Source of the DNA: an uncultured Alphaproteobacteria bacterium
Lineage (GTDB): Bacteria; Pseudomonadota; Alphaproteobacteria; Rhodospirillales; Rhodospirillaceae
Direction: 5' to 3'
Length of the DNA: 54,116 nucleotides
Assembly: GCA_902575965.1 (NCBI GenBank)
Contig: CACGTM010000006.1
Span: forward strand, 1 to 54,116
A program made the position numbers and the translations under genes. A model generated the notes under the pieces. The model was not told the DNA's origin, did not search any database, and saw only the letters and a list, made by a program, of their open reading frames with translations. Positions 1-54,116 of this stretch are shown one piece after another (position 1 is the stretch's first letter; each line of letters begins with the position of its first letter).

Positions 1-1
1 A

Positions 2-415
2 AATGAAGGTTTGCCAGAGCCCCATCATTTTTATATTAGTTTTGATACAAAACACCCAGAGGTTTTAATTTCCAAAAAACTTTTAATGCTCTACCCTGAG
101 GAAATGCAAATTGTAATACAGCACCAATATTGGGATCTGGAAGTAAAAGAAACTTACTTTAGGGTCACACTTAGTTTTAATGGTGTAAAAGAAGAATTAA
201 CAATACCATTTTCTTCAATAAAGAATTTTTCAGATCCATATGCAGAATTTTCGTTACAGTTTGATAACAATGCAAAACATTCAGCCAAGGATTTAAATAG
301 TAATGATAAAATAAAAGATACTTCGGATAATATTGAAAAGGAAGAAGAAGAAAAAAATGATAATAGAGGAAATGATAAGAATGTAATAACCCTCGACTCT
401 TTCAGAAAAAAATAG
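2..415 (+). CDS. sspB: SspB-like ClpXP adaptor, 5'-truncated by window start
   Basis: The reading frame is open from the first bases of the window (codons from position 2), so the true start lies upstream; the TTG at 11 is an internal Leu, not a start. The visible part matches the alphaproteobacterial SspB fold: the conserved segments HHFYISFDT, YPEEMQIVIQHQYWDL and DPYAEFSLQF. A hydrophilic acidic linker follows and the protein ends ITLDSFRKK, which resembles the ClpX-binding (XB) tail of SspB. Known family role: delivery of ssrA-tagged and other substrates to ClpXP in the cytoplasm. Two further (+) genes follow closely, but no functional link is obvious. The family call is firm; only the N-terminal part is missing. 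Confidence 0.88.
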   Translation, partial: NEGLPEPHHFYISFDTKHPEVLISKKLLMLYPEEMQIVIQHQYWDLEVKETYFRVTLSFNGVKEELTIPFSSIKNFSDPYAEFSLQFDNNAKHSAKDLNSNDKIKDTSDNIEKEEEEKNDNRGNDKNVITLDSFRKK

Positions 416-427
416 TCTTACATAAAC

Positions 428-1051
428 ATGAAAGAAATAAAGTTTATAACAGAGGGAAAGGAGTCTTCTCCTGATACAATAATTCTAGCACATAGCTCAG
501 GTGCGCCAATGAATTCTGAATTTATGAATTATTTTTCAAAAAATTTGTCAAAATTAGGTTTTTTTTGTGTACGCTTTCAATTTCCATATATGACTAAACA
601 AATTATAGAAGGTAAAAAAAGTTTTCCTGACAAATTTGATATTCTAAAAAAATCATGGCTTATAGCGATTAATCATGTAAATAAAAAAGATGTTATTATT
701 GGAGGTAAATCTATGGGTGGAAGAATTGCCACACTTATTGCCAATGAAGTAAAGCCAAAGGGTGTCATCGTATTGGGGTATCCATTTTTTAACTCAAGAG
801 GTACAAATGAGAACCGGTTAAAACATTTAGAAAATATAAATACACCAACACTAATTTGCCAAGGTGAAAATGATAACTTAGGAAAAAGGTGTGAGGTAGA
901 AAAACTTCATCTATCAAAAAAAATAAATATACATTGGATTGAAAGCGCTAATCATTCATTAATACCTCCGAAAAGAACAGGTAAGACTATGAATCAATGC
1001 TGGGATAGGTGTATAGTAAGTATTAAATATTTTATAAATAGCCTAAATTGA
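428..1051 (+). CDS. Small alpha/beta-hydrolase (KANL3/Tex30-like family)
   Basis: A 207-residue alpha/beta-hydrolase without signal peptide, so probably cytoplasmic. The predicted catalytic triad is visible: nucleophile Ser in GKSMGG (after a hydrophobic strand, DVIIGGKSMGG), Asp in QGENDNLG, and His in ESANHSLIP. The N-terminal ILAHSSGAPMNS is the oxyanion-loop region typical of the COG3571/Tex30-like group of small hydrolases. Substrate unknown. It starts with ATG 12 bp after the sspB stop; the upstream bases show no strong Shine-Dalgarno, so it may be translated from the sspB transcript. Its stop is about 20 bp before the next gene. Family assignment is good; function is not inferable. Confidence 0.8.
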   Translation: MKEIKFITEGKESSPDTIILAHSSGAPMNSEFMNYFSKNLSKLGFFCVRFQFPYMTKQIIEGKKSFPDKFDILKKSWLIAINHVNKKDVIIGGKSMGGRIATLIANEVKPKGVIVLGYPFFNSRGTNENRLKHLENINTPTLICQGENDNLGKRCEVEKLHLSKKINIHWIESANHSLIPPKRTGKTMNQCWDRCIVSIKYFINSLN

Positions 1052-1070
1052 GGGACAAAACTTTGTTTTG

Positions 1071-2492
1071 ATGTTTTTGGATATGGATAATTATTATACA
1101 AATAGACGAGATTTTTTTTCCGGTATTGCTGCAGCAAGCTTAGGTGTCTTAACGGAAAATTTAATTAGTAGTAAGAATGCAATGGCAAACTGGGGACTTA
1201 TAGCACCAGGTGCGGTCCCTGATGAAAATTTTGATGGTAGAAGTTTAGTAAATAAGCCACGTGCCTATGAGATAATGGATAGAGAGAATATTGATGCAAT
1301 TGTTGCTTTAAATCCCGTTAATGTTTTTTATTTAGGTAATTATTTCTCATATGAACTTCAAAAACTAAGAGCCATTCCGAGTTTTGCAGTGATGCCAAGA
1401 GACGAAAACAAACCTATAATATTAATAATATCATCATCTGATTTATGGTTTATAGCTAATGGTGACAGAGAGTATCCTGAAATAATTCCTTACAGTGCTC
1501 CACAAAGTTGGGAGCAGTATCATGATCCTGAAATATGGTCCCAAGAACCTGAGGCCCTCCAAGGAATGAGAAATTTTCCTCAAATAAGTCAATTGACTGA
1601 AATAGAAAAAGGATGGCTTGAAATTGAGAACAGGTTCAAAAACACTAAGTCCCCCACCCCGGAATGGGCACTGGTCAAAGCTCTAAAGGAGTCTGGTGTT
1701 ATAAATGGTCGAATTGCAGTAGATGATATGCGCATTAAAGAAATACTAAACACCCTAGATGTTTCATCTATAGAATGCCTTCCTGGTGACAATACTTTTC
1801 GAAAAATACGCATGGTTAAGTCTGAGGTAGAACTAAAACATATGAGGACGATTGCCAAAGCAAATCAAAAAGCATGCATGGCTATGCTCTCAAAAATTGA
1901 AATAGGCATGGATAAAAACGAAATAGATAAAATGTTTTTAGTCGAAACCGCAAAAAATCATGCAAAAGCAATGTGGCTTGCAATTGGAACTATAGGTGGC
2001 TTTATTGATGGAAAAGTCGTCGAAGGAAGACCCATGATGGTTGATGCTGTAAGTCAAATTAACTTTTATCACGGTGATTTTGGTAGAACATGGTGCATTG
2101 GTGAACCAAGAAAAGACCTGTTAGACAGAGTGAAAATTCTAAAGGCCGGGGCAGAAGTTGCACATAATTATATTAAGCCAGGAGTGAAATATTCAGAATT
2201 AAGAAAACACGTTTCAGAAGCAATAGCTAAGATAAATACGGCACCATCAGGAACAATATTTGGACCAAGCCCTCACTCTGTCGGCCTTCAACATACTGAT
2301 CAACCATATAGAGATGGCCTACCATTTCAAGTTAATGATGATCTTGAATTTGAAGAAAACATGACACTAACTGTTGATATGCCATCACTTGAACCAGGAT
2401 GGGGAGGAGCACATCTAGAAGACCTGATAGTTGTCAAAAAAAATGGTATTGAACCATTATCAGAAATTGATAATCCACTCGTAATAATTTAG
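1071..2492 (+). CDS. M24 (aminopeptidase P/creatinase-like) protein with Tat signal
   Basis: About 473 residues with an N-terminal twin-arginine motif (NRRDFFSG) and a hydrophobic stretch, so probable Tat export to the periplasm. The C-terminal half is the M24 pita-bread fold. Expected metal ligands: Asp in MMVDAV, Asp 11 residues later in YHGDFGRT, His in HSVGLQH, an Asp in LTVDMPS where aminopeptidase P has Glu, and Glu in AHLEDLIV. The N-terminal part (VNVFYLGNYFS) resembles the creatinase N-domain. Tat export fits cytoplasmic loading of metal before transport. Start is uncertain: TTG 1068, ATG 1071 and ATG 1083 are all in frame and all precede the RR motif. It converges on ligA with a 9-bp gap and no visible terminator. 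It could be a peptidase, amidinohydrolase or ectoine-hydrolase-like enzyme; the substrate is unknown. Confidence 0.8.
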   Translation: MFLDMDNYYTNRRDFFSGIAAASLGVLTENLISSKNAMANWGLIAPGAVPDENFDGRSLVNKPRAYEIMDRENIDAIVALNPVNVFYLGNYFSYELQKLRAIPSFAVMPRDENKPIILIISSSDLWFIANGDREYPEIIPYSAPQSWEQYHDPEIWSQEPEALQGMRNFPQISQLTEIEKGWLEIENRFKNTKSPTPEWALVKALKESGVINGRIAVDDMRIKEILNTLDVSSIECLPGDNTFRKIRMVKSEVELKHMRTIAKANQKACMAMLSKIEIGMDKNEIDKMFLVETAKNHAKAMWLAIGTIGGFIDGKVVEGRPMMVDAVSQINFYHGDFGRTWCIGEPRKDLLDRVKILKAGAEVAHNYIKPGVKYSELRKHVSEAIAKINTAPSGTIFGPSPHSVGLQHTDQPYRDGLPFQVNDDLEFEENMTLTVDMPSLEPGWGGAHLEDLIVVKKNGIEPLSEIDNPLVII

Positions 2493-2501
2493 CCTTACTC
2501 A

Positions 2502-4601
2502 TCAAGACTTTACTATTTTTCTAAAATCTTCTTCAGTAATTATACTTATATTCATTTTTTTTGCTTTATCATACTTACTTCCTGGATCTTTACCTAAAAT
2601 CAGGAAATCAGTTTTTTTGCTTATGCTGTTAGTTATATTTGCTCCATGTTGTAAGGCATAATTTCTTGCTTCATCTCGTGTCATTGTTGTTAAAGCCCCA
2701 GTAAAGACAATTATTTTATTTGTTATAGGCGATAAACTTATATTAGCATCCTCAAAATTAATAATTTTTACTTCCCGTAATAAACCCTTAATTATATTAA
2801 TATTGGCAAGATCTGAAAAAAAAGAATTAATATCTTTAGCGATAGTATCTCCAATTCCATCTATGAGTTTGATTTTATTGATTACATCATCACTTAAATT
2901 ATTATCTATTTTTATGTTTGGTAAATTATCAGGTGTTTTAAAATATTTTGCGAGCAAAAGAGCAGTATTTCTTCCAACTTGTGGAATTCCAAGTGAAAAC
3001 AAAAATCTGTCAAATGAGATTTCCCTTTTCAAATTAATACTATCAAACAAATTCTTGATAGATCGCTTTCCCCATCCGTCAAGATTTCTTAATCTAGAGC
3101 TATCACTTCTATCTCTCTTCTCAAGAGTAAAAATTTCTACGGGATTATTTATAAGTCCTAACTTATAAAAATTTTGGATATTTTTTCCACCCAAACCTTC
3201 AATATCAAATGCATTTCTTGAAACAAAATGTTTTAAACTCTCAATAACTTGGGCTGGGCAGGACAGACCCGCGACACATCGTCTTACTGCTTCACCTTTT
3301 TTACGAATTGCAACTGACCCACACTCTGGGCAACTTGTAGGAAACTTAAATTTAATATTACTTTTTTTTCTTTTCTCTAAAATAACTGCTGTTACTTTTG
3401 GAATAACATCTCCCGCACGCTGAATGTATACGTAGTCATTTACTCTTATATCCTTTCTAAAGATTTCATCTTCATTATGAAGGGTTGCATTAGATACTAA
3501 AACGCCACCAACAAAAACAGGATTAAGTCGCGCAACAGGAGTTAGAACACCGGTTCTACCAATTTGAATATCTATAGATTTTATTTTTGTTTGCACTTCT
3601 TCTGCTGGATATTTATGAGCTACAGCCCATCTTGGTGATCTACTTTGAAACCCGATAATATTCTGAGAATCAATATCATTTACCTTATATACAACACCAT
3701 CAGTTTCATAATCTAAAGAATCTCTTTTTTTTAGGATCTCTTTGTAGGATTTAATTATCTCTGCTGGAGACTCACAAATAAAATTTAAGGAGTTGACAGG
3801 ACAGCCCCATGACTCAAGATACCTTAAATATTCTTCCTGACTTCTCCAAAGCAATGGTTCAGCTTGCCCCCATGTATAGCAATATAAATTTAACAAGCTT
3901 AAAAGATCGGGGTCAGGGTTAATGTGTCTTACAATTCCAGAAGTTGCATTTCTAGAATTAGAAAAAGCTTTTTCATCTCTGCTTATTTTAATTTTATTAA
4001 TATTCTTAAAGTTCTTTCTTTTAATAAATACTTCTCCCCGAATGTCTATCAAATCTGGCACTTTTATTTTTTTATTTAAAAACTTTGGCATGTCGCCAAT
4101 TAACTTAATACTCTCTGTAATATCTTCTCCCTCTTTACCGTCCCCCCTTGTAGAAGCAGATATAAGTTTTCCATTTTTATATTTTGCAGAAAAAGAGACA
4201 CCATCAACCTTGGGTTCAATGAAGATTTTTATTGAGCTACTAGTATTTTTTTTTAAAAGTTTTTTTATTCTAGTAAGAAAAGTCTCTACTTCATCATATT
4301 CAAATATATTATCTAATGATAGCATTGGTGATTTATGGATAACTTTATCGAATGTATTTGATGGTTTTGACCCAACTCTTTTAGTAGGACTATCCTTCCT
4401 AACTAATTTCTTAAATTTCTTTTCTATTAATATGTTTCTTTGCCTGAGAAGGTCATATTCACTATCAGAAATTAATGAACTATTGTTCTCATAATAAGAA
4501 ATATCATATTTTTTTATTAGATTAGATAGCCTCTCTAATTCCATTTTTGCTTCATCTTCAGTTAGGTCACTGACATGAATAATTGAGGTCATATCAGGCA
4601 A
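2502..4601 (-). CDS. ligA: NAD-dependent DNA ligase LigA
   Basis: Seals nicks in duplex DNA during replication and repair using NAD+. At 699 residues it has the full domain set: N-terminal Ia domain (EYDLLRQR), adenylation domain with the active-site lysine in EPKVDGVSFS, the downstream ATRNATSG-type region (SNSRNATSGIVRH), OB fold, a four-Cys zinc finger (CPECG then C-x5-C), helix-hairpin-helix repeats (DGIGDTIAKDI) and a C-terminal BRCT domain (IVFTGALTTMTRDEA). It is last in the long (-) run. TTG 4601 and ATG 4592 are both possible starts. The AGAAGG inside the end of recN sits about 11 nt before the TTG, so I kept the longer form. It ends 9 bp from the convergent M24 gene. Confidence 0.97.
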   Translation of the reverse strand: MPDMTSIIHVSDLTEDEAKMELERLSNLIKKYDISYYENNSSLISDSEYDLLRQRNILIEKKFKKLVRKDSPTKRVGSKPSNTFDKVIHKSPMLSLDNIFEYDEVETFLTRIKKLLKKNTSSSIKIFIEPKVDGVSFSAKYKNGKLISASTRGDGKEGEDITESIKLIGDMPKFLNKKIKVPDLIDIRGEVFIKRKNFKNINKIKISRDEKAFSNSRNATSGIVRHINPDPDLLSLLNLYCYTWGQAEPLLWRSQEEYLRYLESWGCPVNSLNFICESPAEIIKSYKEILKKRDSLDYETDGVVYKVNDIDSQNIIGFQSRSPRWAVAHKYPAEEVQTKIKSIDIQIGRTGVLTPVARLNPVFVGGVLVSNATLHNEDEIFRKDIRVNDYVYIQRAGDVIPKVTAVILEKRKKSNIKFKFPTSCPECGSVAIRKKGEAVRRCVAGLSCPAQVIESLKHFVSRNAFDIEGLGGKNIQNFYKLGLINNPVEIFTLEKRDRSDSSRLRNLDGWGKRSIKNLFDSINLKREISFDRFLFSLGIPQVGRNTALLLAKYFKTPDNLPNIKIDNNLSDDVINKIKLIDGIGDTIAKDINSFFSDLANINIIKGLLREVKIINFEDANISLSPITNKIIVFTGALTTMTRDEARNYALQHGANITNSISKKTDFLILGKDPGSKYDKAKKMNISIITEEDFRKIVKS

Positions 4602-4605
4602 TTTT

Positions 4606-6282
4606 TTATTTTCCTTCTAAAAGATTTAATGCAGCTGCGCGCGCCTCATCTGTTACTTCTAACCCGGAAAGCATTCTTGCTATTTCTTCTTCTCTATCAG
4701 AATTATCCAAGTGCTTTGCTGATGTTACTTTTATATTATTTTTATTGATTTTAAATACATGCCAATGGCTAGCTCCAACTGCGGCAACCTGGGGTGAATG
4801 CGTAACAACGAGGATTTGTATGTTATTTGACAACTTAAGCAACCGCTCCCCAACTGCCCTCGCAGTTGAACCTCCAATGCCTGAGTCAACTTCATCAAAA
4901 ATCATTGTTACGGCCGGAATAGAGTCTACAAGAATTAATTTAAGCGATAGTAAAAACCTTGAAAGCTCTCCACCAGAAGCAATTTTACTTAATGAATTAA
5001 AAGGCATTCCCTTGTTGGTAGAGACTTCAAAAAGGACCCTGTCTTTACCTAATGACGACCATTCATTCTCTGGAAGATCACCAATTGTTACACGAAACCT
5101 TGTTTCATCTAACTTTAGCGGTTTTAATTCGTTTACAATTAATTTCTCCAATTTACTTGCTGAAACTCTCCTAAACCCCCTAAGTATTTCTATTTCCTTA
5201 AGATAAATTGATCGATAATTCTTCTCTTCATTCTCTAAAACTTTAATCTCGTTAGTTTTATCTTCAAGAGAATCCAGTCGTGACCTTAGCTTATTTAGAA
5301 ACACTGGTAGATCATCAACACTAACATTATGCTTACGAGCTTCTCCCTTCAGTGCAAAAAGACGCTCCTCAGCATCCTGGAGTTCTCTCGGGTCTAGATC
5401 AATATCAACTGATATTTTTTGGATAAGAGATTTGAATTCATCATATTCTATAAGGGTTCTCTCCAAAGAATTACATATTTCATCAAAACTTCCCTTAAGA
5501 CTTTTAGATAAGACATTGAACTGATTGTAAACATCTTGAATATTTTTTTCAAAATTATTATCTTGGATTAGCATTTTACGTGCAGCGTTTATAGCCGTAA
5601 CAATCTTCTCCTTATTCCTAAGGAATGATCTCTTTGCAACTAAGCTTTCCTCATCCCCCTCAGATGGTGATAAACTCTCTATTTTACTTATAGACTTAAT
5701 TAAGAAGTCTCTCTCATCCTTTATATCAATTGCATCTTCTTTATATTTTGTTAACTTCTTTACAGAAGAACTCCAGTTATTCCATGCATTTGAACAAGAT
5801 AAAAGGTTATTTCCTTTATCATTTATCTCCATGAACTTATCAAGAAAAGATATATGTGTTTTTTCATTTATTAAACCATGGGACTCGAATTGACCTAAAA
5901 TTTCTACAAGCGTCTCACCAATTTTTTTTAAAAAAGTTATACTGACTTGACTGTCGTTAATGTAAGCACTCCCCCTACCTTCTTTATTTAGTACTCTTCT
6001 TAAAATTAAATGATTACTATCAAATAAATAATCATTATCACTAAGGATTTTATGAACAACATGTTTAGGTTTTATTTCAAAAACAGCTACAACTTCAAGC
6101 CTCTCCGAATAAGGACCAATAAGATTAATGTTTCCCCTTGAGCCAAGGGCTAAAGAAATTGAGTCTAATAGGATAGATTTTCCAGCACCTGTTTCACCAG
6201 TAAAAACATTAAGCCCGTTATCAAAACTTAAAGATAAGCTCTCAATTAAAACAACATTTTTTATCGAAAGTTCTAAAAGCAT
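4606..6282 (-). CDS. recN: DNA repair protein RecN
   Basis: SMC-like ATPase of recombinational double-strand-break repair. The 558 residues show Walker A GETGAGKS at residues 29-36, a long central coiled coil with many charged heptads (about residues 150-350), the ABC-type signature SGGELSRF, Walker B MIFDEVDSGIGG and the H-loop region VVTHSPQVAA. Length is typical. It starts with ATG at 6282, 12 bp after bamD, and is followed 4 bp later by ligA. The bamD-recN-ligA order is common in alphaproteobacteria, which supports all three calls. No LexA-type operator was recognised upstream; the gene seems to depend on read-through from the cell-envelope cluster. Confidence 0.96.
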   Translation of the reverse strand: MLLELSIKNVVLIESLSLSFDNGLNVFTGETGAGKSILLDSISLALGSRGNINLIGPYSERLEVVAVFEIKPKHVVHKILSDNDYLFDSNHLILRRVLNKEGRGSAYINDSQVSITFLKKIGETLVEILGQFESHGLINEKTHISFLDKFMEINDKGNNLLSCSNAWNNWSSSVKKLTKYKEDAIDIKDERDFLIKSISKIESLSPSEGDEESLVAKRSFLRNKEKIVTAINAARKMLIQDNNFEKNIQDVYNQFNVLSKSLKGSFDEICNSLERTLIEYDEFKSLIQKISVDIDLDPRELQDAEERLFALKGEARKHNVSVDDLPVFLNKLRSRLDSLEDKTNEIKVLENEEKNYRSIYLKEIEILRGFRRVSASKLEKLIVNELKPLKLDETRFRVTIGDLPENEWSSLGKDRVLFEVSTNKGMPFNSLSKIASGGELSRFLLSLKLILVDSIPAVTMIFDEVDSGIGGSTARAVGERLLKLSNNIQILVVTHSPQVAAVGASHWHVFKINKNNIKVTSAKHLDNSDREEEIARMLSGLEVTDEARAAALNLLEGK

Positions 6283-6294
6283 AAATAATTATCC

Positions 6295-7125
6295 CTACCA
6301 AAACTTCCACCACTGTTTCTTTTCGAGTAAATCATTTTTATTAGCTTTTTGAATTTTTTTGCCTTCTTTATAAATTAGAGAATATGCATCATTATACCAT
6401 TCACTACCTGGATAATTAAAACCTAGAACAGATGCAGATTTAGATGCCTGTTCAGACAGTCCAAGAATAGAATATAACTCAACTAATCTGTATAAAGCCT
6501 CAGGGGAATGAGTAGTATCACCATATTGGTTTATTACTCTTTCAAATCTATTTATAGCTGCTAGATAATGCCTTCTTTCAATGTAGAATCGTCCAACAGC
6601 CATTTCTTTTCCTGCCAGATGATCTCTAGTTAAATCAATCTTTAAATTTGCATCTCTTGCATATGAGCTTTCTGGAAAACGGGTAACTATATCTTGAAGA
6701 GAAATCAGTGCCCTTTCCGTCATATCTTGATCTCTTTCTACGTCAGATATTTGCTCGTAGTAACATAGAGCTTTTAAATAGTAGGCATAAGCTACATCTC
6801 TATTTCCTGGATGAACTTGAATGAATCTATCAAGAGCTGCAATAGAGTCCTCATACTTGTTATTCATGTATAATGAATAAGCAGACATCAATTTAGACTT
6901 TGTCGCCCAAACTGAATAAGGATGTTGCCTTTCTATTTCATCAAAATATATAGCTGCATCTCTATATCTCTTACTCTCTAAATATTCTGAAGCCTGAGTA
7001 TAAATTTCATAAACTGTTAATTCACGATATTCTATTTCATCGTTTGATGAACACGAATATAAAGGAATTGAAAAGAATAAGATTAATAGGTACCTAGTTA
7101 AAGGAGAATAAAGATTATGATGCAT
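6295..7125 (-). CDS. bamD: Outer-membrane assembly lipoprotein BamD
   Basis: Essential lipoprotein of the BAM complex that inserts beta-barrel proteins. The 276 residues begin with a lipoprotein signal (hydrophobic YLLILFFSIPLYS) ending at lipobox Cys25, followed by SSNDE. Tetratricopeptide repeats fill the rest (AAIYFDEIERQHPYS, AALDRFIQVHPGN, LISLQDIVTRFPESS, AINRFERVINQYGD), as in the BamD/ComL family, and the C-terminus has SEWYNDAY. The ATG at 7125 is the only Met near the signal; an AGAGGA just upstream is closer to it than ideal. It lies 70 bp downstream of lpxC and 12 bp upstream of recN. Confidence 0.93.
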   Translation of the reverse strand: MHHNLYSPLTRYLLILFFSIPLYSCSSNDEIEYRELTVYEIYTQASEYLESKRYRDAAIYFDEIERQHPYSVWATKSKLMSAYSLYMNNKYEDSIAALDRFIQVHPGNRDVAYAYYLKALCYYEQISDVERDQDMTERALISLQDIVTRFPESSYARDANLKIDLTRDHLAGKEMAVGRFYIERRHYLAAINRFERVINQYGDTTHSPEALYRLVELYSILGLSEQASKSASVLGFNYPGSEWYNDAYSLIYKEGKKIQKANKNDLLEKKQWWKFW

Positions 7126-7184
7126 ATCCTCTGGCCAAAGTTAATACTCGATTTTGATTTATACCATGAATATCTTATTTATTA

Positions 7185-7202
7185 AGGTTGTATTTTCAAC
7201 CT
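7185..7202. terminator. Weak hairpin overlapping the lpxC stop
   Basis: Arms AGGTTG and CAACCT (6 bp) flank a 6-nt loop and overlap the lpxC stop codon. No U-tract follows on the (-) strand, so this is at most an attenuator or mRNA 3' structure between lpxC and bamD, and it may be chance. Confidence 0.2.
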
Positions 7203-8191
7203 ATAGCCTGAATTTTTTGTTCTGTCTTTGTAAATTCTGAAATATTTGATAGAATTTGAGATGAGTCAACTAGCTCCCAATTGCTGTTATCAGCAAATAC
7301 TTTCCTGAGGAGATTAGCAGTATCTGCATGACTTGAGCAAATACCATAGAAATGTCCAATTAACTGATAGCCCGTTAAATAAAGATCACCTACTGCGTCT
7401 AAAGCCTTGTGATGAACAAATTCTTGGTCGTGTCTTAGGCCATCCTCATTTAGTATTCTCCCAGAGTCGACAACAATTGCATTATCTAAACTACCACCCC
7501 GGGCCAAGCCCGCTTCTCTTAATGCAGTTACATCAGATAAAAAACCAAAAGTCCTCGCTTTGCTTATTTTATTTAAAAATTCGTTTTTGTTCATTTCGAA
7601 TTGGCATGATTGCTTTCCTACAGCTGGTGCAGAAAAATTTATAAAAAATTCAACTGTTAGGCCACCCTCTCCCGGATTGAGACCAACTTCTTTGTTGCCA
7701 TTCTTGTAGACTACTGGTTTTAGAATACGAAGGTATTTTCTTTTAGCACGTTGCATCTCTATACCTGCACACTCAATTAGAAATATAAAAGGTGATGCAC
7801 TTCCATCCATTGCGGGTATTTCGGGGCCATTAACTTCAACAACAACATTATCTATCTGTTTTGCATAAAATGCTGCAAGTAAATGTTCAACTGTAGCTAC
7901 ACTTACACCGTTTTTAGCAGAAATTACTGTACACATTCTGCTGTCAGAGATATTACTCCAATTTGCCCTTATCTCTTTGCCTCCACCTATTAAATCAACC
8001 CTTTTGAAAATAATGCCTGTATTTGAACTCGCTGGAACTAGATTAATTGAAACTGGCACTCCAGAGTGAAGTCCTATACCGCTGCATGAAATAGGTGCAG
8101 ATATAGTATTTTGATAACAATAATTACGATTTTTCTTATTTATACTGGATAAAGTTTGTATCCAGCTTTTATTGCTGACGCCAGAGGCCAT
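7196..8191 (-). CDS. lpxC: UDP-3-O-acyl-N-acetylglucosamine deacetylase LpxC
   Basis: Zinc amidase of the committed step in lipid A synthesis, in the cytoplasm. The 331 residues show GIGLHSGV, the first zinc His in VEHLLAAFY (His103), the NGPEIPAMDGSA segment, the HHKALDAVGDL motif carrying the other zinc ligands (HKxxD), and the catalytic His in GHFYGICSSHADTA. The N-terminus is about 24 residues longer than in E. coli. ATG 8191 has GGTGA at suitable spacing upstream. Its presence means the organism makes lipid A, consistent with bamD next door. The 357-bp upstream gap with palindromes suggests its own promoter rather than only read-through from ftsZ. Confidence 0.97.
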   Translation of the reverse strand: MASGVSNKSWIQTLSSINKKNRNYCYQNTISAPISCSGIGLHSGVPVSINLVPASSNTGIIFKRVDLIGGGKEIRANWSNISDSRMCTVISAKNGVSVATVEHLLAAFYAKQIDNVVVEVNGPEIPAMDGSASPFIFLIECAGIEMQRAKRKYLRILKPVVYKNGNKEVGLNPGEGGLTVEFFINFSAPAVGKQSCQFEMNKNEFLNKISKARTFGFLSDVTALREAGLARGGSLDNAIVVDSGRILNEDGLRHDQEFVHHKALDAVGDLYLTGYQLIGHFYGICSSHADTANLLRKVFADNSNWELVDSSQILSNISEFTKTEQKIQAIG

Positions 8192-8254
8192 ATTTCACCG
8201 TTCAAAATCTAATATTATAAATACCGAGGCACAAAGTAGCGTCCGGATTATCAT

Positions 8255-8267
8255 GAAGATTATCTTC
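8255..8267. promoter_or_regulatory. Operator-like palindrome upstream of lpxC
   Basis: GAAGAT-T-ATCTTC is a perfect 6-bp inverted repeat around one central base, 64 bp upstream of the lpxC start and just downstream (in lpxC sense) of the long hairpin. Position suits an operator or leader structure; the regulator is unknown. Confidence 0.3.
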
Positions 8268-8276
8268 TCCACTAGT

Positions 8277-8314
8277 AAACCCTCAATTTGCATTGTCGCA
8301 GATTGTAAGGGTTT
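8277..8314. other. Long stem-loop between ftsZ and lpxC
   Basis: An outer stem AAACCCT/AGGGTTT continues, after a 2-nt bulge, into an inner stem CAATTTGC/GCAGATTG (7 Watson-Crick pairs plus one G-T) closed by a 6-nt loop: about 15 pairs. Neither side is followed by a T-tract, so it does not look like an ordinary intrinsic terminator. On the (-) strand a TTGTCA hexamer overlaps its first arm and GACAAT lies 16 bp on, so an lpxC promoter may be embedded in it. Confidence 0.5.
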
Positions 8315-8548
8315 GACAAGGAAAAGTTTTATAAAAGTTACTCACATATATCAATTCTTAATATCCTCTAAATATATAAACTTCATACCATAATATGAAA
8401 AAAATTTTATGAGACTTAGTTTATATTTAACCAAAACTGAGAACAAAAAGGTCATCTATAATCTGTCCAACCACATTATAAGCGTATAAGTCATTGATTT
8501 TCTTATTTAAAATTTTTATAAACTCATGAAGCTTAATGATAAGATTAA

Positions 8549-10135
8549 CTAATTTATTTTTCTCCTTAAAAAAGCAGGTATTTCTAAGTCATCATCATTT
8601 CCTCGCACTGATTCCTGACCAACAGGTGGATCAACTGTAATTCCTACATCCGCTGTTAGATTGTTTTCTTTAGAAGGAATATTAATCTCCCTCTCTGAGG
8701 ATTTCCTCTCAACCCCATCTTCTAAATCTCTAGAATGTAAATTTGGGTTTTGTATATCTGAGTTCTTTTTTCTCATAAGGCTTTGAAACAAGTTTAAAGT
8801 TACGCCAGTTCTAGTTTTATTATTACCTCTATCATCTTTAGAGGAGCTTTTAACTTGAATAGATGAGCTAGTCGATTGATTCTCAATCTTTGTTTCAACC
8901 CTATTAATACCTCCTGAGTTTGAAAAATTGTTATGTATTATGCTCCCTGTTTCTTCTCTCTTCTCAAGTGGTTTTTCATGGTGAGTCATAATTTTTGGAG
9001 TGTTGATTTCTCCTTTTGGCTTATGATTAAAATTATTACCTGAAGCAACTGTATCTGATGAGTTATCTGCTAGTGGCCTTTGGGGAGTCAAACTAGCTGC
9101 TCTATTTATAAGAGGTTGATTGATTGGTTTTTCAGTCTCGCAATTTATTGAAACTAACTCCTGTTTATCAAGCCCTGTTGCAACAATGGATATCCTAATT
9201 TTTCCCTCAAGATTTTCATCATGGCATATACCAAAAATGAATTTTGTATCCTCTTCAATCTCACCATTAACATAATTAATGGCATCATTTATTTCGTGCA
9301 TACCAATATCATTACCGCCAGTAATATTTATAAGAACCCCTTTAGCCTTTTGAATAGAATTATCTTCAAGAAGCTGGTTAGATATTGCCTGTTTAGCAGC
9401 AGTAATAGCACGATCTTCTCCTGAAGCCTCGCCAGAAACCATCATTGCACGTCCCATACCTTTCATAACTGAGTTAACATCAGCAAAATCAAGATTAATT
9501 TTACCATCTTTTACCATTAGATCAGTTATACTCTTTACTCCTGACATTAAAACATCATCTGCAATCTTAAATGCGTCTGCCATACTTGTTTTTTCATCAG
9601 CAACTCGAAAAAGATTCTGGTTTGGGATTACGAGGAGAGTATCAACGTATTCTTCTAGCAAGCTTACTCCTCTCTCTGCACATTGCATACGTTGAGGACC
9701 TTCAAAATGAAATGGTTTTGTGACAACTGCTACAGTTAAAATACCCATCTCTTTTGCAATTTTTGCAAATAATGGTGTCGAACCAGTACCTGTGCCGCCT
9801 CCCATTCCTGCAGTAACAAAAACCATATGTGAACCTTCTAGCTCTTTTTTAATCTGATCTTCACATTCTTCCGCAGCAGCCATACCAACATCTGGGTTGG
9901 CACCTGCTCCAAGACCATTTGTTAATTTAGGCCCTAATTGAATCTGTCTATCAGCTCTCGACCTTGAAAGTGACTGAAGATCAGTATTAGCAGAAATAAA
10001 ATCTACATCATGTACACTACCTTCAATCATATTATTTACTGCATTTCCTCCTGCACCACCAATACCTACGACAGTAATTCTGGGCATTAAAAGAGGAATA
10101 TTAGTTGATTGTGAAGCCTTGATATTTAAACTCAT
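8549..10135 (-). CDS. ftsZ: Cell-division GTPase FtsZ
   Basis: Tubulin homologue that forms the Z ring. The 528 residues show the N-terminal GIGGAGGNAVNNM, the tubulin signature GGGTGTGS (about residue 118), the T7-loop region NLDFADVNSVM, a long low-complexity linker (about residues 320-510) and the conserved C-terminal peptide EIPAFLRRK that binds FtsA and other anchors. Such a long linker is usual in alphaproteobacteria. ATG 10135 is fixed by a perfect Shine-Dalgarno AAGGAGG (10141-10147 on this strand), the strongest in the cluster. Together with a TATAAT in the ftsA-ftsZ gap, this implies high independent expression. It is followed by the 357-bp gap before lpxC. Confidence 0.98.
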   Translation of the reverse strand: MSLNIKASQSTNIPLLMPRITVVGIGGAGGNAVNNMIEGSVHDVDFISANTDLQSLSRSRADRQIQLGPKLTNGLGAGANPDVGMAAAEECEDQIKKELEGSHMVFVTAGMGGGTGTGSTPLFAKIAKEMGILTVAVVTKPFHFEGPQRMQCAERGVSLLEEYVDTLLVIPNQNLFRVADEKTSMADAFKIADDVLMSGVKSITDLMVKDGKINLDFADVNSVMKGMGRAMMVSGEASGEDRAITAAKQAISNQLLEDNSIQKAKGVLINITGGNDIGMHEINDAINYVNGEIEEDTKFIFGICHDENLEGKIRISIVATGLDKQELVSINCETEKPINQPLINRAASLTPQRPLADNSSDTVASGNNFNHKPKGEINTPKIMTHHEKPLEKREETGSIIHNNFSNSGGINRVETKIENQSTSSSIQVKSSSKDDRGNNKTRTGVTLNLFQSLMRKKNSDIQNPNLHSRDLEDGVERKSSEREINIPSKENNLTADVGITVDPPVGQESVRGNDDDLEIPAFLRRKIN

Positions 10136-10140
10136 AAATG

Positions 10141-10169
10141 CCTCCTTGCATTTAGTTTAGAAAATTATA
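10141..10169 (-). promoter_or_regulatory. Candidate ftsZ promoter -10 and strong RBS
   Basis: On the (-) strand a perfect TATAAT (10164-10169) lies about 30 bp before the ftsZ start and AAGGAGG (10141-10147) 5 bp before it. No good -35 hexamer is found at 16-18 bp, so the promoter part is tentative; the ribosome-binding site is clear. The short implied leader fits a dedicated ftsZ transcript. Confidence 0.45.
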
Positions 10170-10211
10170 TGTAAATTATTTTAAGAGTAACTATATTTAA
10201 TTACTGGTTGA

Positions 10212-10646
10212 TCAAAAGTTTTGTCTTAACCAATCTCCTATTTTAGTAAAAGAAAATTTTTTATTTTTTGAAAGAAATGCCTTTTTATCATTATTGATAA
10301 AATGCTCATTAATTGCGTATTCAAGAAGCCCAATTGAAGTCGAAAATGATGGACCAGAAAAAGACTCAGGTAAATCTTTAATTATTTTTGGTCTTGCAAT
10401 TCTTACTTTACTTGATAGTTGATTTTCAGCAAATTCTTTAATCCCACCAAGTTGGCAGGCACCGCCAGTAATAACAACTCTCCTGAAGGAATTATTTCTA
10501 TAACCACATTTCTCTAGCATATATCTGATTTCTATAAAAATATCATCTATTCTTGGCCTTATGATTCCAATTAATTCAGACTTTTTAATTTCCAAGAAAT
10601 TTAATTCGTCATCCTCTCCAACTGGGGGGGGCTTTAATATATTCAT
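10212..10646 (-). CDS. ftsA: FtsA, C-terminal portion (frame-shifted from the N-terminal part)
   Basis: This frame continues FtsA after the poly-C tract. It contains IIRPRIDDIFIEIRYML, the actin-like nucleotide-site segment VVITGGACQLGGI, the GLLEYAINE helix and a C-terminal amphipathic membrane-targeting helix (IGDWLRQNF). The first nine or so codons from ATG 10646 lie upstream of and across the C8 tract, overlap the N-terminal ORF in another frame, and are probably not real protein. Homology to FtsA begins around PPVGEDDEL (about 10630). Removing one C from the tract fuses it cleanly to the upstream fragment, giving about 417 residues, a normal FtsA length. ftsZ follows 76 bp later. Confidence 0.85.
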   Translation of the reverse strand: MNILKPPPVGEDDELNFLEIKKSELIGIIRPRIDDIFIEIRYMLEKCGYRNNSFRRVVITGGACQLGGIKEFAENQLSSKVRIARPKIIKDLPESFSGPSFSTSIGLLEYAINEHFINNDKKAFLSKNKKFSFTKIGDWLRQNF

Positions 10647-11463
10647 AATTACTATTTGGCTCTAAAATAACAGTGCCATGTTTTATTTTTATTTTTTCAG
10701 CATCTAAAAGTGAAGTTGATAAACAAATTGCAATATCTTTTGTAACATTGGCACCACCAAGAGGTATTGCCCCAATAAAATCTACATGGCCATTTTTAAA
10801 GACAGATATGGATGTTACCCCACCACCCATATCGATTAAAATGGAACCTAATTTTTTTTCATCTTCAACTAAACATGAAAGCCCTGATGCATATGAGGAT
10901 GCAACTTTATTCTCTATATCTAAATGACAGTTTTCTAAAATATTATCAAGATTCTTACTATGTGATATAGGTGAACTTACAAGATGAAAATGCACACCTA
11001 GTCTTTCTCCATGCATACCTCTTGGGTCGCTTATACCATTTGATCCATCTATAGAATATCCAGTAGTAATACAGTGGATCACATCTCTATCACCAATATT
11101 CAACTTCTTATTAATATCCTCAATTACCCTAACTACATCATCATCTCCAATAGGACTTGATGAGATAAACATTTCTGCCTCAGCTTTATTTGATTGGAGA
11201 CTAACAGAGTTTATATTTATAAATACTTTTTCAAGCCTTACACTTGCCATTTCTTCAGCATCACTCACCGTTGATCTAATACAAGAGTCCAATTGTGCAA
11301 TATTGGTAATATGCCCTTTACTTACTCCATGAGAAAGCTGGTAGCCAACACCCAATACATTTAAGTTACCTTTGATATCTGCCTTTGCTATAATACAACA
11401 AACCTTAGTACTACCGATATCAAGAACACCTATTATGTCATTATTTAAATTGACTTTAGCCAA
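10609..11463 (-). CDS. ftsA: FtsA, N-terminal portion (actin-like Z-ring anchor; ends early)
   Basis: FtsA is the actin-like ATPase that tethers FtsZ to the membrane and recruits later divisome proteins. This part shows the phosphate-1 loop VLDIGSTKVCC near the N-terminus, the SHS2 (1C) region with ININSVS, the phosphate-2 loop IDMGGGVTSISVF and IPLGGANVTKDIA, ending in AEKIKIKHG. It then runs into the C8 tract and stops after PPSWRG in the wrong frame. The start is TTG 11463, with AAGGAG about 10 nt upstream, 14 bp after ftsQ. FtsA is normally essential, so the break is either a sequence error, a slippage-tolerant tract or real +1 frameshifting. Confidence 0.88.
   Translation of the reverse strand: MAKVNLNNDIIGVLDIGSTKVCCIIAKADIKGNLNVLGVGYQLSHGVSKGHITNIAQLDSCIRSTVSDAEEMASVRLEKVFININSVSLQSNKAEAEMFISSSPIGDDDVVRVIEDINKKLNIGDRDVIHCITTGYSIDGSNGISDPRGMHGERLGVHFHLVSSPISHSKNLDNILENCHLDIENKVASSYASGLSCLVEDEKKLGSILIDMGGGVTSISVFKNGHVDFIGAIPLGGANVTKDIAICLSTSLLDAEKIKIKHGTVILEPNSNYEYIKAPPSWRG
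10624..10631 (-). other. C8 homopolymer causing the ftsA frame change
   Basis: Eight consecutive C (G on the + strand) sit at the junction of the two FtsA frames. With seven C the frame reads I-K-A-P-P-V-G-E and joins both halves; with eight, the upstream frame ends six codons later at TGA. A C7 run at 28504-28510 sits in an intact gene, so such tracts exist elsewhere in this DNA. Confidence 0.9.
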
Positions 11464-11477
11464 AACTATTAAACTCC

Positions 11478-12254
11478 TTAAACATTCTGCCCATTTAAAA
11501 AATCTTTATTAAATTTTAACCTGACTCCTTCCCTAAGTGTAATAAACAAACGATTTTCAATTCTAAGATCAATAATTTTAATATCTTTACTTAATAAGTT
11601 ATTATTTTTATCTAAATCAGTTAGCCTTACTAAAGCTTGTCGGATATTATTCTCTGGCAACTTAATTATTATACCAGATTCTAATGTTAGATCCCACCTT
11701 CTTCCTCTATAATTAGATGCTACTATTAAATTATTTTTTAATACCGGATAAATTTTTAGCTCATCAAAAAAGGAGGAGATATTTTGAGGTGCGTTTTCTC
11801 CAATTACCAAAGGTAACTTTGAATTATGATAATCAATTGAAGTAATAACAAGACCATCTTCATTCAATAGTTTAAAACTACCTTTATTTTGCCAAATCAC
11901 AAAAGGTGTATATTCAAAAATTTTTATGTACAGATTACCTGGAAGTACTCTCCTAATCTCTACGTTTTTTATCCAAGGAAATGATATAAGCTCCAGTTTA
12001 ATCTTTTTTAGCTCTAATCTATATAAATTATCATTTCCAGGAGTAGGTAAAATATCCATTATATCTTTTTTTGGAGTTCTTGTATTTCCGGTTATAAATA
12101 TTTTTTCCAAAATAAATATTTCACTAATATCTTTTTTAGTATTTATTTTAGAGCTAATAATACCTAACTCATTAAAAGCTGTTACATTAGATGCAAATGT
12201 CATTAGAGGAAAAAGTAATGGAAATAATGCTATAGTATAAATCAAGAGTCGCAT
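11478..12254 (-). CDS. ftsQ: Cell-division protein FtsQ
   Basis: Bitopic membrane protein that links early and late divisome parts (FtsL/FtsB-FtsI/FtsW). About 258 residues: one hydrophobic segment (IYTIALFPLLFPLMTF), a POTRA domain (FILEKIFITGNTRTPKKDI ... LISFPWIKNVEIRRVLPGNLYIKI) and the FtsQ beta domain (EYTPFVIWQNKG, LLNEDG). I chose ATG 12254, which has GGAG 8 nt upstream inside the end of ddl; an in-frame ATG at 12275 would add seven residues and overlap ddl more. The cytoplasmic N-tail is almost absent, shorter than in most relatives, so the segment resembles a signal peptide. ftsA follows 14 bp later. Confidence 0.88.
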   Translation of the reverse strand: MRLLIYTIALFPLLFPLMTFASNVTAFNELGIISSKINTKKDISEIFILEKIFITGNTRTPKKDIMDILPTPGNDNLYRLELKKIKLELISFPWIKNVEIRRVLPGNLYIKIFEYTPFVIWQNKGSFKLLNEDGLVITSIDYHNSKLPLVIGENAPQNISSFFDELKIYPVLKNNLIVASNYRGRRWDLTLESGIIIKLPENNIRQALVRLTDLDKNNNLLSKDIKIIDLRIENRLFITLREGVRLKFNKDFLNGQNV

Positions 12255-13165
12255 GTAGCATTCTCCATCATCCATAAAATTAGATTATTAAAACTTATAC
12301 CAGAGTACTTAGCTTGCTCTGGAACTAATGAAGTAGGAGTCAAGCCCGGCTGAGTATTAATTTCCAAAATATAGGGGGCTTTTCCGTCCAATCGAATATC
12401 AACTCTAGAGACGCCTCGACAACTAATTGCCTGATGAGCTAATAAAGAAATATCTAATAAATCATCATATATATTTTTATCAAGATTTGCAGGAAGAATA
12501 TGAGATGACCCGTGAGAGGAATATTTTGCATTATAATTATAAAAGTCACTTATTGTTTCAATTTCCGTAACAGCAAGGCTTTTATCACCTAGCACTGCAA
12601 CGGTTAATTCTCTCCCTGGAATATATTCCTCTGCCATCAAATATTTAGTTTCTTTAGGAAAAAAATTATTTAAAGAACTAATATCAAAATCTTTATGAAT
12701 TATAAAAACCCCGACGCTTGAACCCTCATCAAAAGGTTTAATAATATATGGTCTTGAAAATGGGTCTTTTTGCTGCAAATCACTAAGACTCAACAGATGA
12801 TCTTTGGCAACTGGTAAGCCAACTGAGGAAAATATTTTTTTTGAAAAAATTTTATTCATTGCAATAGAGGATGCTATTCTTCCAGAATTTGTATATGGTA
12901 TAGACATCATATCTAAGATACCCTGGATACAACCATCCTCTCCAAATTTACCATGTAAAGCATTGAAAACTACGTCAGGTTTTGACTTTTGTAGTAGATC
13001 TATCATTTTTTCTATATTTCTAGGAATATCAATTAATGTAACGTTATAATTCATTTCTCTTAATGCAGAAGATACTTGTCTCCCAGAAACAAGTGATACC
13101 TCACGCTCTGAAGAAAATCCTCCGTATAAAACTGTTACTCTTGACCCTGTGGCAATGCTCTTCAC
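12242..13165 (-). CDS. ddl: D-alanine--D-alanine ligase
   Basis: ATP-grasp enzyme making D-Ala-D-Ala for the peptide stem, in the cytoplasm. The 307 residues show GGFSSEREVSL, ALHGKFGEDGCIQG, the ATP-binding KPFDEGSSVGV, EEYIPGRELTVAVLG and the metal-binding LEINTQPGLT near the C-terminus, the pattern of DdlB-type enzymes found in dcw clusters. The start is GTG 13165, one base after the murB stop, implying translational coupling. Its end overlaps ftsQ by about 13 bp. Confidence 0.97.
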   Translation of the reverse strand: MKSIATGSRVTVLYGGFSSEREVSLVSGRQVSSALREMNYNVTLIDIPRNIEKMIDLLQKSKPDVVFNALHGKFGEDGCIQGILDMMSIPYTNSGRIASSIAMNKIFSKKIFSSVGLPVAKDHLLSLSDLQQKDPFSRPYIIKPFDEGSSVGVFIIHKDFDISSLNNFFPKETKYLMAEEYIPGRELTVAVLGDKSLAVTEIETISDFYNYNAKYSSHGSSHILPANLDKNIYDDLLDISLLAHQAISCRGVSRVDIRLDGKAPYILEINTQPGLTPTSLVPEQAKYSGISFNNLILWMMENATCDS

Positions 13166-13166
13166 T

Positions 13167-14111
13167 CTAACTTACCCCCTCAGTTAGCAGGGAGTTAAAA
13201 TCAGAAATATTTACCCCAACTCTGATTATTTCCCAAGAAAGTTGTATTCCAGAATTTTCAAAAACCCTTTTTCTTATCTCTTCACCCAAATTTTCTATTT
13301 CCTCCGCTGAAGCATTACCATTGTTAACTAAAAAATTACAATGATGTTCTGAAACAGAGGCATTTCCAAAATTTAGCCCTCTGCATCCAGCTTTATCAAT
13401 CAACTCCCAAGCTCTAACATTTGATGGATTTATGAATGTTGAACCACTGGTTCTACTTTTAATAGGTTGGGAGGATAACCTCTCAGTTCTAATCTTCCTC
13501 ATTTTTTCTTTAATTAAATCTTTATTTTTTAGCTCGCCCTTAAAACATGCACTGACAAAAACCCACTTCTTTGGAACATTGCAACTACGATATTGAAAGT
13601 CCAAATCATCTACTTTAAGTCTCAAAAAATTTCCATCAGAGTCTAGCAAATCAACACTCTTAAGAATCTTTTGTATATCCTCGCCATAGGCACCTGCATT
13701 CATTCTTATGGCGCCTCCAATAGACCCAGGTATTCCAGTCAAGAATTCCATTCCAGAAATTCCATTTTTTTGAGCCTTACTAGAAACTGCAGGACAAGAT
13801 ATTCCTGCTCCACATCTTATTTCTATATCATCTTTAATATCAATAAATGAAAAGGCTTGACCTAGTTTAATAGTAACACCTGGTATACCTCCATCTCTAA
13901 CAAGTAGATTAGACCCTAATCCTAAAATCATTATTGGTATTTTTTTATCAACTTCTTTTAGAAAATATGACAGGTCATCAGTGTCTGCAGGTGAAAAAAG
14001 AACTTCAGCAGGCCCCCCAACTCCAAACCAGGTCTTGTTGGAAAGTTCTGAAAATTTTTCATAACTTCCCTCAACCTTTGGGAGAATTTCTGAAAGTGTG
14101 GTAAAGCTCAT
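13167..14111 (-). CDS. murB: UDP-N-acetylenolpyruvoylglucosamine reductase MurB
   Basis: FAD enzyme that reduces UDP-GlcNAc-enolpyruvate to UDP-MurNAc with NADPH. The 314 residues show NKTWFGVGGPAEVL, LGLGSNLLVRDGG, the FAD-contacting GIPGSIGGAIRMNAGAYG, YRSCNVP, the catalytic serine region SGSTFINP and HHCNFLVNNGNASAEEI. Size and motifs fit the shorter MurB form common in alphaproteobacteria. ATG 14111 shares one base with the murC stop (TAATG), so the two are translationally coupled; ddl follows after one base. Confidence 0.97.
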   Translation of the reverse strand: MSFTTLSEILPKVEGSYEKFSELSNKTWFGVGGPAEVLFSPADTDDLSYFLKEVDKKIPIMILGLGSNLLVRDGGIPGVTIKLGQAFSFIDIKDDIEIRCGAGISCPAVSSKAQKNGISGMEFLTGIPGSIGGAIRMNAGAYGEDIQKILKSVDLLDSDGNFLRLKVDDLDFQYRSCNVPKKWVFVSACFKGELKNKDLIKEKMRKIRTERLSSQPIKSRTSGSTFINPSNVRAWELIDKAGCRGLNFGNASVSEHHCNFLVNNGNASAEEIENLGEEIRKRVFENSGIQLSWEIIRVGVNISDFNSLLTEGVS

Positions 14112-15523
14112 TACAAACCACCTTCATTATTTGCATTAAATATAACTTCTAAACTTTGTGGCAATTTTCTTGCCCAATTTGTTATGTCACCAGCACCTAA
14201 AAAAATAACCCAATCGTCTTTATTAACAATATCCTTGATTATGCTTGGGAGTTCCTCAGGGTTTTCCAGAGGCATGACACTTTCTTTTCCCTCTCTCTTA
14301 ATTGAATTAATTAGGCTATCCCTATGATAATTTTTGTCAGGCCTCTCACCAGCACTATAGACATTTGATATAATAACATGATCAGCACTCTCAAAACATT
14401 TTGAGAATTCTCTAAACAAAGAAGATAATCTTGAATATCTGTGAGGTTGCATTACAGCAATAATATTTCCAGAGCATGAGGTCTTTGCAGCATCTAAGAC
14501 AGCTCTTATTTCAACTGGATGATGGCCATAGTCATCAAAGATGGTTATATCATTTACCACACCTATTTTGCTAAAACGACGATATACCCCAGTGAAACTA
14601 GATAATAAATCTTTAATTTTTTTCTCATCAATATTCAACTTTTTTGATACCGTAATTGCAGCCAAAGCATTTAGTACGTTATGATAACCAATCATTGGAA
14701 GAATTATGTTGCTTAATAGTAATGACCCTGACTCATAAACGTCAAAACTTGTAAAATTATTTTTAATATTAATATTCTTAGCCATAAAACGAGAATCAGT
14801 TTTTATTCCGTATGTAATGATTTTTTCTTCATCTAAATCCTTTAAAATAGTTTGAATTTGCTTATCATCATTACAAATAACTGAAAAACCATTATCAGGC
14901 ACATTATTAATAAAAGTGAGAAAAGATTTTTTTAATTTAGTAAAGTCGCCATAGAAATCTAGATGTTCCTTGTCTATATTTGTAACAATTGCAATACTAG
15001 AAGGTATTTTTAAAAATGTTCCATCTGATTCATCTGCCTCAACAACAGCCCAATCGCTTGTTCCAACTCGCGCATTTGTCCCAAAAGAATTGATTATCCC
15101 ACCATTTAACACCATAGGGTCGAGTCCTGCGCCATACAAAATTTCCGAGATCATAGATGTTGTGGTTGTCTTTCCGTGTGTGCCTCCGACTGCTATTGTT
15201 TGTTTATGTTTTAATAATTCTGCAAGTATCTCTGCTCTTTTTAATATAGGTATTCTAAGTTTTCTTGCTAAATTTAACTCTGGGTTTTCTTCTGATACAG
15301 CAGATGAACATACAAGAAGTTGCACATCTGAAATATTATTCTGATTATGCCCTAGGAAAATTTTTATTCCAGATTTCTTAAGTCGTTTAATATTTTGACC
15401 GTCTGATTGGTCACTTCCTTGAATATTATATCCAAGGCTAGACATAACTTCAGCAATACCGCTCATGCCAATGCCACCAATACCAACAAAGTGTATAGTA
15501 TCATCTTTGCAGAGCTTAATCAT
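14111..15523 (-). CDS. murC: UDP-N-acetylmuramate--L-alanine ligase MurC
   Basis: Adds the first residue (L-Ala) to UDP-MurNAc. The 470 residues show the N-terminal Rossmann GIGGIGMSGIAEVM, the ATP-binding GGTHGKTTTTSMI, the VEADESDGTF motif, the NIDKEHLDFYG segment, DDYGHHPVEIRAVL and MQPHRYSR: the full Mur-ligase set specific to MurC. ATG 15523 overlaps the murG stop (ATGA). murB follows with a one-base overlap. The murG-murC-murB order is standard for the cluster. Confidence 0.98.
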   Translation of the reverse strand: MIKLCKDDTIHFVGIGGIGMSGIAEVMSSLGYNIQGSDQSDGQNIKRLKKSGIKIFLGHNQNNISDVQLLVCSSAVSEENPELNLARKLRIPILKRAEILAELLKHKQTIAVGGTHGKTTTTSMISEILYGAGLDPMVLNGGIINSFGTNARVGTSDWAVVEADESDGTFLKIPSSIAIVTNIDKEHLDFYGDFTKLKKSFLTFINNVPDNGFSVICNDDKQIQTILKDLDEEKIITYGIKTDSRFMAKNINIKNNFTSFDVYESGSLLLSNIILPMIGYHNVLNALAAITVSKKLNIDEKKIKDLLSSFTGVYRRFSKIGVVNDITIFDDYGHHPVEIRAVLDAAKTSCSGNIIAVMQPHRYSRLSSLFREFSKCFESADHVIISNVYSAGERPDKNYHRDSLINSIKREGKESVMPLENPEELPSIIKDIVNKDDWVIFLGAGDITNWARKLPQSLEVIFNANNEGGL

Positions 15524-16656
15524 AACGCCCCTCTTTTATGCAGATTTTTTTTTGACTTAAGATGTATAATGTCATCTATAAGATCTGCTAGATTATCTTT
15601 ACAACCAAACTTTGTAAAATCCTTAGCGCTTGATGCAGAAGCTAAAAGAGATGATGGATTTGAAATTAAACGAGTTATTAAATTACTAATGGACCTCGGG
15701 CATACCTTATTTTGTTCTCGAAGCCAACCACCACCAGCATCTACAAACTGAGATGCATTAAACATCTGATGATTATCAGTAGCTGAAGGATAAGGAATAA
15801 ATACACCTGGCCTGCCAACATATGCAACCTCATTAATTGTTGAAGACCCAGCTCTTGCAAGGACCAAATGAGAAGAACCTATGAGAGAAGGCATGTCTTC
15901 AAAGAATGGACTTATTTCTGCTTCAATGCCATATGAACAATATTTTTTTTGCGTATCATTTATGAGTTCAGGCCTACATTGTTGCACAACAGTAATTCTT
16001 TTGCGTATTTTCTCACACATTAAACCCATAGCAGCAGGAATAAGGTCACTGAAAATTGCAGCACCCTGACTACCTCCCAATACTAAGATTCTTATTTTAC
16101 CCGTTGAACCGGGTGGCTTATATTTTTTCTTTCTTATATCTAGGAATTTATCACGTACAGGCATACCAGTTCTATAAACTGAAACAGCATTTGGTATCAT
16201 TAGTGTATCTTTGAAGGTAGTACAAAACCTATCAACTCTTTTTGAAAGAAACCTATTAACTTTACCAACTACTGCATTTTGCTCATGAATCATTGTTGGT
16301 AATTTTAATCGAATAGCTGCTAGCATTACTGCAGCAGATGCGTAACCTCCAAAACCAATTACTGCGGATGGTTTTATTTTTTTAATTTTGTATTTTGCAT
16401 CACTTATAGAAAGACCAAGACTAATAAAGTTATTTATTTTTCCAAATAAATTACCACTTGATTCATATTTAACCTTAATCACATGTTTTTCAGCAATTGT
16501 AAAATCTTCTACGAGAGAAGATACTCTTTTGTCAATAAATAGAATTGGCTGATGGCCTCTCTCAAATAGAGTTTCAGAAAGCGCTAATGCTGGAAATAAG
16601 TGTCCACCGGTACCTCCTGTCGCCAATAAAATTTTCTTTTTACTTTTTTGAACCAT
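15520..16656 (-). CDS. murG: MurG lipid II synthase (GlcNAc transferase)
   Basis: Peripheral membrane glycosyltransferase that adds GlcNAc to lipid I to make lipid II. The 378 residues show the glycine-rich ATGGTGGHLFPALAL, GFGGYASAAVMLAA, the membrane-side IHEQNAVVGKVNR, the second glycine loop VLGGSQGA and the nucleotide-sugar site ARAGSSTINEVAYVGRPGVFIPYP followed by HQ. ATG 16656 is two bases after the ftsW stop. Its end overlaps murC by four bases. Confidence 0.98.
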   Translation of the reverse strand: MVQKSKKKILLATGGTGGHLFPALALSETLFERGHQPILFIDKRVSSLVEDFTIAEKHVIKVKYESSGNLFGKINNFISLGLSISDAKYKIKKIKPSAVIGFGGYASAAVMLAAIRLKLPTMIHEQNAVVGKVNRFLSKRVDRFCTTFKDTLMIPNAVSVYRTGMPVRDKFLDIRKKKYKPPGSTGKIRILVLGGSQGAAIFSDLIPAAMGLMCEKIRKRITVVQQCRPELINDTQKKYCSYGIEAEISPFFEDMPSLIGSSHLVLARAGSSTINEVAYVGRPGVFIPYPSATDNHQMFNASQFVDAGGGWLREQNKVCPRSISNLITRLISNPSSLLASASSAKDFTKFGCKDNLADLIDDIIHLKSKKNLHKRGAL

Positions 16657-16658
16657 TT

Positions 16659-17780
16659 TTAAATCTCGGTATTAATATTTCTTCTAGTTAAACTCAAAAT
16701 TATACCTATACAAATTGCCGTTGAAATCATCGAAGAACCACCATATGAGATAAGAGGTAAAGTCATACCTTTCGTAGGGATCATATGTAGACTTGATGCC
16801 ATATTTATTAAAGCTTGCATGCTTAGTTGAACAGTTAATCCGGTAATAGCAATAATTACAAAAACATTGGTCTCGTTAAAAATTCTTAAAAATACTCTTA
16901 TGGATAAGAAGCAAAAAAGAAAAATAATAAATATGCACAACCAAAAACCAAACTCTTCGCCAGCTACAGCAAAAATAAAATCTGTATGAGCATCTGGTAG
17001 TGTTTCCTTAACTCTCCCCTCCCCCGGTCCTCGACCAAAGATACCTCCGTTATTAAACGCTAGTATTGCTTGATTAATTTGATAGTTATCACCCGATAAC
17101 GGGTCAATGAATCTATCAACTCTACTTGCAACATGAGGAAAGGTTAAGTAAATTACACCAGAAAGTATTAATAAAATTAACGCACCCATTGCAAAAAATA
17201 TGATTGGTATTCCAAAAATAAATAATTGAGAACACCATACACTAATCATAAGTAATGACATGCCAATATCTGGCTGAAGCGCCAGAGTTAAACAGACTAA
17301 ACTTAGGACAATGAGGGAAATAATTACACCAGGAAAGTTCTTGTCTTCATTCTGAATTGAAAGCATCCATGCAGAAAAAATTATAATAAATGGCTTAATG
17401 AACTCTGATGGTTGTAATGAAAAGGATAAAATTCGTATCCATCTTTTTGCACCATTATTCTCTAAGCCAAATAAAGTTGTTAGTATTGTCAAAAATATAA
17501 TAGAACCAAGAAAAATAACTGAGATTCTCTTGAGCCAAATAGGTTTTACGAATGCAAAGGTAAAAATAATGAAAAAACATAAAGGTATAAATAAAAACTG
17601 TTTACGGACAAAATAAAAACTATCTGCTCCAATTCTATATGCAGCAGGCGGCCCAGCTGCGAGAATTAAAACTGAGCCAACTAAAAATAAAAGACCAATT
17701 ATAACTAGCATGTATTTATCTATGGTCCACCACCATATACCTAAAACACTTGTATCATTTCTTGTAAAGGCATTAGTCAT
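16659..17780 (-). CDS. ftsW: Septal SEDS glycosyltransferase FtsW
   Basis: SEDS-family polymerase that works with FtsI to build septal glycan from lipid II. The 373 residues hold about ten predicted membrane helices, the signature HTDFIFAVAGEEFGFW, the NNGGIFGRGPGEGRVKE loop and the C-terminal LISYGGSSMISTAICIGI. Presence between murD and murG identifies FtsW rather than RodA. Its start overlaps the murD end by 8 bp and murG follows after 2 bp. Confidence 0.97.
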   Translation of the reverse strand: MTNAFTRNDTSVLGIWWWTIDKYMLVIIGLLFLVGSVLILAAGPPAAYRIGADSFYFVRKQFLFIPLCFFIIFTFAFVKPIWLKRISVIFLGSIIFLTILTTLFGLENNGAKRWIRILSFSLQPSEFIKPFIIIFSAWMLSIQNEDKNFPGVIISLIVLSLVCLTLALQPDIGMSLLMISVWCSQLFIFGIPIIFFAMGALILLILSGVIYLTFPHVASRVDRFIDPLSGDNYQINQAILAFNNGGIFGRGPGEGRVKETLPDAHTDFIFAVAGEEFGFWLCIFIIFLFCFLSIRVFLRIFNETNVFVIIAITGLTVQLSMQALINMASSLHMIPTKGMTLPLISYGGSSMISTAICIGIILSLTRRNINTEI

Positions 17781-19164
17781 TTAATTTTCCTAAGAAACTT
17801 TTTTTTACATATGATACAAACGCATCACCCCTCTCCTCAAAATTCTTAAACATATCCATCGATGCACAAGCTGGTGATAAAAGGATAGTTGCTTTAGGGC
17901 TATTATCTATATTAGCTTTTTTCCATGCATTTAATATTGCATCTTCGAGGGAATGATTAATTTCATTAAGAATACCTCTATCGTTAAGATAATTAGATAT
18001 ATCCTTTGCAGATTGGCCTATTAAAAATACTTTTCTAATATTTTTTGAATATAATTTGAACTCCTTGGGAAAACTTCCTTTCGAGATGCCTCCCGCTATC
18101 CAGTATATATTATCGTAACTGAGTAATGCTTGCAAAGCAGATGCCCAATTTGTAGCCTTACTATCATTTACAAATAATATATTTGAGCATTTTCCTACTA
18201 TTTCCTGCCTATGCGAAAGACCTTGAAAAGATAATAATGACTCAATTATTTCCTCAATAGATATTCCACAAACCTTAGAAATAGCATAGGCAAAGGCAAT
18301 ATTTTGATAATTATGTTTACCATATAAATTTTTGAATATACTCAAATCTAGTTTGTAGTTTTGTTCAAAAAAATTATCATTAAGAATATTGTTATCAACA
18401 AAAATTCCATCTGAAACTTTATGATCAACAGAAATGGTAATAACCTTAAGTTTTGGTTTCTTCAAAATCCTATTTTTTATATTACGGCAGTATTCATCAT
18501 CATCATTTATTATCGCTACACTGCCAGGAGACTGAATTTCAAATAATTTAGCTTTAGCATTTATGTAACCATCCAAACTACCGTGCCTGTCTATATGATC
18601 AGCACTAATGTTTAATAAAGCTGATATAGTTGGTTTAAAGTTCTGAAGAAGCTCACTTTGAAATGACGAAATCTCTAAAATATATGCGCCTTCAGACCCC
18701 AGAGGTTCTAAATCTAGAACTGCTTTTCCTAAATTACCACCAACTTGAATATCTTTACCTGCATTTTTAAGTATATGACCAACCATTACTGTTGTTGTAG
18801 ACTTGCCATTTGTACCAGAGATACAATAGTACAGTGCTTTGCTTTGTGCTTGATATAGCAAATCAATATCAGATTTTATTTTTACACCAGTTTTTTTAGC
18901 CTCTAACGCAATAGGGTGGGGTGACGGATAAATATGTGGTACTCCAGGGCTCCAGATAATTTCATCGAAATTTTTTAGGTTATGCCTCTTATTTTCATAA
19001 ATAGAAAAACCATTTTCAATTGCTAATTCTCTTAAATCTTTATTATCATCCCAAATAAATATATCTGAACCAGAATTGTCTAATGATCGAGCAGTAGAGA
19101 AACCAGTTTTACCAAAACCTACTATTAATATTTTTTTTCTATCATATGAGTCTATAAGAATCAT
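17773..19164 (-). CDS. murD: UDP-MurNAc-L-alanine--D-glutamate ligase MurD
   Basis: Adds D-Glu to the UDP-MurNAc-L-Ala precursor. The 463 residues show ILIVGFGKTGFSTAR at the N-terminus, the ATP site SGTNGKSTTTVMVGH, LEISSFQSELL, NISADHIDRHG, NDSKATNWASALQAL and the closing SPACASMDMFKNFEERG, all MurD signatures. It is slightly longer than the E. coli enzyme. It lies 4 bp after mraY and overlaps ftsW by 8 bp. Confidence 0.97.
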   Translation of the reverse strand: MILIDSYDRKKILIVGFGKTGFSTARSLDNSGSDIFIWDDNKDLRELAIENGFSIYENKRHNLKNFDEIIWSPGVPHIYPSPHPIALEAKKTGVKIKSDIDLLYQAQSKALYYCISGTNGKSTTTVMVGHILKNAGKDIQVGGNLGKAVLDLEPLGSEGAYILEISSFQSELLQNFKPTISALLNISADHIDRHGSLDGYINAKAKLFEIQSPGSVAIINDDDEYCRNIKNRILKKPKLKVITISVDHKVSDGIFVDNNILNDNFFEQNYKLDLSIFKNLYGKHNYQNIAFAYAISKVCGISIEEIIESLLSFQGLSHRQEIVGKCSNILFVNDSKATNWASALQALLSYDNIYWIAGGISKGSFPKEFKLYSKNIRKVFLIGQSAKDISNYLNDRGILNEINHSLEDAILNAWKKANIDNSPKATILLSPACASMDMFKNFEERGDAFVSYVKKSFLGKLND

Positions 19165-19168
19165 TTAT

Positions 19169-20254
19169 TTACCTTAACTTGAGAGTACTTAATCCAATAA
19201 TTGCGAGAATACATGCGATAATCCAAAAGCGAATTACAATCGTTGGCTCTGCCCACCCTTTTTGTTCAAAATGATGGTGAAGTGGTGCCATCCTGAATAT
19301 TCTTTTTCCTGTAAGCTTGAAAGAAATAACCTGAATAATTACTGATATAGTTTCAAGGACAAACAAACCTCCTGTAATAGCTAGAACTATTTCATGCTTT
19401 GTAATTACTGAAATTGAACCAAGCGCACTCCCCATTGATAAAGACCCAGTATCTCCCATGAATACCATTGCTGGTGGAGCATTGAACCAAAGAAAACCAA
19501 GTCCCGATCCAATTATAGTTGCACAAATAATAGCAAGCTCACCAGTACCTCTAACAAAGTGCACCTGAAGATATTCAGCAAAGACTATATTCCCAATCAG
19601 ATAAGAAATGATTAAAAACACACCCGCACAGATCATTACTGGAACTATTGCAAGCCCATCTAAGCCATCAGTTAAGTTTACTGAATTAGCACTACCGACA
19701 ATTACAAAAGCAGCAAAAGGAATATAAAACCAACCTAGATCAACAACTAACTCTTTAAAAAAGGGTAAAGCCAGACCTGTTGGTATTAGGTCTGTTGTGA
19801 TACTTACAATCCAGATTAAAATAAGTACTGAAATTATTATCTCTATTAGAAACTTTGTAAAACCTGGTAATCCACCACTATCATTTTTTGTTACTTTTAA
19901 ATAGTCATCAACAAATCCAACAAAACCAAAACCAAACATTACTAATAGCACAATCCAAATATATGGATTAGTTAGATCAGACCATAAAATTGTCGAAATG
20001 CCTATTGATAGTAACATTACTACTCCACCCATAGTAGGTGTGCCTTGTTTTGTTAGAGCATGACTTTTTGGACCATCCTTTCGAATAGGTTGACCTCCAT
20101 TTTGATAATTTTTCAGCCACTTTATTATTGGCGGAGCACAAACAAAAACTATGAACATTGCAGTAAGAACTGCACCACCTGCCCTAAATGTAAGATATCT
20201 AAAAAGATTTAGGACTGCAATTTCACTAGAAAAGTCCGAAAGCCAAAAAAACAT
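19169..20254 (-). CDS. mraY: Phospho-MurNAc-pentapeptide transferase MraY
   Basis: Integral membrane enzyme making lipid I from UDP-MurNAc-pentapeptide and undecaprenyl phosphate. The 361 residues have about ten membrane helices and the family motifs [11 protein letters not shown], the aspartate pair in [34 protein letters not shown] and the histidine cluster [12 protein letters not shown]. Length is typical. Its ATG directly abuts the murF stop (TAA then ATG), implying coupled translation. Confidence 0.98.
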
Positions 20255-21691
20255 TTATTGAGAACTCCCTATAATTTTATCTCTTAAAACTTCAGCTTCT
20301 TTGAAAAATAATCTTAGGCCCTCAATTATTTTAACCATCTGACTTCCAGAAGAGCCTTTTATTGCAACACAGTCATTATTTTTAATATTTTTAATAAGAA
20401 TCTGTGCTAACTCATGATGATTATTAGAATGATAACCTCTTAATTCTCTTGGAAGCACATCAAAAAGATTTTTCATAAGCGGACCAAAAGTAAAAACAAG
20501 ATTAATTTTAGAGGATAGAATTATGGTAGATAGATCTCTATGCAATTGCTCTGCCTCTTGACCCAGTTCAAGCATATCACCGAGAACTAAAATATTACGA
20601 CTATAAACATTCTCCTCTGAGATCGATTTAATTAGAGCATTAACTGATATAGGACTTGCATTATATGTTTCATCGATAAGGGTAAAATTTATACCTTCTG
20701 AATAAAATAATACTCTCATGCCTCTTCCAGGAGAGCTCTTAGCATTAATCATTTCTTTAGACGCATCTTTAATATCTTCACCGATTGCTTTAACTCCAGC
20801 CAAAACAGCAAGGCTGTTAATAGCTAAATGCTTGCCCACCATTGAAATAGAATAGCTTAGATTCTCACCATCAATACAAGCTTCAATATTTGTTCTATTC
20901 CTACTTATTGAATAAGACAGTAATCGAGCATTTGATTTTAATGACTCACCAAAAGAAATGATTTTACTAATACCTTTTTCCCTTGCTAAGGATATTAGCA
21001 TATCAAAGTATTTAGTATCCGAAGGGATTATAGCCACTCCTCCTGAAACTAAACCATCAAAAATTTCTGCTTTAGCAGAAGCAATTTGATCGACTGAGCT
21101 AAAAAACTCTGTATGAACTCCAGCAATTTTAGTAATAATTACTACATCAGGAGATACAAGTTTAGATAGAGATTGTATTTCCCCAGGCTTGTTCATACCT
21201 AACTCAAAAATACCAAATTTATTTAATCGCGGCATTCTTGATAATGTTAGAGGAACTCCAATTAAATTATTTTGGTTGCCATATGTAGCATGGGAACTCC
21301 CATACTTACTTAAGATAAGCTTTAATGTATCCTTAGTAGTTGTCTTACCAACACTTCCAGTAATAGCAATAAATTTTCCTAAAGAATTTTCTCTACCCAG
21401 TGCACCAAGCTTATCTAAGGCAGCATATGTATCTTCAACAATTACTAATCTTTTCTTTACAGATTCTAGCTGACTGGATAATTGTCTATTTACAATAGCT
21501 GCCACTGCACCTTTTTCTAGTGCCTCTATAACAAATTCATGACCATCAAATTGGGGGCCTTTTAGTGCAATAAATAAATCACCTTTTGAAATAAATCTTG
21601 AGTCAATACTTACTCCGCTTGCTTCCCAGTAGTCATTGACTCTACCAATATTTGCATTAGAAATAGAAGAACTAGTCCATAAGCTACCCAT
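20255..21691 (-). CDS. murF: D-Ala-D-Ala-adding ligase MurF
   Basis: Adds D-Ala-D-Ala to the UDP-MurNAc-tripeptide, using the Ddl product from the same operon. The 478 residues show DSRFISKGDLFIALKG at the N-terminus, the MurF-specific ATP site ITGSVGKTTTKDTL, GNQNNLIGVPLTL, FELGMNKPGEI, IDETYNASPISV and LGDMLELG. ATG 21691 shares one base with the murE stop (TAATG) and the gene ends flush with mraY. Confidence 0.97.
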   Translation of the reverse strand: MGSLWTSSSISNANIGRVNDYWEASGVSIDSRFISKGDLFIALKGPQFDGHEFVIEALEKGAVAAIVNRQLSSQLESVKKRLVIVEDTYAALDKLGALGRENSLGKFIAITGSVGKTTTKDTLKLILSKYGSSHATYGNQNNLIGVPLTLSRMPRLNKFGIFELGMNKPGEIQSLSKLVSPDVVIITKIAGVHTEFFSSVDQIASAKAEIFDGLVSGGVAIIPSDTKYFDMLISLAREKGISKIISFGESLKSNARLLSYSISRNRTNIEACIDGENLSYSISMVGKHLAINSLAVLAGVKAIGEDIKDASKEMINAKSSPGRGMRVLFYSEGINFTLIDETYNASPISVNALIKSISEENVYSRNILVLGDMLELGQEAEQLHRDLSTIILSSKINLVFTFGPLMKNLFDVLPRELRGYHSNNHHELAQILIKNIKNNDCVAIKGSSGSQMVKIIEGLRLFFKEAEVLRDKIIGSSQ

Positions 21692-23148
21692 TAGCTTAAT
21701 CCTCTATCATTGAGAAACTTAGTGGCAGTTTTTTTATCACTAAAAGGAAAAGATATATTACCAACATGTTGTGTAGTCTCGTGACCTTTACCTGCAATCA
21801 ATAAAATATCATCCCTATGAAGACTTGATATAGCTAACTTTATAGCTTTTGTACGGTCAGGAACTTCTAACGCACCTGGACAGCCCTTTAAAATATCCTT
21901 TCTGATATCGCTTGGATTTTCCATTCTAGGGTTATCATCGGTTATATAAACCAAGTCGGCAAATTTGTTAGCGGCTTCCCCCATAAGAACTCTTTTACCA
22001 ATATCCCTATCACCGCCAGCCCCAAACAAAACAACTAGTTTTCCTTTTGTATGAAATCGCAACTCTACAAGTGCGTTTGTAAGAGCTTCAGGAGTATGCG
22101 CATAATCAACATAAACAGATAAATCTTTATCAGTACTTTCTACATACTCTAACCTTCCACTTACAGAGCTAACTTTATGTAAAACTTCTGCTATATCATT
22201 AAATTCTATGCCAACATTTAAAACTAATCCTATAGAACATAATAAATTCATTATTTGAAAGTCCCCAATAAGACTGGTTTGAAAATTTATATAATTTCCC
22301 TGAAAAATTACACCCACCCTTATCGATTTATTTTCCTTTATTATATCTATAAGCTTTAAATCCTCTCCATTATAACCATAACTAAATACTGGGTTACCGC
22401 GACTCAAACATAACTTTTTTATCTCATGATTCTCTTTAATATCAGCATTTAAAACTGCTATTCCATTTTGGACTAATAAATCAGAGAATAATCTTTTTTT
22501 CTGATTAAAATATGTATCCATTGAGCCATGATAATCCAGGTGATCTCTACTAAAATTTGTAAAACCAGCAACATCAATATTTAATCCTTCCAACCTATAC
22601 TGAGCCAAACCATGACTTGAGGCTTCCAATGCAAGATATCTAATTTTATGATTTACTAATTTAGCGCATGTCTTATGGAGAAAATCTGGATCAGGCGTTG
22701 TTAATGTACTTGGTAAAGTAAATTTATCACATATTACACCCAGAGTGCCGATGGATGCAGAAGAATAACCGAGGTGAGTCCATATCTGTCTACAAAATTC
22801 AGCAACTGATGTCTTTCCATTAGTACCAGTTACAGCAACAACTTTTTCTGGCACACTATTATAATACAATGCAACAGCTTTTGCGTATGTCTTCCTTACA
22901 TTATGACAACAAATAACCTGGGCTTCATTCAGAGAATTTTTATCAGTATATTCAACAAACACAGCAACTGCACCAGACAATACTGCATTGTGTATGTAAT
23001 TGCGACCATCAACATTTTCCCCACTTAATGCAAAGAATATGAAATCTTTTTTTACAAGACGTGAGTCTGATGTTATTCCACTGATACTCACATCACCTTT
23101 TGTCCTAAAGGAAATATTTAGGTCTTTTAATAAATCATTCAAAAGCAT
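21691..23148 (-). CDS. murE: meso-diaminopimelate-adding ligase MurE
   Basis: Adds the third residue to the UDP-MurNAc-dipeptide. The 485 residues show SDSRLVKKDFIFFALSG, the ATP site VTGTNGKTSVAEFCRQ, TTPDPDFL, EASSHGLAQYRLEG, FTNFSRDHLDYHGSM and VYITDDNPRMENP. The DNPR tetrad marks the meso-diaminopimelate-specific form, predicting a Gram-negative-type peptidoglycan. Its start lies inside the end of ftsI (14-bp overlap) and its stop overlaps murF by one base. Confidence 0.97.
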   Translation of the reverse strand: MLLNDLLKDLNISFRTKGDVSISGITSDSRLVKKDFIFFALSGENVDGRNYIHNAVLSGAVAVFVEYTDKNSLNEAQVICCHNVRKTYAKAVALYYNSVPEKVVAVTGTNGKTSVAEFCRQIWTHLGYSSASIGTLGVICDKFTLPSTLTTPDPDFLHKTCAKLVNHKIRYLALEASSHGLAQYRLEGLNIDVAGFTNFSRDHLDYHGSMDTYFNQKKRLFSDLLVQNGIAVLNADIKENHEIKKLCLSRGNPVFSYGYNGEDLKLIDIIKENKSIRVGVIFQGNYINFQTSLIGDFQIMNLLCSIGLVLNVGIEFNDIAEVLHKVSSVSGRLEYVESTDKDLSVYVDYAHTPEALTNALVELRFHTKGKLVVLFGAGGDRDIGKRVLMGEAANKFADLVYITDDNPRMENPSDIRKDILKGCPGALEVPDRTKAIKLAISSLHRDDILLIAGKGHETTQHVGNISFPFSDKKTATKFLNDRGLS

Positions 23149-24907
23149 CTCTTCTCCCTAGAACCTTATCATGATTTAACTCAGCTTTTATAAACTCAGA
23201 TAATCCTTTATTGTCACCCTGATCAACTTGAGGGTAAACACCTAACATTGGTGCAATTCTTGAAATAATTTCTTTAGAGGTTGGAACAGCGTTCCATCCT
23301 GATGTTTTATTTTTGCTTTTTTGATCTCTTGGCTTTGGCTCGTCAAGGAGAACAAATATTACATACCTTGGTTCATAAGTTGGAAAGACACCCACAAAAG
23401 AGGTGATTAGCTTTTCCTTATTGTACCCACCCTTTTCTGGCTTATCAGCTGATCCAGTTTTTCCTCCAACCGAATATTCTGGTAAATTCGCACCTCTAGC
23501 AGAACCATTCTTAACAACGAGGCGCATTAAATGCCTCATTTTTATAGAGGTATCATCTGATATAACTCTCTTAAATTCATCTTTAGAAATATGCTCTCTC
23601 TTAAGAAAAGTTGGTCTTATGTGATATCCTCCATTAACAAGTGAGCTGACACCGGCTACAACGTGAAGTGGTGTAACAGCAATACCATGTCCATAAGAAA
23701 TTGTAGCAGAATTTGATAAGCTCCATCTTTTTGGATAATCAGGCTTGCCTATCTCTGGAACTTCTAATTCTAAAGCAGATAGTAAGCCAAATTTATCAAG
23801 AAAGATTCTCTGACTACCACTCCCAACCTTATTGGCTACTTGAACAGCGCCAATATTTGATGAATACATTAAGACCTCAGAAACACTTAACCATTTCCTT
23901 TTTGGGTAAAAATCATCAATTCTTCGACCTGAAACATTAAGAGGCTGAGTGGCATCAAGCATTGTATCTAAGTTTACTAATCCTTTTTCTATTGCCATTG
24001 CAATGGTAAATAACTTGAAAGTAGATCCCATTTCATATCTACCAAATGTTGCACGATTAAACCTTCTTTTATCATCAGGCTCTATTGATACTGAAGGATT
24101 AAAATCTGGAAGAGAAACTAAAGAAATTATCTCAGAACTGTTTACATCTAAAACAACTGATACAGCCCCTATAGCATTATATACATTAGATGCGTTAGTT
24201 AGAATCTCATGCACTGCATCCTGAACACCTAGATCAAGAGATAACGCTAATGGCGAACCGCCTGAAGTTAGCATCTTATCAAAATATGCTTCAATTCCTG
24301 CGGTACCTTTATTATCTGTGTCAGTAGTACCAATTACATGAGAAAATAAAGCACCATATGGATAAACTCTTTTCTCAGTTATTTCGTAATCTAAGCCAGG
24401 TATTCCCAGATTATTAATCTTAATTTGTTCCTGAGGTGTGACGTGTCTCTTTAAATAAACAAATTTTTTATCACTATTGAGTCTTTTGCGTAGCCTAACT
24501 TCATCTATACTAGGGAATATAGATTTAAGTGAATTTATAACTATTTCAGAGTCATTAATTACAGATGGATTGGCATAGAGATGAATTGTAGGGATATTAG
24601 TGGCAATAGCCCATCCATTCCTATCATGAATATCAGAGCGAGATAGTTTGACAGACTTATTTTCTAGTTCTGCCTTATAATTAGTGAAAGAATTTTCATG
24701 TATTATCATTAAATCAAAAAGTCTTAATGCTAATATAGCAAATGTACACATGAAAATTGCAGCAATAATTACTAAACGACCTTGTCGAGTTTCAGTTTCA
24801 GCTTGTTTTTTTATATTTGAAAAAAAATCATTTTTGAGAATCCATTGAGGTTCTGATCCAGGAGGAATATATTTTTTTTGTTTGTCATTTCCACTCAAGG
24901 AAATCAT
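23135..24907 (-). CDS. ftsI: Septal transpeptidase FtsI (PBP3)
   Basis: Class B penicillin-binding protein that cross-links septal peptidoglycan in complex with FtsW. The 590 residues have one N-terminal membrane anchor (VIIAAIFMCTFAILALRLFDL), a dimerisation/pedestal domain, and a transpeptidase domain with the active-site STFK (about residue 294), the SSN triad and the KTGSADKP box. The C-terminus is slightly extended and hydrophilic. ATG 24907 overlaps the ftsL stop (ATGA); murE starts inside its 3' end. Confidence 0.97.
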   Translation of the reverse strand: MISLSGNDKQKKYIPPGSEPQWILKNDFFSNIKKQAETETRQGRLVIIAAIFMCTFAILALRLFDLMIIHENSFTNYKAELENKSVKLSRSDIHDRNGWAIATNIPTIHLYANPSVINDSEIVINSLKSIFPSIDEVRLRKRLNSDKKFVYLKRHVTPQEQIKINNLGIPGLDYEITEKRVYPYGALFSHVIGTTDTDNKGTAGIEAYFDKMLTSGGSPLALSLDLGVQDAVHEILTNASNVYNAIGAVSVVLDVNSSEIISLVSLPDFNPSVSIEPDDKRRFNRATFGRYEMGSTFKLFTIAMAIEKGLVNLDTMLDATQPLNVSGRRIDDFYPKRKWLSVSEVLMYSSNIGAVQVANKVGSGSQRIFLDKFGLLSALELEVPEIGKPDYPKRWSLSNSATISYGHGIAVTPLHVVAGVSSLVNGGYHIRPTFLKREHISKDEFKRVISDDTSIKMRHLMRLVVKNGSARGANLPEYSVGGKTGSADKPEKGGYNKEKLITSFVGVFPTYEPRYVIFVLLDEPKPRDQKSKNKTSGWNAVPTSKEIISRIAPMLGVYPQVDQGDNKGLSEFIKAELNHDKVLGRRDAFE

Positions 24908-25230
24908 TGTTTATCCTCTTTTTTGTTTTTGATTACTGACGTTCTCCTCAAATATTCATCCCTTAACGGTATATCATCGAGATTAATAAAGTCCCTAGAG
25001 GTTGAATGCTGCAAATTAAGATAAATACTTCCTAAATCTCTTAACCTTTTTGGGTCATTAAGCATCGCCCAATCTGCATTAAGGACTTTAATACTTTTTC
25101 TTTTTTTATCTAACTCTCCTTTAGATTTTTCAAGAGCAATATTTAGAGAACGAACTCTATCATTAATAGTAAATAGAGTTACTATTGAAAAAATTACTAA
25201 AATAATACAAAATAAATTTAATACTTTCAT
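24904..25230 (-). CDS. ftsL: Cell-division protein FtsL
   Basis: Small bitopic divisome protein that joins FtsB and FtsQ and helps activate FtsW-FtsI. The 108 residues have an N-terminal membrane segment (VLNLFCIILVIFSIVTLFTI) followed by a charged coiled coil (LNIALEKSKGELDKKRKSIKV) and the DWAMLNDPKRLRDL motif seen in alphaproteobacterial FtsL. Sequence is poorly conserved in this family, so position between rsmH and ftsI carries much of the call. It starts 12 bp after the rsmH stop. Confidence 0.85.
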   Translation of the reverse strand: MKVLNLFCIILVIFSIVTLFTINDRVRSLNIALEKSKGELDKKRKSIKVLNADWAMLNDPKRLRDLGSIYLNLQHSTSRDFINLDDIPLRDEYLRRTSVIKNKKEDKQ

Positions 25231-25242
25231 TTTATCTTTTAT

Positions 25243-26226
25243 TTAATTCAGGTTTTTTGGCTTTGTTAATAGTTTTTCCGCAATCCTTAACCTTGCAGAC
25301 CTTGATCTTGGATTGCTTATAATTTCTCTTCGACTTGGCGTTAGTGCCCTCATATTAATCATTTTGAAACTTATTTTTTTTTCTAAATCTTCTAATATTG
25401 GTTTATGTCTTGAAGGCCCTGGAGCTCTTTTAGATCTATCTCTAATAAAAGACTTTACAATTCTATCTTCTAGAGAATGAAAACTTACTGCGACCAGTCT
25501 TCCATTGGCAGATAAAACATTTTCTGCTCCAATTAATCCTCTCTCCAATTCTCCAAGCTCATCATTTATATATATTCTCAAAGCTTGAAATGTTCTAGTA
25601 GCGGGATCAATACCTGCTCTGGACCTTCTCACCTCTGAACGAATTGTGTCAGCAAGGTGAATGGTCCTCATAAAAGGTCTTACTTTTCTGTTTTTTACAA
25701 TTGCTTTTGCAACTCTTGAGGCGTGTCTTTCCTCTCCATAACGACTTATGATATCTGATAAGTCTGTCTCAGAAAGAGTATTTATAGCATCTGCCGCACT
25801 CATTCCTGCCTTTTCCATTCTCATATCAAGAGGTCCGTCCCTTAGAAATGAGAATCCTCTTAATCTATCATCAACCTGCATAGAACTAATGCCTAAATCA
25901 AGTACAATACCATCAACAGAATTTACCCCTTCTCTTCTTAAAATTTCTTGAAGGTCTCCAAAGCGACCTTGAACAAGCTTCAAACGACCTCGAAAAGCTT
26001 CAACAATATTTTTTCCTTTTTCAAGAACTTCAGGGTCCCTATCAATAGCGATTACATTACATTTTTTTTTCTCAAGTATTGCAACCGAATAACCACCAGC
26101 ACCAAATGTTCCATCTATATATATCCCTCCATCTTTCAGGTCTAAACCTTTAATGACTTCACCCAGAAGAACCGGTATATGATCCGGATTTGTAATAGTA
26201 TTGTTAATTTCAACACCTGATAACAT
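25243..26226 (-). CDS. rsmH: 16S rRNA m4C1402 methyltransferase RsmH (MraW)
   Basis: SAM-dependent enzyme that N4-methylates C1402 in the ribosomal P site. The 327 residues show HIPVLLGEVIKGL, the SAM motif YIDGTFGAGGYS, AIDRDPEVL, GIVLDLGISSMQVDD, GPLDMRM, the ATRTFQALRIYINDEL segment and VSFHSLEDRIVK: the complete RsmH set. ATG 26226 overlaps the mraZ stop (ATGA). This is the usual second gene of the cluster. Confidence 0.98.
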   Translation of the reverse strand: MLSGVEINNTITNPDHIPVLLGEVIKGLDLKDGGIYIDGTFGAGGYSVAILEKKKCNVIAIDRDPEVLEKGKNIVEAFRGRLKLVQGRFGDLQEILRREGVNSVDGIVLDLGISSMQVDDRLRGFSFLRDGPLDMRMEKAGMSAADAINTLSETDLSDIISRYGEERHASRVAKAIVKNRKVRPFMRTIHLADTIRSEVRRSRAGIDPATRTFQALRIYINDELGELERGLIGAENVLSANGRLVAVSFHSLEDRIVKSFIRDRSKRAPGPSRHKPILEDLEKKISFKMINMRALTPSRREIISNPRSRSARLRIAEKLLTKPKNLN

Positions 26227-26675
26227 CAGCTTTCTTCCAATATATCTTTTCTTTGAGAGATTAAAGTTTCAAGCATTTTTGATTGAACTTTTTTGAGTTT
26301 CACAGGATTCCATATTTGAAAAGTTTTACCTTTTCCCACAAATGCTCCATAACCATCAATATTAGCATTTGTAATGAAGTCGTTTGGTAGAACGATTCTT
26401 CCACCACTATCAAAAGTTAACTCCCGAGCAGAAGAAAAAATTAAGTGCGCTATTGTATCTTCCGATCTCCCCGGGATTGGCTGATCTGGAAGTTCTTCAA
26501 CCATTCTTTCAATTCTATCTAACCCACATCCCTCAATACATGGACCGGTCAAGGACGAGTAACAAATCACGCTATTTAATGACTTGGCATTAATAACTGC
26601 ACGAAAAGTAGCTGGAACTGAAATTCTACCCTTACTGTCTATCTTATTTTCAAAAGTGCCGATGAACGACTTCAT
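26226..26675 (-). CDS. mraZ: MraZ transcriptional regulator
   Basis: First gene of the dcw run; in E. coli MraZ represses the mra promoter and its own operon. The 149 residues carry two SpoVT/AbrB-like halves, each with the DxxxR signature: NKIDSKGRISVPATFR near the N-terminus and TFDSGGRIVLPNDF in the middle. ATG 26675 has AGGGA about 9 nt upstream. The upstream gap to rnpB, 194 bp, must hold the main promoter of the cluster and any MraZ boxes. Confidence 0.95.
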   Translation of the reverse strand: MKSFIGTFENKIDSKGRISVPATFRAVINAKSLNSVICYSSLTGPCIEGCGLDRIERMVEELPDQPIPGRSEDTIAHLIFSSARELTFDSGGRIVLPNDFITNANIDGYGAFVGKGKTFQIWNPVKLKKVQSKMLETLISQRKDILEES

Positions 26676-26739
26676 CGTAGTAAATCCCTGAATTTAAATA
26701 CTAAATTAATTTCCTACTTAAGACAAAAAATGGAAATAT

Positions 26740-26770
26740 ATGGTATGACATGGGATTTTATAGTCGTCAA
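26740..26770 (-). promoter_or_regulatory. Candidate mraZ/dcw promoter
   Basis: On the (-) strand a good -35 hexamer TTGACG (26765-26770) is followed by weak -10 options: CATACC at 17 bp or TACCAT at 19 bp. It lies about 65-95 bp upstream of mraZ. Two TGGG tetrads on the opposite strand start exactly 20 bp apart (26751 and 26771) and flank the spacer, reminiscent of MraZ boxes. This is tentative. Confidence 0.3.
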
Positions 26771-26869
26771 TGGGCAGAATTGCTATAAACAACAAATGTT
26801 CTTATTTTGTTCTTACTTTTTTTGGTATTTTACATTCTTTAGTCCAGTTTCTTTCTTTTTTGTTCTAAA

Positions 26870-27248
26870 TTGCCAGATGGTCTATAAGCCGGGTTCTGTT
26901 TTCTGATTTTCAGAAAGATGGCCATTCATCTAGGATATTCGTTACCGAATATCTCATGCAACCTACCCAAGCAACTAAGTGGAAACTCTTACTATCAGAG
27001 ATATTGTTGCTTCTATTTGGTCTTGCTCCGAGTGGGGTTTACCCTGCCATCAATGTTACCATTAACGCGGTGCGCTCTTACCACACCCTTTCACCCTTAC
27101 CAATAAAATTGGCGGTTTACTTTCTGCGGCACTTTCCCTAAGGTCACCCTTGCCGGGGGTTACCCGGCACTCTGTTTCCATGGAGCCCGGACTTTCCTCT
27201 ACAAAAGATTAATTAATCAAAAATAGCGACCATCCGACCATCTGGCAA
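26870..27248 (-). ncRNA. rnpB: RNase P RNA (type A), catalytic subunit
   Basis: RNase P RNA cuts the 5' leader from pre-tRNA. On the (-) strand the conserved 5' block GAGGAAAGTCCGGGC (27185-27199) and the 3' block ACAGAACCCGGCTTA (26885-26899), which together form helix P4, are both present. A GGGTAAACCCC stretch and an AAGGGTGAAA segment lie in the expected order. The two ends pair perfectly over 13 bp (27236-27248 with 26870-26882), defining helix P1 and the molecule at about 379 nt. A promoter is positioned to start transcription at about 27246. No U-tract terminator follows before mraZ. Confidence 0.96.
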
Positions 27249-27251
27249 TAA

Positions 27252-27280
27252 ATGATAGTTCCAATCTTTCTAAAACTCAA
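27252..27280 (-). promoter_or_regulatory. rnpB promoter
   Basis: On the (-) strand TTGAGT (27275-27280), a 17-bp spacer and TATCAT (27252-27257) form a sigma70-type promoter. It would begin transcription about 6-7 bp on, close to the independently defined 5' end of helix P1 at 27248. It lies in the 37-bp gap after the amidase stop. Confidence 0.7.
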
Positions 27281-27285
27281 ATAAT

Positions 27286-28020
27286 TTATTGAGAAAAACA
27301 TTTTGCTACTTTACTAGACATTTTAAATGTTTCGTCATCCAAAATTCCCGTTACATTGTTAGGTGTAAAATGTCTTTGAAAAGCTCTTATTATATCAGTG
27401 GGTTTTATATTTGAACTTATTTCTTCTCCATCTGAAAGATTTTGACCTGGCTGGATGTAACCAATTAATGATATATTCTTCCAGAATGTATTTTTAAAAC
27501 AATGTGAAGTATCTTTGTCGGGCCAAATACCAATACCGTATGCTGATAATTTTCTCCATGGGAAGAGCTCACCTGGATCTTTTTTCCTTCCTGGAGCAAT
27601 ATCAGAGTGACCAACTATTTTTTTTTTAGAAATATTATATGTTTCTATAAGTTGGATACATAGTTCTATAAGAGAATTAATCTGACTATTTGAAAATTCT
27701 TTATAAACAAATTCGTGTCCTGGATTAACTAATTCTATTCCTAAAGAATAGCTATTAATATCCTCTTCTCCCCTCCAAAATGACCTGCCAGCATGCCAAG
27801 CACGATACTTATCCTCAACAAGTCTGTAAATTCCACCATCTTCATCAATCAAAAAGTGAGAACTTACTTTACTTTCTGGGTGACACAAACGTTCAAGGGC
27901 ATCTTTAAAAGATTTCATTCCTGTATAATGAAATACAAGAGTATCAATCTGTTTATTAATTGGGGAAATTTTTCTCTGGTCATAGTTTTCTGACCTAAAT
28001 TCCCTAATTTCTTTTACCAT
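27286..28020 (-). CDS. AmpD-like N-acetylmuramoyl-L-alanine amidase
   Basis: Zinc amidase (Amidase_2/PGRP fold) that cleaves MurNAc-L-Ala bonds, here probably in cytoplasmic muropeptide recycling because no signal peptide is visible. The 244 residues show the first zinc His in LVFHYTGMK, YRAWHAGRSFW, NSYSLGIELVNPGH and the last ligands in VGHSDIAPGRKKDPGELFPW. A short peptidoglycan-binding-like domain (DIIRAFQRHF to DDETF) ends the protein, as in AmiD and many alphaproteobacterial AmpD proteins. It sits upstream of rnpB and diverges from the acyl-CoA dehydrogenase across a 260-bp AT-rich gap, where I see only low-complexity sequence. Confidence 0.9.
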   Translation of the reverse strand: MVKEIREFRSENYDQRKISPINKQIDTLVFHYTGMKSFKDALERLCHPESKVSSHFLIDEDGGIYRLVEDKYRAWHAGRSFWRGEEDINSYSLGIELVNPGHEFVYKEFSNSQINSLIELCIQLIETYNISKKKIVGHSDIAPGRKKDPGELFPWRKLSAYGIGIWPDKDTSHCFKNTFWKNISLIGYIQPGQNLSDGEEISSNIKPTDIIRAFQRHFTPNNVTGILDDETFKMSSKVAKCFSQ

Positions 28021-28280
28021 TTTCTCTCTATTTTCTCACAAAATTGAAATTTTAGATGTTTTACACATTTTTGATTGATTTACATTTATTAGCTTAAATT
28101 TAAATTAGATTATAAGATCTAAATATATTTACATTCGTAAAAAAAGGTAACTAACCTGTAATTTTGTATGTATTTATCCCTAAACTTTAAGTAATAGAAT
28201 TTACAAAATATATCAGTTAAGATAAATAAACATTATCCTTATTTAACACAATTATTCCTTTTAAAAATAGAGTTTTTTAA

Positions 28281-30065
28281 ATGCCCATATATAAAGCACC
28301 AATAGAAGACTTTCAATTTCTATGCCATGAAATCTTTGATGTAACCAATTCCTTGTCAGCTGTAGATGACTCAATTGAAATTTCTGCTGATCTATTAGAC
28401 GCTATACTCATTGAGTGTGCTAAATTTAGTGAAGAGGTTCTTTTACCTCTCAACCAGACTGGTGATCAACTCGGTTGTAAATTTGAAAATGGTGAAGTTT
28501 TCACCCCCCCAGGTTTTAAAGAAGCTTACAGAAAATTTTCAGAAGGTGGTTGGTGTGGTCTAAGCTCCCAAAAAGAGTACGGGGGTCAAGGCCTACCTGA
28601 AGTTATTCAATATATGACTGATGAAATGATTAGTTCAGCTAATATGTCATTTGGACTTTATCCTGGTCTAACACAAGGTACTATTCTTTGTATTTCTAAG
28701 CATGGATCAGAGAAACAAAAGGAAATATATCTGAGTAATCTCATATCAGGAAAATGGCAAGGAACTATGTGTCTCACAGAAGCACATGCTGGTTCAGACC
28801 TGGGATTATTAAGAACTCAAGCTTTTTCTAACGACGATGGTACTTATTCGATTTCTGGAACAAAAATTTTTATTTCTGCCGGTGAACACGACATGGTTGA
28901 AAATATAGTACATCTTGTTCTCGCAAGACTCCCTGATGCTCCTAAAGGCACATCTGGGATTTCTATGTTCATCGTTCCAAAATTCAAAATAGATAAGGAT
29001 GGATCGCTTGGAGATAAAAATAATGTTTCTGTTGGCTCAATTGAACATAAAATGGGTGCAAAAGCATCTTCTACATGTGTTATGAATTTTGATAATGCAA
29101 CTGGGTGGCTTATTGGATTAGAAAACAAAGGGCTTTCAAATATGTTTACAATGATGAATAAGGAGCGGCTCTTCGTAGGAACACAAGGGATAGCCCAAGC
29201 TGAAGTAGCATATCAAAATGCAAAAAATTATGCTAATGAAAGATTGCAAGGAAGAGCACCAGATGGAAAAAAATCACCTGAGAAATCAGCCGACGCAATA
29301 ATAAATCATCCTGATATTAAAAATAAGCTTCTTTTCTCCAAGTCAATAATACAAGCAAGTAGAGCTTTATCTATATGGACACACCTTAACGTAGATATAG
29401 CCAAACTTGATAACAACGCAGATAATAAAATTCTCGCAGAAGATATTGAAGGAATCATGACCCCAGTTATTAAGGCTTCTTGTACTGACTTTGCCACAGA
29501 AATTACAAATGAATGCCTTCAAATATTTGGCGGGCATGGATATGTATCTGAATGGGGAATGGAACAATTTGTAAGAGATGTAAGAATTACACAGATTTAT
29601 GAAGGTACCAATTCCATACAAGCCTTAGACTTGGTTAAACGTAAATTGAAAATACATAATGGGAGATTATTTAATAGTCTAGTAAACAAAATAGAAGGGT
29701 CTTTGACTGAGATAAATCAAAACAAAGAATTGGAATTTTTAGCTGAACCTTTCAAAAAATCATTCTCTAGATTAATTGAGGTAACAAACTGGATGATAAA
29801 GAATGAAAATAGCTCTCCTCAATTACTATCAACAATATCGAATGATTATTTAAAATTATTTTCTCTTGTTTGCTTCGCATGGATGTGGCTTCTTATAGGA
29901 GAAAAATGTATTTCTAGTTCCAATAAAGAGAATAGATTTTATAAATCTAAGTTAAAAACTGCCAACTTCTTTATGTATCAAGTATTACCTCTATCCCAAT
30001 ATCTTGAGGGAAAGATAAAAACAAATAATATGATACTAGAAAATATTACAATTGATGATATTTAG
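28281..30065 (+). CDS. Acyl-CoA dehydrogenase, DmdC-like long form
   Basis: FAD enzyme introducing an alpha-beta double bond into an acyl-CoA. The 594 residues begin MPIYKAPIEDF, the N-terminal extension typical of the 3-methylmercaptopropionyl-CoA dehydrogenase (DmdC)/FadE-like group, followed by the ACAD domain: EYGGQGLP, MCLTEAHAGSDLG, GTKIFISAGEHDM, IEHKMGAKAS, MFTMMNKERL, LQIFGGHGY and the catalytic-Glu segment IYEGTNSIQALDLV (about residue 440). A C-terminal helical domain of about 120 residues completes the long form. The gene stands alone on (+); its stop is 7 bp from the convergent aminopeptidase. DMSP breakdown is possible for DmdC-like enzymes, but other acyl-CoA substrates are equally open. 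Confidence 0.9.
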   Translation: MPIYKAPIEDFQFLCHEIFDVTNSLSAVDDSIEISADLLDAILIECAKFSEEVLLPLNQTGDQLGCKFENGEVFTPPGFKEAYRKFSEGGWCGLSSQKEYGGQGLPEVIQYMTDEMISSANMSFGLYPGLTQGTILCISKHGSEKQKEIYLSNLISGKWQGTMCLTEAHAGSDLGLLRTQAFSNDDGTYSISGTKIFISAGEHDMVENIVHLVLARLPDAPKGTSGISMFIVPKFKIDKDGSLGDKNNVSVGSIEHKMGAKASSTCVMNFDNATGWLIGLENKGLSNMFTMMNKERLFVGTQGIAQAEVAYQNAKNYANERLQGRAPDGKKSPEKSADAIINHPDIKNKLLFSKSIIQASRALSIWTHLNVDIAKLDNNADNKILAEDIEGIMTPVIKASCTDFATEITNECLQIFGGHGYVSEWGMEQFVRDVRITQIYEGTNSIQALDLVKRKLKIHNGRLFNSLVNKIEGSLTEINQNKELEFLAEPFKKSFSRLIEVTNWMIKNENSSPQLLSTISNDYLKLFSLVCFAWMWLLIGEKCISSSNKENRFYKSKLKTANFFMYQVLPLSQYLEGKIKTNNMILENITIDDI

Positions 30066-30072
30066 ATGAGTA

Positions 30073-31863
30073 TTAAATTCTTGAAGTAGCTTGAATAAGC
30101 CAATTCTTTTCTTCATGTCCTAAGTATTTACTAACTCTTCTAAAGACTTGTTCATGATATTCATTGATCCAATCCTTTTCTGTCTGAGTTAAAATATTTT
30201 TTTCGATAAGTTTTTTATCAATTGGAACTAACGTAAGTGTTTCAAACTCATACATCTCTCTTTTATCATCACTATTATAAAATGACGATGATCTTACTAA
30301 GACTAAATTCTCTATCCTGATTCCATAATTATTTTCCTTATAAAAACCTGGCTCATTAGACAATACCATACCTTCGCTAAGCTCTCCCCCAAATGACCCC
30401 TTAGAAATTCTCTGCACTCCCTGATGAACGCCCAAAAAACTGCCCACGCCGTGACCTGTACCGTGATCATAATCCATACCATCTTGCCATAAATAAGACC
30501 TAGCCAAGACATCTAACTGACCTCCTTTTGTATATCTGGGAAATTTTATACTTGCCAAAGCTATATGTCCCTTAAGCACCTGAGTAAATCTCAATCTGTG
30601 CTCAGCACTAGCATGACCAACTACTAAAGTCCTAGTAACATCTGTTGTGCCATCTAGGTATTGCCCTCCGCTATCAATCAACAAAAGAGAGTTACCATTT
30701 ACTAATTTATTAGACTCTTTTGTTGGAGTATAGTGAACTATTGCGCCATTACTTCCATAAGCTGAAATTGTAGAAAAGCTAGGCCCCATATAATGCTCGC
30801 CTTGACCTCGAAAAAATTCTAACTTTTCAACTATTTTTAATTCTGTAATTTCATTTGATTTTTTTTCTTTGTCAAACCAATATAGAAATTTTATCAATGC
30901 AGCTCCATCTCTTTCATGAGCCATCCTCATCCCATTCTGCTCTTGGATATTCTTACAAGACTTTGTAAATGCACATGGATCTTGAATCCTTTTTATATTC
31001 AATCCCTTTGATTGTATCTTCTTACATACCCATGCAGAGGCTGAATCCTTATCAATAGCAATTGACTTTATTTTTCCTGTAAGTTTGTCTAAATATTCAT
31101 CAAATTCTTTCTCATCAACAAATTCGACAAACTTTAAGTATGAATTATATATACCATCATCCAATCTATCCAAATCAATAAAAATTATTGACTTATTTTC
31201 CTTAGGCAAAACAATTGCATGAGCTAGGATTAAAGGAGTAAAGGGAGTATCATCTCCACGAATATTATATAACCAGCAAAGGGTATCGGGTGAGGTTATA
31301 AGATAACCCTCATAATTATTTTTCAGCAATTCCTTACTTAAATTCTTAACCTTCTCAACACAAGACATACCAGAAAAAATTTGGTTATGATGGTAAATTT
31401 TATTATTTGCCCTAATGGGTTTATCTAACCATAGTCTATCAATCAAGTTATCCTCTACTTCAACTAAGGTTAAATTATAAACTTCAGATAACTTTGTAAA
31501 TTTATCAACATCATCTAAAAGATGAAGTCGTGTGTCATAACCAACTTTCATTCCAGCGCTAAGTTCTTGGAAGATGGATATGAAAGGAGAGATGGCTCCT
31601 AATTTTTTAAATTCATAAACTTCAGCGTCAACTTGCTTTTTTACTTGTAATTGGTAACGTCCATCAACAAACAAGTATGCTTGATCTAGAAGAATAAATG
31701 CAATGCCTGCTGATCCAGTGAATCCAGTCAACCAAGCAAGCCTCTCAGATTGAGGCGGCAAAAACTCTGATTGATATTCGTCGGAATGAGGAACAATGTA
31801 ACAGTCTATTTGACAGTTCCGCATTATTGACCTCAATCCTTCTAATCTTTCAAGATAAGTCAA
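30073..31863 (-). CDS. Aminopeptidase P family M24B Xaa-Pro peptidase
   Basis: Cytoplasmic metallopeptidase releasing the N-terminal residue before proline. The 596 residues hold two creatinase-like N-domains (IVPHSDEYQSEF, AWLTGFTGSAGIAFIL) and a C-terminal M24 domain with all five metal ligands: Asp in LLIDSGGQY, Asp in GTTDVTRT, His in GTGHGVGSFLGVH, Glu in LSNEPGFY and Glu in GIRIENLVLV, plus the C-terminal M24_C extension. It differs from the Tat-exported M24 protein at 1071-2492, whose fourth ligand is Asp. It follows prmA by 20 bp on the same strand. Confidence 0.94.
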   Translation of the reverse strand: MTYLERLEGLRSIMRNCQIDCYIVPHSDEYQSEFLPPQSERLAWLTGFTGSAGIAFILLDQAYLFVDGRYQLQVKKQVDAEVYEFKKLGAISPFISIFQELSAGMKVGYDTRLHLLDDVDKFTKLSEVYNLTLVEVEDNLIDRLWLDKPIRANNKIYHHNQIFSGMSCVEKVKNLSKELLKNNYEGYLITSPDTLCWLYNIRGDDTPFTPLILAHAIVLPKENKSIIFIDLDRLDDGIYNSYLKFVEFVDEKEFDEYLDKLTGKIKSIAIDKDSASAWVCKKIQSKGLNIKRIQDPCAFTKSCKNIQEQNGMRMAHERDGAALIKFLYWFDKEKKSNEITELKIVEKLEFFRGQGEHYMGPSFSTISAYGSNGAIVHYTPTKESNKLVNGNSLLLIDSGGQYLDGTTDVTRTLVVGHASAEHRLRFTQVLKGHIALASIKFPRYTKGGQLDVLARSYLWQDGMDYDHGTGHGVGSFLGVHQGVQRISKGSFGGELSEGMVLSNEPGFYKENNYGIRIENLVLVRSSSFYNSDDKREMYEFETLTLVPIDKKLIEKNILTQTEKDWINEYHEQVFRRVSKYLGHEEKNWLIQATSRI

Positions 31864-31883
31864 TCAAAACTCCCTATTTTGAC

Positions 31884-32783
31884 TTAAGGCTTATAAAACA
31901 ATAAAATAACCCAATGCCCTAAAATCCACTTTTTTTCTAATACAAAACCATGAGTCCTATAAATACTTAAGATATAATTTAATTGCTCAACCAATATACC
32001 AGATAATAAAACTCTGCTATTTTTTATGGTATTTTTCTTAATTTCATTTACAAGCTTTTTTAATGGATTAGCAAGAATATTTGCCATGACAAGTGCATAA
32101 TTACCCCGATTAATCTTATTATTTGCACTTATCTTATCTTTAATCATAAAAGTCACTCTATTGGAAAGATAATTTTCTTTTGCAAATTGTCTAGATATAT
32201 CTAATGCAACTGGGTCTATGTCAGTTGCCAATACTTTTGATGGCCATAATCTACAAAATATAAAAGATAAAATTCCTGAACCTGAACCTAGATCCAAACA
32301 TTTATTTCCGTTTGCTAAAAGGTGATCTATTTTTGATCTCTTTTTTAAATACTCCAAAGCCAAAATACATCCTTTAGTAGAATTGTGATAGCCCGTCCCA
32401 AAAGCCTCAGCCGCCCTAAGGTAAACAATATTTTTAAAGCTATTTTTTTCTTTTTGAGTTGGGTTTAAAATTAAATGAAATCTACCTATAAAAATATCTG
32501 GAAAAGCTTCTTGGTTTACTTTTCGCCAATCTATATCGAATATCTCCCTTATTTTGAACTTCGGAATAGGGTAATTATTTATTAAACAAATTAGACGTAA
32601 TTGAATATCTAATTCTGTTGCATCAGGCTTATCTCCAAAAAAAATCTCTATATCCCAGGCTTCGCCTGATAAATTGTCTTCTTTACTAGAGAATACTGTT
32701 GATATTAAGGAGATATCTCCCATTATTTTATTAAACTTATCAACTCCTATCTTTACGCTGTAAATTTTTACAGACCAAACCAC
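31884..32783 (-). CDS. prmA: Ribosomal protein L11 methyltransferase PrmA
   Basis: SAM-dependent methyltransferase that trimethylates ribosomal protein L11. The 299 residues show AFGTGYHNSTKGCILALEYL, the SAM loop CLDLGSGSGILSF, ATDIDPVALDISRQFAKEN and the catalytic-site motif LVMANILANPLKKL. The N-terminal domain (about residues 1-120) is divergent. GTG 32783 is supported by GGAG seven bases upstream and no in-frame ATG lies above it. It sits between the helicase and aminopeptidase P on the same strand, probably one transcript. Confidence 0.93.
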   Translation of the reverse strand: MVWSVKIYSVKIGVDKFNKIMGDISLISTVFSSKEDNLSGEAWDIEIFFGDKPDATELDIQLRLICLINNYPIPKFKIREIFDIDWRKVNQEAFPDIFIGRFHLILNPTQKEKNSFKNIVYLRAAEAFGTGYHNSTKGCILALEYLKKRSKIDHLLANGNKCLDLGSGSGILSFIFCRLWPSKVLATDIDPVALDISRQFAKENYLSNRVTFMIKDKISANNKINRGNYALVMANILANPLKKLVNEIKKNTIKNSRVLLSGILVEQLNYILSIYRTHGFVLEKKWILGHWVILLFYKP

Positions 32784-32822
32784 TAAATCACTCCATAAAA
32801 AGTGTACAATAATTTTATTTAA

Positions 32823-35006
32823 CTATGGGGGTAGCTCGACAAAACTACTAAGAACCTTTTTATTTCCAGCTTTTTCAAAGTTAATAGATAACTTATTATT
32901 ATCTATAGAAATTATTTTTCCATACCCAAATTTTTGGTGAAAGATTCTTATTCCAACTGATAAATCCAAATTATTATCATTATTTCTATTTTGGTTTATA
33001 TAACTGGTTTCTAATTTAGAAACATGTTTTTTTCCACCTAAGACTATTCCTGTCTCAGTAATTATATCTAAGATCTCATTTGGTAACTCGCTAAGAAACC
33101 TTGAGGGCAAGTTACTCTGCCATTGATTATAAATTCTTCTATTAGCTGCATATGAAATAAAAACCTTATTTCTCGCCCTTGTTAACCCAACATAAGCTAA
33201 TCTTCTCTCCTCCTCTAAAGCTCCAACCCTACTCTCATCTAAAGATCTTCTATGGGGGAAAACATCCTCCTCCCAACCGGGAAGAAAGACATTATCAAAT
33301 TCTGACCCCTTAGCAGAATGTAAGGTCATTATAGTAACAAAGTCATTTGATAAGCTTACTTCGTTTTCCATGACAAGGCTAACATGATCTAGAAAAGATT
33401 TTATTGTATCCCACCCCTCTAGGGTCCTAGAAAACTCTGCTAGGTTTTCAACTCTACCCTGTGATTCTTGAGAAGAGTCTTTTTTAAGGATTTCAACGTA
33501 ACCTGTATCTTCAATTATTTTTTTAACTAGATCTGCTGGGTTAAGAATATCCAAACTTTCCCGCCATTCAGAAAAAAAACTTAAAAGTATATTCAAATTA
33601 TTTTTCGTCTGAGATCTTAATTCATCTGTTTCTACTAGGTCTCTTGCAGACTGAATTAAACTAGTCTGGTATGCTTTTGAATTTGACCTTATCTTCTTTA
33701 AAGTCGAATCTCCTATACCTCTCTTGGGTTTATTTATAATTCTTTCAAAGGCAAGATCATCTTTATCTGAGCAAACACATCTTAAATAAGCTATTATATC
33801 TTTTATTTCTAAACGCTCATAAAATCTTGGCCCACCAAAAACACGGTATGGAATTGAAGAACTTATAAATTTTTCTTCAAACTCTAAAGTCTGATAACCT
33901 GCTCTTACAAGTACAGCTATTGAAGAAAGCAAATTACCTTTTGAATGGAGAGAATCAACCTCAGAAACTACCCAATGGGCCTCCTGTTCGCTATCCCAAA
34001 CACCCCTAAGAGTTATTTTATCACCTTTATCCTGCTTATCGTAATATGCAGCCGTAAGATTTTTTCCCAGTCTATCTTTATTGTATGAAATTAAATTAGA
34101 TGCTGCATAAAGGATGTTAGGAGTTGATCTATAATTACGCTCTAACCTAATTACTTTTGAGTTATCATAATCATTTTCAAAGCGAAGAATATTTTCTACT
34201 TCAGCTCCTCTCCATGAATAAATTGACTGATCATCATCTCCTACACAACATAAATTTCTATACATTTGGGAGATTAGTCTTAACCACAAATACTGACATA
34301 CATTTGTATCCTGATATTCATCAACCAAGATATATTTAAATTTACTTTGATATTTTCTGAGTATTTCTTCATTATCTCTAAAAATATTAAGACAGTGTAA
34401 GAGTAAATCACCAAAATCAACACAATTTAAACTCTTTAATTTATCTTGGTATTTTGAGTATAAGTCTATAACGTTACAGTTAGATAATTCACCCATCATT
34501 TCAAATGGTACGTTTTCAGGCTCTAGGCCTTTATCTTTGCAGAATTGAATCCAGGACATCAAAACTTTCGGGGTAAAATTATTTAGATTATAACCGTCAT
34601 CTTCTATTAATTGTTTTAGAAGCCTGAGCTGATCGTCTTGGTCTAAAATTGTAAAGTCATTATCAAGGCCAACTAATTTTGGATGTTTTCTCAATATTCT
34701 ATTAGCTATGGAATGAAAAGTACCTATCCAAATTGACTCGGCTACTGGACCAACTATTTTACCAACTCTTTGTTGCATTTCTTTTGCTGCACGATTAGTA
34801 AATGTAACAGCTAATACTTCCCAAGGTTTTGATAAATTTCTTTCTAGTATAAATGCTATACGTGAAGTTAAGACCCTAGTCTTTCCTGTTCCTGCACCGG
34901 ATAAAACAAGTAAAGGGCCCTCCGTCGTTTTAACAGCATCCTTTTGTTCGGGATTAAGGGTATCTAACCAATCTTTTGATACTTGATTCTTTTTATTAAT
35001 TAACAA
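32823..35006 (-). CDS. uvrD: UvrD/PcrA-type superfamily 1 DNA helicase
   Basis: 3'-5' helicase acting in nucleotide-excision and mismatch repair. The 727 residues show the Q motif LNPEQKDAV, Walker A GAGTGKT at residues 37-43, motif II ILVDEYQDTN, motif III GDDDQSIYSWRGA, motif IV LERNYRS, motif V TLHSAKGSEFDNVF and motif VI RRLAYVGLTRARNKV. The C-terminal GIRIFHQKFGYGKIISI is the Tudor-like RNA-polymerase-binding domain of UvrD/PcrA. It is 12 bp downstream of metF and 39 bp upstream of prmA. Confidence 0.95.
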   Translation of the reverse strand: MLINKKNQVSKDWLDTLNPEQKDAVKTTEGPLLVLSGAGTGKTRVLTSRIAFILERNLSKPWEVLAVTFTNRAAKEMQQRVGKIVGPVAESIWIGTFHSIANRILRKHPKLVGLDNDFTILDQDDQLRLLKQLIEDDGYNLNNFTPKVLMSWIQFCKDKGLEPENVPFEMMGELSNCNVIDLYSKYQDKLKSLNCVDFGDLLLHCLNIFRDNEEILRKYQSKFKYILVDEYQDTNVCQYLWLRLISQMYRNLCCVGDDDQSIYSWRGAEVENILRFENDYDNSKVIRLERNYRSTPNILYAASNLISYNKDRLGKNLTAAYYDKQDKGDKITLRGVWDSEQEAHWVVSEVDSLHSKGNLLSSIAVLVRAGYQTLEFEEKFISSSIPYRVFGGPRFYERLEIKDIIAYLRCVCSDKDDLAFERIINKPKRGIGDSTLKKIRSNSKAYQTSLIQSARDLVETDELRSQTKNNLNILLSFFSEWRESLDILNPADLVKKIIEDTGYVEILKKDSSQESQGRVENLAEFSRTLEGWDTIKSFLDHVSLVMENEVSLSNDFVTIMTLHSAKGSEFDNVFLPGWEEDVFPHRRSLDESRVGALEEERRLAYVGLTRARNKVFISYAANRRIYNQWQSNLPSRFLSELPNEILDIITETGIVLGGKKHVSKLETSYINQNRNNDNNLDLSVGIRIFHQKFGYGKIISIDNNKLSINFEKAGNKKVLSSFVELPP

Positions 35007-35018
35007 TCTAAAAAACTT

Positions 35019-35927
35019 TCATATCTGATTTGAATTAATACCTAGAACTCTACAAATAGAAAAAGTTAAATCAGGTCGATTCAATGTATAAAAATGAAAT
35101 TCATTTACGCCATTTTCAACTAGGCGCCTAACTTGCTCTACTGCTACACTCCCAGAAATTAATTTTCTTGCTTCGTCTCCTTCCTCAAGACCTTTAAAAA
35201 GATTTAGCAACCAATCTGGGATATTTGCTCCGCACGATTTAGCAAATTTTATATTCTGCTCGAAATTTGTTATTGGCATTAACCCTGGAACAAGAGGAAC
35301 TGAAATCCCTTTTTTCTGAGCATCATCTCTAAATCTTAGATAAATATCTGGATCAAAGAAAAATTGGGTTATTGCCCTTGAAGCTCCATTGTCTATTTTT
35401 CTTTTTAAATTATCCAAGTCATCTTCTTTACTCTTTGCTTCAACGTGTTTCTCTGGGTAAGCAGCAACACTTATATCAAAATCTCCAACTTTCTTAAGTC
35501 CTAAAACAAGATCAGAAGCATATTTGTAACCGCCTGGGTGTGGAATAAATTGTTTTTGTTTATTGGGCGGGTCCCCTCTCAAAGCAACAATATGTCTTAT
35601 TCCTGAATCCCAATAATTTTTAGCAACATCGTCAACTTCCTCCTTAGAGGCAGATACACATGTCAGATGTGCAGCTGCTGTTAAATCAGTTTCTTTCTGT
35701 ATTTTGACAACAGTTTCATGTGTTAACTTCCTCGTTGAGCCACCAGCTCCATATGTAACCGATACAAAGCGGGGAGATAAAGGCGCTAATTTTTGGATAG
35801 CAAACCATAATCTTTCATTCATTTGCGAGTTTTTTGGGGGGAAAAATTCAAATGAAACTTGAATGTCTAATGGCACATTATTAATAAGGGAAAATCCATT
35901 GTCCTTTCTGTGGTCATTCAATGACAT
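35019..35927 (-). CDS. metF: Methylenetetrahydrofolate reductase MetF
   Basis: FAD enzyme reducing 5,10-methylene-THF to 5-methyl-THF, the methyl donor for methionine synthesis. The 302 residues show SFEFFPPKN, VSVTYGAGGSTR, AAHLTCVSAS, RHIVALRGDPP, VAAYPEKHVEA, AITQFFFDPDIYLRF, LVPGLMPITNF and FHFYTLNRPDL near the end. ATG 35927 has GAGGG four bases upstream. It is the first gene of a (-) group (metF-uvrD-prmA-pepP) and diverges from mlaA. No SAM riboswitch structure was recognised in the 181-bp upstream gap. Confidence 0.96.
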   Translation of the reverse strand: MSLNDHRKDNGFSLINNVPLDIQVSFEFFPPKNSQMNERLWFAIQKLAPLSPRFVSVTYGAGGSTRKLTHETVVKIQKETDLTAAAHLTCVSASKEEVDDVAKNYWDSGIRHIVALRGDPPNKQKQFIPHPGGYKYASDLVLGLKKVGDFDISVAAYPEKHVEAKSKEDDLDNLKRKIDNGASRAITQFFFDPDIYLRFRDDAQKKGISVPLVPGLMPITNFEQNIKFAKSCGANIPDWLLNLFKGLEEGDEARKLISGSVAVEQVRRLVENGVNEFHFYTLNRPDLTFSICRVLGINSNQI

Positions 35928-35996
35928 TAATCCCTCACTTAAAGAGTAAATAATTATTCTTAAAAAAAATTACATATAAAGACTTTATATATACTA

Positions 35997-36012
35997 AACT
36001 ATACATATAGTT
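35997..36012. promoter_or_regulatory. Palindrome in metF-mlaA divergent region
   Basis: AACTATA-CA-TATAGTT is a perfect 7-bp inverted repeat with a 2-nt centre, 70 bp upstream of metF. Such AT-rich palindromes arise by chance in this DNA, so an operator role is only a possibility. Confidence 0.2.
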
Positions 36013-36138
36013 ATTTAACTACTAACATATATTAATTGTTCATAAATATTAAACACCTAATTGGATTTTAAGTAGCCTTTATGATAATTTTCTTAGTAAA
36101 TTCAATATATGTATTGTAAATGTGGAAAAAATAGTTTC

Positions 36139-36906
36139 ATGCCTGATATATACTCCTATGCCAAAAAGATATTAGTTTTGACTTTATTTTTATCTCTGGG
36201 TTGTTGTTCTACTTGGAAAGATAGAGAAGAGTATCTTGAAGATAGCTCAAGATTTGCAATAAATGATCCTTTTGAAACATTCAATAGAGCCATGTTTGAG
36301 TTTGATACTGGCCTCAATTTCATTATTGATCCTTCTGTTGATATATATGAGTTTTTGGTTCCCAAAGCAGGGAGAATTGGTGTTAGTAATATGCTGAAAA
36401 ATATAAGGTCACCAATCTACCTTACGAATAACCTTCTCCAAGCGGATGCTGAGGGAAGCGGTATAGTAATAGTAAGATTTTTAGTAAATTCAACTCTAGG
36501 TTTATTAGGGTTCTTTGATGTGGCTTCATCCATGGGTATGCCTCATAAGACAGAAGACCTAGGTCAAACCATGGCAAAATGGGGTATTGGAGAAGGCTTT
36601 TATCTTTATGTACCAGTTTTGGGACCATCTAATCTAAGAGATTTAACTGGATATATTTTCGATACGTCCATTCTTGATCCAGTTTCATGGCTTGCTCGAG
36701 GAGATAACCCGATCTGGTGGTCTCTCGGTTACTCAGGCACACTTGTAATTGATGTAAGATCAAGTGTGAGAGGAACATTAAAAGAACTAGATGCAAGCTC
36801 TATTGACTTCTATGCCGCCCTTAGGTCTGCATACAGACAAAATCGAAATGAACTAATTTCTAATGGAAAAAGTGATTATCAAGATAAGGAATATGATTTT
36901 GATTAG
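36139..36906 (+). CDS. mlaA: MlaA (VacJ) outer-membrane lipid-asymmetry lipoprotein
   Basis: Outer-membrane lipoprotein that extracts mislocalised phospholipids from the outer leaflet and passes them to MlaC. The protein shows NDPFETFNRAMFEFD, NMLKNIRSPIYLTNNLLQ, RFLVNSTLGLLGFFDVA, TEDLGQTMAKWGIGEGFYL, VPVLGPSNLRD and DPVSWLA, all MlaA hallmarks. I chose ATG 36139 because it places a lipoprotein signal (KKILVLTLFLSLG) before Cys22/Cys23; ATG 36109 is also in frame and adds ten residues. It overlaps mlaC, so the two are coupled. No mlaFED genes are in this window. Confidence 0.93.
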   Translation: MPDIYSYAKKILVLTLFLSLGCCSTWKDREEYLEDSSRFAINDPFETFNRAMFEFDTGLNFIIDPSVDIYEFLVPKAGRIGVSNMLKNIRSPIYLTNNLLQADAEGSGIVIVRFLVNSTLGLLGFFDVASSMGMPHKTEDLGQTMAKWGIGEGFYLYVPVLGPSNLRDLTGYIFDTSILDPVSWLARGDNPIWWSLGYSGTLVIDVRSSVRGTLKELDASSIDFYAALRSAYRQNRNELISNGKSDYQDKEYDFD

Positions 36907-37525
36907 ATCAACATTACTAAATATTGCTATTAAATTGTTTTTTATTAACGTCCTGATAAATCCTATTTATTCAAACGCTACAGAAAAAAGTTGGCAATCA
37001 GACCCAGAGGAGTTTATTAATTTTTTTACTTCAAAGGGAATTACTGAAATACTTACCTCAGATGATACAGAGGATATAAAAGCAAAAGAATTTCGAATAC
37101 TTTTTCAGAAAACTTTTGATATTAATTCTATTTCTAAGTTTGTTATTGGTAGAAATTGGAAAAATACTAGCCTATCTGACCAAGAAACATTCAAAAGATT
37201 ATTTGAAGACATAATTGTTGTAACATGGTCACGACGGTTTAAAGATTATGATGGACAATCCATAAAAGTAAACACATCTTCAAAAGACGGTGATAATGGA
37301 TTTCTTGTGAATAGCTTCATACTGGACAAAAAAAATGGGAAGTTTAATGTAGACTGGCGGCTTAGAAAAAGACAGGATGGTTTCAAGATTGTCGATATAA
37401 TCGTTGAGGGTATTAGTATGGCTATAACGTACAGGCAAGACTATAACTCAGTTATGAGAAGAAAAGGTGGTATCAAAGGTTTGAATAAAGCCATTGAAAA
37501 GCAACTAGCAAAAAGAAAGAATTAA
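36893..37525 (+). CDS. mlaC: MlaC periplasmic phospholipid-binding protein
   Basis: Soluble periplasmic shuttle between MlaA in the outer membrane and MlaFEDB in the inner membrane. About 210 residues: signal peptide (LNIAIKLFFINVLINPIYSNA), then FRILFQKTFDINSISKFVIGRNW, FKRLFEDIIVVTWSRRF, WRLRKRQDGFKIVDIIVEGISMAITYRQDY, typical of the MlaC/Ttg2 family. ATG 36893 gives a compact signal peptide and a 14-bp overlap with mlaA; ATG 36863 is a possible longer start. A strong hairpin terminator starts 7 bp after the stop. Confidence 0.93.
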   Translation: MILIRSTLLNIAIKLFFINVLINPIYSNATEKSWQSDPEEFINFFTSKGITEILTSDDTEDIKAKEFRILFQKTFDINSISKFVIGRNWKNTSLSDQETFKRLFEDIIVVTWSRRFKDYDGQSIKVNTSSKDGDNGFLVNSFILDKKNGKFNVDWRLRKRQDGFKIVDIIVEGISMAITYRQDYNSVMRRKGGIKGLNKAIEKQLAKRKN

Positions 37526-37532
37526 TAAAAAA

Positions 37533-37558
37533 GGCGGCTAAGAAGAATCTTAGCCGCC
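37533..37558. terminator. Bidirectional intrinsic terminator
   Basis: GGCGGCTAAGA, a 4-nt AGAA loop and TCTTAGCCGCC form a perfect 11-bp GC-rich stem. On the (-) strand it is followed by TTTTTT, a textbook terminator 25 bp after the TonB receptor stop. On the (+) strand a T-rich but interrupted tract follows, so it probably also ends mlaA-mlaC. Confidence 0.92.
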
Positions 37559-37583
37559 AGTTTATTTTGTGTAAGGCAATTTA

Positions 37584-39986
37584 TTAGAAGTTATAAGTTG
37601 CCTTCACACCCACCGTTTGCTTGCGTGCTAACGTATAACGAATTTCGTTAGTACATGGAAAACATGTAAACAAATCATTACCAATTACTGCACTTGGAGG
37701 ATCATCCTCATCCAATAAATTCTCAATATAACCTTCAAATGAGAGGTAGTCAGATCTTATACCTAATCTCACATTTACAATATCTGAAGGAGCAGCAAAT
37801 GCAGCATTAGAATAATCAACGAAATATTTTCCCTTATGACTCCAGTCTACACGACCAAACCAGTCATAATCACCAGCAAGAGGATGACTATAATCAGCAG
37901 ATAGTGACCATGTCCACTTTGATGCTGAAGGGAGAAGATTTCCATTACAATCAGGTGATCCACTTACACTTACTCCATCACCACAAAAATACTCCTTTAC
38001 TTCACTATCAGCCATACCAAGAGTACCCGATAATGTAAAATTCTCAAAAGGAACTGCATCAAATTCAAATTCAAAACCCTCTAAATCAATTTTACCTGTG
38101 TTAACAAACACAGATGCAAGATTCAATGAACCGTCAGGATTCAAAAATGGAATTGTTATTTGGTTTTGACCATTAGTGTAAGGGTTGTGATATATAGCTA
38201 GACGAGTCTGGAGCCTTCCTTCTGCCCAAGTATTTTTTAACCCAATTTCATAATTATCAAGTTTTTCTTCATCAAATGCTAAGCCGGCGTTGAATGCTCC
38301 AAACTGAGCTTGAACTGAAGCTGGTGCACCTTGTAATACAGCATTAAAACCACCTGGTCTGTATCCCCTGGCAAACAAGAGATAAGCAGTCGAACCATCT
38401 GCATAGTTATAATCGATGGAAACTCTAGGTGAAAAACTTGTGAATGTTTCATTCAATGCTCCAGCCCCAGGTCCTGTTGGAGGTTGTCCAGTAGAAGTAA
38501 TTTTAACCTGTTGCTTTAATTCATCCCATTGATAACGAGCATCTAAACTTAAAGTTAACGCATCAGTAAGATCATACTGAATACCGCCAAAAACAGCTGG
38601 GGTTTTCGTTCTAAATTCAGTTCGAGCTGAGAAAAAACCTGGACCAAAAGGTGAGAGCCCGTATACAGAACCTCCTGGAGATTTTGTATGTAAATAATTT
38701 CCACCAATAGTCCATCTAAAGGAACTATCCTGAGAAGAAGTAATTCGTAACTCCTGACTTAAATCCTGAAACTTCCCTTGCACAGCTAGCTGCCATCTAT
38801 TGAATAAAGGTGCACCAGGAATAAAGAAACCAAATGGGTTAACAACATTTCTTCTGTCTCTAAAGTTTAAATCAATAACAGACATGTCCTTATCTGAGTG
38901 GTATGCAGTCAATGTTGTAACCGTAATCCCACTTGAAGTTTCATAATCCACTCTGGCGTGTGTATTGATTGCTATTCTTCTTAATCCTGGACCATCTATA
39001 AAAGATGGATCAAATGCTACAGGCAGACCTGCACTGTTTTCTAAAAGGATTTCACGAGCACCGAATTGACTAAGATCATAATTACTCGAAATAATACCGG
39101 GAGCGAGATCCTTCACTCCTGGAAGCTCTCCACAGAAATAACCAAATGCTCTTCCCCCTGGAGTACAATTAAAGTCTCCCGCAGATCCCTTTAAAGAAGC
39201 GTGAGCAGGTGGACCGTCATCATGTTCCATAACATTAAAATAAACTTTTGCAGTAAGACTATCACTAGGGGTGTATTTCGCTAGAAGAGCAAAAGATTTA
39301 GATGTTCTATCACCCAATTTTTCACCTGGCTGTGCAGCGTTTTCATAGTGACCACCCTTTGCATCATAGCTTGCGCTAAGTCTAACGGCTAAAGCATCAG
39401 TAATTGGCCCCTCAACACTCACTTGAGCCAATTGAGTTTGTCTACTTCCTGCAAGTGCAACGACTTTTCCTCCCCACTCTTCATCATTTGGGTCACGTGA
39501 TACATAATTGATAGCTCCCGAAAGAACTGAACGACCAAAGTAAGCACTTTGTGGACCTTTAAGAACTTCTACCCTCTCAAAATCAATAAGTGTTGGAGCT
39601 TGCCCGCCAATAACTGGAGCACCGTCGATAAAAAGTAAACCTCCTGCTGCCTGACCTTGAGCAGCAGTACCCAAGAATAAACCTCTAAACACAAGCGATG
39701 ATCCTGACCTATCTCCTCTACCTGAACCCCCTCCAACTTGTTCCACATAGTGAAAACCAGGAGTATAAGTAGCTATCTCATCCATTTGAGTTAGGTTCAT
39801 TTTCTCAAGTGTTTCAGCTGACATTGCAGTAATTGACATAGGAATTTCCATCAGGCTTTCTTCTCTTTTACGAGCAGTTACCACAATCTCATCTAACGCA
39901 AGTCCATCTGCATATGAATAAGAGATTTCAGCAAATAAAGAAAAAAAGAAAACTCCTAATGCAGAGAAAATTGAGCAATTTTTCAT
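37584..39986 (-). CDS. TonB-dependent outer-membrane receptor
   Basis: 22-stranded beta-barrel importer energised by TonB-ExbBD. The 800 residues have a signal peptide (about 26 residues, to SYADG), a TonB-box-like EIVVTARKREES, a plug domain (MSAETLEKMNL, YTPGF, VLKGPQSAYFGRSVLSGAINYVSR) and a barrel ending KATYNF with the C-terminal Phe typical of barrel proteins. It contains SPRVSIDYNYADGST and FARGYRPGGFNAVLQG, as in the large receptor group of sphingomonads. Several Cys pairs (FTCFPC) lie in predicted loops. The substrate is not inferable. AGGGGG about 7 nt before ATG 39986 is a strong RBS. By eye the gene seems somewhat richer in G+C than its neighbours, which could mean transfer. It stands alone, bounded by the terminator. 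Confidence 0.93.
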   Translation of the reverse strand: MKNCSIFSALGVFFFSLFAEISYSYADGLALDEIVVTARKREESLMEIPMSITAMSAETLEKMNLTQMDEIATYTPGFHYVEQVGGGSGRGDRSGSSLVFRGLFLGTAAQGQAAGGLLFIDGAPVIGGQAPTLIDFERVEVLKGPQSAYFGRSVLSGAINYVSRDPNDEEWGGKVVALAGSRQTQLAQVSVEGPITDALAVRLSASYDAKGGHYENAAQPGEKLGDRTSKSFALLAKYTPSDSLTAKVYFNVMEHDDGPPAHASLKGSAGDFNCTPGGRAFGYFCGELPGVKDLAPGIISSNYDLSQFGAREILLENSAGLPVAFDPSFIDGPGLRRIAINTHARVDYETSSGITVTTLTAYHSDKDMSVIDLNFRDRRNVVNPFGFFIPGAPLFNRWQLAVQGKFQDLSQELRITSSQDSSFRWTIGGNYLHTKSPGGSVYGLSPFGPGFFSARTEFRTKTPAVFGGIQYDLTDALTLSLDARYQWDELKQQVKITSTGQPPTGPGAGALNETFTSFSPRVSIDYNYADGSTAYLLFARGYRPGGFNAVLQGAPASVQAQFGAFNAGLAFDEEKLDNYEIGLKNTWAEGRLQTRLAIYHNPYTNGQNQITIPFLNPDGSLNLASVFVNTGKIDLEGFEFEFDAVPFENFTLSGTLGMADSEVKEYFCGDGVSVSGSPDCNGNLLPSASKWTWSLSADYSHPLAGDYDWFGRVDWSHKGKYFVDYSNAAFAAPSDIVNVRLGIRSDYLSFEGYIENLLDEDDPPSAVIGNDLFTCFPCTNEIRYTLARKQTVGVKATYNF

Positions 39987-40410
39987 TTTGTTATCCCCCT
40001 GGATAAGTTGTTTGTAGTTATTGCAGAATACTTACTGCAAGAAAAAAATACACCTACTTTGAATACAAAAAATTATCTTCAAAAAGTGAATTTTTATTAA
40101 ATATTAAAAAAATTAAAAGGAAACACTTTACTTTAAAGTTGTCCATTTTTGGAAAAAGTAAAAATAAAACCCTCTATTTTTTACATAATAGCCTAGATAA
40201 ACTTTAAAATCTGCAGTTTATCACTAAAAAAACGCTTGAAAAAAACACTAAGTATAATTCCATTAATTATGTTGCATAAATACATCATAAATAGCTAGTG
40301 TAATTATCTCTAATCTTTATTGAAATTAAAATAAATTGCCTAGGAAAACTTATTATTTAATTTGTTCTTCGATTCGCCTTATGAGGCTGTTTTTAGAATA
40401 ATCTCATAAA
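39987..40410. other. ettA-TonB receptor intergenic region, no gene
   Basis: This 424-bp AT-rich stretch carries the upstream region of the (-) TonB receptor and the 3' flank of ettA. No ORF, tRNA or clear terminator for ettA is seen; only a loose inverted repeat TTATGAG/CTCATAA (40379-40409, 17-nt loop) lies just after ettA's stop. The palindrome at 40021-40040 is the one structured element near the receptor start. Confidence 0.6.
40021..40040. promoter_or_regulatory. Operator-like palindrome upstream of TonB receptor
   Basis: TTGCAG and CTGCAA form a perfect 6-bp inverted repeat with an 8-bp centre, 35 bp before the receptor start. Size and spacing suit a dimeric repressor. It does not match a Fur box that I recognise. 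Confidence 0.4.
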
Positions 40411-42090
40411 CTATTTAGCTATTTTTTTGTATTTAATCCTCTCAGGTTGAATTGCTTTATCACCTAAACGTCTTTTTTTGTCAGCTTCATATTCCTGAAA
40501 GTTCCCTTCAAACCATTCAACATGACTTTGACCTTCAAATGCTAGTATGTGAGTGGCTATTCTATCTAAAAACCACCTGTCATGACTGATTACTACTGCA
40601 CACCCAGCAAATTCAAGTAAAGCTAATTCTAATGCCCTAAGGGTATCAACGTCTAGATCATTTGTAGGTTCATCCAACAAAATTACGTTTGAACCTTGCT
40701 TAAGCATTTTTGCGAGATGAACCCTATTCCTCTCACCTCCTGATAACTGTCCCACCTTTTTTTGTTGATCAGCTCCTTTAAAATTAAACCTCCCTACATA
40801 TGCACGACTTTGAATAGAATGCTTTCCTATAGCTATCTCATCATGACCATCAGAGATTTCTTCCCAAACAGTTTTATTAGAGGTGAGAGCTTCACGGTTC
40901 TGATCAATGTAGCCTAATTTTACAGTTGGCCCAATCTTCAAACTTCCCGTGTCTACTTTTTCATTACCCGTAATTAATTTGAATAGAGTAGTTTTACCAG
41001 CACCATTTGGACCTATTACACCTACAATACCACCAGGAGGTAATTTAAATGATAAATTATCTATAAGTAACTTGTCACTGTAAGATTTAGATATACTGTC
41101 TGCTTCAATAACCAAGTCACCTAATCTTTCATGTGCTGGAATTACTATTTGAGCATTATCAGGAGCTCTTTGCGCGGCTTTACTAACAAGCTCCTCATAA
41201 GCAGTAACTCTTGCTTTACTTTTGGATTGCCTTGCTTTTGGTGACTGCCTAACCCATTCTAACTCATTACTGATAGTCCTCTGCCTTGCCTTTTCCTCAC
41301 GCTCTTCCTGTAATAATCTTTTCTGTTTTTGCTCAAGCCACGACGAATAATTACCTTCGTAGGGAATACCTTTCCCGCGATCGAGTTCAAGAATCCAGCC
41401 TGTAATATTATCTAAAAAATATCTATCATGAGTAATTGCAACGACAGTTCCAGCATATTCCTCTAAATACCTTTCCAACCAAGCAACTGACTCAGCATCA
41501 AGGTGATTGGTTGGCTCATCGAGTAAAAGCATATCAGGTTTGGAAATTAATAATCTACATAAAGCAATCCTTCTTTTTTCTCCACCAGATAAATTTTTTA
41601 CAGAACTATCAGGGGGAGGACACCTCAGGGCATCCATTGCAATTTCTATTCTTCTTTGAATATCCCAACCATCAATGTTATCAATTTTTTCTTGAAGCTC
41701 TGCCTGTTCCTCAATTAGAGCATTCATATCATCTTCCGACAGCTCTTCAGAAAATTTATTAGATATGGCTTCAAATTTTGATAAAAGGTAATTTACTTCT
41801 CCTATACCAACCATAACATTATCGAAAACATTTTTTGTTTCGTCTAGCTCTGGCTCTTGCTCCAAGTATCCAACTTTAATACCTTTTGCTGATATAGCTT
41901 CTCCATTAAACTCTTCTTCTAGCCCAGCCATAATACGAAGAAGAGTTGACTTACCTGCTCCATTATACCCGAGGACTCCTATCTTGGCCCCAGGAATAAA
42001 AGATAAAGATATGTCTTTTATCACCTCCTTACCACCAGGAAATGATTTGCTTAGCTTATGCATCGTATAAACATACTGATAACTATTCAT
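40411..42090 (-). CDS. ettA: EttA, ABC-F translational throttle ATPase
   Basis: Ribosome-associated ABC-F protein that binds the E site and gates the first elongation step according to energy state. About 559 residues with two ABC cassettes: Walker A GYNGAGKST and GPNGAGKTT, signatures LSGGEKRR and LSGGERNR, Walker B LLLDEPTNHLD and ILLDEPTNDLD. The linker (about residues 240-310) carries WVRQSPKARQSKSKARV. The start MNSYQYVYTMHKLSK aligns with the usual EttA N-terminus and GGA lies 7 nt upstream, so ATG 42090 is preferred over ATG 42102. It overlaps the upstream TPR gene by 8 bp. Confidence 0.95.
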   Translation of the reverse strand: MNSYQYVYTMHKLSKSFPGGKEVIKDISLSFIPGAKIGVLGYNGAGKSTLLRIMAGLEEEFNGEAISAKGIKVGYLEQEPELDETKNVFDNVMVGIGEVNYLLSKFEAISNKFSEELSEDDMNALIEEQAELQEKIDNIDGWDIQRRIEIAMDALRCPPPDSSVKNLSGGEKRRIALCRLLISKPDMLLLDEPTNHLDAESVAWLERYLEEYAGTVVAITHDRYFLDNITGWILELDRGKGIPYEGNYSSWLEQKQKRLLQEEREEKARQRTISNELEWVRQSPKARQSKSKARVTAYEELVSKAAQRAPDNAQIVIPAHERLGDLVIEADSISKSYSDKLLIDNLSFKLPPGGIVGVIGPNGAGKTTLFKLITGNEKVDTGSLKIGPTVKLGYIDQNREALTSNKTVWEEISDGHDEIAIGKHSIQSRAYVGRFNFKGADQQKKVGQLSGGERNRVHLAKMLKQGSNVILLDEPTNDLDVDTLRALELALLEFAGCAVVISHDRWFLDRIATHILAFEGQSHVEWFEGNFQEYEADKKRRLGDKAIQPERIKYKKIAK

Positions 42091-43693
42091 CTTGTTTTCC
42101 ATTATCTTTCTTAAGAATAAAATTTAAATCTTTAATGTTTTTACTAATCTCAATCAATACTTTATCCCATTTCCCAATTTCAACCTGACGAAATAGTCTT
42201 AATGAAGAATACCAAGGAGAGTCAATACGACTCCTAAACCAATACCAAAACTGACCATGACCAGATGGGATCATTGTCCAACACCTTATCCCCATTGCTC
42301 CTGCAAAATGTACAGTTGTATTAGACACTGAAAGAACAAGGTCCATTGCAGATACTTGAATAGAAAACATATCTAAATCATTAAAACTATCAATATTTTC
42401 ATCTTGTATAACTGTTATGCCATATTCATTAAAAATTTTTATATCATCTGAAATATCACCATATTGCAGACTAATAAATATCGCATCTAAATCTATCAAT
42501 GGCTTTACAAAGTCTTCTACTTTTAATGATTTATTTCTTCCATACCTTGGGTTTGAACTTCTCCAAGATATACCTATAATTGGCTTATTCCCATATAAAT
42601 TATTATATTTTTCTTTTAGTTTATCTCTAGCTTGGGTGTCAAAAGCTAAAAACGGTTTACCAGGAAAGGAATTAAAGTTTTGTCTAAAAAAACGCCCTAA
42701 ACTTGCAACCGGAATCTGATAATTAATCTGCGATAATAATCGATTATCAGAATTTAATTTAGATATAGATATTACTTTTAAAAAATTAAATGACTTTCTA
42801 AAAATATTAACAAGCCTATCCTCACATGCTAGAATTATATCATCACATAAACCTTGAAGATCATTAACCATACTTGAGTAAATAATTTGGTCTCCAATAC
42901 CTTGTTCTGTCCATACTAGAAGTGAACCAGTATTGATATACTCTCCATTCCACAATGGTTTGTCTATGAATTTTTGAGCTAATTGATAATCTGGGGTTTT
43001 CCATCTCCACTCATATCTTTTCCAACCTTCAATAAAATTCCCAGACTGGAGTAAAATTATGGCCAAGTTGTGCTGTAATTTTGCCGATTTATTTGTCTTA
43101 ATTACTTCTCTATAATGATCTTCAGCATTTTGATATTTTCCTCTATGTGTCATAATAGAAGCTAAATTTATATTATAATCAGTACTGCTAGGTAAAAGCT
43201 CTAGTGCTTTTCTTGCGAATTCTTCAGCTTTATCGTTTTTATCTAAAGCCTTTAATGTTTGACTATAATTGTAGTGCAAATCTGGATCTCTTGAATTAAT
43301 AGATATTGCTCTTTTAAACAATTCATCAGATTTAGTTAGGTTTTCAATTTTAAAATAAGTAGTTGCTAGATTTAAAGTAGCCTGAAAATTATCTGGATTA
43401 ATTTTAAGCGCTTCCTCAAAATATGACTTTGCAGAATTTAAATTCCCAGATTTTAACAAGGCCACACCAAAAGTGTTTTTAAAATTAGAATCTTCACTAA
43501 AGTCTTGGTTGGCTAAATTAAGGTTTTCAATTGCCTTATTAGTTTTCCCTAATTGGACTTGGATGGTTGCTAAAATATATCTTATAAGTGATATTTCTAC
43601 ATGCCCCTCATCCAATATTTGAATAAGGCATAGCTCAGCCTCTTTTAATTTACCTGATTTAGCTAAAATATTAGCTTGCTCTAAAGTGGGCAT
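42083..43693 (-). CDS. TPR protein with C-terminal glycosyltransferase-like domain
   Basis: About 536 residues. The first ~270 are tetratricopeptide repeats (GKTNKAIENLNLANQD, GNLNSAKSYFEEALKINPD, NLTKSDELFKRAISINS, DKAEEFARKALELLP). The C-terminal part carries WTEQGIGDQIIYSSM, the SWRSSNPRYGRNKSL segment and SNTTVHFAGAMG followed by WTMIPSGHGQFWYWFRSR, the pattern of TPR-linked GT-B (GT9/OGT-like) enzymes. Donor and acceptor are unknown. No signal peptide is seen. ATG 43693 is chosen over TTG 43726. It is first in a two-gene unit with ettA. Confidence 0.82.
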   Translation of the reverse strand: MPTLEQANILAKSGKLKEAELCLIQILDEGHVEISLIRYILATIQVQLGKTNKAIENLNLANQDFSEDSNFKNTFGVALLKSGNLNSAKSYFEEALKINPDNFQATLNLATTYFKIENLTKSDELFKRAISINSRDPDLHYNYSQTLKALDKNDKAEEFARKALELLPSSTDYNINLASIMTHRGKYQNAEDHYREVIKTNKSAKLQHNLAIILLQSGNFIEGWKRYEWRWKTPDYQLAQKFIDKPLWNGEYINTGSLLVWTEQGIGDQIIYSSMVNDLQGLCDDIILACEDRLVNIFRKSFNFLKVISISKLNSDNRLLSQINYQIPVASLGRFFRQNFNSFPGKPFLAFDTQARDKLKEKYNNLYGNKPIIGISWRSSNPRYGRNKSLKVEDFVKPLIDLDAIFISLQYGDISDDIKIFNEYGITVIQDENIDSFNDLDMFSIQVSAMDLVLSVSNTTVHFAGAMGIRCWTMIPSGHGQFWYWFRSRIDSPWYSSLRLFRQVEIGKWDKVLIEISKNIKDLNFILKKDNGKQDE

Positions 43694-43791
43694 ATTAAAA
43701 ACTTCAATTATTAAAAGATTACTCAATATGATTTTTTAATGTATAATAATTTAAAATTATTATTAACTAAGAACAATAAAATAGTAGATTA

Positions 43792-44754
43792 ATGACAAAA
43801 TCTAAATTTTCAATATTTCTTTTTTTTCTCATTTTTATATTAGTTAATGAAAGTTATTCATCTAAATACTCTGGGTTTGATGGTAATTATCCTGTTAAAA
43901 TTATAAATAAAAAAACTATCAAAGTTCAGAATAGACCTGAGCCGTTATCTGTTAGAATCTCAGCCCCAAAATATTTTAGCCTTTCTCCCTTAATTATATT
44001 TTCTCATGGCTCAAGGTGTCATGTAGATGGTTCAAATGATCTTACTGAGTATTGGTCCAGTCATGGATATACTGTTGTACACCCCCTCCATCTAGATGGA
44101 TACCTACCATCAAGAATAAAACAATATTCTAGGGAGCAAATTTCTTTTCATAGATTTAAAGACATGAGCCTTGTATTAGATAAACTTGAATTTTTGTTGT
44201 CAGAAGAAAAAGAAATTTTAAACAAAATAGACTTATCAAAAATAATTGCTGCTGGCCACTCCTATGGTGCTCTTGTAGCGCAAGCTTCAGGTGGTGCTAA
44301 AATATACTCCCAAGGAGAATTTAAGAAAAAAATTTCAAGTTTTGACAAAAGGTTTAAAACAATTATTGCAATTTCGCCTCCTGGGTATATGAAAAACTTT
44401 GTAGACAGTGATTCGGCAAAATCCATAAACCTACCAATGCTTGTAACAACGGGAACTAAAGATATTATCCCTCCCTTTATGCCAACATGGGATATTCACA
44501 CTGTATCATTCCATGATGCTCCTAAAGGTAATAAGTTTCTCGCAGTAATAAATAATGCTGATCATTGGTTTGGAGGTCTTTTGTGTAGAAAAACAGATAA
44601 CGAAGAACAAAATAAGGAAATGAAAACACTAAAAGCAATTACACTAGCATTCCTTGATTTTACTTTATATAAAAATAGTATTGCAGGAAATTTTCTTGAT
44701 CAGCTTTACAAAAAAGAAATTAAAAAAGGGATCTATGATTTTCAAATAAAATAG
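43792..44754 (+). CDS. Exported alpha/beta-hydrolase (PAF-AH/dienelactone-like)
   Basis: 320 residues with an N-terminal signal peptide (IFLFFLIFILVNESYS) and an alpha/beta-hydrolase fold, so probably periplasmic. Visible features: oxyanion region IFSHGSRC, nucleophile Ser in AAGHSYGALVA, acid Asp in TTGTKDIIPP and His in NNADHWFGG. It resembles the predicted dienelactone-hydrolase/PAF-acetylhydrolase-like group. Substrate unknown. It diverges from the TPR gene across 98 bp and converges on the MFS gene with a 4-bp gap, with no terminator between them. Confidence 0.8.
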   Translation: MTKSKFSIFLFFLIFILVNESYSSKYSGFDGNYPVKIINKKTIKVQNRPEPLSVRISAPKYFSLSPLIIFSHGSRCHVDGSNDLTEYWSSHGYTVVHPLHLDGYLPSRIKQYSREQISFHRFKDMSLVLDKLEFLLSEEKEILNKIDLSKIIAAGHSYGALVAQASGGAKIYSQGEFKKKISSFDKRFKTIIAISPPGYMKNFVDSDSAKSINLPMLVTTGTKDIIPPFMPTWDIHTVSFHDAPKGNKFLAVINNADHWFGGLLCRKTDNEEQNKEMKTLKAITLAFLDFTLYKNSIAGNFLDQLYKKEIKKGIYDFQIK

Positions 44755-44758
44755 AACT

Positions 44759-45967
44759 TTAGTACTCATCAGGATATTTTCCCATAAAAATCACGAGAAA
44801 AGCACTGATAATAAAAAATATAGCTGAAAAAATTATAATTAATTCATAGCTTCCAAACATATCAAAACTCTTCCCAAAGATTGCTGGAGCTGAGCCTGCA
44901 CCGATCGCAAAAAAAATAAATTGTTTTCCGTATAAACTTCCATAATTTTTCATACCAAAATAACGACTAGTCATATAAGCTATAAAATCAAGTTCAGCAC
45001 CAGCAGCTAAACCAACAGATAATGCAGCCAAAGTTACTAAAAAAGGACTTGGCATTTCCTGTATTAATACCCAACATGCAATACATGGTAGAATAAAAAA
45101 TATAAAAGCTATGATTGGAGCCCAGACTCTGTCTATAAGGTAACCAACTAAAAGACGACCAACAATAACCATTACTCCAATAAAACCAGCATATGATGCA
45201 GCTTCAGAAGTTCCAAAGCCTTTATCAACTAATAATGGAACGAAATTTGTGATAACACCCGCAACCCCAAAAGATATAAAGAGCATTGAAAAACCTAGTA
45301 ACCAAAATTTGTAACTCAATAATGCATCTTTAGCACTCATACCGTATAGGTTTTGATTTCTTTGGTTATCCTCGTGATCAATTTCTCTTTCAGTAAAAAA
45401 AAAGTAAACTATTGGAAAGCTAAACAGAATAATAACCAAACCAAGAACTAAATAAGCATATCTCCAGCCATATAATGAAATTAATTCTACAGCCAGTATT
45501 GGACCAAATGCAGCCACTATGCCGGTACCAACCATTGTTAAACCTAGAGCTAATCCCTTATTTAAATTAAACCAAGTGTTAACACCACGTGTCCAAGTTA
45601 CCGGAAGGGTTCCTGATGCTAAAACAGACATCACTATCCACAAAAGATAATAATTTATTAATTGACCATTTGTTAGAGAAAGCGAAGCTAATGTTAGACT
45701 TAGAGCAAATAATCCAAATAACGCAATTAACCTCGCTCCAAATTTATCTGAAAGAATACCAATAAATGGACCAGTAATGACAGCACTTATCATCACAAAA
45801 GAAAAAGCAAATTGAGTTTCTCCTCTTGTCCACCCAAACTCAGAGGTAATTGGAATTACAAAAACACCATGAGTATAAAACACAATACCCGTAAGACCAG
45901 ATCCAACACCAACTATTGCACCCAGAAGGGTGCGCCAGCCAACAATAAATTCATTCAAATTTTTCAT
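44759..45967 (-). CDS. MFS transporter (monocarboxylate/oxalate-like), copy 1
   Basis: 402 residues with about 12 predicted membrane helices. MFS loop motif GILSDKFGARLIALFG after TM2, GVNTWFNLNKGLALGLTMVGTG in TM4-TM5, and a central loop with EREIDHED. It shares strong sequence similarity throughout with the transporter at 50153-51400 (WTR at TM4, AGAELD/AGAEFD and SRYFG near the C-half), so the two are paralogues. Substrate is probably an organic anion. It is last in a five-gene (-) operon; AGG lies 7 nt before ATG 45967. Confidence 0.88.
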   Translation of the reverse strand: MKNLNEFIVGWRTLLGAIVGVGSGLTGIVFYTHGVFVIPITSEFGWTRGETQFAFSFVMISAVITGPFIGILSDKFGARLIALFGLFALSLTLASLSLTNGQLINYYLLWIVMSVLASGTLPVTWTRGVNTWFNLNKGLALGLTMVGTGIVAAFGPILAVELISLYGWRYAYLVLGLVIILFSFPIVYFFFTEREIDHEDNQRNQNLYGMSAKDALLSYKFWLLGFSMLFISFGVAGVITNFVPLLVDKGFGTSEAASYAGFIGVMVIVGRLLVGYLIDRVWAPIIAFIFFILPCIACWVLIQEMPSPFLVTLAALSVGLAAGAELDFIAYMTSRYFGMKNYGSLYGKQFIFFAIGAGSAPAIFGKSFDMFGSYELIIIFSAIFFIISAFLVIFMGKYPDEY

Positions 45968-46001
45968 AAATAAACCTAAAAAAAGTTCTTTGGAATATTA
46001 A

Positions 46002-47399
46002 CTAAATATTATTAATTATGCTAGATGCTTTGATACCTGCTAAGCGCCCAAAAGAAGTAGCTGTTAATAAACCATTACCTGCCAAATATCCCCATGAGGA
46101 AGGACCTGAAATACCTCTTGCTGCACCTCCTCCTGCAAATAGGTTAGGAAATAACCTACCATTACTTTTTTTTACTTGACCATTAGAGTCAACAATTAAT
46201 CCACCCTGGGTATGAAATAGAGCTGGGCTAACCTTTACTGCAAAGTAAGGCGGTGTAAGCACAGGTTTACCAGTAAAATCACGACAGAATATATCCTCTT
46301 TGATTCCTAAAGTTAAGTCTTTTACCTCATCAATAGTTCTTTCAAGAGACTTTGGGAGTTTAGTTACCCTAAGAAGGTCTTGAATATTACTTGCCTCTAA
46401 CACACAGTTAGCTTTTAGAGCGTCATGGTAATCATCAAACTCTTTCATAACATCATGACAACGTTTATCATATATACTCCAAGCAAAATTATTTGGCTGG
46501 TTTAAAATTTCTTTTGCTTGTTCAGAGTACCCCTTAGCTTCATTTGAGAATCTTTCACCGTTAGAGTTAACCTGAAAACCACCCTCCATTATATGTGCCC
46601 ATAGAATTGGAACACCATTTCCATAAGCTAAACCTCCATGACCTTGATATGAATGTATATCTCCTATAGCAGCGTTAAGCTCTGTGCCCCACTTAACAGC
46701 ATCACCTTTATTTCCAGGGTGACCAAAGAAATCCGCGTCTACTATTTCAGGAATATATTCTTCTAACATTTTTTTATTCCCACCAAACCCACAACACGCT
46801 AAAATTAAAGACTTACAAGATATGTCTTCAACCCCGCTATCTTTTCTATAAACCCTTGCCCCCTTTACTACGTCATATTCATCAACAAACAAATTAATTA
46901 CGTTTGCCTCAGTAACGACTGGAATGTCCCTCAAGGCAATAGTATCGTGAAGAGCACCCATTAATTCTGATCCTGTACGGTTTGGAGACCCATGCATTCT
47001 TTTGTTTGAATGACCTGGATAATCAAAGGTGCTTACCAATGACAATGGAACATTACAGCTATCAACCAGCCATTCAACAGTCAGAGCAGACTGATTTGCA
47101 AGATGGGCAGCAATTTCTAAATCAGTCTGGCCCTGAGTTTTCATTTTGATATCATCAAAAAAAGCTTCTGGGCTATCTTTAATATTAAGTTCTTTTTGAA
47201 ATCTACTACCTGCACCGGGAATTAACCCAGTTGACATTGATGTTGTTCCAAGTGCAGAGCTATCTTTCTCAAGAACCATGACAGAAGAACCAGTTAGGTC
47301 GACTGATAATGCAGCCGTTAAACCACATCCACCTCCGCCAACAATCAATACATCAATACCAGTATTAAAAGCTGCATCATTTGAACTTAAAATTGTCAT
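46002..47399 (-). CDS. FAD-dependent oxidoreductase (fumarate reductase/KstD-like)
   Basis: 465 residues with an N-terminal FAD-binding Rossmann motif VLIVGGGGCGLTAAL followed by VLEKDSSALGTTSMSTG, the mid segment GHPGNKGDAVKWGTEL, and a C-terminal FHTQGGLIVDSNGQV and LFAGGGAARGISG segment. This is the flavoprotein family that includes fumarate reductase, 3-ketosteroid-delta1-dehydrogenase and related enone reductases. No signal peptide or heme-binding CxxCH is present, so it is probably cytoplasmic. It lies 7 bp after the solute-binding protein gene and 34 bp before MFS copy 1. Direction of catalysis and substrate are not inferable. Confidence 0.85.
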   Translation of the reverse strand: MTILSSNDAAFNTGIDVLIVGGGGCGLTAALSVDLTGSSVMVLEKDSSALGTTSMSTGLIPGAGSRFQKELNIKDSPEAFFDDIKMKTQGQTDLEIAAHLANQSALTVEWLVDSCNVPLSLVSTFDYPGHSNKRMHGSPNRTGSELMGALHDTIALRDIPVVTEANVINLFVDEYDVVKGARVYRKDSGVEDISCKSLILACCGFGGNKKMLEEYIPEIVDADFFGHPGNKGDAVKWGTELNAAIGDIHSYQGHGGLAYGNGVPILWAHIMEGGFQVNSNGERFSNEAKGYSEQAKEILNQPNNFAWSIYDKRCHDVMKEFDDYHDALKANCVLEASNIQDLLRVTKLPKSLERTIDEVKDLTLGIKEDIFCRDFTGKPVLTPPYFAVKVSPALFHTQGGLIVDSNGQVKKSNGRLFPNLFAGGGAARGISGPSSWGYLAGNGLLTATSFGRLAGIKASSIINNI

Positions 47400-47406
47400 A
47401 TATTAT

Positions 47407-48912
47407 CTACTTTTTGAAGTATAATTTGTTATAGTCTATATGACCGACTTCAATATAGTACCCAAGTAGGTCTTTGTTTACAGCATCAAACCTGGATGTT
47501 TCGTACAATAGAATTGCCGGAGCCAATTCTAATTGATACCGCATAACATCCTGAGTAAGCCTTCTCCTTTCCTCAATGTTAAAAGCTGATTGTGCTTTCT
47601 CAATTAATGGCATTATAGACTGATCACAAAACCAAGGCTTTGACCAAAAGCAAGAATGCCTTACAAGGGGGGTAAGTGCATCTAGAGTAGGATTAACTCC
47701 GTAATCTATCCCAATTGCTTCACCCTTCCATTTGCCCTGATAAACACCCCGTGCATATTGTGAGGCTGGAATTCTTGTAATTGATAAATTTACATCAACT
47801 TTTGAAAGGTCTGAAGCAACTTGTTGATATACCTGACTGGAATATGAAGCTGCACTTAGAAGTATTTCAGCAGTAAAAGAAAAACCATTGGGGTAACCAG
47901 CTTCTTTAAGAAGTCCTCTGGCTTTTTTGATGTCATATGGCCACGGTTCAATATTAGGATCCCACCCAAAAGCAAAGCTGGGAGCGGTTTGCGTAGCCAT
48001 GTGAACTTTATTGCTAAGTAATTTGCTAACAATTACTTCTCTGTTAACTGCAAAATTAAGTGCCCTTCTAACTCTAACATCCTTTAATGGTGAGTCCTTT
48101 TCAGTAATAAAAGCCAAAACCTGCATACTTGGATCAAAACCTCGACTAACAAAATGCCCTGAATCTTCAATCATATAAACCTCATCTGGACCAAGTTGCA
48201 CAGCAATATGAAAACGACCTGAGAGAAAACCCTGGATTCTAGAGACAGCATCTGGTGCAGTTACAAGTTCAATATTTTCAACGTTTGACTTCCTCCAAGC
48301 TTGCTTAAATCTTTCAAGAATAACTCGAGAAACATCCCAGGACTTAACCATATATGGACCGGTGCCAATAGGTAAATCAGCAAACCCTTCTTCACCAACT
48401 TCTTTCCAGTAGTTAGGAGGAACAATCTTTAAGGAAGCTATTTTATGAGGTAACAAAATATCTGGCGAAGAAGTTCTTATTCTTATGGTATAATCGTCTA
48501 AGGCTTCAATAGAAGAGATACCATCAAGCTCAGCTGTAACATTCCAAGATCTTCCTTGATCAGACTGAAGTAGATTAAACGAGAATACAACCGAGTTGGA
48601 ATTGAATGGCTCACCATTTGAAAAAGTAACATTTTTTCTAAGAAAAAATAACCATGTCAGTTCATTCTCATACTGCCAACTCTCTGCAAGTAATGGGACT
48701 GGGGTTGCCTGTTGACTAACTCTGGTTAAACCCTCAAACATTGCAGCATGAGTATAAAGACTAGGTAAACCAGTTGTCGTTTTAAATGGGTTTCCTCTGG
48801 AGGTTGGTAAACTAGTAATTCCAACTTTTACAATATCTTTAGAAAGAAGAGGTGTGATTAGATAATTAATAAATAAAATAAGAATTAAAAAATTTTTTAA
48901 TAAGTTAAACAT
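47407..48912 (-). CDS. Family 5 extracellular solute-binding protein (orphan)
   Basis: 501 residues with a signal peptide (FLILILFINYLITPLLS-K) and the SBP_bac_5 fold: MFEGLTRVSQQATPVPLLAESW, FLRKNVTFSNGEPFNS, VKVGITSLP at the mature N-terminus and VRRALNFAVNREVIV with AGYPNGF later. These normally feed peptide/nickel/opine-type ABC importers. No permease (DppB/DppC-like) or ATPase gene lies in the window, so it is an orphan here. There is no lipobox Cys. It sits between the monooxygenase and the flavoprotein with gaps of 9 and 7 bp, so it is part of the same operon. Confidence 0.9.
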   Translation of the reverse strand: MFNLLKNFLILILFINYLITPLLSKDIVKVGITSLPTSRGNPFKTTTGLPSLYTHAAMFEGLTRVSQQATPVPLLAESWQYENELTWLFFLRKNVTFSNGEPFNSNSVVFSFNLLQSDQGRSWNVTAELDGISSIEALDDYTIRIRTSSPDILLPHKIASLKIVPPNYWKEVGEEGFADLPIGTGPYMVKSWDVSRVILERFKQAWRKSNVENIELVTAPDAVSRIQGFLSGRFHIAVQLGPDEVYMIEDSGHFVSRGFDPSMQVLAFITEKDSPLKDVRVRRALNFAVNREVIVSKLLSNKVHMATQTAPSFAFGWDPNIEPWPYDIKKARGLLKEAGYPNGFSFTAEILLSAASYSSQVYQQVASDLSKVDVNLSITRIPASQYARGVYQGKWKGEAIGIDYGVNPTLDALTPLVRHSCFWSKPWFCDQSIMPLIEKAQSAFNIEERRRLTQDVMRYQLELAPAILLYETSRFDAVNKDLLGYYIEVGHIDYNKLYFKK

Positions 48913-48921
48913 ATAACATCT

Positions 48922-50106
48922 TTAAACTTTTACTCTTGGCGCATCATATTCATATAAAATTTTTCCTCTTTGTGCCCTGTCAGAGTCTAAATCCTCTCGT
49001 GAAGAAATCTTTTGGAACAATTGACCAGCTTCCCTTGATTGCAACTGACACCATGCAGTTCTGTCAATTCTCTCATTTTCATAACTTTCAAATATTTTCC
49101 TAGGATTTTCATATTTAACAAAACACCTTGATAGAACAATAGCATCTTCAATTGACATTGCAGCACCTTGAGCCATAAATGGTAACATAGGATGTGCTGC
49201 ATCTCCAAGAATCGTAACTCTATTCTCGCTCCAACTCCCTAGAGGATTTCTATCAAATAAACCCCACTTATAACACTCATCTTGTGGAGTAGCAGAAATA
49301 ATATTTCTTACATCTTGATGCCAGTCTTTAAACTCAGCTAACGCCTGATCAACGGAGGACCTTACTGTCCAGCCCTCTTCATGCCAATCTTTAACATTTG
49401 AAATTGCAACATAGTTTTTAAACCTGCCTGACTTGACCGTATATTCCACAATATGTTTTTTGGGACCAATCCAAATATTTATTTCTGGACCTCGTTGATG
49501 TTCAGGAAGTGATTCTACTGGCATAAGGCCTCTCCAGGCCAAGTTACCAGTATAATTAGGGTTATCCGATGCTTTAATAATTTTCCTTACTAATGAGTGA
49601 ATACCATCACAACCAATCAAAAACTCACCCTCTACAACTAAATTATTATTAAACTTAGCAGTTACAAAGCTCTCTGACTGAAAAAAATCAATCAATTCAT
49701 GGTTAACTTTAATGCAATTCATATCATTACGTTTTACTGAATTGTATAAAGAAGAATGAATATTCACACGATGCACGTCATAATAGGGATGACCATACTT
49801 TTTAGTGAAATCATCACCTAAATCAGTTGTGCTCATCTCTTTGCCAGTTTGATAATGCCTAACTATGGTCTTCTTTGGCAAAGTAGCATCTTTTTCAATT
49901 TCTTTCAGTACACCTAATGAATCGAGAGAACGTGTAGCATTTGGAGTTAACATTACACCTGCACCAACCTCTTTAATCTCTGGTGCTTTTTCAAAAACAA
50001 GTACCTGTTGATTAAGTCTTTGTAATGCCAATGCTAACGAGAGACCTCCTATTCCAGCACCGATGATAATATATTTACACTTATGTGTATTGTTTGTTTT
50101 TTTCAT
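48922..50106 (-). CDS. FAD-dependent monooxygenase, salicylate hydroxylase-like
   Basis: 394-residue class A flavin monooxygenase. N-terminal GAGIGG at residues 16-21 then EKAPEIKEVGAGVMLTPNATRSL, the DG motif GCDGIHSLVRK (about residue 165) and the GD motif VTILGDAAHPMLPFMAQGA (about residue 300). These are the hallmarks of aromatic ring hydroxylases such as salicylate or 3-hydroxybenzoate hydroxylase. Exact substrate unknown. It is second in the operon, 46 bp after MFS copy 2, supporting a role on the imported compound. Confidence 0.9.
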   Translation of the reverse strand: MKKTNNTHKCKYIIIGAGIGGLSLALALQRLNQQVLVFEKAPEIKEVGAGVMLTPNATRSLDSLGVLKEIEKDATLPKKTIVRHYQTGKEMSTTDLGDDFTKKYGHPYYDVHRVNIHSSLYNSVKRNDMNCIKVNHELIDFFQSESFVTAKFNNNLVVEGEFLIGCDGIHSLVRKIIKASDNPNYTGNLAWRGLMPVESLPEHQRGPEINIWIGPKKHIVEYTVKSGRFKNYVAISNVKDWHEEGWTVRSSVDQALAEFKDWHQDVRNIISATPQDECYKWGLFDRNPLGSWSENRVTILGDAAHPMLPFMAQGAAMSIEDAIVLSRCFVKYENPRKIFESYENERIDRTAWCQLQSREAGQLFQKISSREDLDSDRAQRGKILYEYDAPRVKV

Positions 50107-50152
50107 ACTAATAAGCTTTTTAAAAAAATATATTCATTTATAGCGTGTATCT

Positions 50153-51400
50153 CTAATTTGAATATCTATATCTACCTAGAGTCAATAACAACATTGATCC
50201 TCCAATAAGTAATCCAGATGAAAGAAAAAGAATAGGATCATAAGTATTAAAGGTATCTTTGACATACCCAAACAAAGGGGCACCTATCCCAGCACTTATT
50301 TTAAATACAGCATATAAAAAACTATAAATAAGACCATAATTTTTCTGACCAAAATATCTACTCACCAAGAAAGACATAAGATCAAATTCTGCACCAGCTG
50401 CTAAACCAATTAAAACTCCAGCAAACATTGCTGCTCCAACACCACCAAAACCTGTAGCAAGGATTAAACATGAAATGGCAGGTAATGATAATAATACAAG
50501 TGCGACACCCGGGGCCCAAAATCTATCAACCAAATAACCTGTTATTAGACGACCTGCAATAACAGATGGCCCTATGACACCAGCTATTTTTGCACCATCA
50601 ATTAATGAGATATCTCTATCAATGAGCATAAGTACAAAATTAGAAATTAAACCTGCTATGGAAAGCCCTATTATTATGAAAGCTAAATTAATTACCCAAT
50701 AGCGGTAACCATATAGCACCTCACTAACCTTCAACCCTTTTTGTATCAAATTATCTTTGAATTCATTATTGGAACCTTTTTCTACAACATCTTTTCTATC
50801 CACAAGAAAGAAATATGCTAAAGGAAAAGAAATAAAAGCAGGCAAGGCTGCTAAACCAAGATAGGTGAATCTCCAACCAAACTCAGTAATTAACCAAGTG
50901 GCATAAACTGGGAGAAAGGTTGCACTAACTCCTGTCCCGGCAAGAGCTATTCCTAACGCTTTACCTCTCCCAATATTAAACCAATCAACTATTAATCTCG
51001 TCCATGTAATTGGAACGGTACCAACTCCAACTATTGCTGTTAAGAATGCTATTAAGTAAAATGTCCACAGAGGACCAGTAAATAAACCTAAAGAGGCCAT
51101 TCCAATAGCCATTCCAATAATAGAAAATAGTGTGATATTTCTCACACCCCTTTTATCAACCATCCACCCCAAAATTGGTGCCGCAATTAGGTTTCCTAAA
51201 GTAAACCAGGAATAGATTCCCTGAACTTCTGCTTTTGTCCATGAAAACTCTACTGTTAGTTTTGCAGTAATGACACCAGAGGTATATATGGGTATTGCCC
51301 CAAGTCCACAAGCAAGTCCAATTCCAGCTATGAGTACAATTTTCCACCCCCGTTTAAATTCTTCCACAGAAGTGTATTCTGCACCTCTTTTTTCTTCCAT
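50153..51400 (-). CDS. MFS transporter (monocarboxylate/oxalate-like), copy 2
   Basis: 415 residues with about 12 predicted membrane helices and a hydrophilic N-terminus of about 15 residues. MFS motif GWMVDKRGVRNITLFS after TM2, TWTRLIVDWFNIGRGKALGIALAGTG in TM4-TM5, and the central loop VDRKDVVEKG. Paralogous to the transporter at 44759-45967; the two bracket the operon. It is the first gene, reading away from the EthD-like gene across a 172-bp divergent region; GAAGG lies 7 nt before ATG 51400. Confidence 0.88.
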   Translation of the reverse strand: MEEKRGAEYTSVEEFKRGWKIVLIAGIGLACGLGAIPIYTSGVITAKLTVEFSWTKAEVQGIYSWFTLGNLIAAPILGWMVDKRGVRNITLFSIIGMAIGMASLGLFTGPLWTFYLIAFLTAIVGVGTVPITWTRLIVDWFNIGRGKALGIALAGTGVSATFLPVYATWLITEFGWRFTYLGLAALPAFISFPLAYFFLVDRKDVVEKGSNNEFKDNLIQKGLKVSEVLYGYRYWVINLAFIIIGLSIAGLISNFVLMLIDRDISLIDGAKIAGVIGPSVIAGRLITGYLVDRFWAPGVALVLLSLPAISCLILATGFGGVGAAMFAGVLIGLAAGAEFDLMSFLVSRYFGQKNYGLIYSFLYAVFKISAGIGAPLFGYVKDTFNTYDPILFLSSGLLIGGSMLLLTLGRYRYSN

Positions 51401-51517
51401 AAGCTTACCTTCTTGAAATAATTATCCTAATAAAGTGATTGGAAATATTTGTTATTACAGACCAATTATTAAAATTAATGATAATCAAATATATATTTAA
51501 TTTAAGTTAATAAATAC

Positions 51518-51523
51518 TATACT
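51518..51523 (+). promoter_or_regulatory. Candidate -10 for the EthD-like operon
   Basis: TATACT lies 50 bp before the EthD-like start; the -35 region at 17 bp is poor (TTTAAT-like). The 172-bp divergent gap (51401-51572) must hold promoters for both operons but shows no strong palindrome. Confidence 0.3.
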
Positions 51524-51572
51524 CATTAATAAAAAAAACTACCAATATTAAGCCACTCAGAAGGAAAATTTA

Positions 51573-52484
51573 ATGTCTTTATGCGATATTGAGAACAAAG
51601 CTAAAATTTGCAGAATTACCTGCGGCTGGAAAAAACCTGAGCTTCCAATAGACTGGGTTAGGCTCTACTGGCGAGATGTACATAGTCCAGCAATTTCTAG
51701 AAGATTAGGGATTTTTGACTATAGACACTATCAATACGATAACGTTATTGAAAACCTATTATCTCATATTGATGATATAAGCTATTCATGTGATATCAAT
51801 GAACAATTAATGTGGACCTCAGATGTTAGGTATAAGTCTGAACAAGACTTAAGTCTTTTTGACTCTTCTCCAATCGATGAAGCAAAAAAAGCTTTACTGG
51901 GTGATATAGATCTAATTGTTGATAAAAGTACAACTTATAGGGCAGTTAATAGTAATGCTCACACTTTTATAGATATCTCCAAAACTTCTACACCGCAAGG
52001 ATCATATAATCTTCCTACATTTGTCTTATTTTTAAAAAAAAAATCAAAGGAAGAAGAATTCAGAAATTTCTTAAATAGCTTATCTTTGAACCTATCAGGT
52101 CATAATGGAGTGATAAGATTAAGGTTAAGCCTCTTTGATGAACCTGATATGGACAAAGAGAAAAAAGCTGGTTACCCAATTAAAACTCACCCAAAGGAAC
52201 AACAATACCAAGCATCTATAGAGCTTGTCTTAGACAAATTTGAAAGAGGGAAGGAATTATTTACTGATATCAATGAGTCACTAGCAAAAGAGCATATAAA
52301 AGAAATTCACACATATCCTGTGAGAGCAGTGTATACAAGTATTTATGCGTCTAAGCCAACAATTGTGGGGCTAAGGGGGTACCCTGCATATCAAGCAATA
52401 AAGGCACTTAATGCAGACAACCAGAAAAATCCCTTTCTATTAGAATGGATGTATGGAGATATTGCAAAAGAATTTAATGACTAG
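51573..52484 (+). CDS. EthD-like two-domain protein (dimeric alpha-beta barrel)
   Basis: 303 residues, not confidently named. The YWRDVHSPA segment (residues 32-40) with a following tyrosine-rich stretch (FDYRHYQYD) resembles the EthD/DABB-type motif, and the second half (about residues 150-260: TFVLFLKKKSKEEEFRNFL, then RLRLSLFDEP) looks like a second ferredoxin-like unit. EthD proteins accompany several ring- and ether-degrading oxygenases, sometimes as cyclases or accessory subunits. No signal or membrane segment. AGAAGGA eight bases before ATG 51573 is a good RBS. It is followed by the MmgE/PrpD gene after 10 bp. Confidence 0.55.
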   Translation: MSLCDIENKAKICRITCGWKKPELPIDWVRLYWRDVHSPAISRRLGIFDYRHYQYDNVIENLLSHIDDISYSCDINEQLMWTSDVRYKSEQDLSLFDSSPIDEAKKALLGDIDLIVDKSTTYRAVNSNAHTFIDISKTSTPQGSYNLPTFVLFLKKKSKEEEFRNFLNSLSLNLSGHNGVIRLRLSLFDEPDMDKEKKAGYPIKTHPKEQQYQASIELVLDKFERGKELFTDINESLAKEHIKEIHTYPVRAVYTSIYASKPTIVGLRGYPAYQAIKALNADNQKNPFLLEWMYGDIAKEFND

Positions 52485-52494
52485 GGAAAACATT

Positions 52495-53859
52495 ATGATA
52501 GAAACTGTGTCAAATGAACTTACCAACTTTATGTACAAATGGAAAGAAAAGGGAGTCCCTAAAGAAGTTACTCATGAAGCAAAAAGGTTATTTTTAAATC
52601 AACTTAAAGCATCAGTCGGTGCAACGAAAACAGAAGCTATAAAAATTTTAAATGAACAAACAAAGGAAAATGAAAACTTAGAAAAAACATCCCAAATAAT
52701 TTGGCTAGGAAGACAAGCAGATTTAGAGAGTGCAGCAATAGTCAATGGGGCACTATTTGAGGTTTTAGATTTCCATGATACTTATATCCCCTGCTATATG
52801 CATGCTACCTCCGCCGTTCTTCCAGCACTGATGGCTGTTGCAGAGGAAAGAGAATATTCTGGTTTAGATTTTTTAGAATCTTTAGCACTTGGAATGGAAG
52901 TTGAATTAGCCATAGCTTCAATATTAATGCCAACAGCATACTATAGGGGGTATGTTCCTGCCGGCCTAACTGGAAGTGTTGGTGCAGCTGCAGCATGTAG
53001 TATTTTGACGAATATAGGGCCTGAGAAAACACAAAATGCAATTTCCATTGCTATGTGCACCTCATTTGGACTTTATGTTTCAGTTGGGAGCATGACATTG
53101 CCCTATATTACTGGAGCAACAGCTAGGTCTGGACTAAACGCATTTCAACTTGCTGAGAAGGGCTTTGATGGTCCTGCAACTGCTTTTGAAGGCGAAAAAG
53201 GTATGCTAGTTACTCACTCAGACGAAAATAAAGATAAAATCAATAAAGTTCTTTCCTCTATAGGCGATAAATGGAAGATCTTTGGACAAACCTATAAAAC
53301 GGTCCCAACAGAAACAATAACGCATGGGCCAATAGAATTAATCTTAAAGGTTTTAGATCGATCAGGTGGAAAAGAGATTAAAAAAATTGATTTTTTTGTC
53401 TGTCCAATCGTTAAAGAAATATGTGATGAACGGATGGAGCGCTTTGGCTTGCCAAGTAGTGAACTAACTGCAAGGTTTGATTTATGCTTTTGTGCAGCCG
53501 CGGCATGGGTTCGTGGAAAATTTACTTTAGAAGAAATGAAAGAAGAAGCATACAAGGATGATAAAATATTAGATTTAAGAAACAAAATTAATTTGATACC
53601 AGATCAAAGCAGAAAAACCTTTGAAGGATGCTCCATTAAAGTAGAATACTTGGATGGGAGTAAGGACAGTGATAATGTTGATTATTTTTTAGGAAGTCCA
53701 CAAAATCAAATGACTGATAATCAACTCTCAAATTTATTTTTACAATCTTCTAAAGGGTTTATAAATGAAAAAAAAGTAAATATTATTCTACAAGATTTAT
53801 GGGGTCTTGAAGAGGAACAAAATATTAAAAAATTTATTAGTCAATTAAAATTGAATTAG
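52495..53859 (+). CDS. MmgE/PrpD family protein
   Basis: About 454 residues of the MmgE/PrpD fold, which includes 2-methylcitrate dehydratase, cis-aconitate decarboxylase and iminodisuccinate epimerase. Visible: ALFEVLDFHDTYIPCYMHATSAVLPALMA (substrate pocket His and Asp), EVELAIASILMP, GLTGSVGAAAA, AISIAMCTSFGL and TITHGPIELILKV. ATG 52495 is preferred because AGGG lies eight bases upstream at the end of the EthD gene; upstream ATGs at 52453 and 52477 overlap that gene. Substrate unknown, but dehydration or isomerisation of a tricarboxylate-like or cyclic acid fits the locus. Confidence 0.88.
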   Translation: MIETVSNELTNFMYKWKEKGVPKEVTHEAKRLFLNQLKASVGATKTEAIKILNEQTKENENLEKTSQIIWLGRQADLESAAIVNGALFEVLDFHDTYIPCYMHATSAVLPALMAVAEEREYSGLDFLESLALGMEVELAIASILMPTAYYRGYVPAGLTGSVGAAAACSILTNIGPEKTQNAISIAMCTSFGLYVSVGSMTLPYITGATARSGLNAFQLAEKGFDGPATAFEGEKGMLVTHSDENKDKINKVLSSIGDKWKIFGQTYKTVPTETITHGPIELILKVLDRSGGKEIKKIDFFVCPIVKEICDERMERFGLPSSELTARFDLCFCAAAAWVRGKFTLEEMKEEAYKDDKILDLRNKINLIPDQSRKTFEGCSIKVEYLDGSKDSDNVDYFLGSPQNQMTDNQLSNLFLQSSKGFINEKKVNIILQDLWGLEEEQNIKKFISQLKLN

Positions 53860-53868
53860 AAGAAAAAT

Positions 53869-54116
53869 ATGACATTACTTAAGATCAACAAAGATGAAAT
53901 CTTTTGGTACAAAATTAGTGGGGAGGGAGAGCCCTTAGTTCATATACATGGGTCGGCATTTGGGCATAAAAACTTTGAAAAGATGACACCATATATGTTG
54001 AATAAGTTTCAGGTCATTGATTTTGATCTTATAGGATATGGAGATAGTAAAGGTAAAAACCGTCAAGGGGGAATTGAGGGAATCGCAGATCAAGTAAGTG
54101 ACTTTATAAAGGCGCT
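53869..54116 (+). CDS. Alpha/beta-hydrolase, 3'-truncated by window end
   Basis: This frame starts with ATG 9 bp after the MmgE/PrpD stop (AGAAG six bases upstream) and stays open to the window end, about 82 residues visible. It shows GEGEPLVHIHGSAFGHKNF (the oxyanion HG motif) and FQVIDFDLIGYGDS, the N-terminal half of the fold seen in meta-cleavage hydrolases and lactonases. The nucleophile elbow lies beyond the window. It is likely co-transcribed with the EthD and MmgE/PrpD genes. Confidence 0.8.
   Translation, partial: MTLLKINKDEIFWYKISGEGEPLVHIHGSAFGHKNFEKMTPYMLNKFQVIDFDLIGYGDSKGKNRQGGIEGIADQVSDFIKA

Follow-up and report, generated by a model that had tools for sequence, protein, structure and literature searches.

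Marine and sponge-associated bacteria degrade a large, uncharacterised share of dissolved organic matter. Among flavin monooxygenases, a precedent for direct ring opening is MHPCO, which opens a pyridine ring. For proteins of the EthD type, lyase chemistry has a precedent: the double-barrel EthD protein Hsh3, once purified, proved to be a 7beta-hydroxysteroid dehydratase (PMC12175502). The locus reported here combines an EthD-like protein with an MmgE/PrpD-superfamily enzyme and a monooxygenase, a type of gene cluster for which no published description was found in the open-licence literature; since curated model cut-offs were missed as well, the earlier note on this DNA, which recognised no published pathway, is borne out. 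The PrpD, alpha/beta-hydrolase, MFS and flavin monooxygenase families are large and promiscuous, and their names do not fix reactions.

The window, by which the whole analysed stretch of 54,116 bases is meant, stops where its contig does and derives from a metagenome-assembled genome of 1.37 Mb that is 58% complete. According to the ORF list, its end carries five genes on the minus strand and three on the plus strand, closely packed, and the following features are referred to below:

43792-44754, plus strand: alpha/beta-hydrolase, chlorophyllase-like, partner of module B and convergent with MFS1 (Pfam Chlorophyllase, 3.3e-9)
44759-45967, minus strand: MFS transporter 1 (MFS1), monocarboxylate/oxalate-formate-antiporter type, module B (Pfam MFS_1, 1.6e-37)
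46002-47399, minus strand: FAD_binding_2 flavoenzyme of the flavocytochrome-c/TcuA/KstD superfamily, module B (Pfam, 2.5e-49)
47407-48912, minus strand: family-5 extracellular solute-binding protein (SBP5), module B (Pfam SBP_bac_5, 5.5e-65)
48922-50106, minus strand: group-A FAD monooxygenase (FMO), FAD_binding_3, of the 3HB6H/NicC/vanillate-1-hydroxylase superfamily, partner of module A (PRK08163, 294.5 bits)
50153-51400, minus strand: MFS transporter 2 (MFS2) (Pfam MFS_1, 4.9e-36)
51401-51572, no strand: divergent intergenic region, 172 bp (alignment with the sister genome)
51573-52484, plus strand: EthD-like protein with two fused dimeric-alpha/beta-barrel domains, core gene 1 of module A (homologues, AlphaFold model)
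52495-53859, plus strand: MmgE/PrpD-superfamily enzyme, core gene 2 of module A (Pfam, 2e-49 and 9.4e-21)
53869-54116, plus strand: alpha/beta-hydrolase, PcaD-like, clipped at the contig end, core gene 3 of module A (82 residues in the window)

The eight genes of the two divergent sets are intact except for the last, the alpha/beta-hydrolase, which is cut by the end of the contig. Adjacent genes are 34, 7, 9 and 46 bp apart on the minus strand and, on the plus strand, 10 bp and 9 bp, so that the two tightly spaced sets described in the earlier note (five genes minus, at least three plus) were recovered. The MmgE/PrpD frame is listed from 52453, but a start at 52495 agrees better with homologues and spacing. 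The families named for these genes are likewise present: Pfam backs each of them except the EthD-like protein, whose placement derives from sub-threshold matches of its relatives and from its AlphaFold fold.

An identical gene order, with protein identities of 78-93%, was found in a genome of the same genus (G001), whose contig L014 runs beyond the point where the window ends and there encodes a full alpha/beta-hydrolase of 269 residues, followed by an MFS transporter of the aromatic-acid type. Since the order is shared and the operon genes are under purifying selection between the two genomes (dN/dS 0.06-0.10), the arrangement is not due to chance. In the divergent region a block at about 51487-51530 is almost unchanged between the two genomes at a synonymous divergence of 0.63-1.06, which suggests a shared regulatory site; consensus-like matches in a promoter scan of the 172 bp were no more frequent than chance. 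Compared across relatives, the locus is composed of two separately conserved modules, A and B, which are joined in the genus of the window (g1).

Module A, the trio of EthD-like protein, MmgE/PrpD enzyme and alpha/beta-hydrolase, keeps this order in every locus with enough contig to show it. Its distribution was followed with the EthD-like protein as probe, which was found in 8 of 61 close genomes, in 11 of the 317 from the order (all members of one family), and at 22 loci in a collection of 84,980 species, a count that includes one locus (L051) on the same contig as another (L020). Carriers of the trio are marine Rhodospirillaceae, Gammaproteobacteria, Sphingomonas, Betaproteobacteria and Chloroflexi; Sphingomonas sp. 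AR_OL41 and S. immobilis CA1-15 are cultured carriers. Random draws from the same class (1/385) and the same phylum (1/398) each returned the window's own genome and no further carrier, hence module A is rare overall. In a plasmid collection the only EthD-like relatives, of about 27% identity, came from Nostoc, Gloeothece and Roseomonas, none with an annotated PrpD next to it.

The conserved neighbourhood for which the earlier note had advised a search exists for the trio at its 22 loci and for the FMO in most alpha- and gammaproteobacterial loci; module B, conserved in its own right, usually lies elsewhere. An FMO of the cassette clade occurs near the trio in 12 of the 22 loci (L051 and L020 sharing a contig). 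In sphingomonads, Chloroflexi and the betaproteobacterial locus, no cassette-type FMO occurs in the stretch of DNA that was covered, and the enzyme may perform a peripheral step. Also found repeatedly near the trio are an MFS of the aromatic-acid type, an NmrA protein, two more alpha/beta-hydrolases and an IclR regulator of the MhpR/PcaR type; sphingomonads have instead a TonB receptor, an amidase, a CoA-transferase and an acyl-CoA dehydrogenase, and in one locus (L045) a PhlG-type C-C hydrolase (DAPG_hydrolase) adjoins the trio. As partners differ between lineages and the core is constant, the trio would act on a common intermediate.

The EthD-like protein is 81-49% identical across 21 loci. 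Pfam gave no match for the window protein, which stays below the gathering threshold of EthD (PF07110); sub-threshold EthD matches appeared in 4 of 21 relatives (best E 0.028), and a distant cyanobacterial relative is annotated EthD. The AlphaFold (AF2) model (pLDDT 90.9, pTM 0.90) predicts a two-domain alpha/beta barrel formed by two ferredoxin-like domains, as expected for the EthD/dimeric alpha-beta barrel superfamily. Foldseek matched it to sulfur oxygenase reductase (SOR), the anthrone-oxidase-like 5f9p, bacterial chalcone isomerase and chlorite dismutase at TM values of about 0.35-0.5, and a PDB sequence search with the family profile returned nothing, even at E 10. Neither a Pfam model nor a solved structure or an assigned function was found for this family. 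The anthrone-oxidase-like matches would fit a biosynthetic or detoxifying cluster that tailors or inactivates a secondary metabolite instead of supporting growth, as fungal polyketide clusters often contain EthD and FMO genes, and alpha/beta-hydrolases occur in polyketide clusters too. Such a role is considered very improbable: the Pfam-scanned neighbourhoods lack PKS, NRPS and any other gene that would build a scaffold, and instead contain importer-type MFS, SBP, IclR regulators, CoA ligases and CoA-transferases. The catabolic type of gene content noticed earlier was in fact encountered, with importer-type MFS, FMO, hydrolases and IclR regulators.

A profile of 21 PrpD sequences found its best matches in cis-aconitate decarboxylase (ACOD) and iminodisuccinate (IDS) epimerase. 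The active-site set of ACOD comprises Asp93, Thr97, His103, His159, Lys207 and His277. In the alignment the PrpD enzyme keeps the positions of ACOD Asp93, Thr97, His103, Lys272 and His277 (the kept equivalents are also listed as Asp93, Thr97, His104, Lys269 and His278 in PrpD), and other, mostly aliphatic residues occupy those of His159 and Lys207, namely Val and Leu in the protein of the window. Retention of most of these residues argues for an active enzyme, and loss of His159 and Lys207 for a substrate different from that of ACOD. An identity with cis-aconitate decarboxylase was rejected on the same two replacements, and one with 2-methylcitrate dehydratase on 47.1 bits against a cut-off of 950 (NCBIfam NF042438). 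The hydrolase of the trio ends in the window before S94; its complete orthologue of 269 amino acids (L014/L031) is 85% identical over the shared part, and the catalytic triad Ser94, Asp215 and His249 is invariant in 17 of 17 sequences, as expected of a functional alpha/beta-hydrolase. The best NCBIfam match of the L014 orthologue is PcaD, at 110.6 bits against a cut-off of 255.85. The beta-ketoadipate pathway was rejected on this shortfall and on the presence of an intradiol dioxygenase in only one of the 11 trio genomes of the family (G005).

For the FMO, the best NCBIfam model is 3-hydroxybenzoate 6-monooxygenase (PRK08163), whose cut-off of 459 is missed with 294.5 bits, and among solved structures it is closest to those of vanillate 1-hydroxylase, tropone 2-monooxygenase, 4-hydroxybenzoate decarboxylase and NicC. 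In a tree with plasmid and PDB relatives, which has few outgroups and the PDB entries on long branches, all cassette FMOs group together in a single clade (support 99/98). Cassette-type FMOs, with more than 548 bits against the cassette profile, are present in all 11 trio genomes of the family and in 1 of 62 others; paralogues in the family reach 462 bits or less, which leaves a clear gap. In the single exception (G216) the window-type FMO adjoins an MFS2-like gene without the trio, so that the pair of FMO and MFS2 can also stand alone. MFS2 is 36-38% identical to MFS1, and the two cross-match in the same-genus locus.

These affinities could mean that a known aromatic-acid route, from 3-hydroxybenzoate to gentisate or from nicotinate via NicC, is continued by an unusual lower pathway; besides the matches to 3-hydroxybenzoate 6-monooxygenase and to NicC structures, a NicC-type Azospirillum cluster includes an FMO of 36% identity. 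However, cassette FMOs have Met at the position of NicC His47, the hydrolase is only 20% identical to the one in the NicD position of the Azospirillum cluster, and the enzymes that would follow were not encountered: gentisate dioxygenase was found in 0 of 11 trio genomes of the family, nine of them at least 95% complete, and NicX (2,5-dihydroxypyridine dioxygenase) in 0 of 11, by a search run without a positive control. A continuation of this kind is held to be improbable, and the 3-hydroxybenzoate/gentisate pathway itself was discarded, with the FMO below cut-off and gentisate 1,2-dioxygenase in none of the 11. Judged by sequence, assignments to named pathways fail.

Other ring-cleaving enzymes are scarce as well. 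Catechol-2,3 type dioxygenases were found in 0 of the 11 trio genomes and LigB in two (G007, G025), and none of the tested ring-cleavage dioxygenase families occurs within the scanned trio neighbourhoods. The scarcity of classical ring-cutting dioxygenases in the carriers is evidence, not proof, of a dioxygenase-independent route, and the chemistry of the pathway may be unusual. Under such a route of aerobic ring degradation the FMO would dearomatise the ring or open it directly and the trio would process the product hydrolytically; vanillate 1-hydroxylase, TropB and SorC, all relatives of the FMO, are ipso- or dearomatising enzymes, and the DAPG_hydrolase beside one trio points in the same direction. 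However, the survey covered a part of the ring-cleavage families (the gentisate, intradiol, LigB, catechol-2,3 and NicX types), and the substrate need not be aromatic; we therefore regard this route as rather unlikely, though worth entertaining.

Module B comprises SBP5, the FAD_binding_2 flavoenzyme and MFS1, together with the chlorophyllase-like hydrolase at 43792-44754. Orthologues of the latter (cluster c4) lie beside module B in six relatives' loci, with 78% identity in the same genus, and on account of this recurrence the gene is assigned to the module. The range first delimited, 44759-54116, therefore holds for the genes it contains, but excluded this member just outside. MFS1 has SfMCT as its best NCBIfam match, below cut-off, and its orthologues of 52-63% identity adjoin the flavoenzyme gene in other genera; flavoenzyme orthologues (60-69%) occur in many members of the family. 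Two further genera (g2, g5) show the order SBP5, flavoenzyme, MFS1, which in g2 is followed by a GFO/IDH/MocA oxidoreductase, in most cases an SDR, the chlorophyllase-like hydrolase and, further on, a tannase/feruloyl-esterase gene. SBP5 has an N-terminal hydrophobic, signal-like segment, and no ABC permease or ATPase genes are present near it in the window between 40411 and 54116, as ABC-type peptide/nickel uptake would require.

The flavoenzyme scores 233.7 bits with TIGR01813, whose cut-off is 285.45, and has no haem domain. Aligned with fumarate reductase 1d4c, Arg402 is replaced by Tyr and Thr377/Glu378 by Leu/Trp, and Arg544 is lost; in fumarate reductase Arg402 is the catalytic acid, and the other positions bind the carboxylates. 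With these positions lost, a role as dicarboxylate reductase is unlikely, and flavocytochrome c fumarate reductase was rejected as an identity on the missed cut-off and the replaced acid- and carboxylate-binding positions. Of the roles proposed in the earlier note, uptake, hydroxylation and hydrolysis remain plausible, but its fumarate-reductase-like protein should not be taken for a fumarate reductase.

The idea of the earlier note that one compound is the target of all eight genes was not upheld, because SBP5, flavoenzyme and MFS1 form a module of their own, which lies apart from the trio in most relatives whose contigs are long enough, except in g1 and in one genome with a distance of about 3 kb (G002), and which occurs in two genomes (G248, G250) where the trio was not found. 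Three others (G007, G018, G025) have module A without B. A single pathway for one organic acid would be in keeping with the shared divergent promoter region and close spacing in g1, with the short distance in G002 and with the co-occurrence of both modules in eight genomes (11 with A, 10 with B; Fisher p 5e-7, a value that ignores shared ancestry); given the separate occurrences, it is rated as possible but doubtful. Most of the co-occurrence falls within a few related genera. A functional link between the modules is plausible, and as they are joined in the genus of the window they probably act on related substrates.

Taken together, we favour with moderate confidence the reading that the locus is catabolic and that module A, with its MFS and FMO, serves the import and breakdown of a carboxylic acid that is cyclic and probably aromatic or derived from an aromatic. 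This follows from the order of the trio, fixed across several classes, with an FMO clade that tracks it; from adjoining aromatic-acid-type MFS and MhpR/PcaR-type IclR regulators; from the invariant hydrolase triad, the kept ACOD-equivalent residues and the low dN/dS; from the dehydratase precedent of Hsh3 (PMC12175502); and from the conserved and separable nature of module B. The occurrence of module B without A, the incompleteness of the window genome and the absence of the FMO near the trio in some lineages weigh against it. What was observed is the gene content, its conservation and modular make-up, the folds, the catalytic residues and the co-occurrence; the class of substrate, each reaction and the following order of steps are inferred from these: the acid would enter by MFS symport and be hydroxylated by the FMO at the expense of NAD(P)H and O2, the EthD-like barrel protein would isomerise or dehydrate the hydroxylated or opened product, the PrpD enzyme would carry out a further dehydration, isomerisation or decarboxylation, and the Ser-Asp-His hydrolase would split a lactone, an ester or an activated C-C bond, with module B contributing a second uptake and an ester-hydrolysis/redox function.

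A more far-reaching version, which we put forward as speculative and unlikely, is that the trio forms the core of an undescribed aerobic pathway opening and degrading a cyclic acid without a ring-cleavage dioxygenase, in which a new family of EthD-like enzymes would act as isomerase or dehydratase between flavin hydroxylation and hydrolysis. The judgements given for the broad catabolic reading, the dioxygenase-independent route and the single pathway overlap. If true, ring opening of this kind would join few aerobic exceptions. A three-gene module shared by Alpha-, Gamma- and Betaproteobacteria and by Chloroflexi, and carried by cultured Sphingomonas, offers a handle on one of the pathways by which dissolved organic matter is degraded.

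Among described systems, the FMO has in common with 3HB6H, NicC and vanillate 1-hydroxylase the group-A FAD_binding_3 architecture, a full-length match and the GD and AHP motifs, but it belongs to a separate clade, scores below the 3HB6H cut-off and differs at the NicC His47 position. The flavoenzyme shares the FAD_binding_2 fold over its full length with flavocytochrome c fumarate reductase, urocanate reductase, TcuA and KstD; it differs from the flavocytochrome c group in its lack of a haem domain and its replaced key residues. The trio hydrolase resembles PcaD (3-oxoadipate enol-lactonase) in alpha/beta-hydrolase fold and catalytic triad, yet stays under its cut-off and has no intradiol ring-cleavage partner in 10 of 11 trio genomes. 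The PrpD enzyme has the two-domain fold common to ACOD, iminodisuccinate epimerase and 2-methylcitrate dehydratase. The EthD-like protein, under the Pfam threshold of the EthD family, shares with Hsh3, when compared by architecture and not by sequence, the double dimeric-alpha/beta-barrel (PMC12175502).

Flavin monooxygenases of the superfamily to which the cassette's group-A FAD monooxygenase (FMO) belongs were found in five or six copies per genome in seven of the genomes compared (G002, G005, G018, G024, G246, G247 and G249), which suggests a wide ring-hydroxylation repertoire across the family of the window. A further cluster of catabolic appearance, combining an FMO with MmgE/PrpD, is present in the window's own genome:

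L137:3435-13441 (genome G000, contig C26), second FMO and MmgE/PrpD operon.

The same operon also contains genes for a CoA-transferase III, an isochorismatase-like hydrolase, a 4HBT thioesterase and two methyltransferases as well as a PEP-mutase/isocitrate-lyase-family gene.

Among the neighbours of the family-5 solute-binding protein gene (window 47407-48912) no ABC permease or ATPase gene was detected. Elsewhere in the window, positions 38001-40000 display a GC content of 0.40, whereas that of the surroundings is about 0.33-0.35.

Remote relatives of the EthD-like protein, with 26-27% identity, are encoded on plasmids of Nostoc and Gloeothece (loci L093 and L094), and small carboxymuconolactone-decarboxylase-family genes lie near both.

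With regard to the substrate of the trio of EthD-like protein, MmgE/PrpD and alpha/beta-hydrolase, one neighbouring gene was found in a betaproteobacterial MAG:

L045:5730-6614, 2,4-diacetylphloroglucinol (DAPG) hydrolase (PhlG) gene, shortly downstream of the trio.

Its position can be regarded as a hint at acylphloroglucinol-like substrates.
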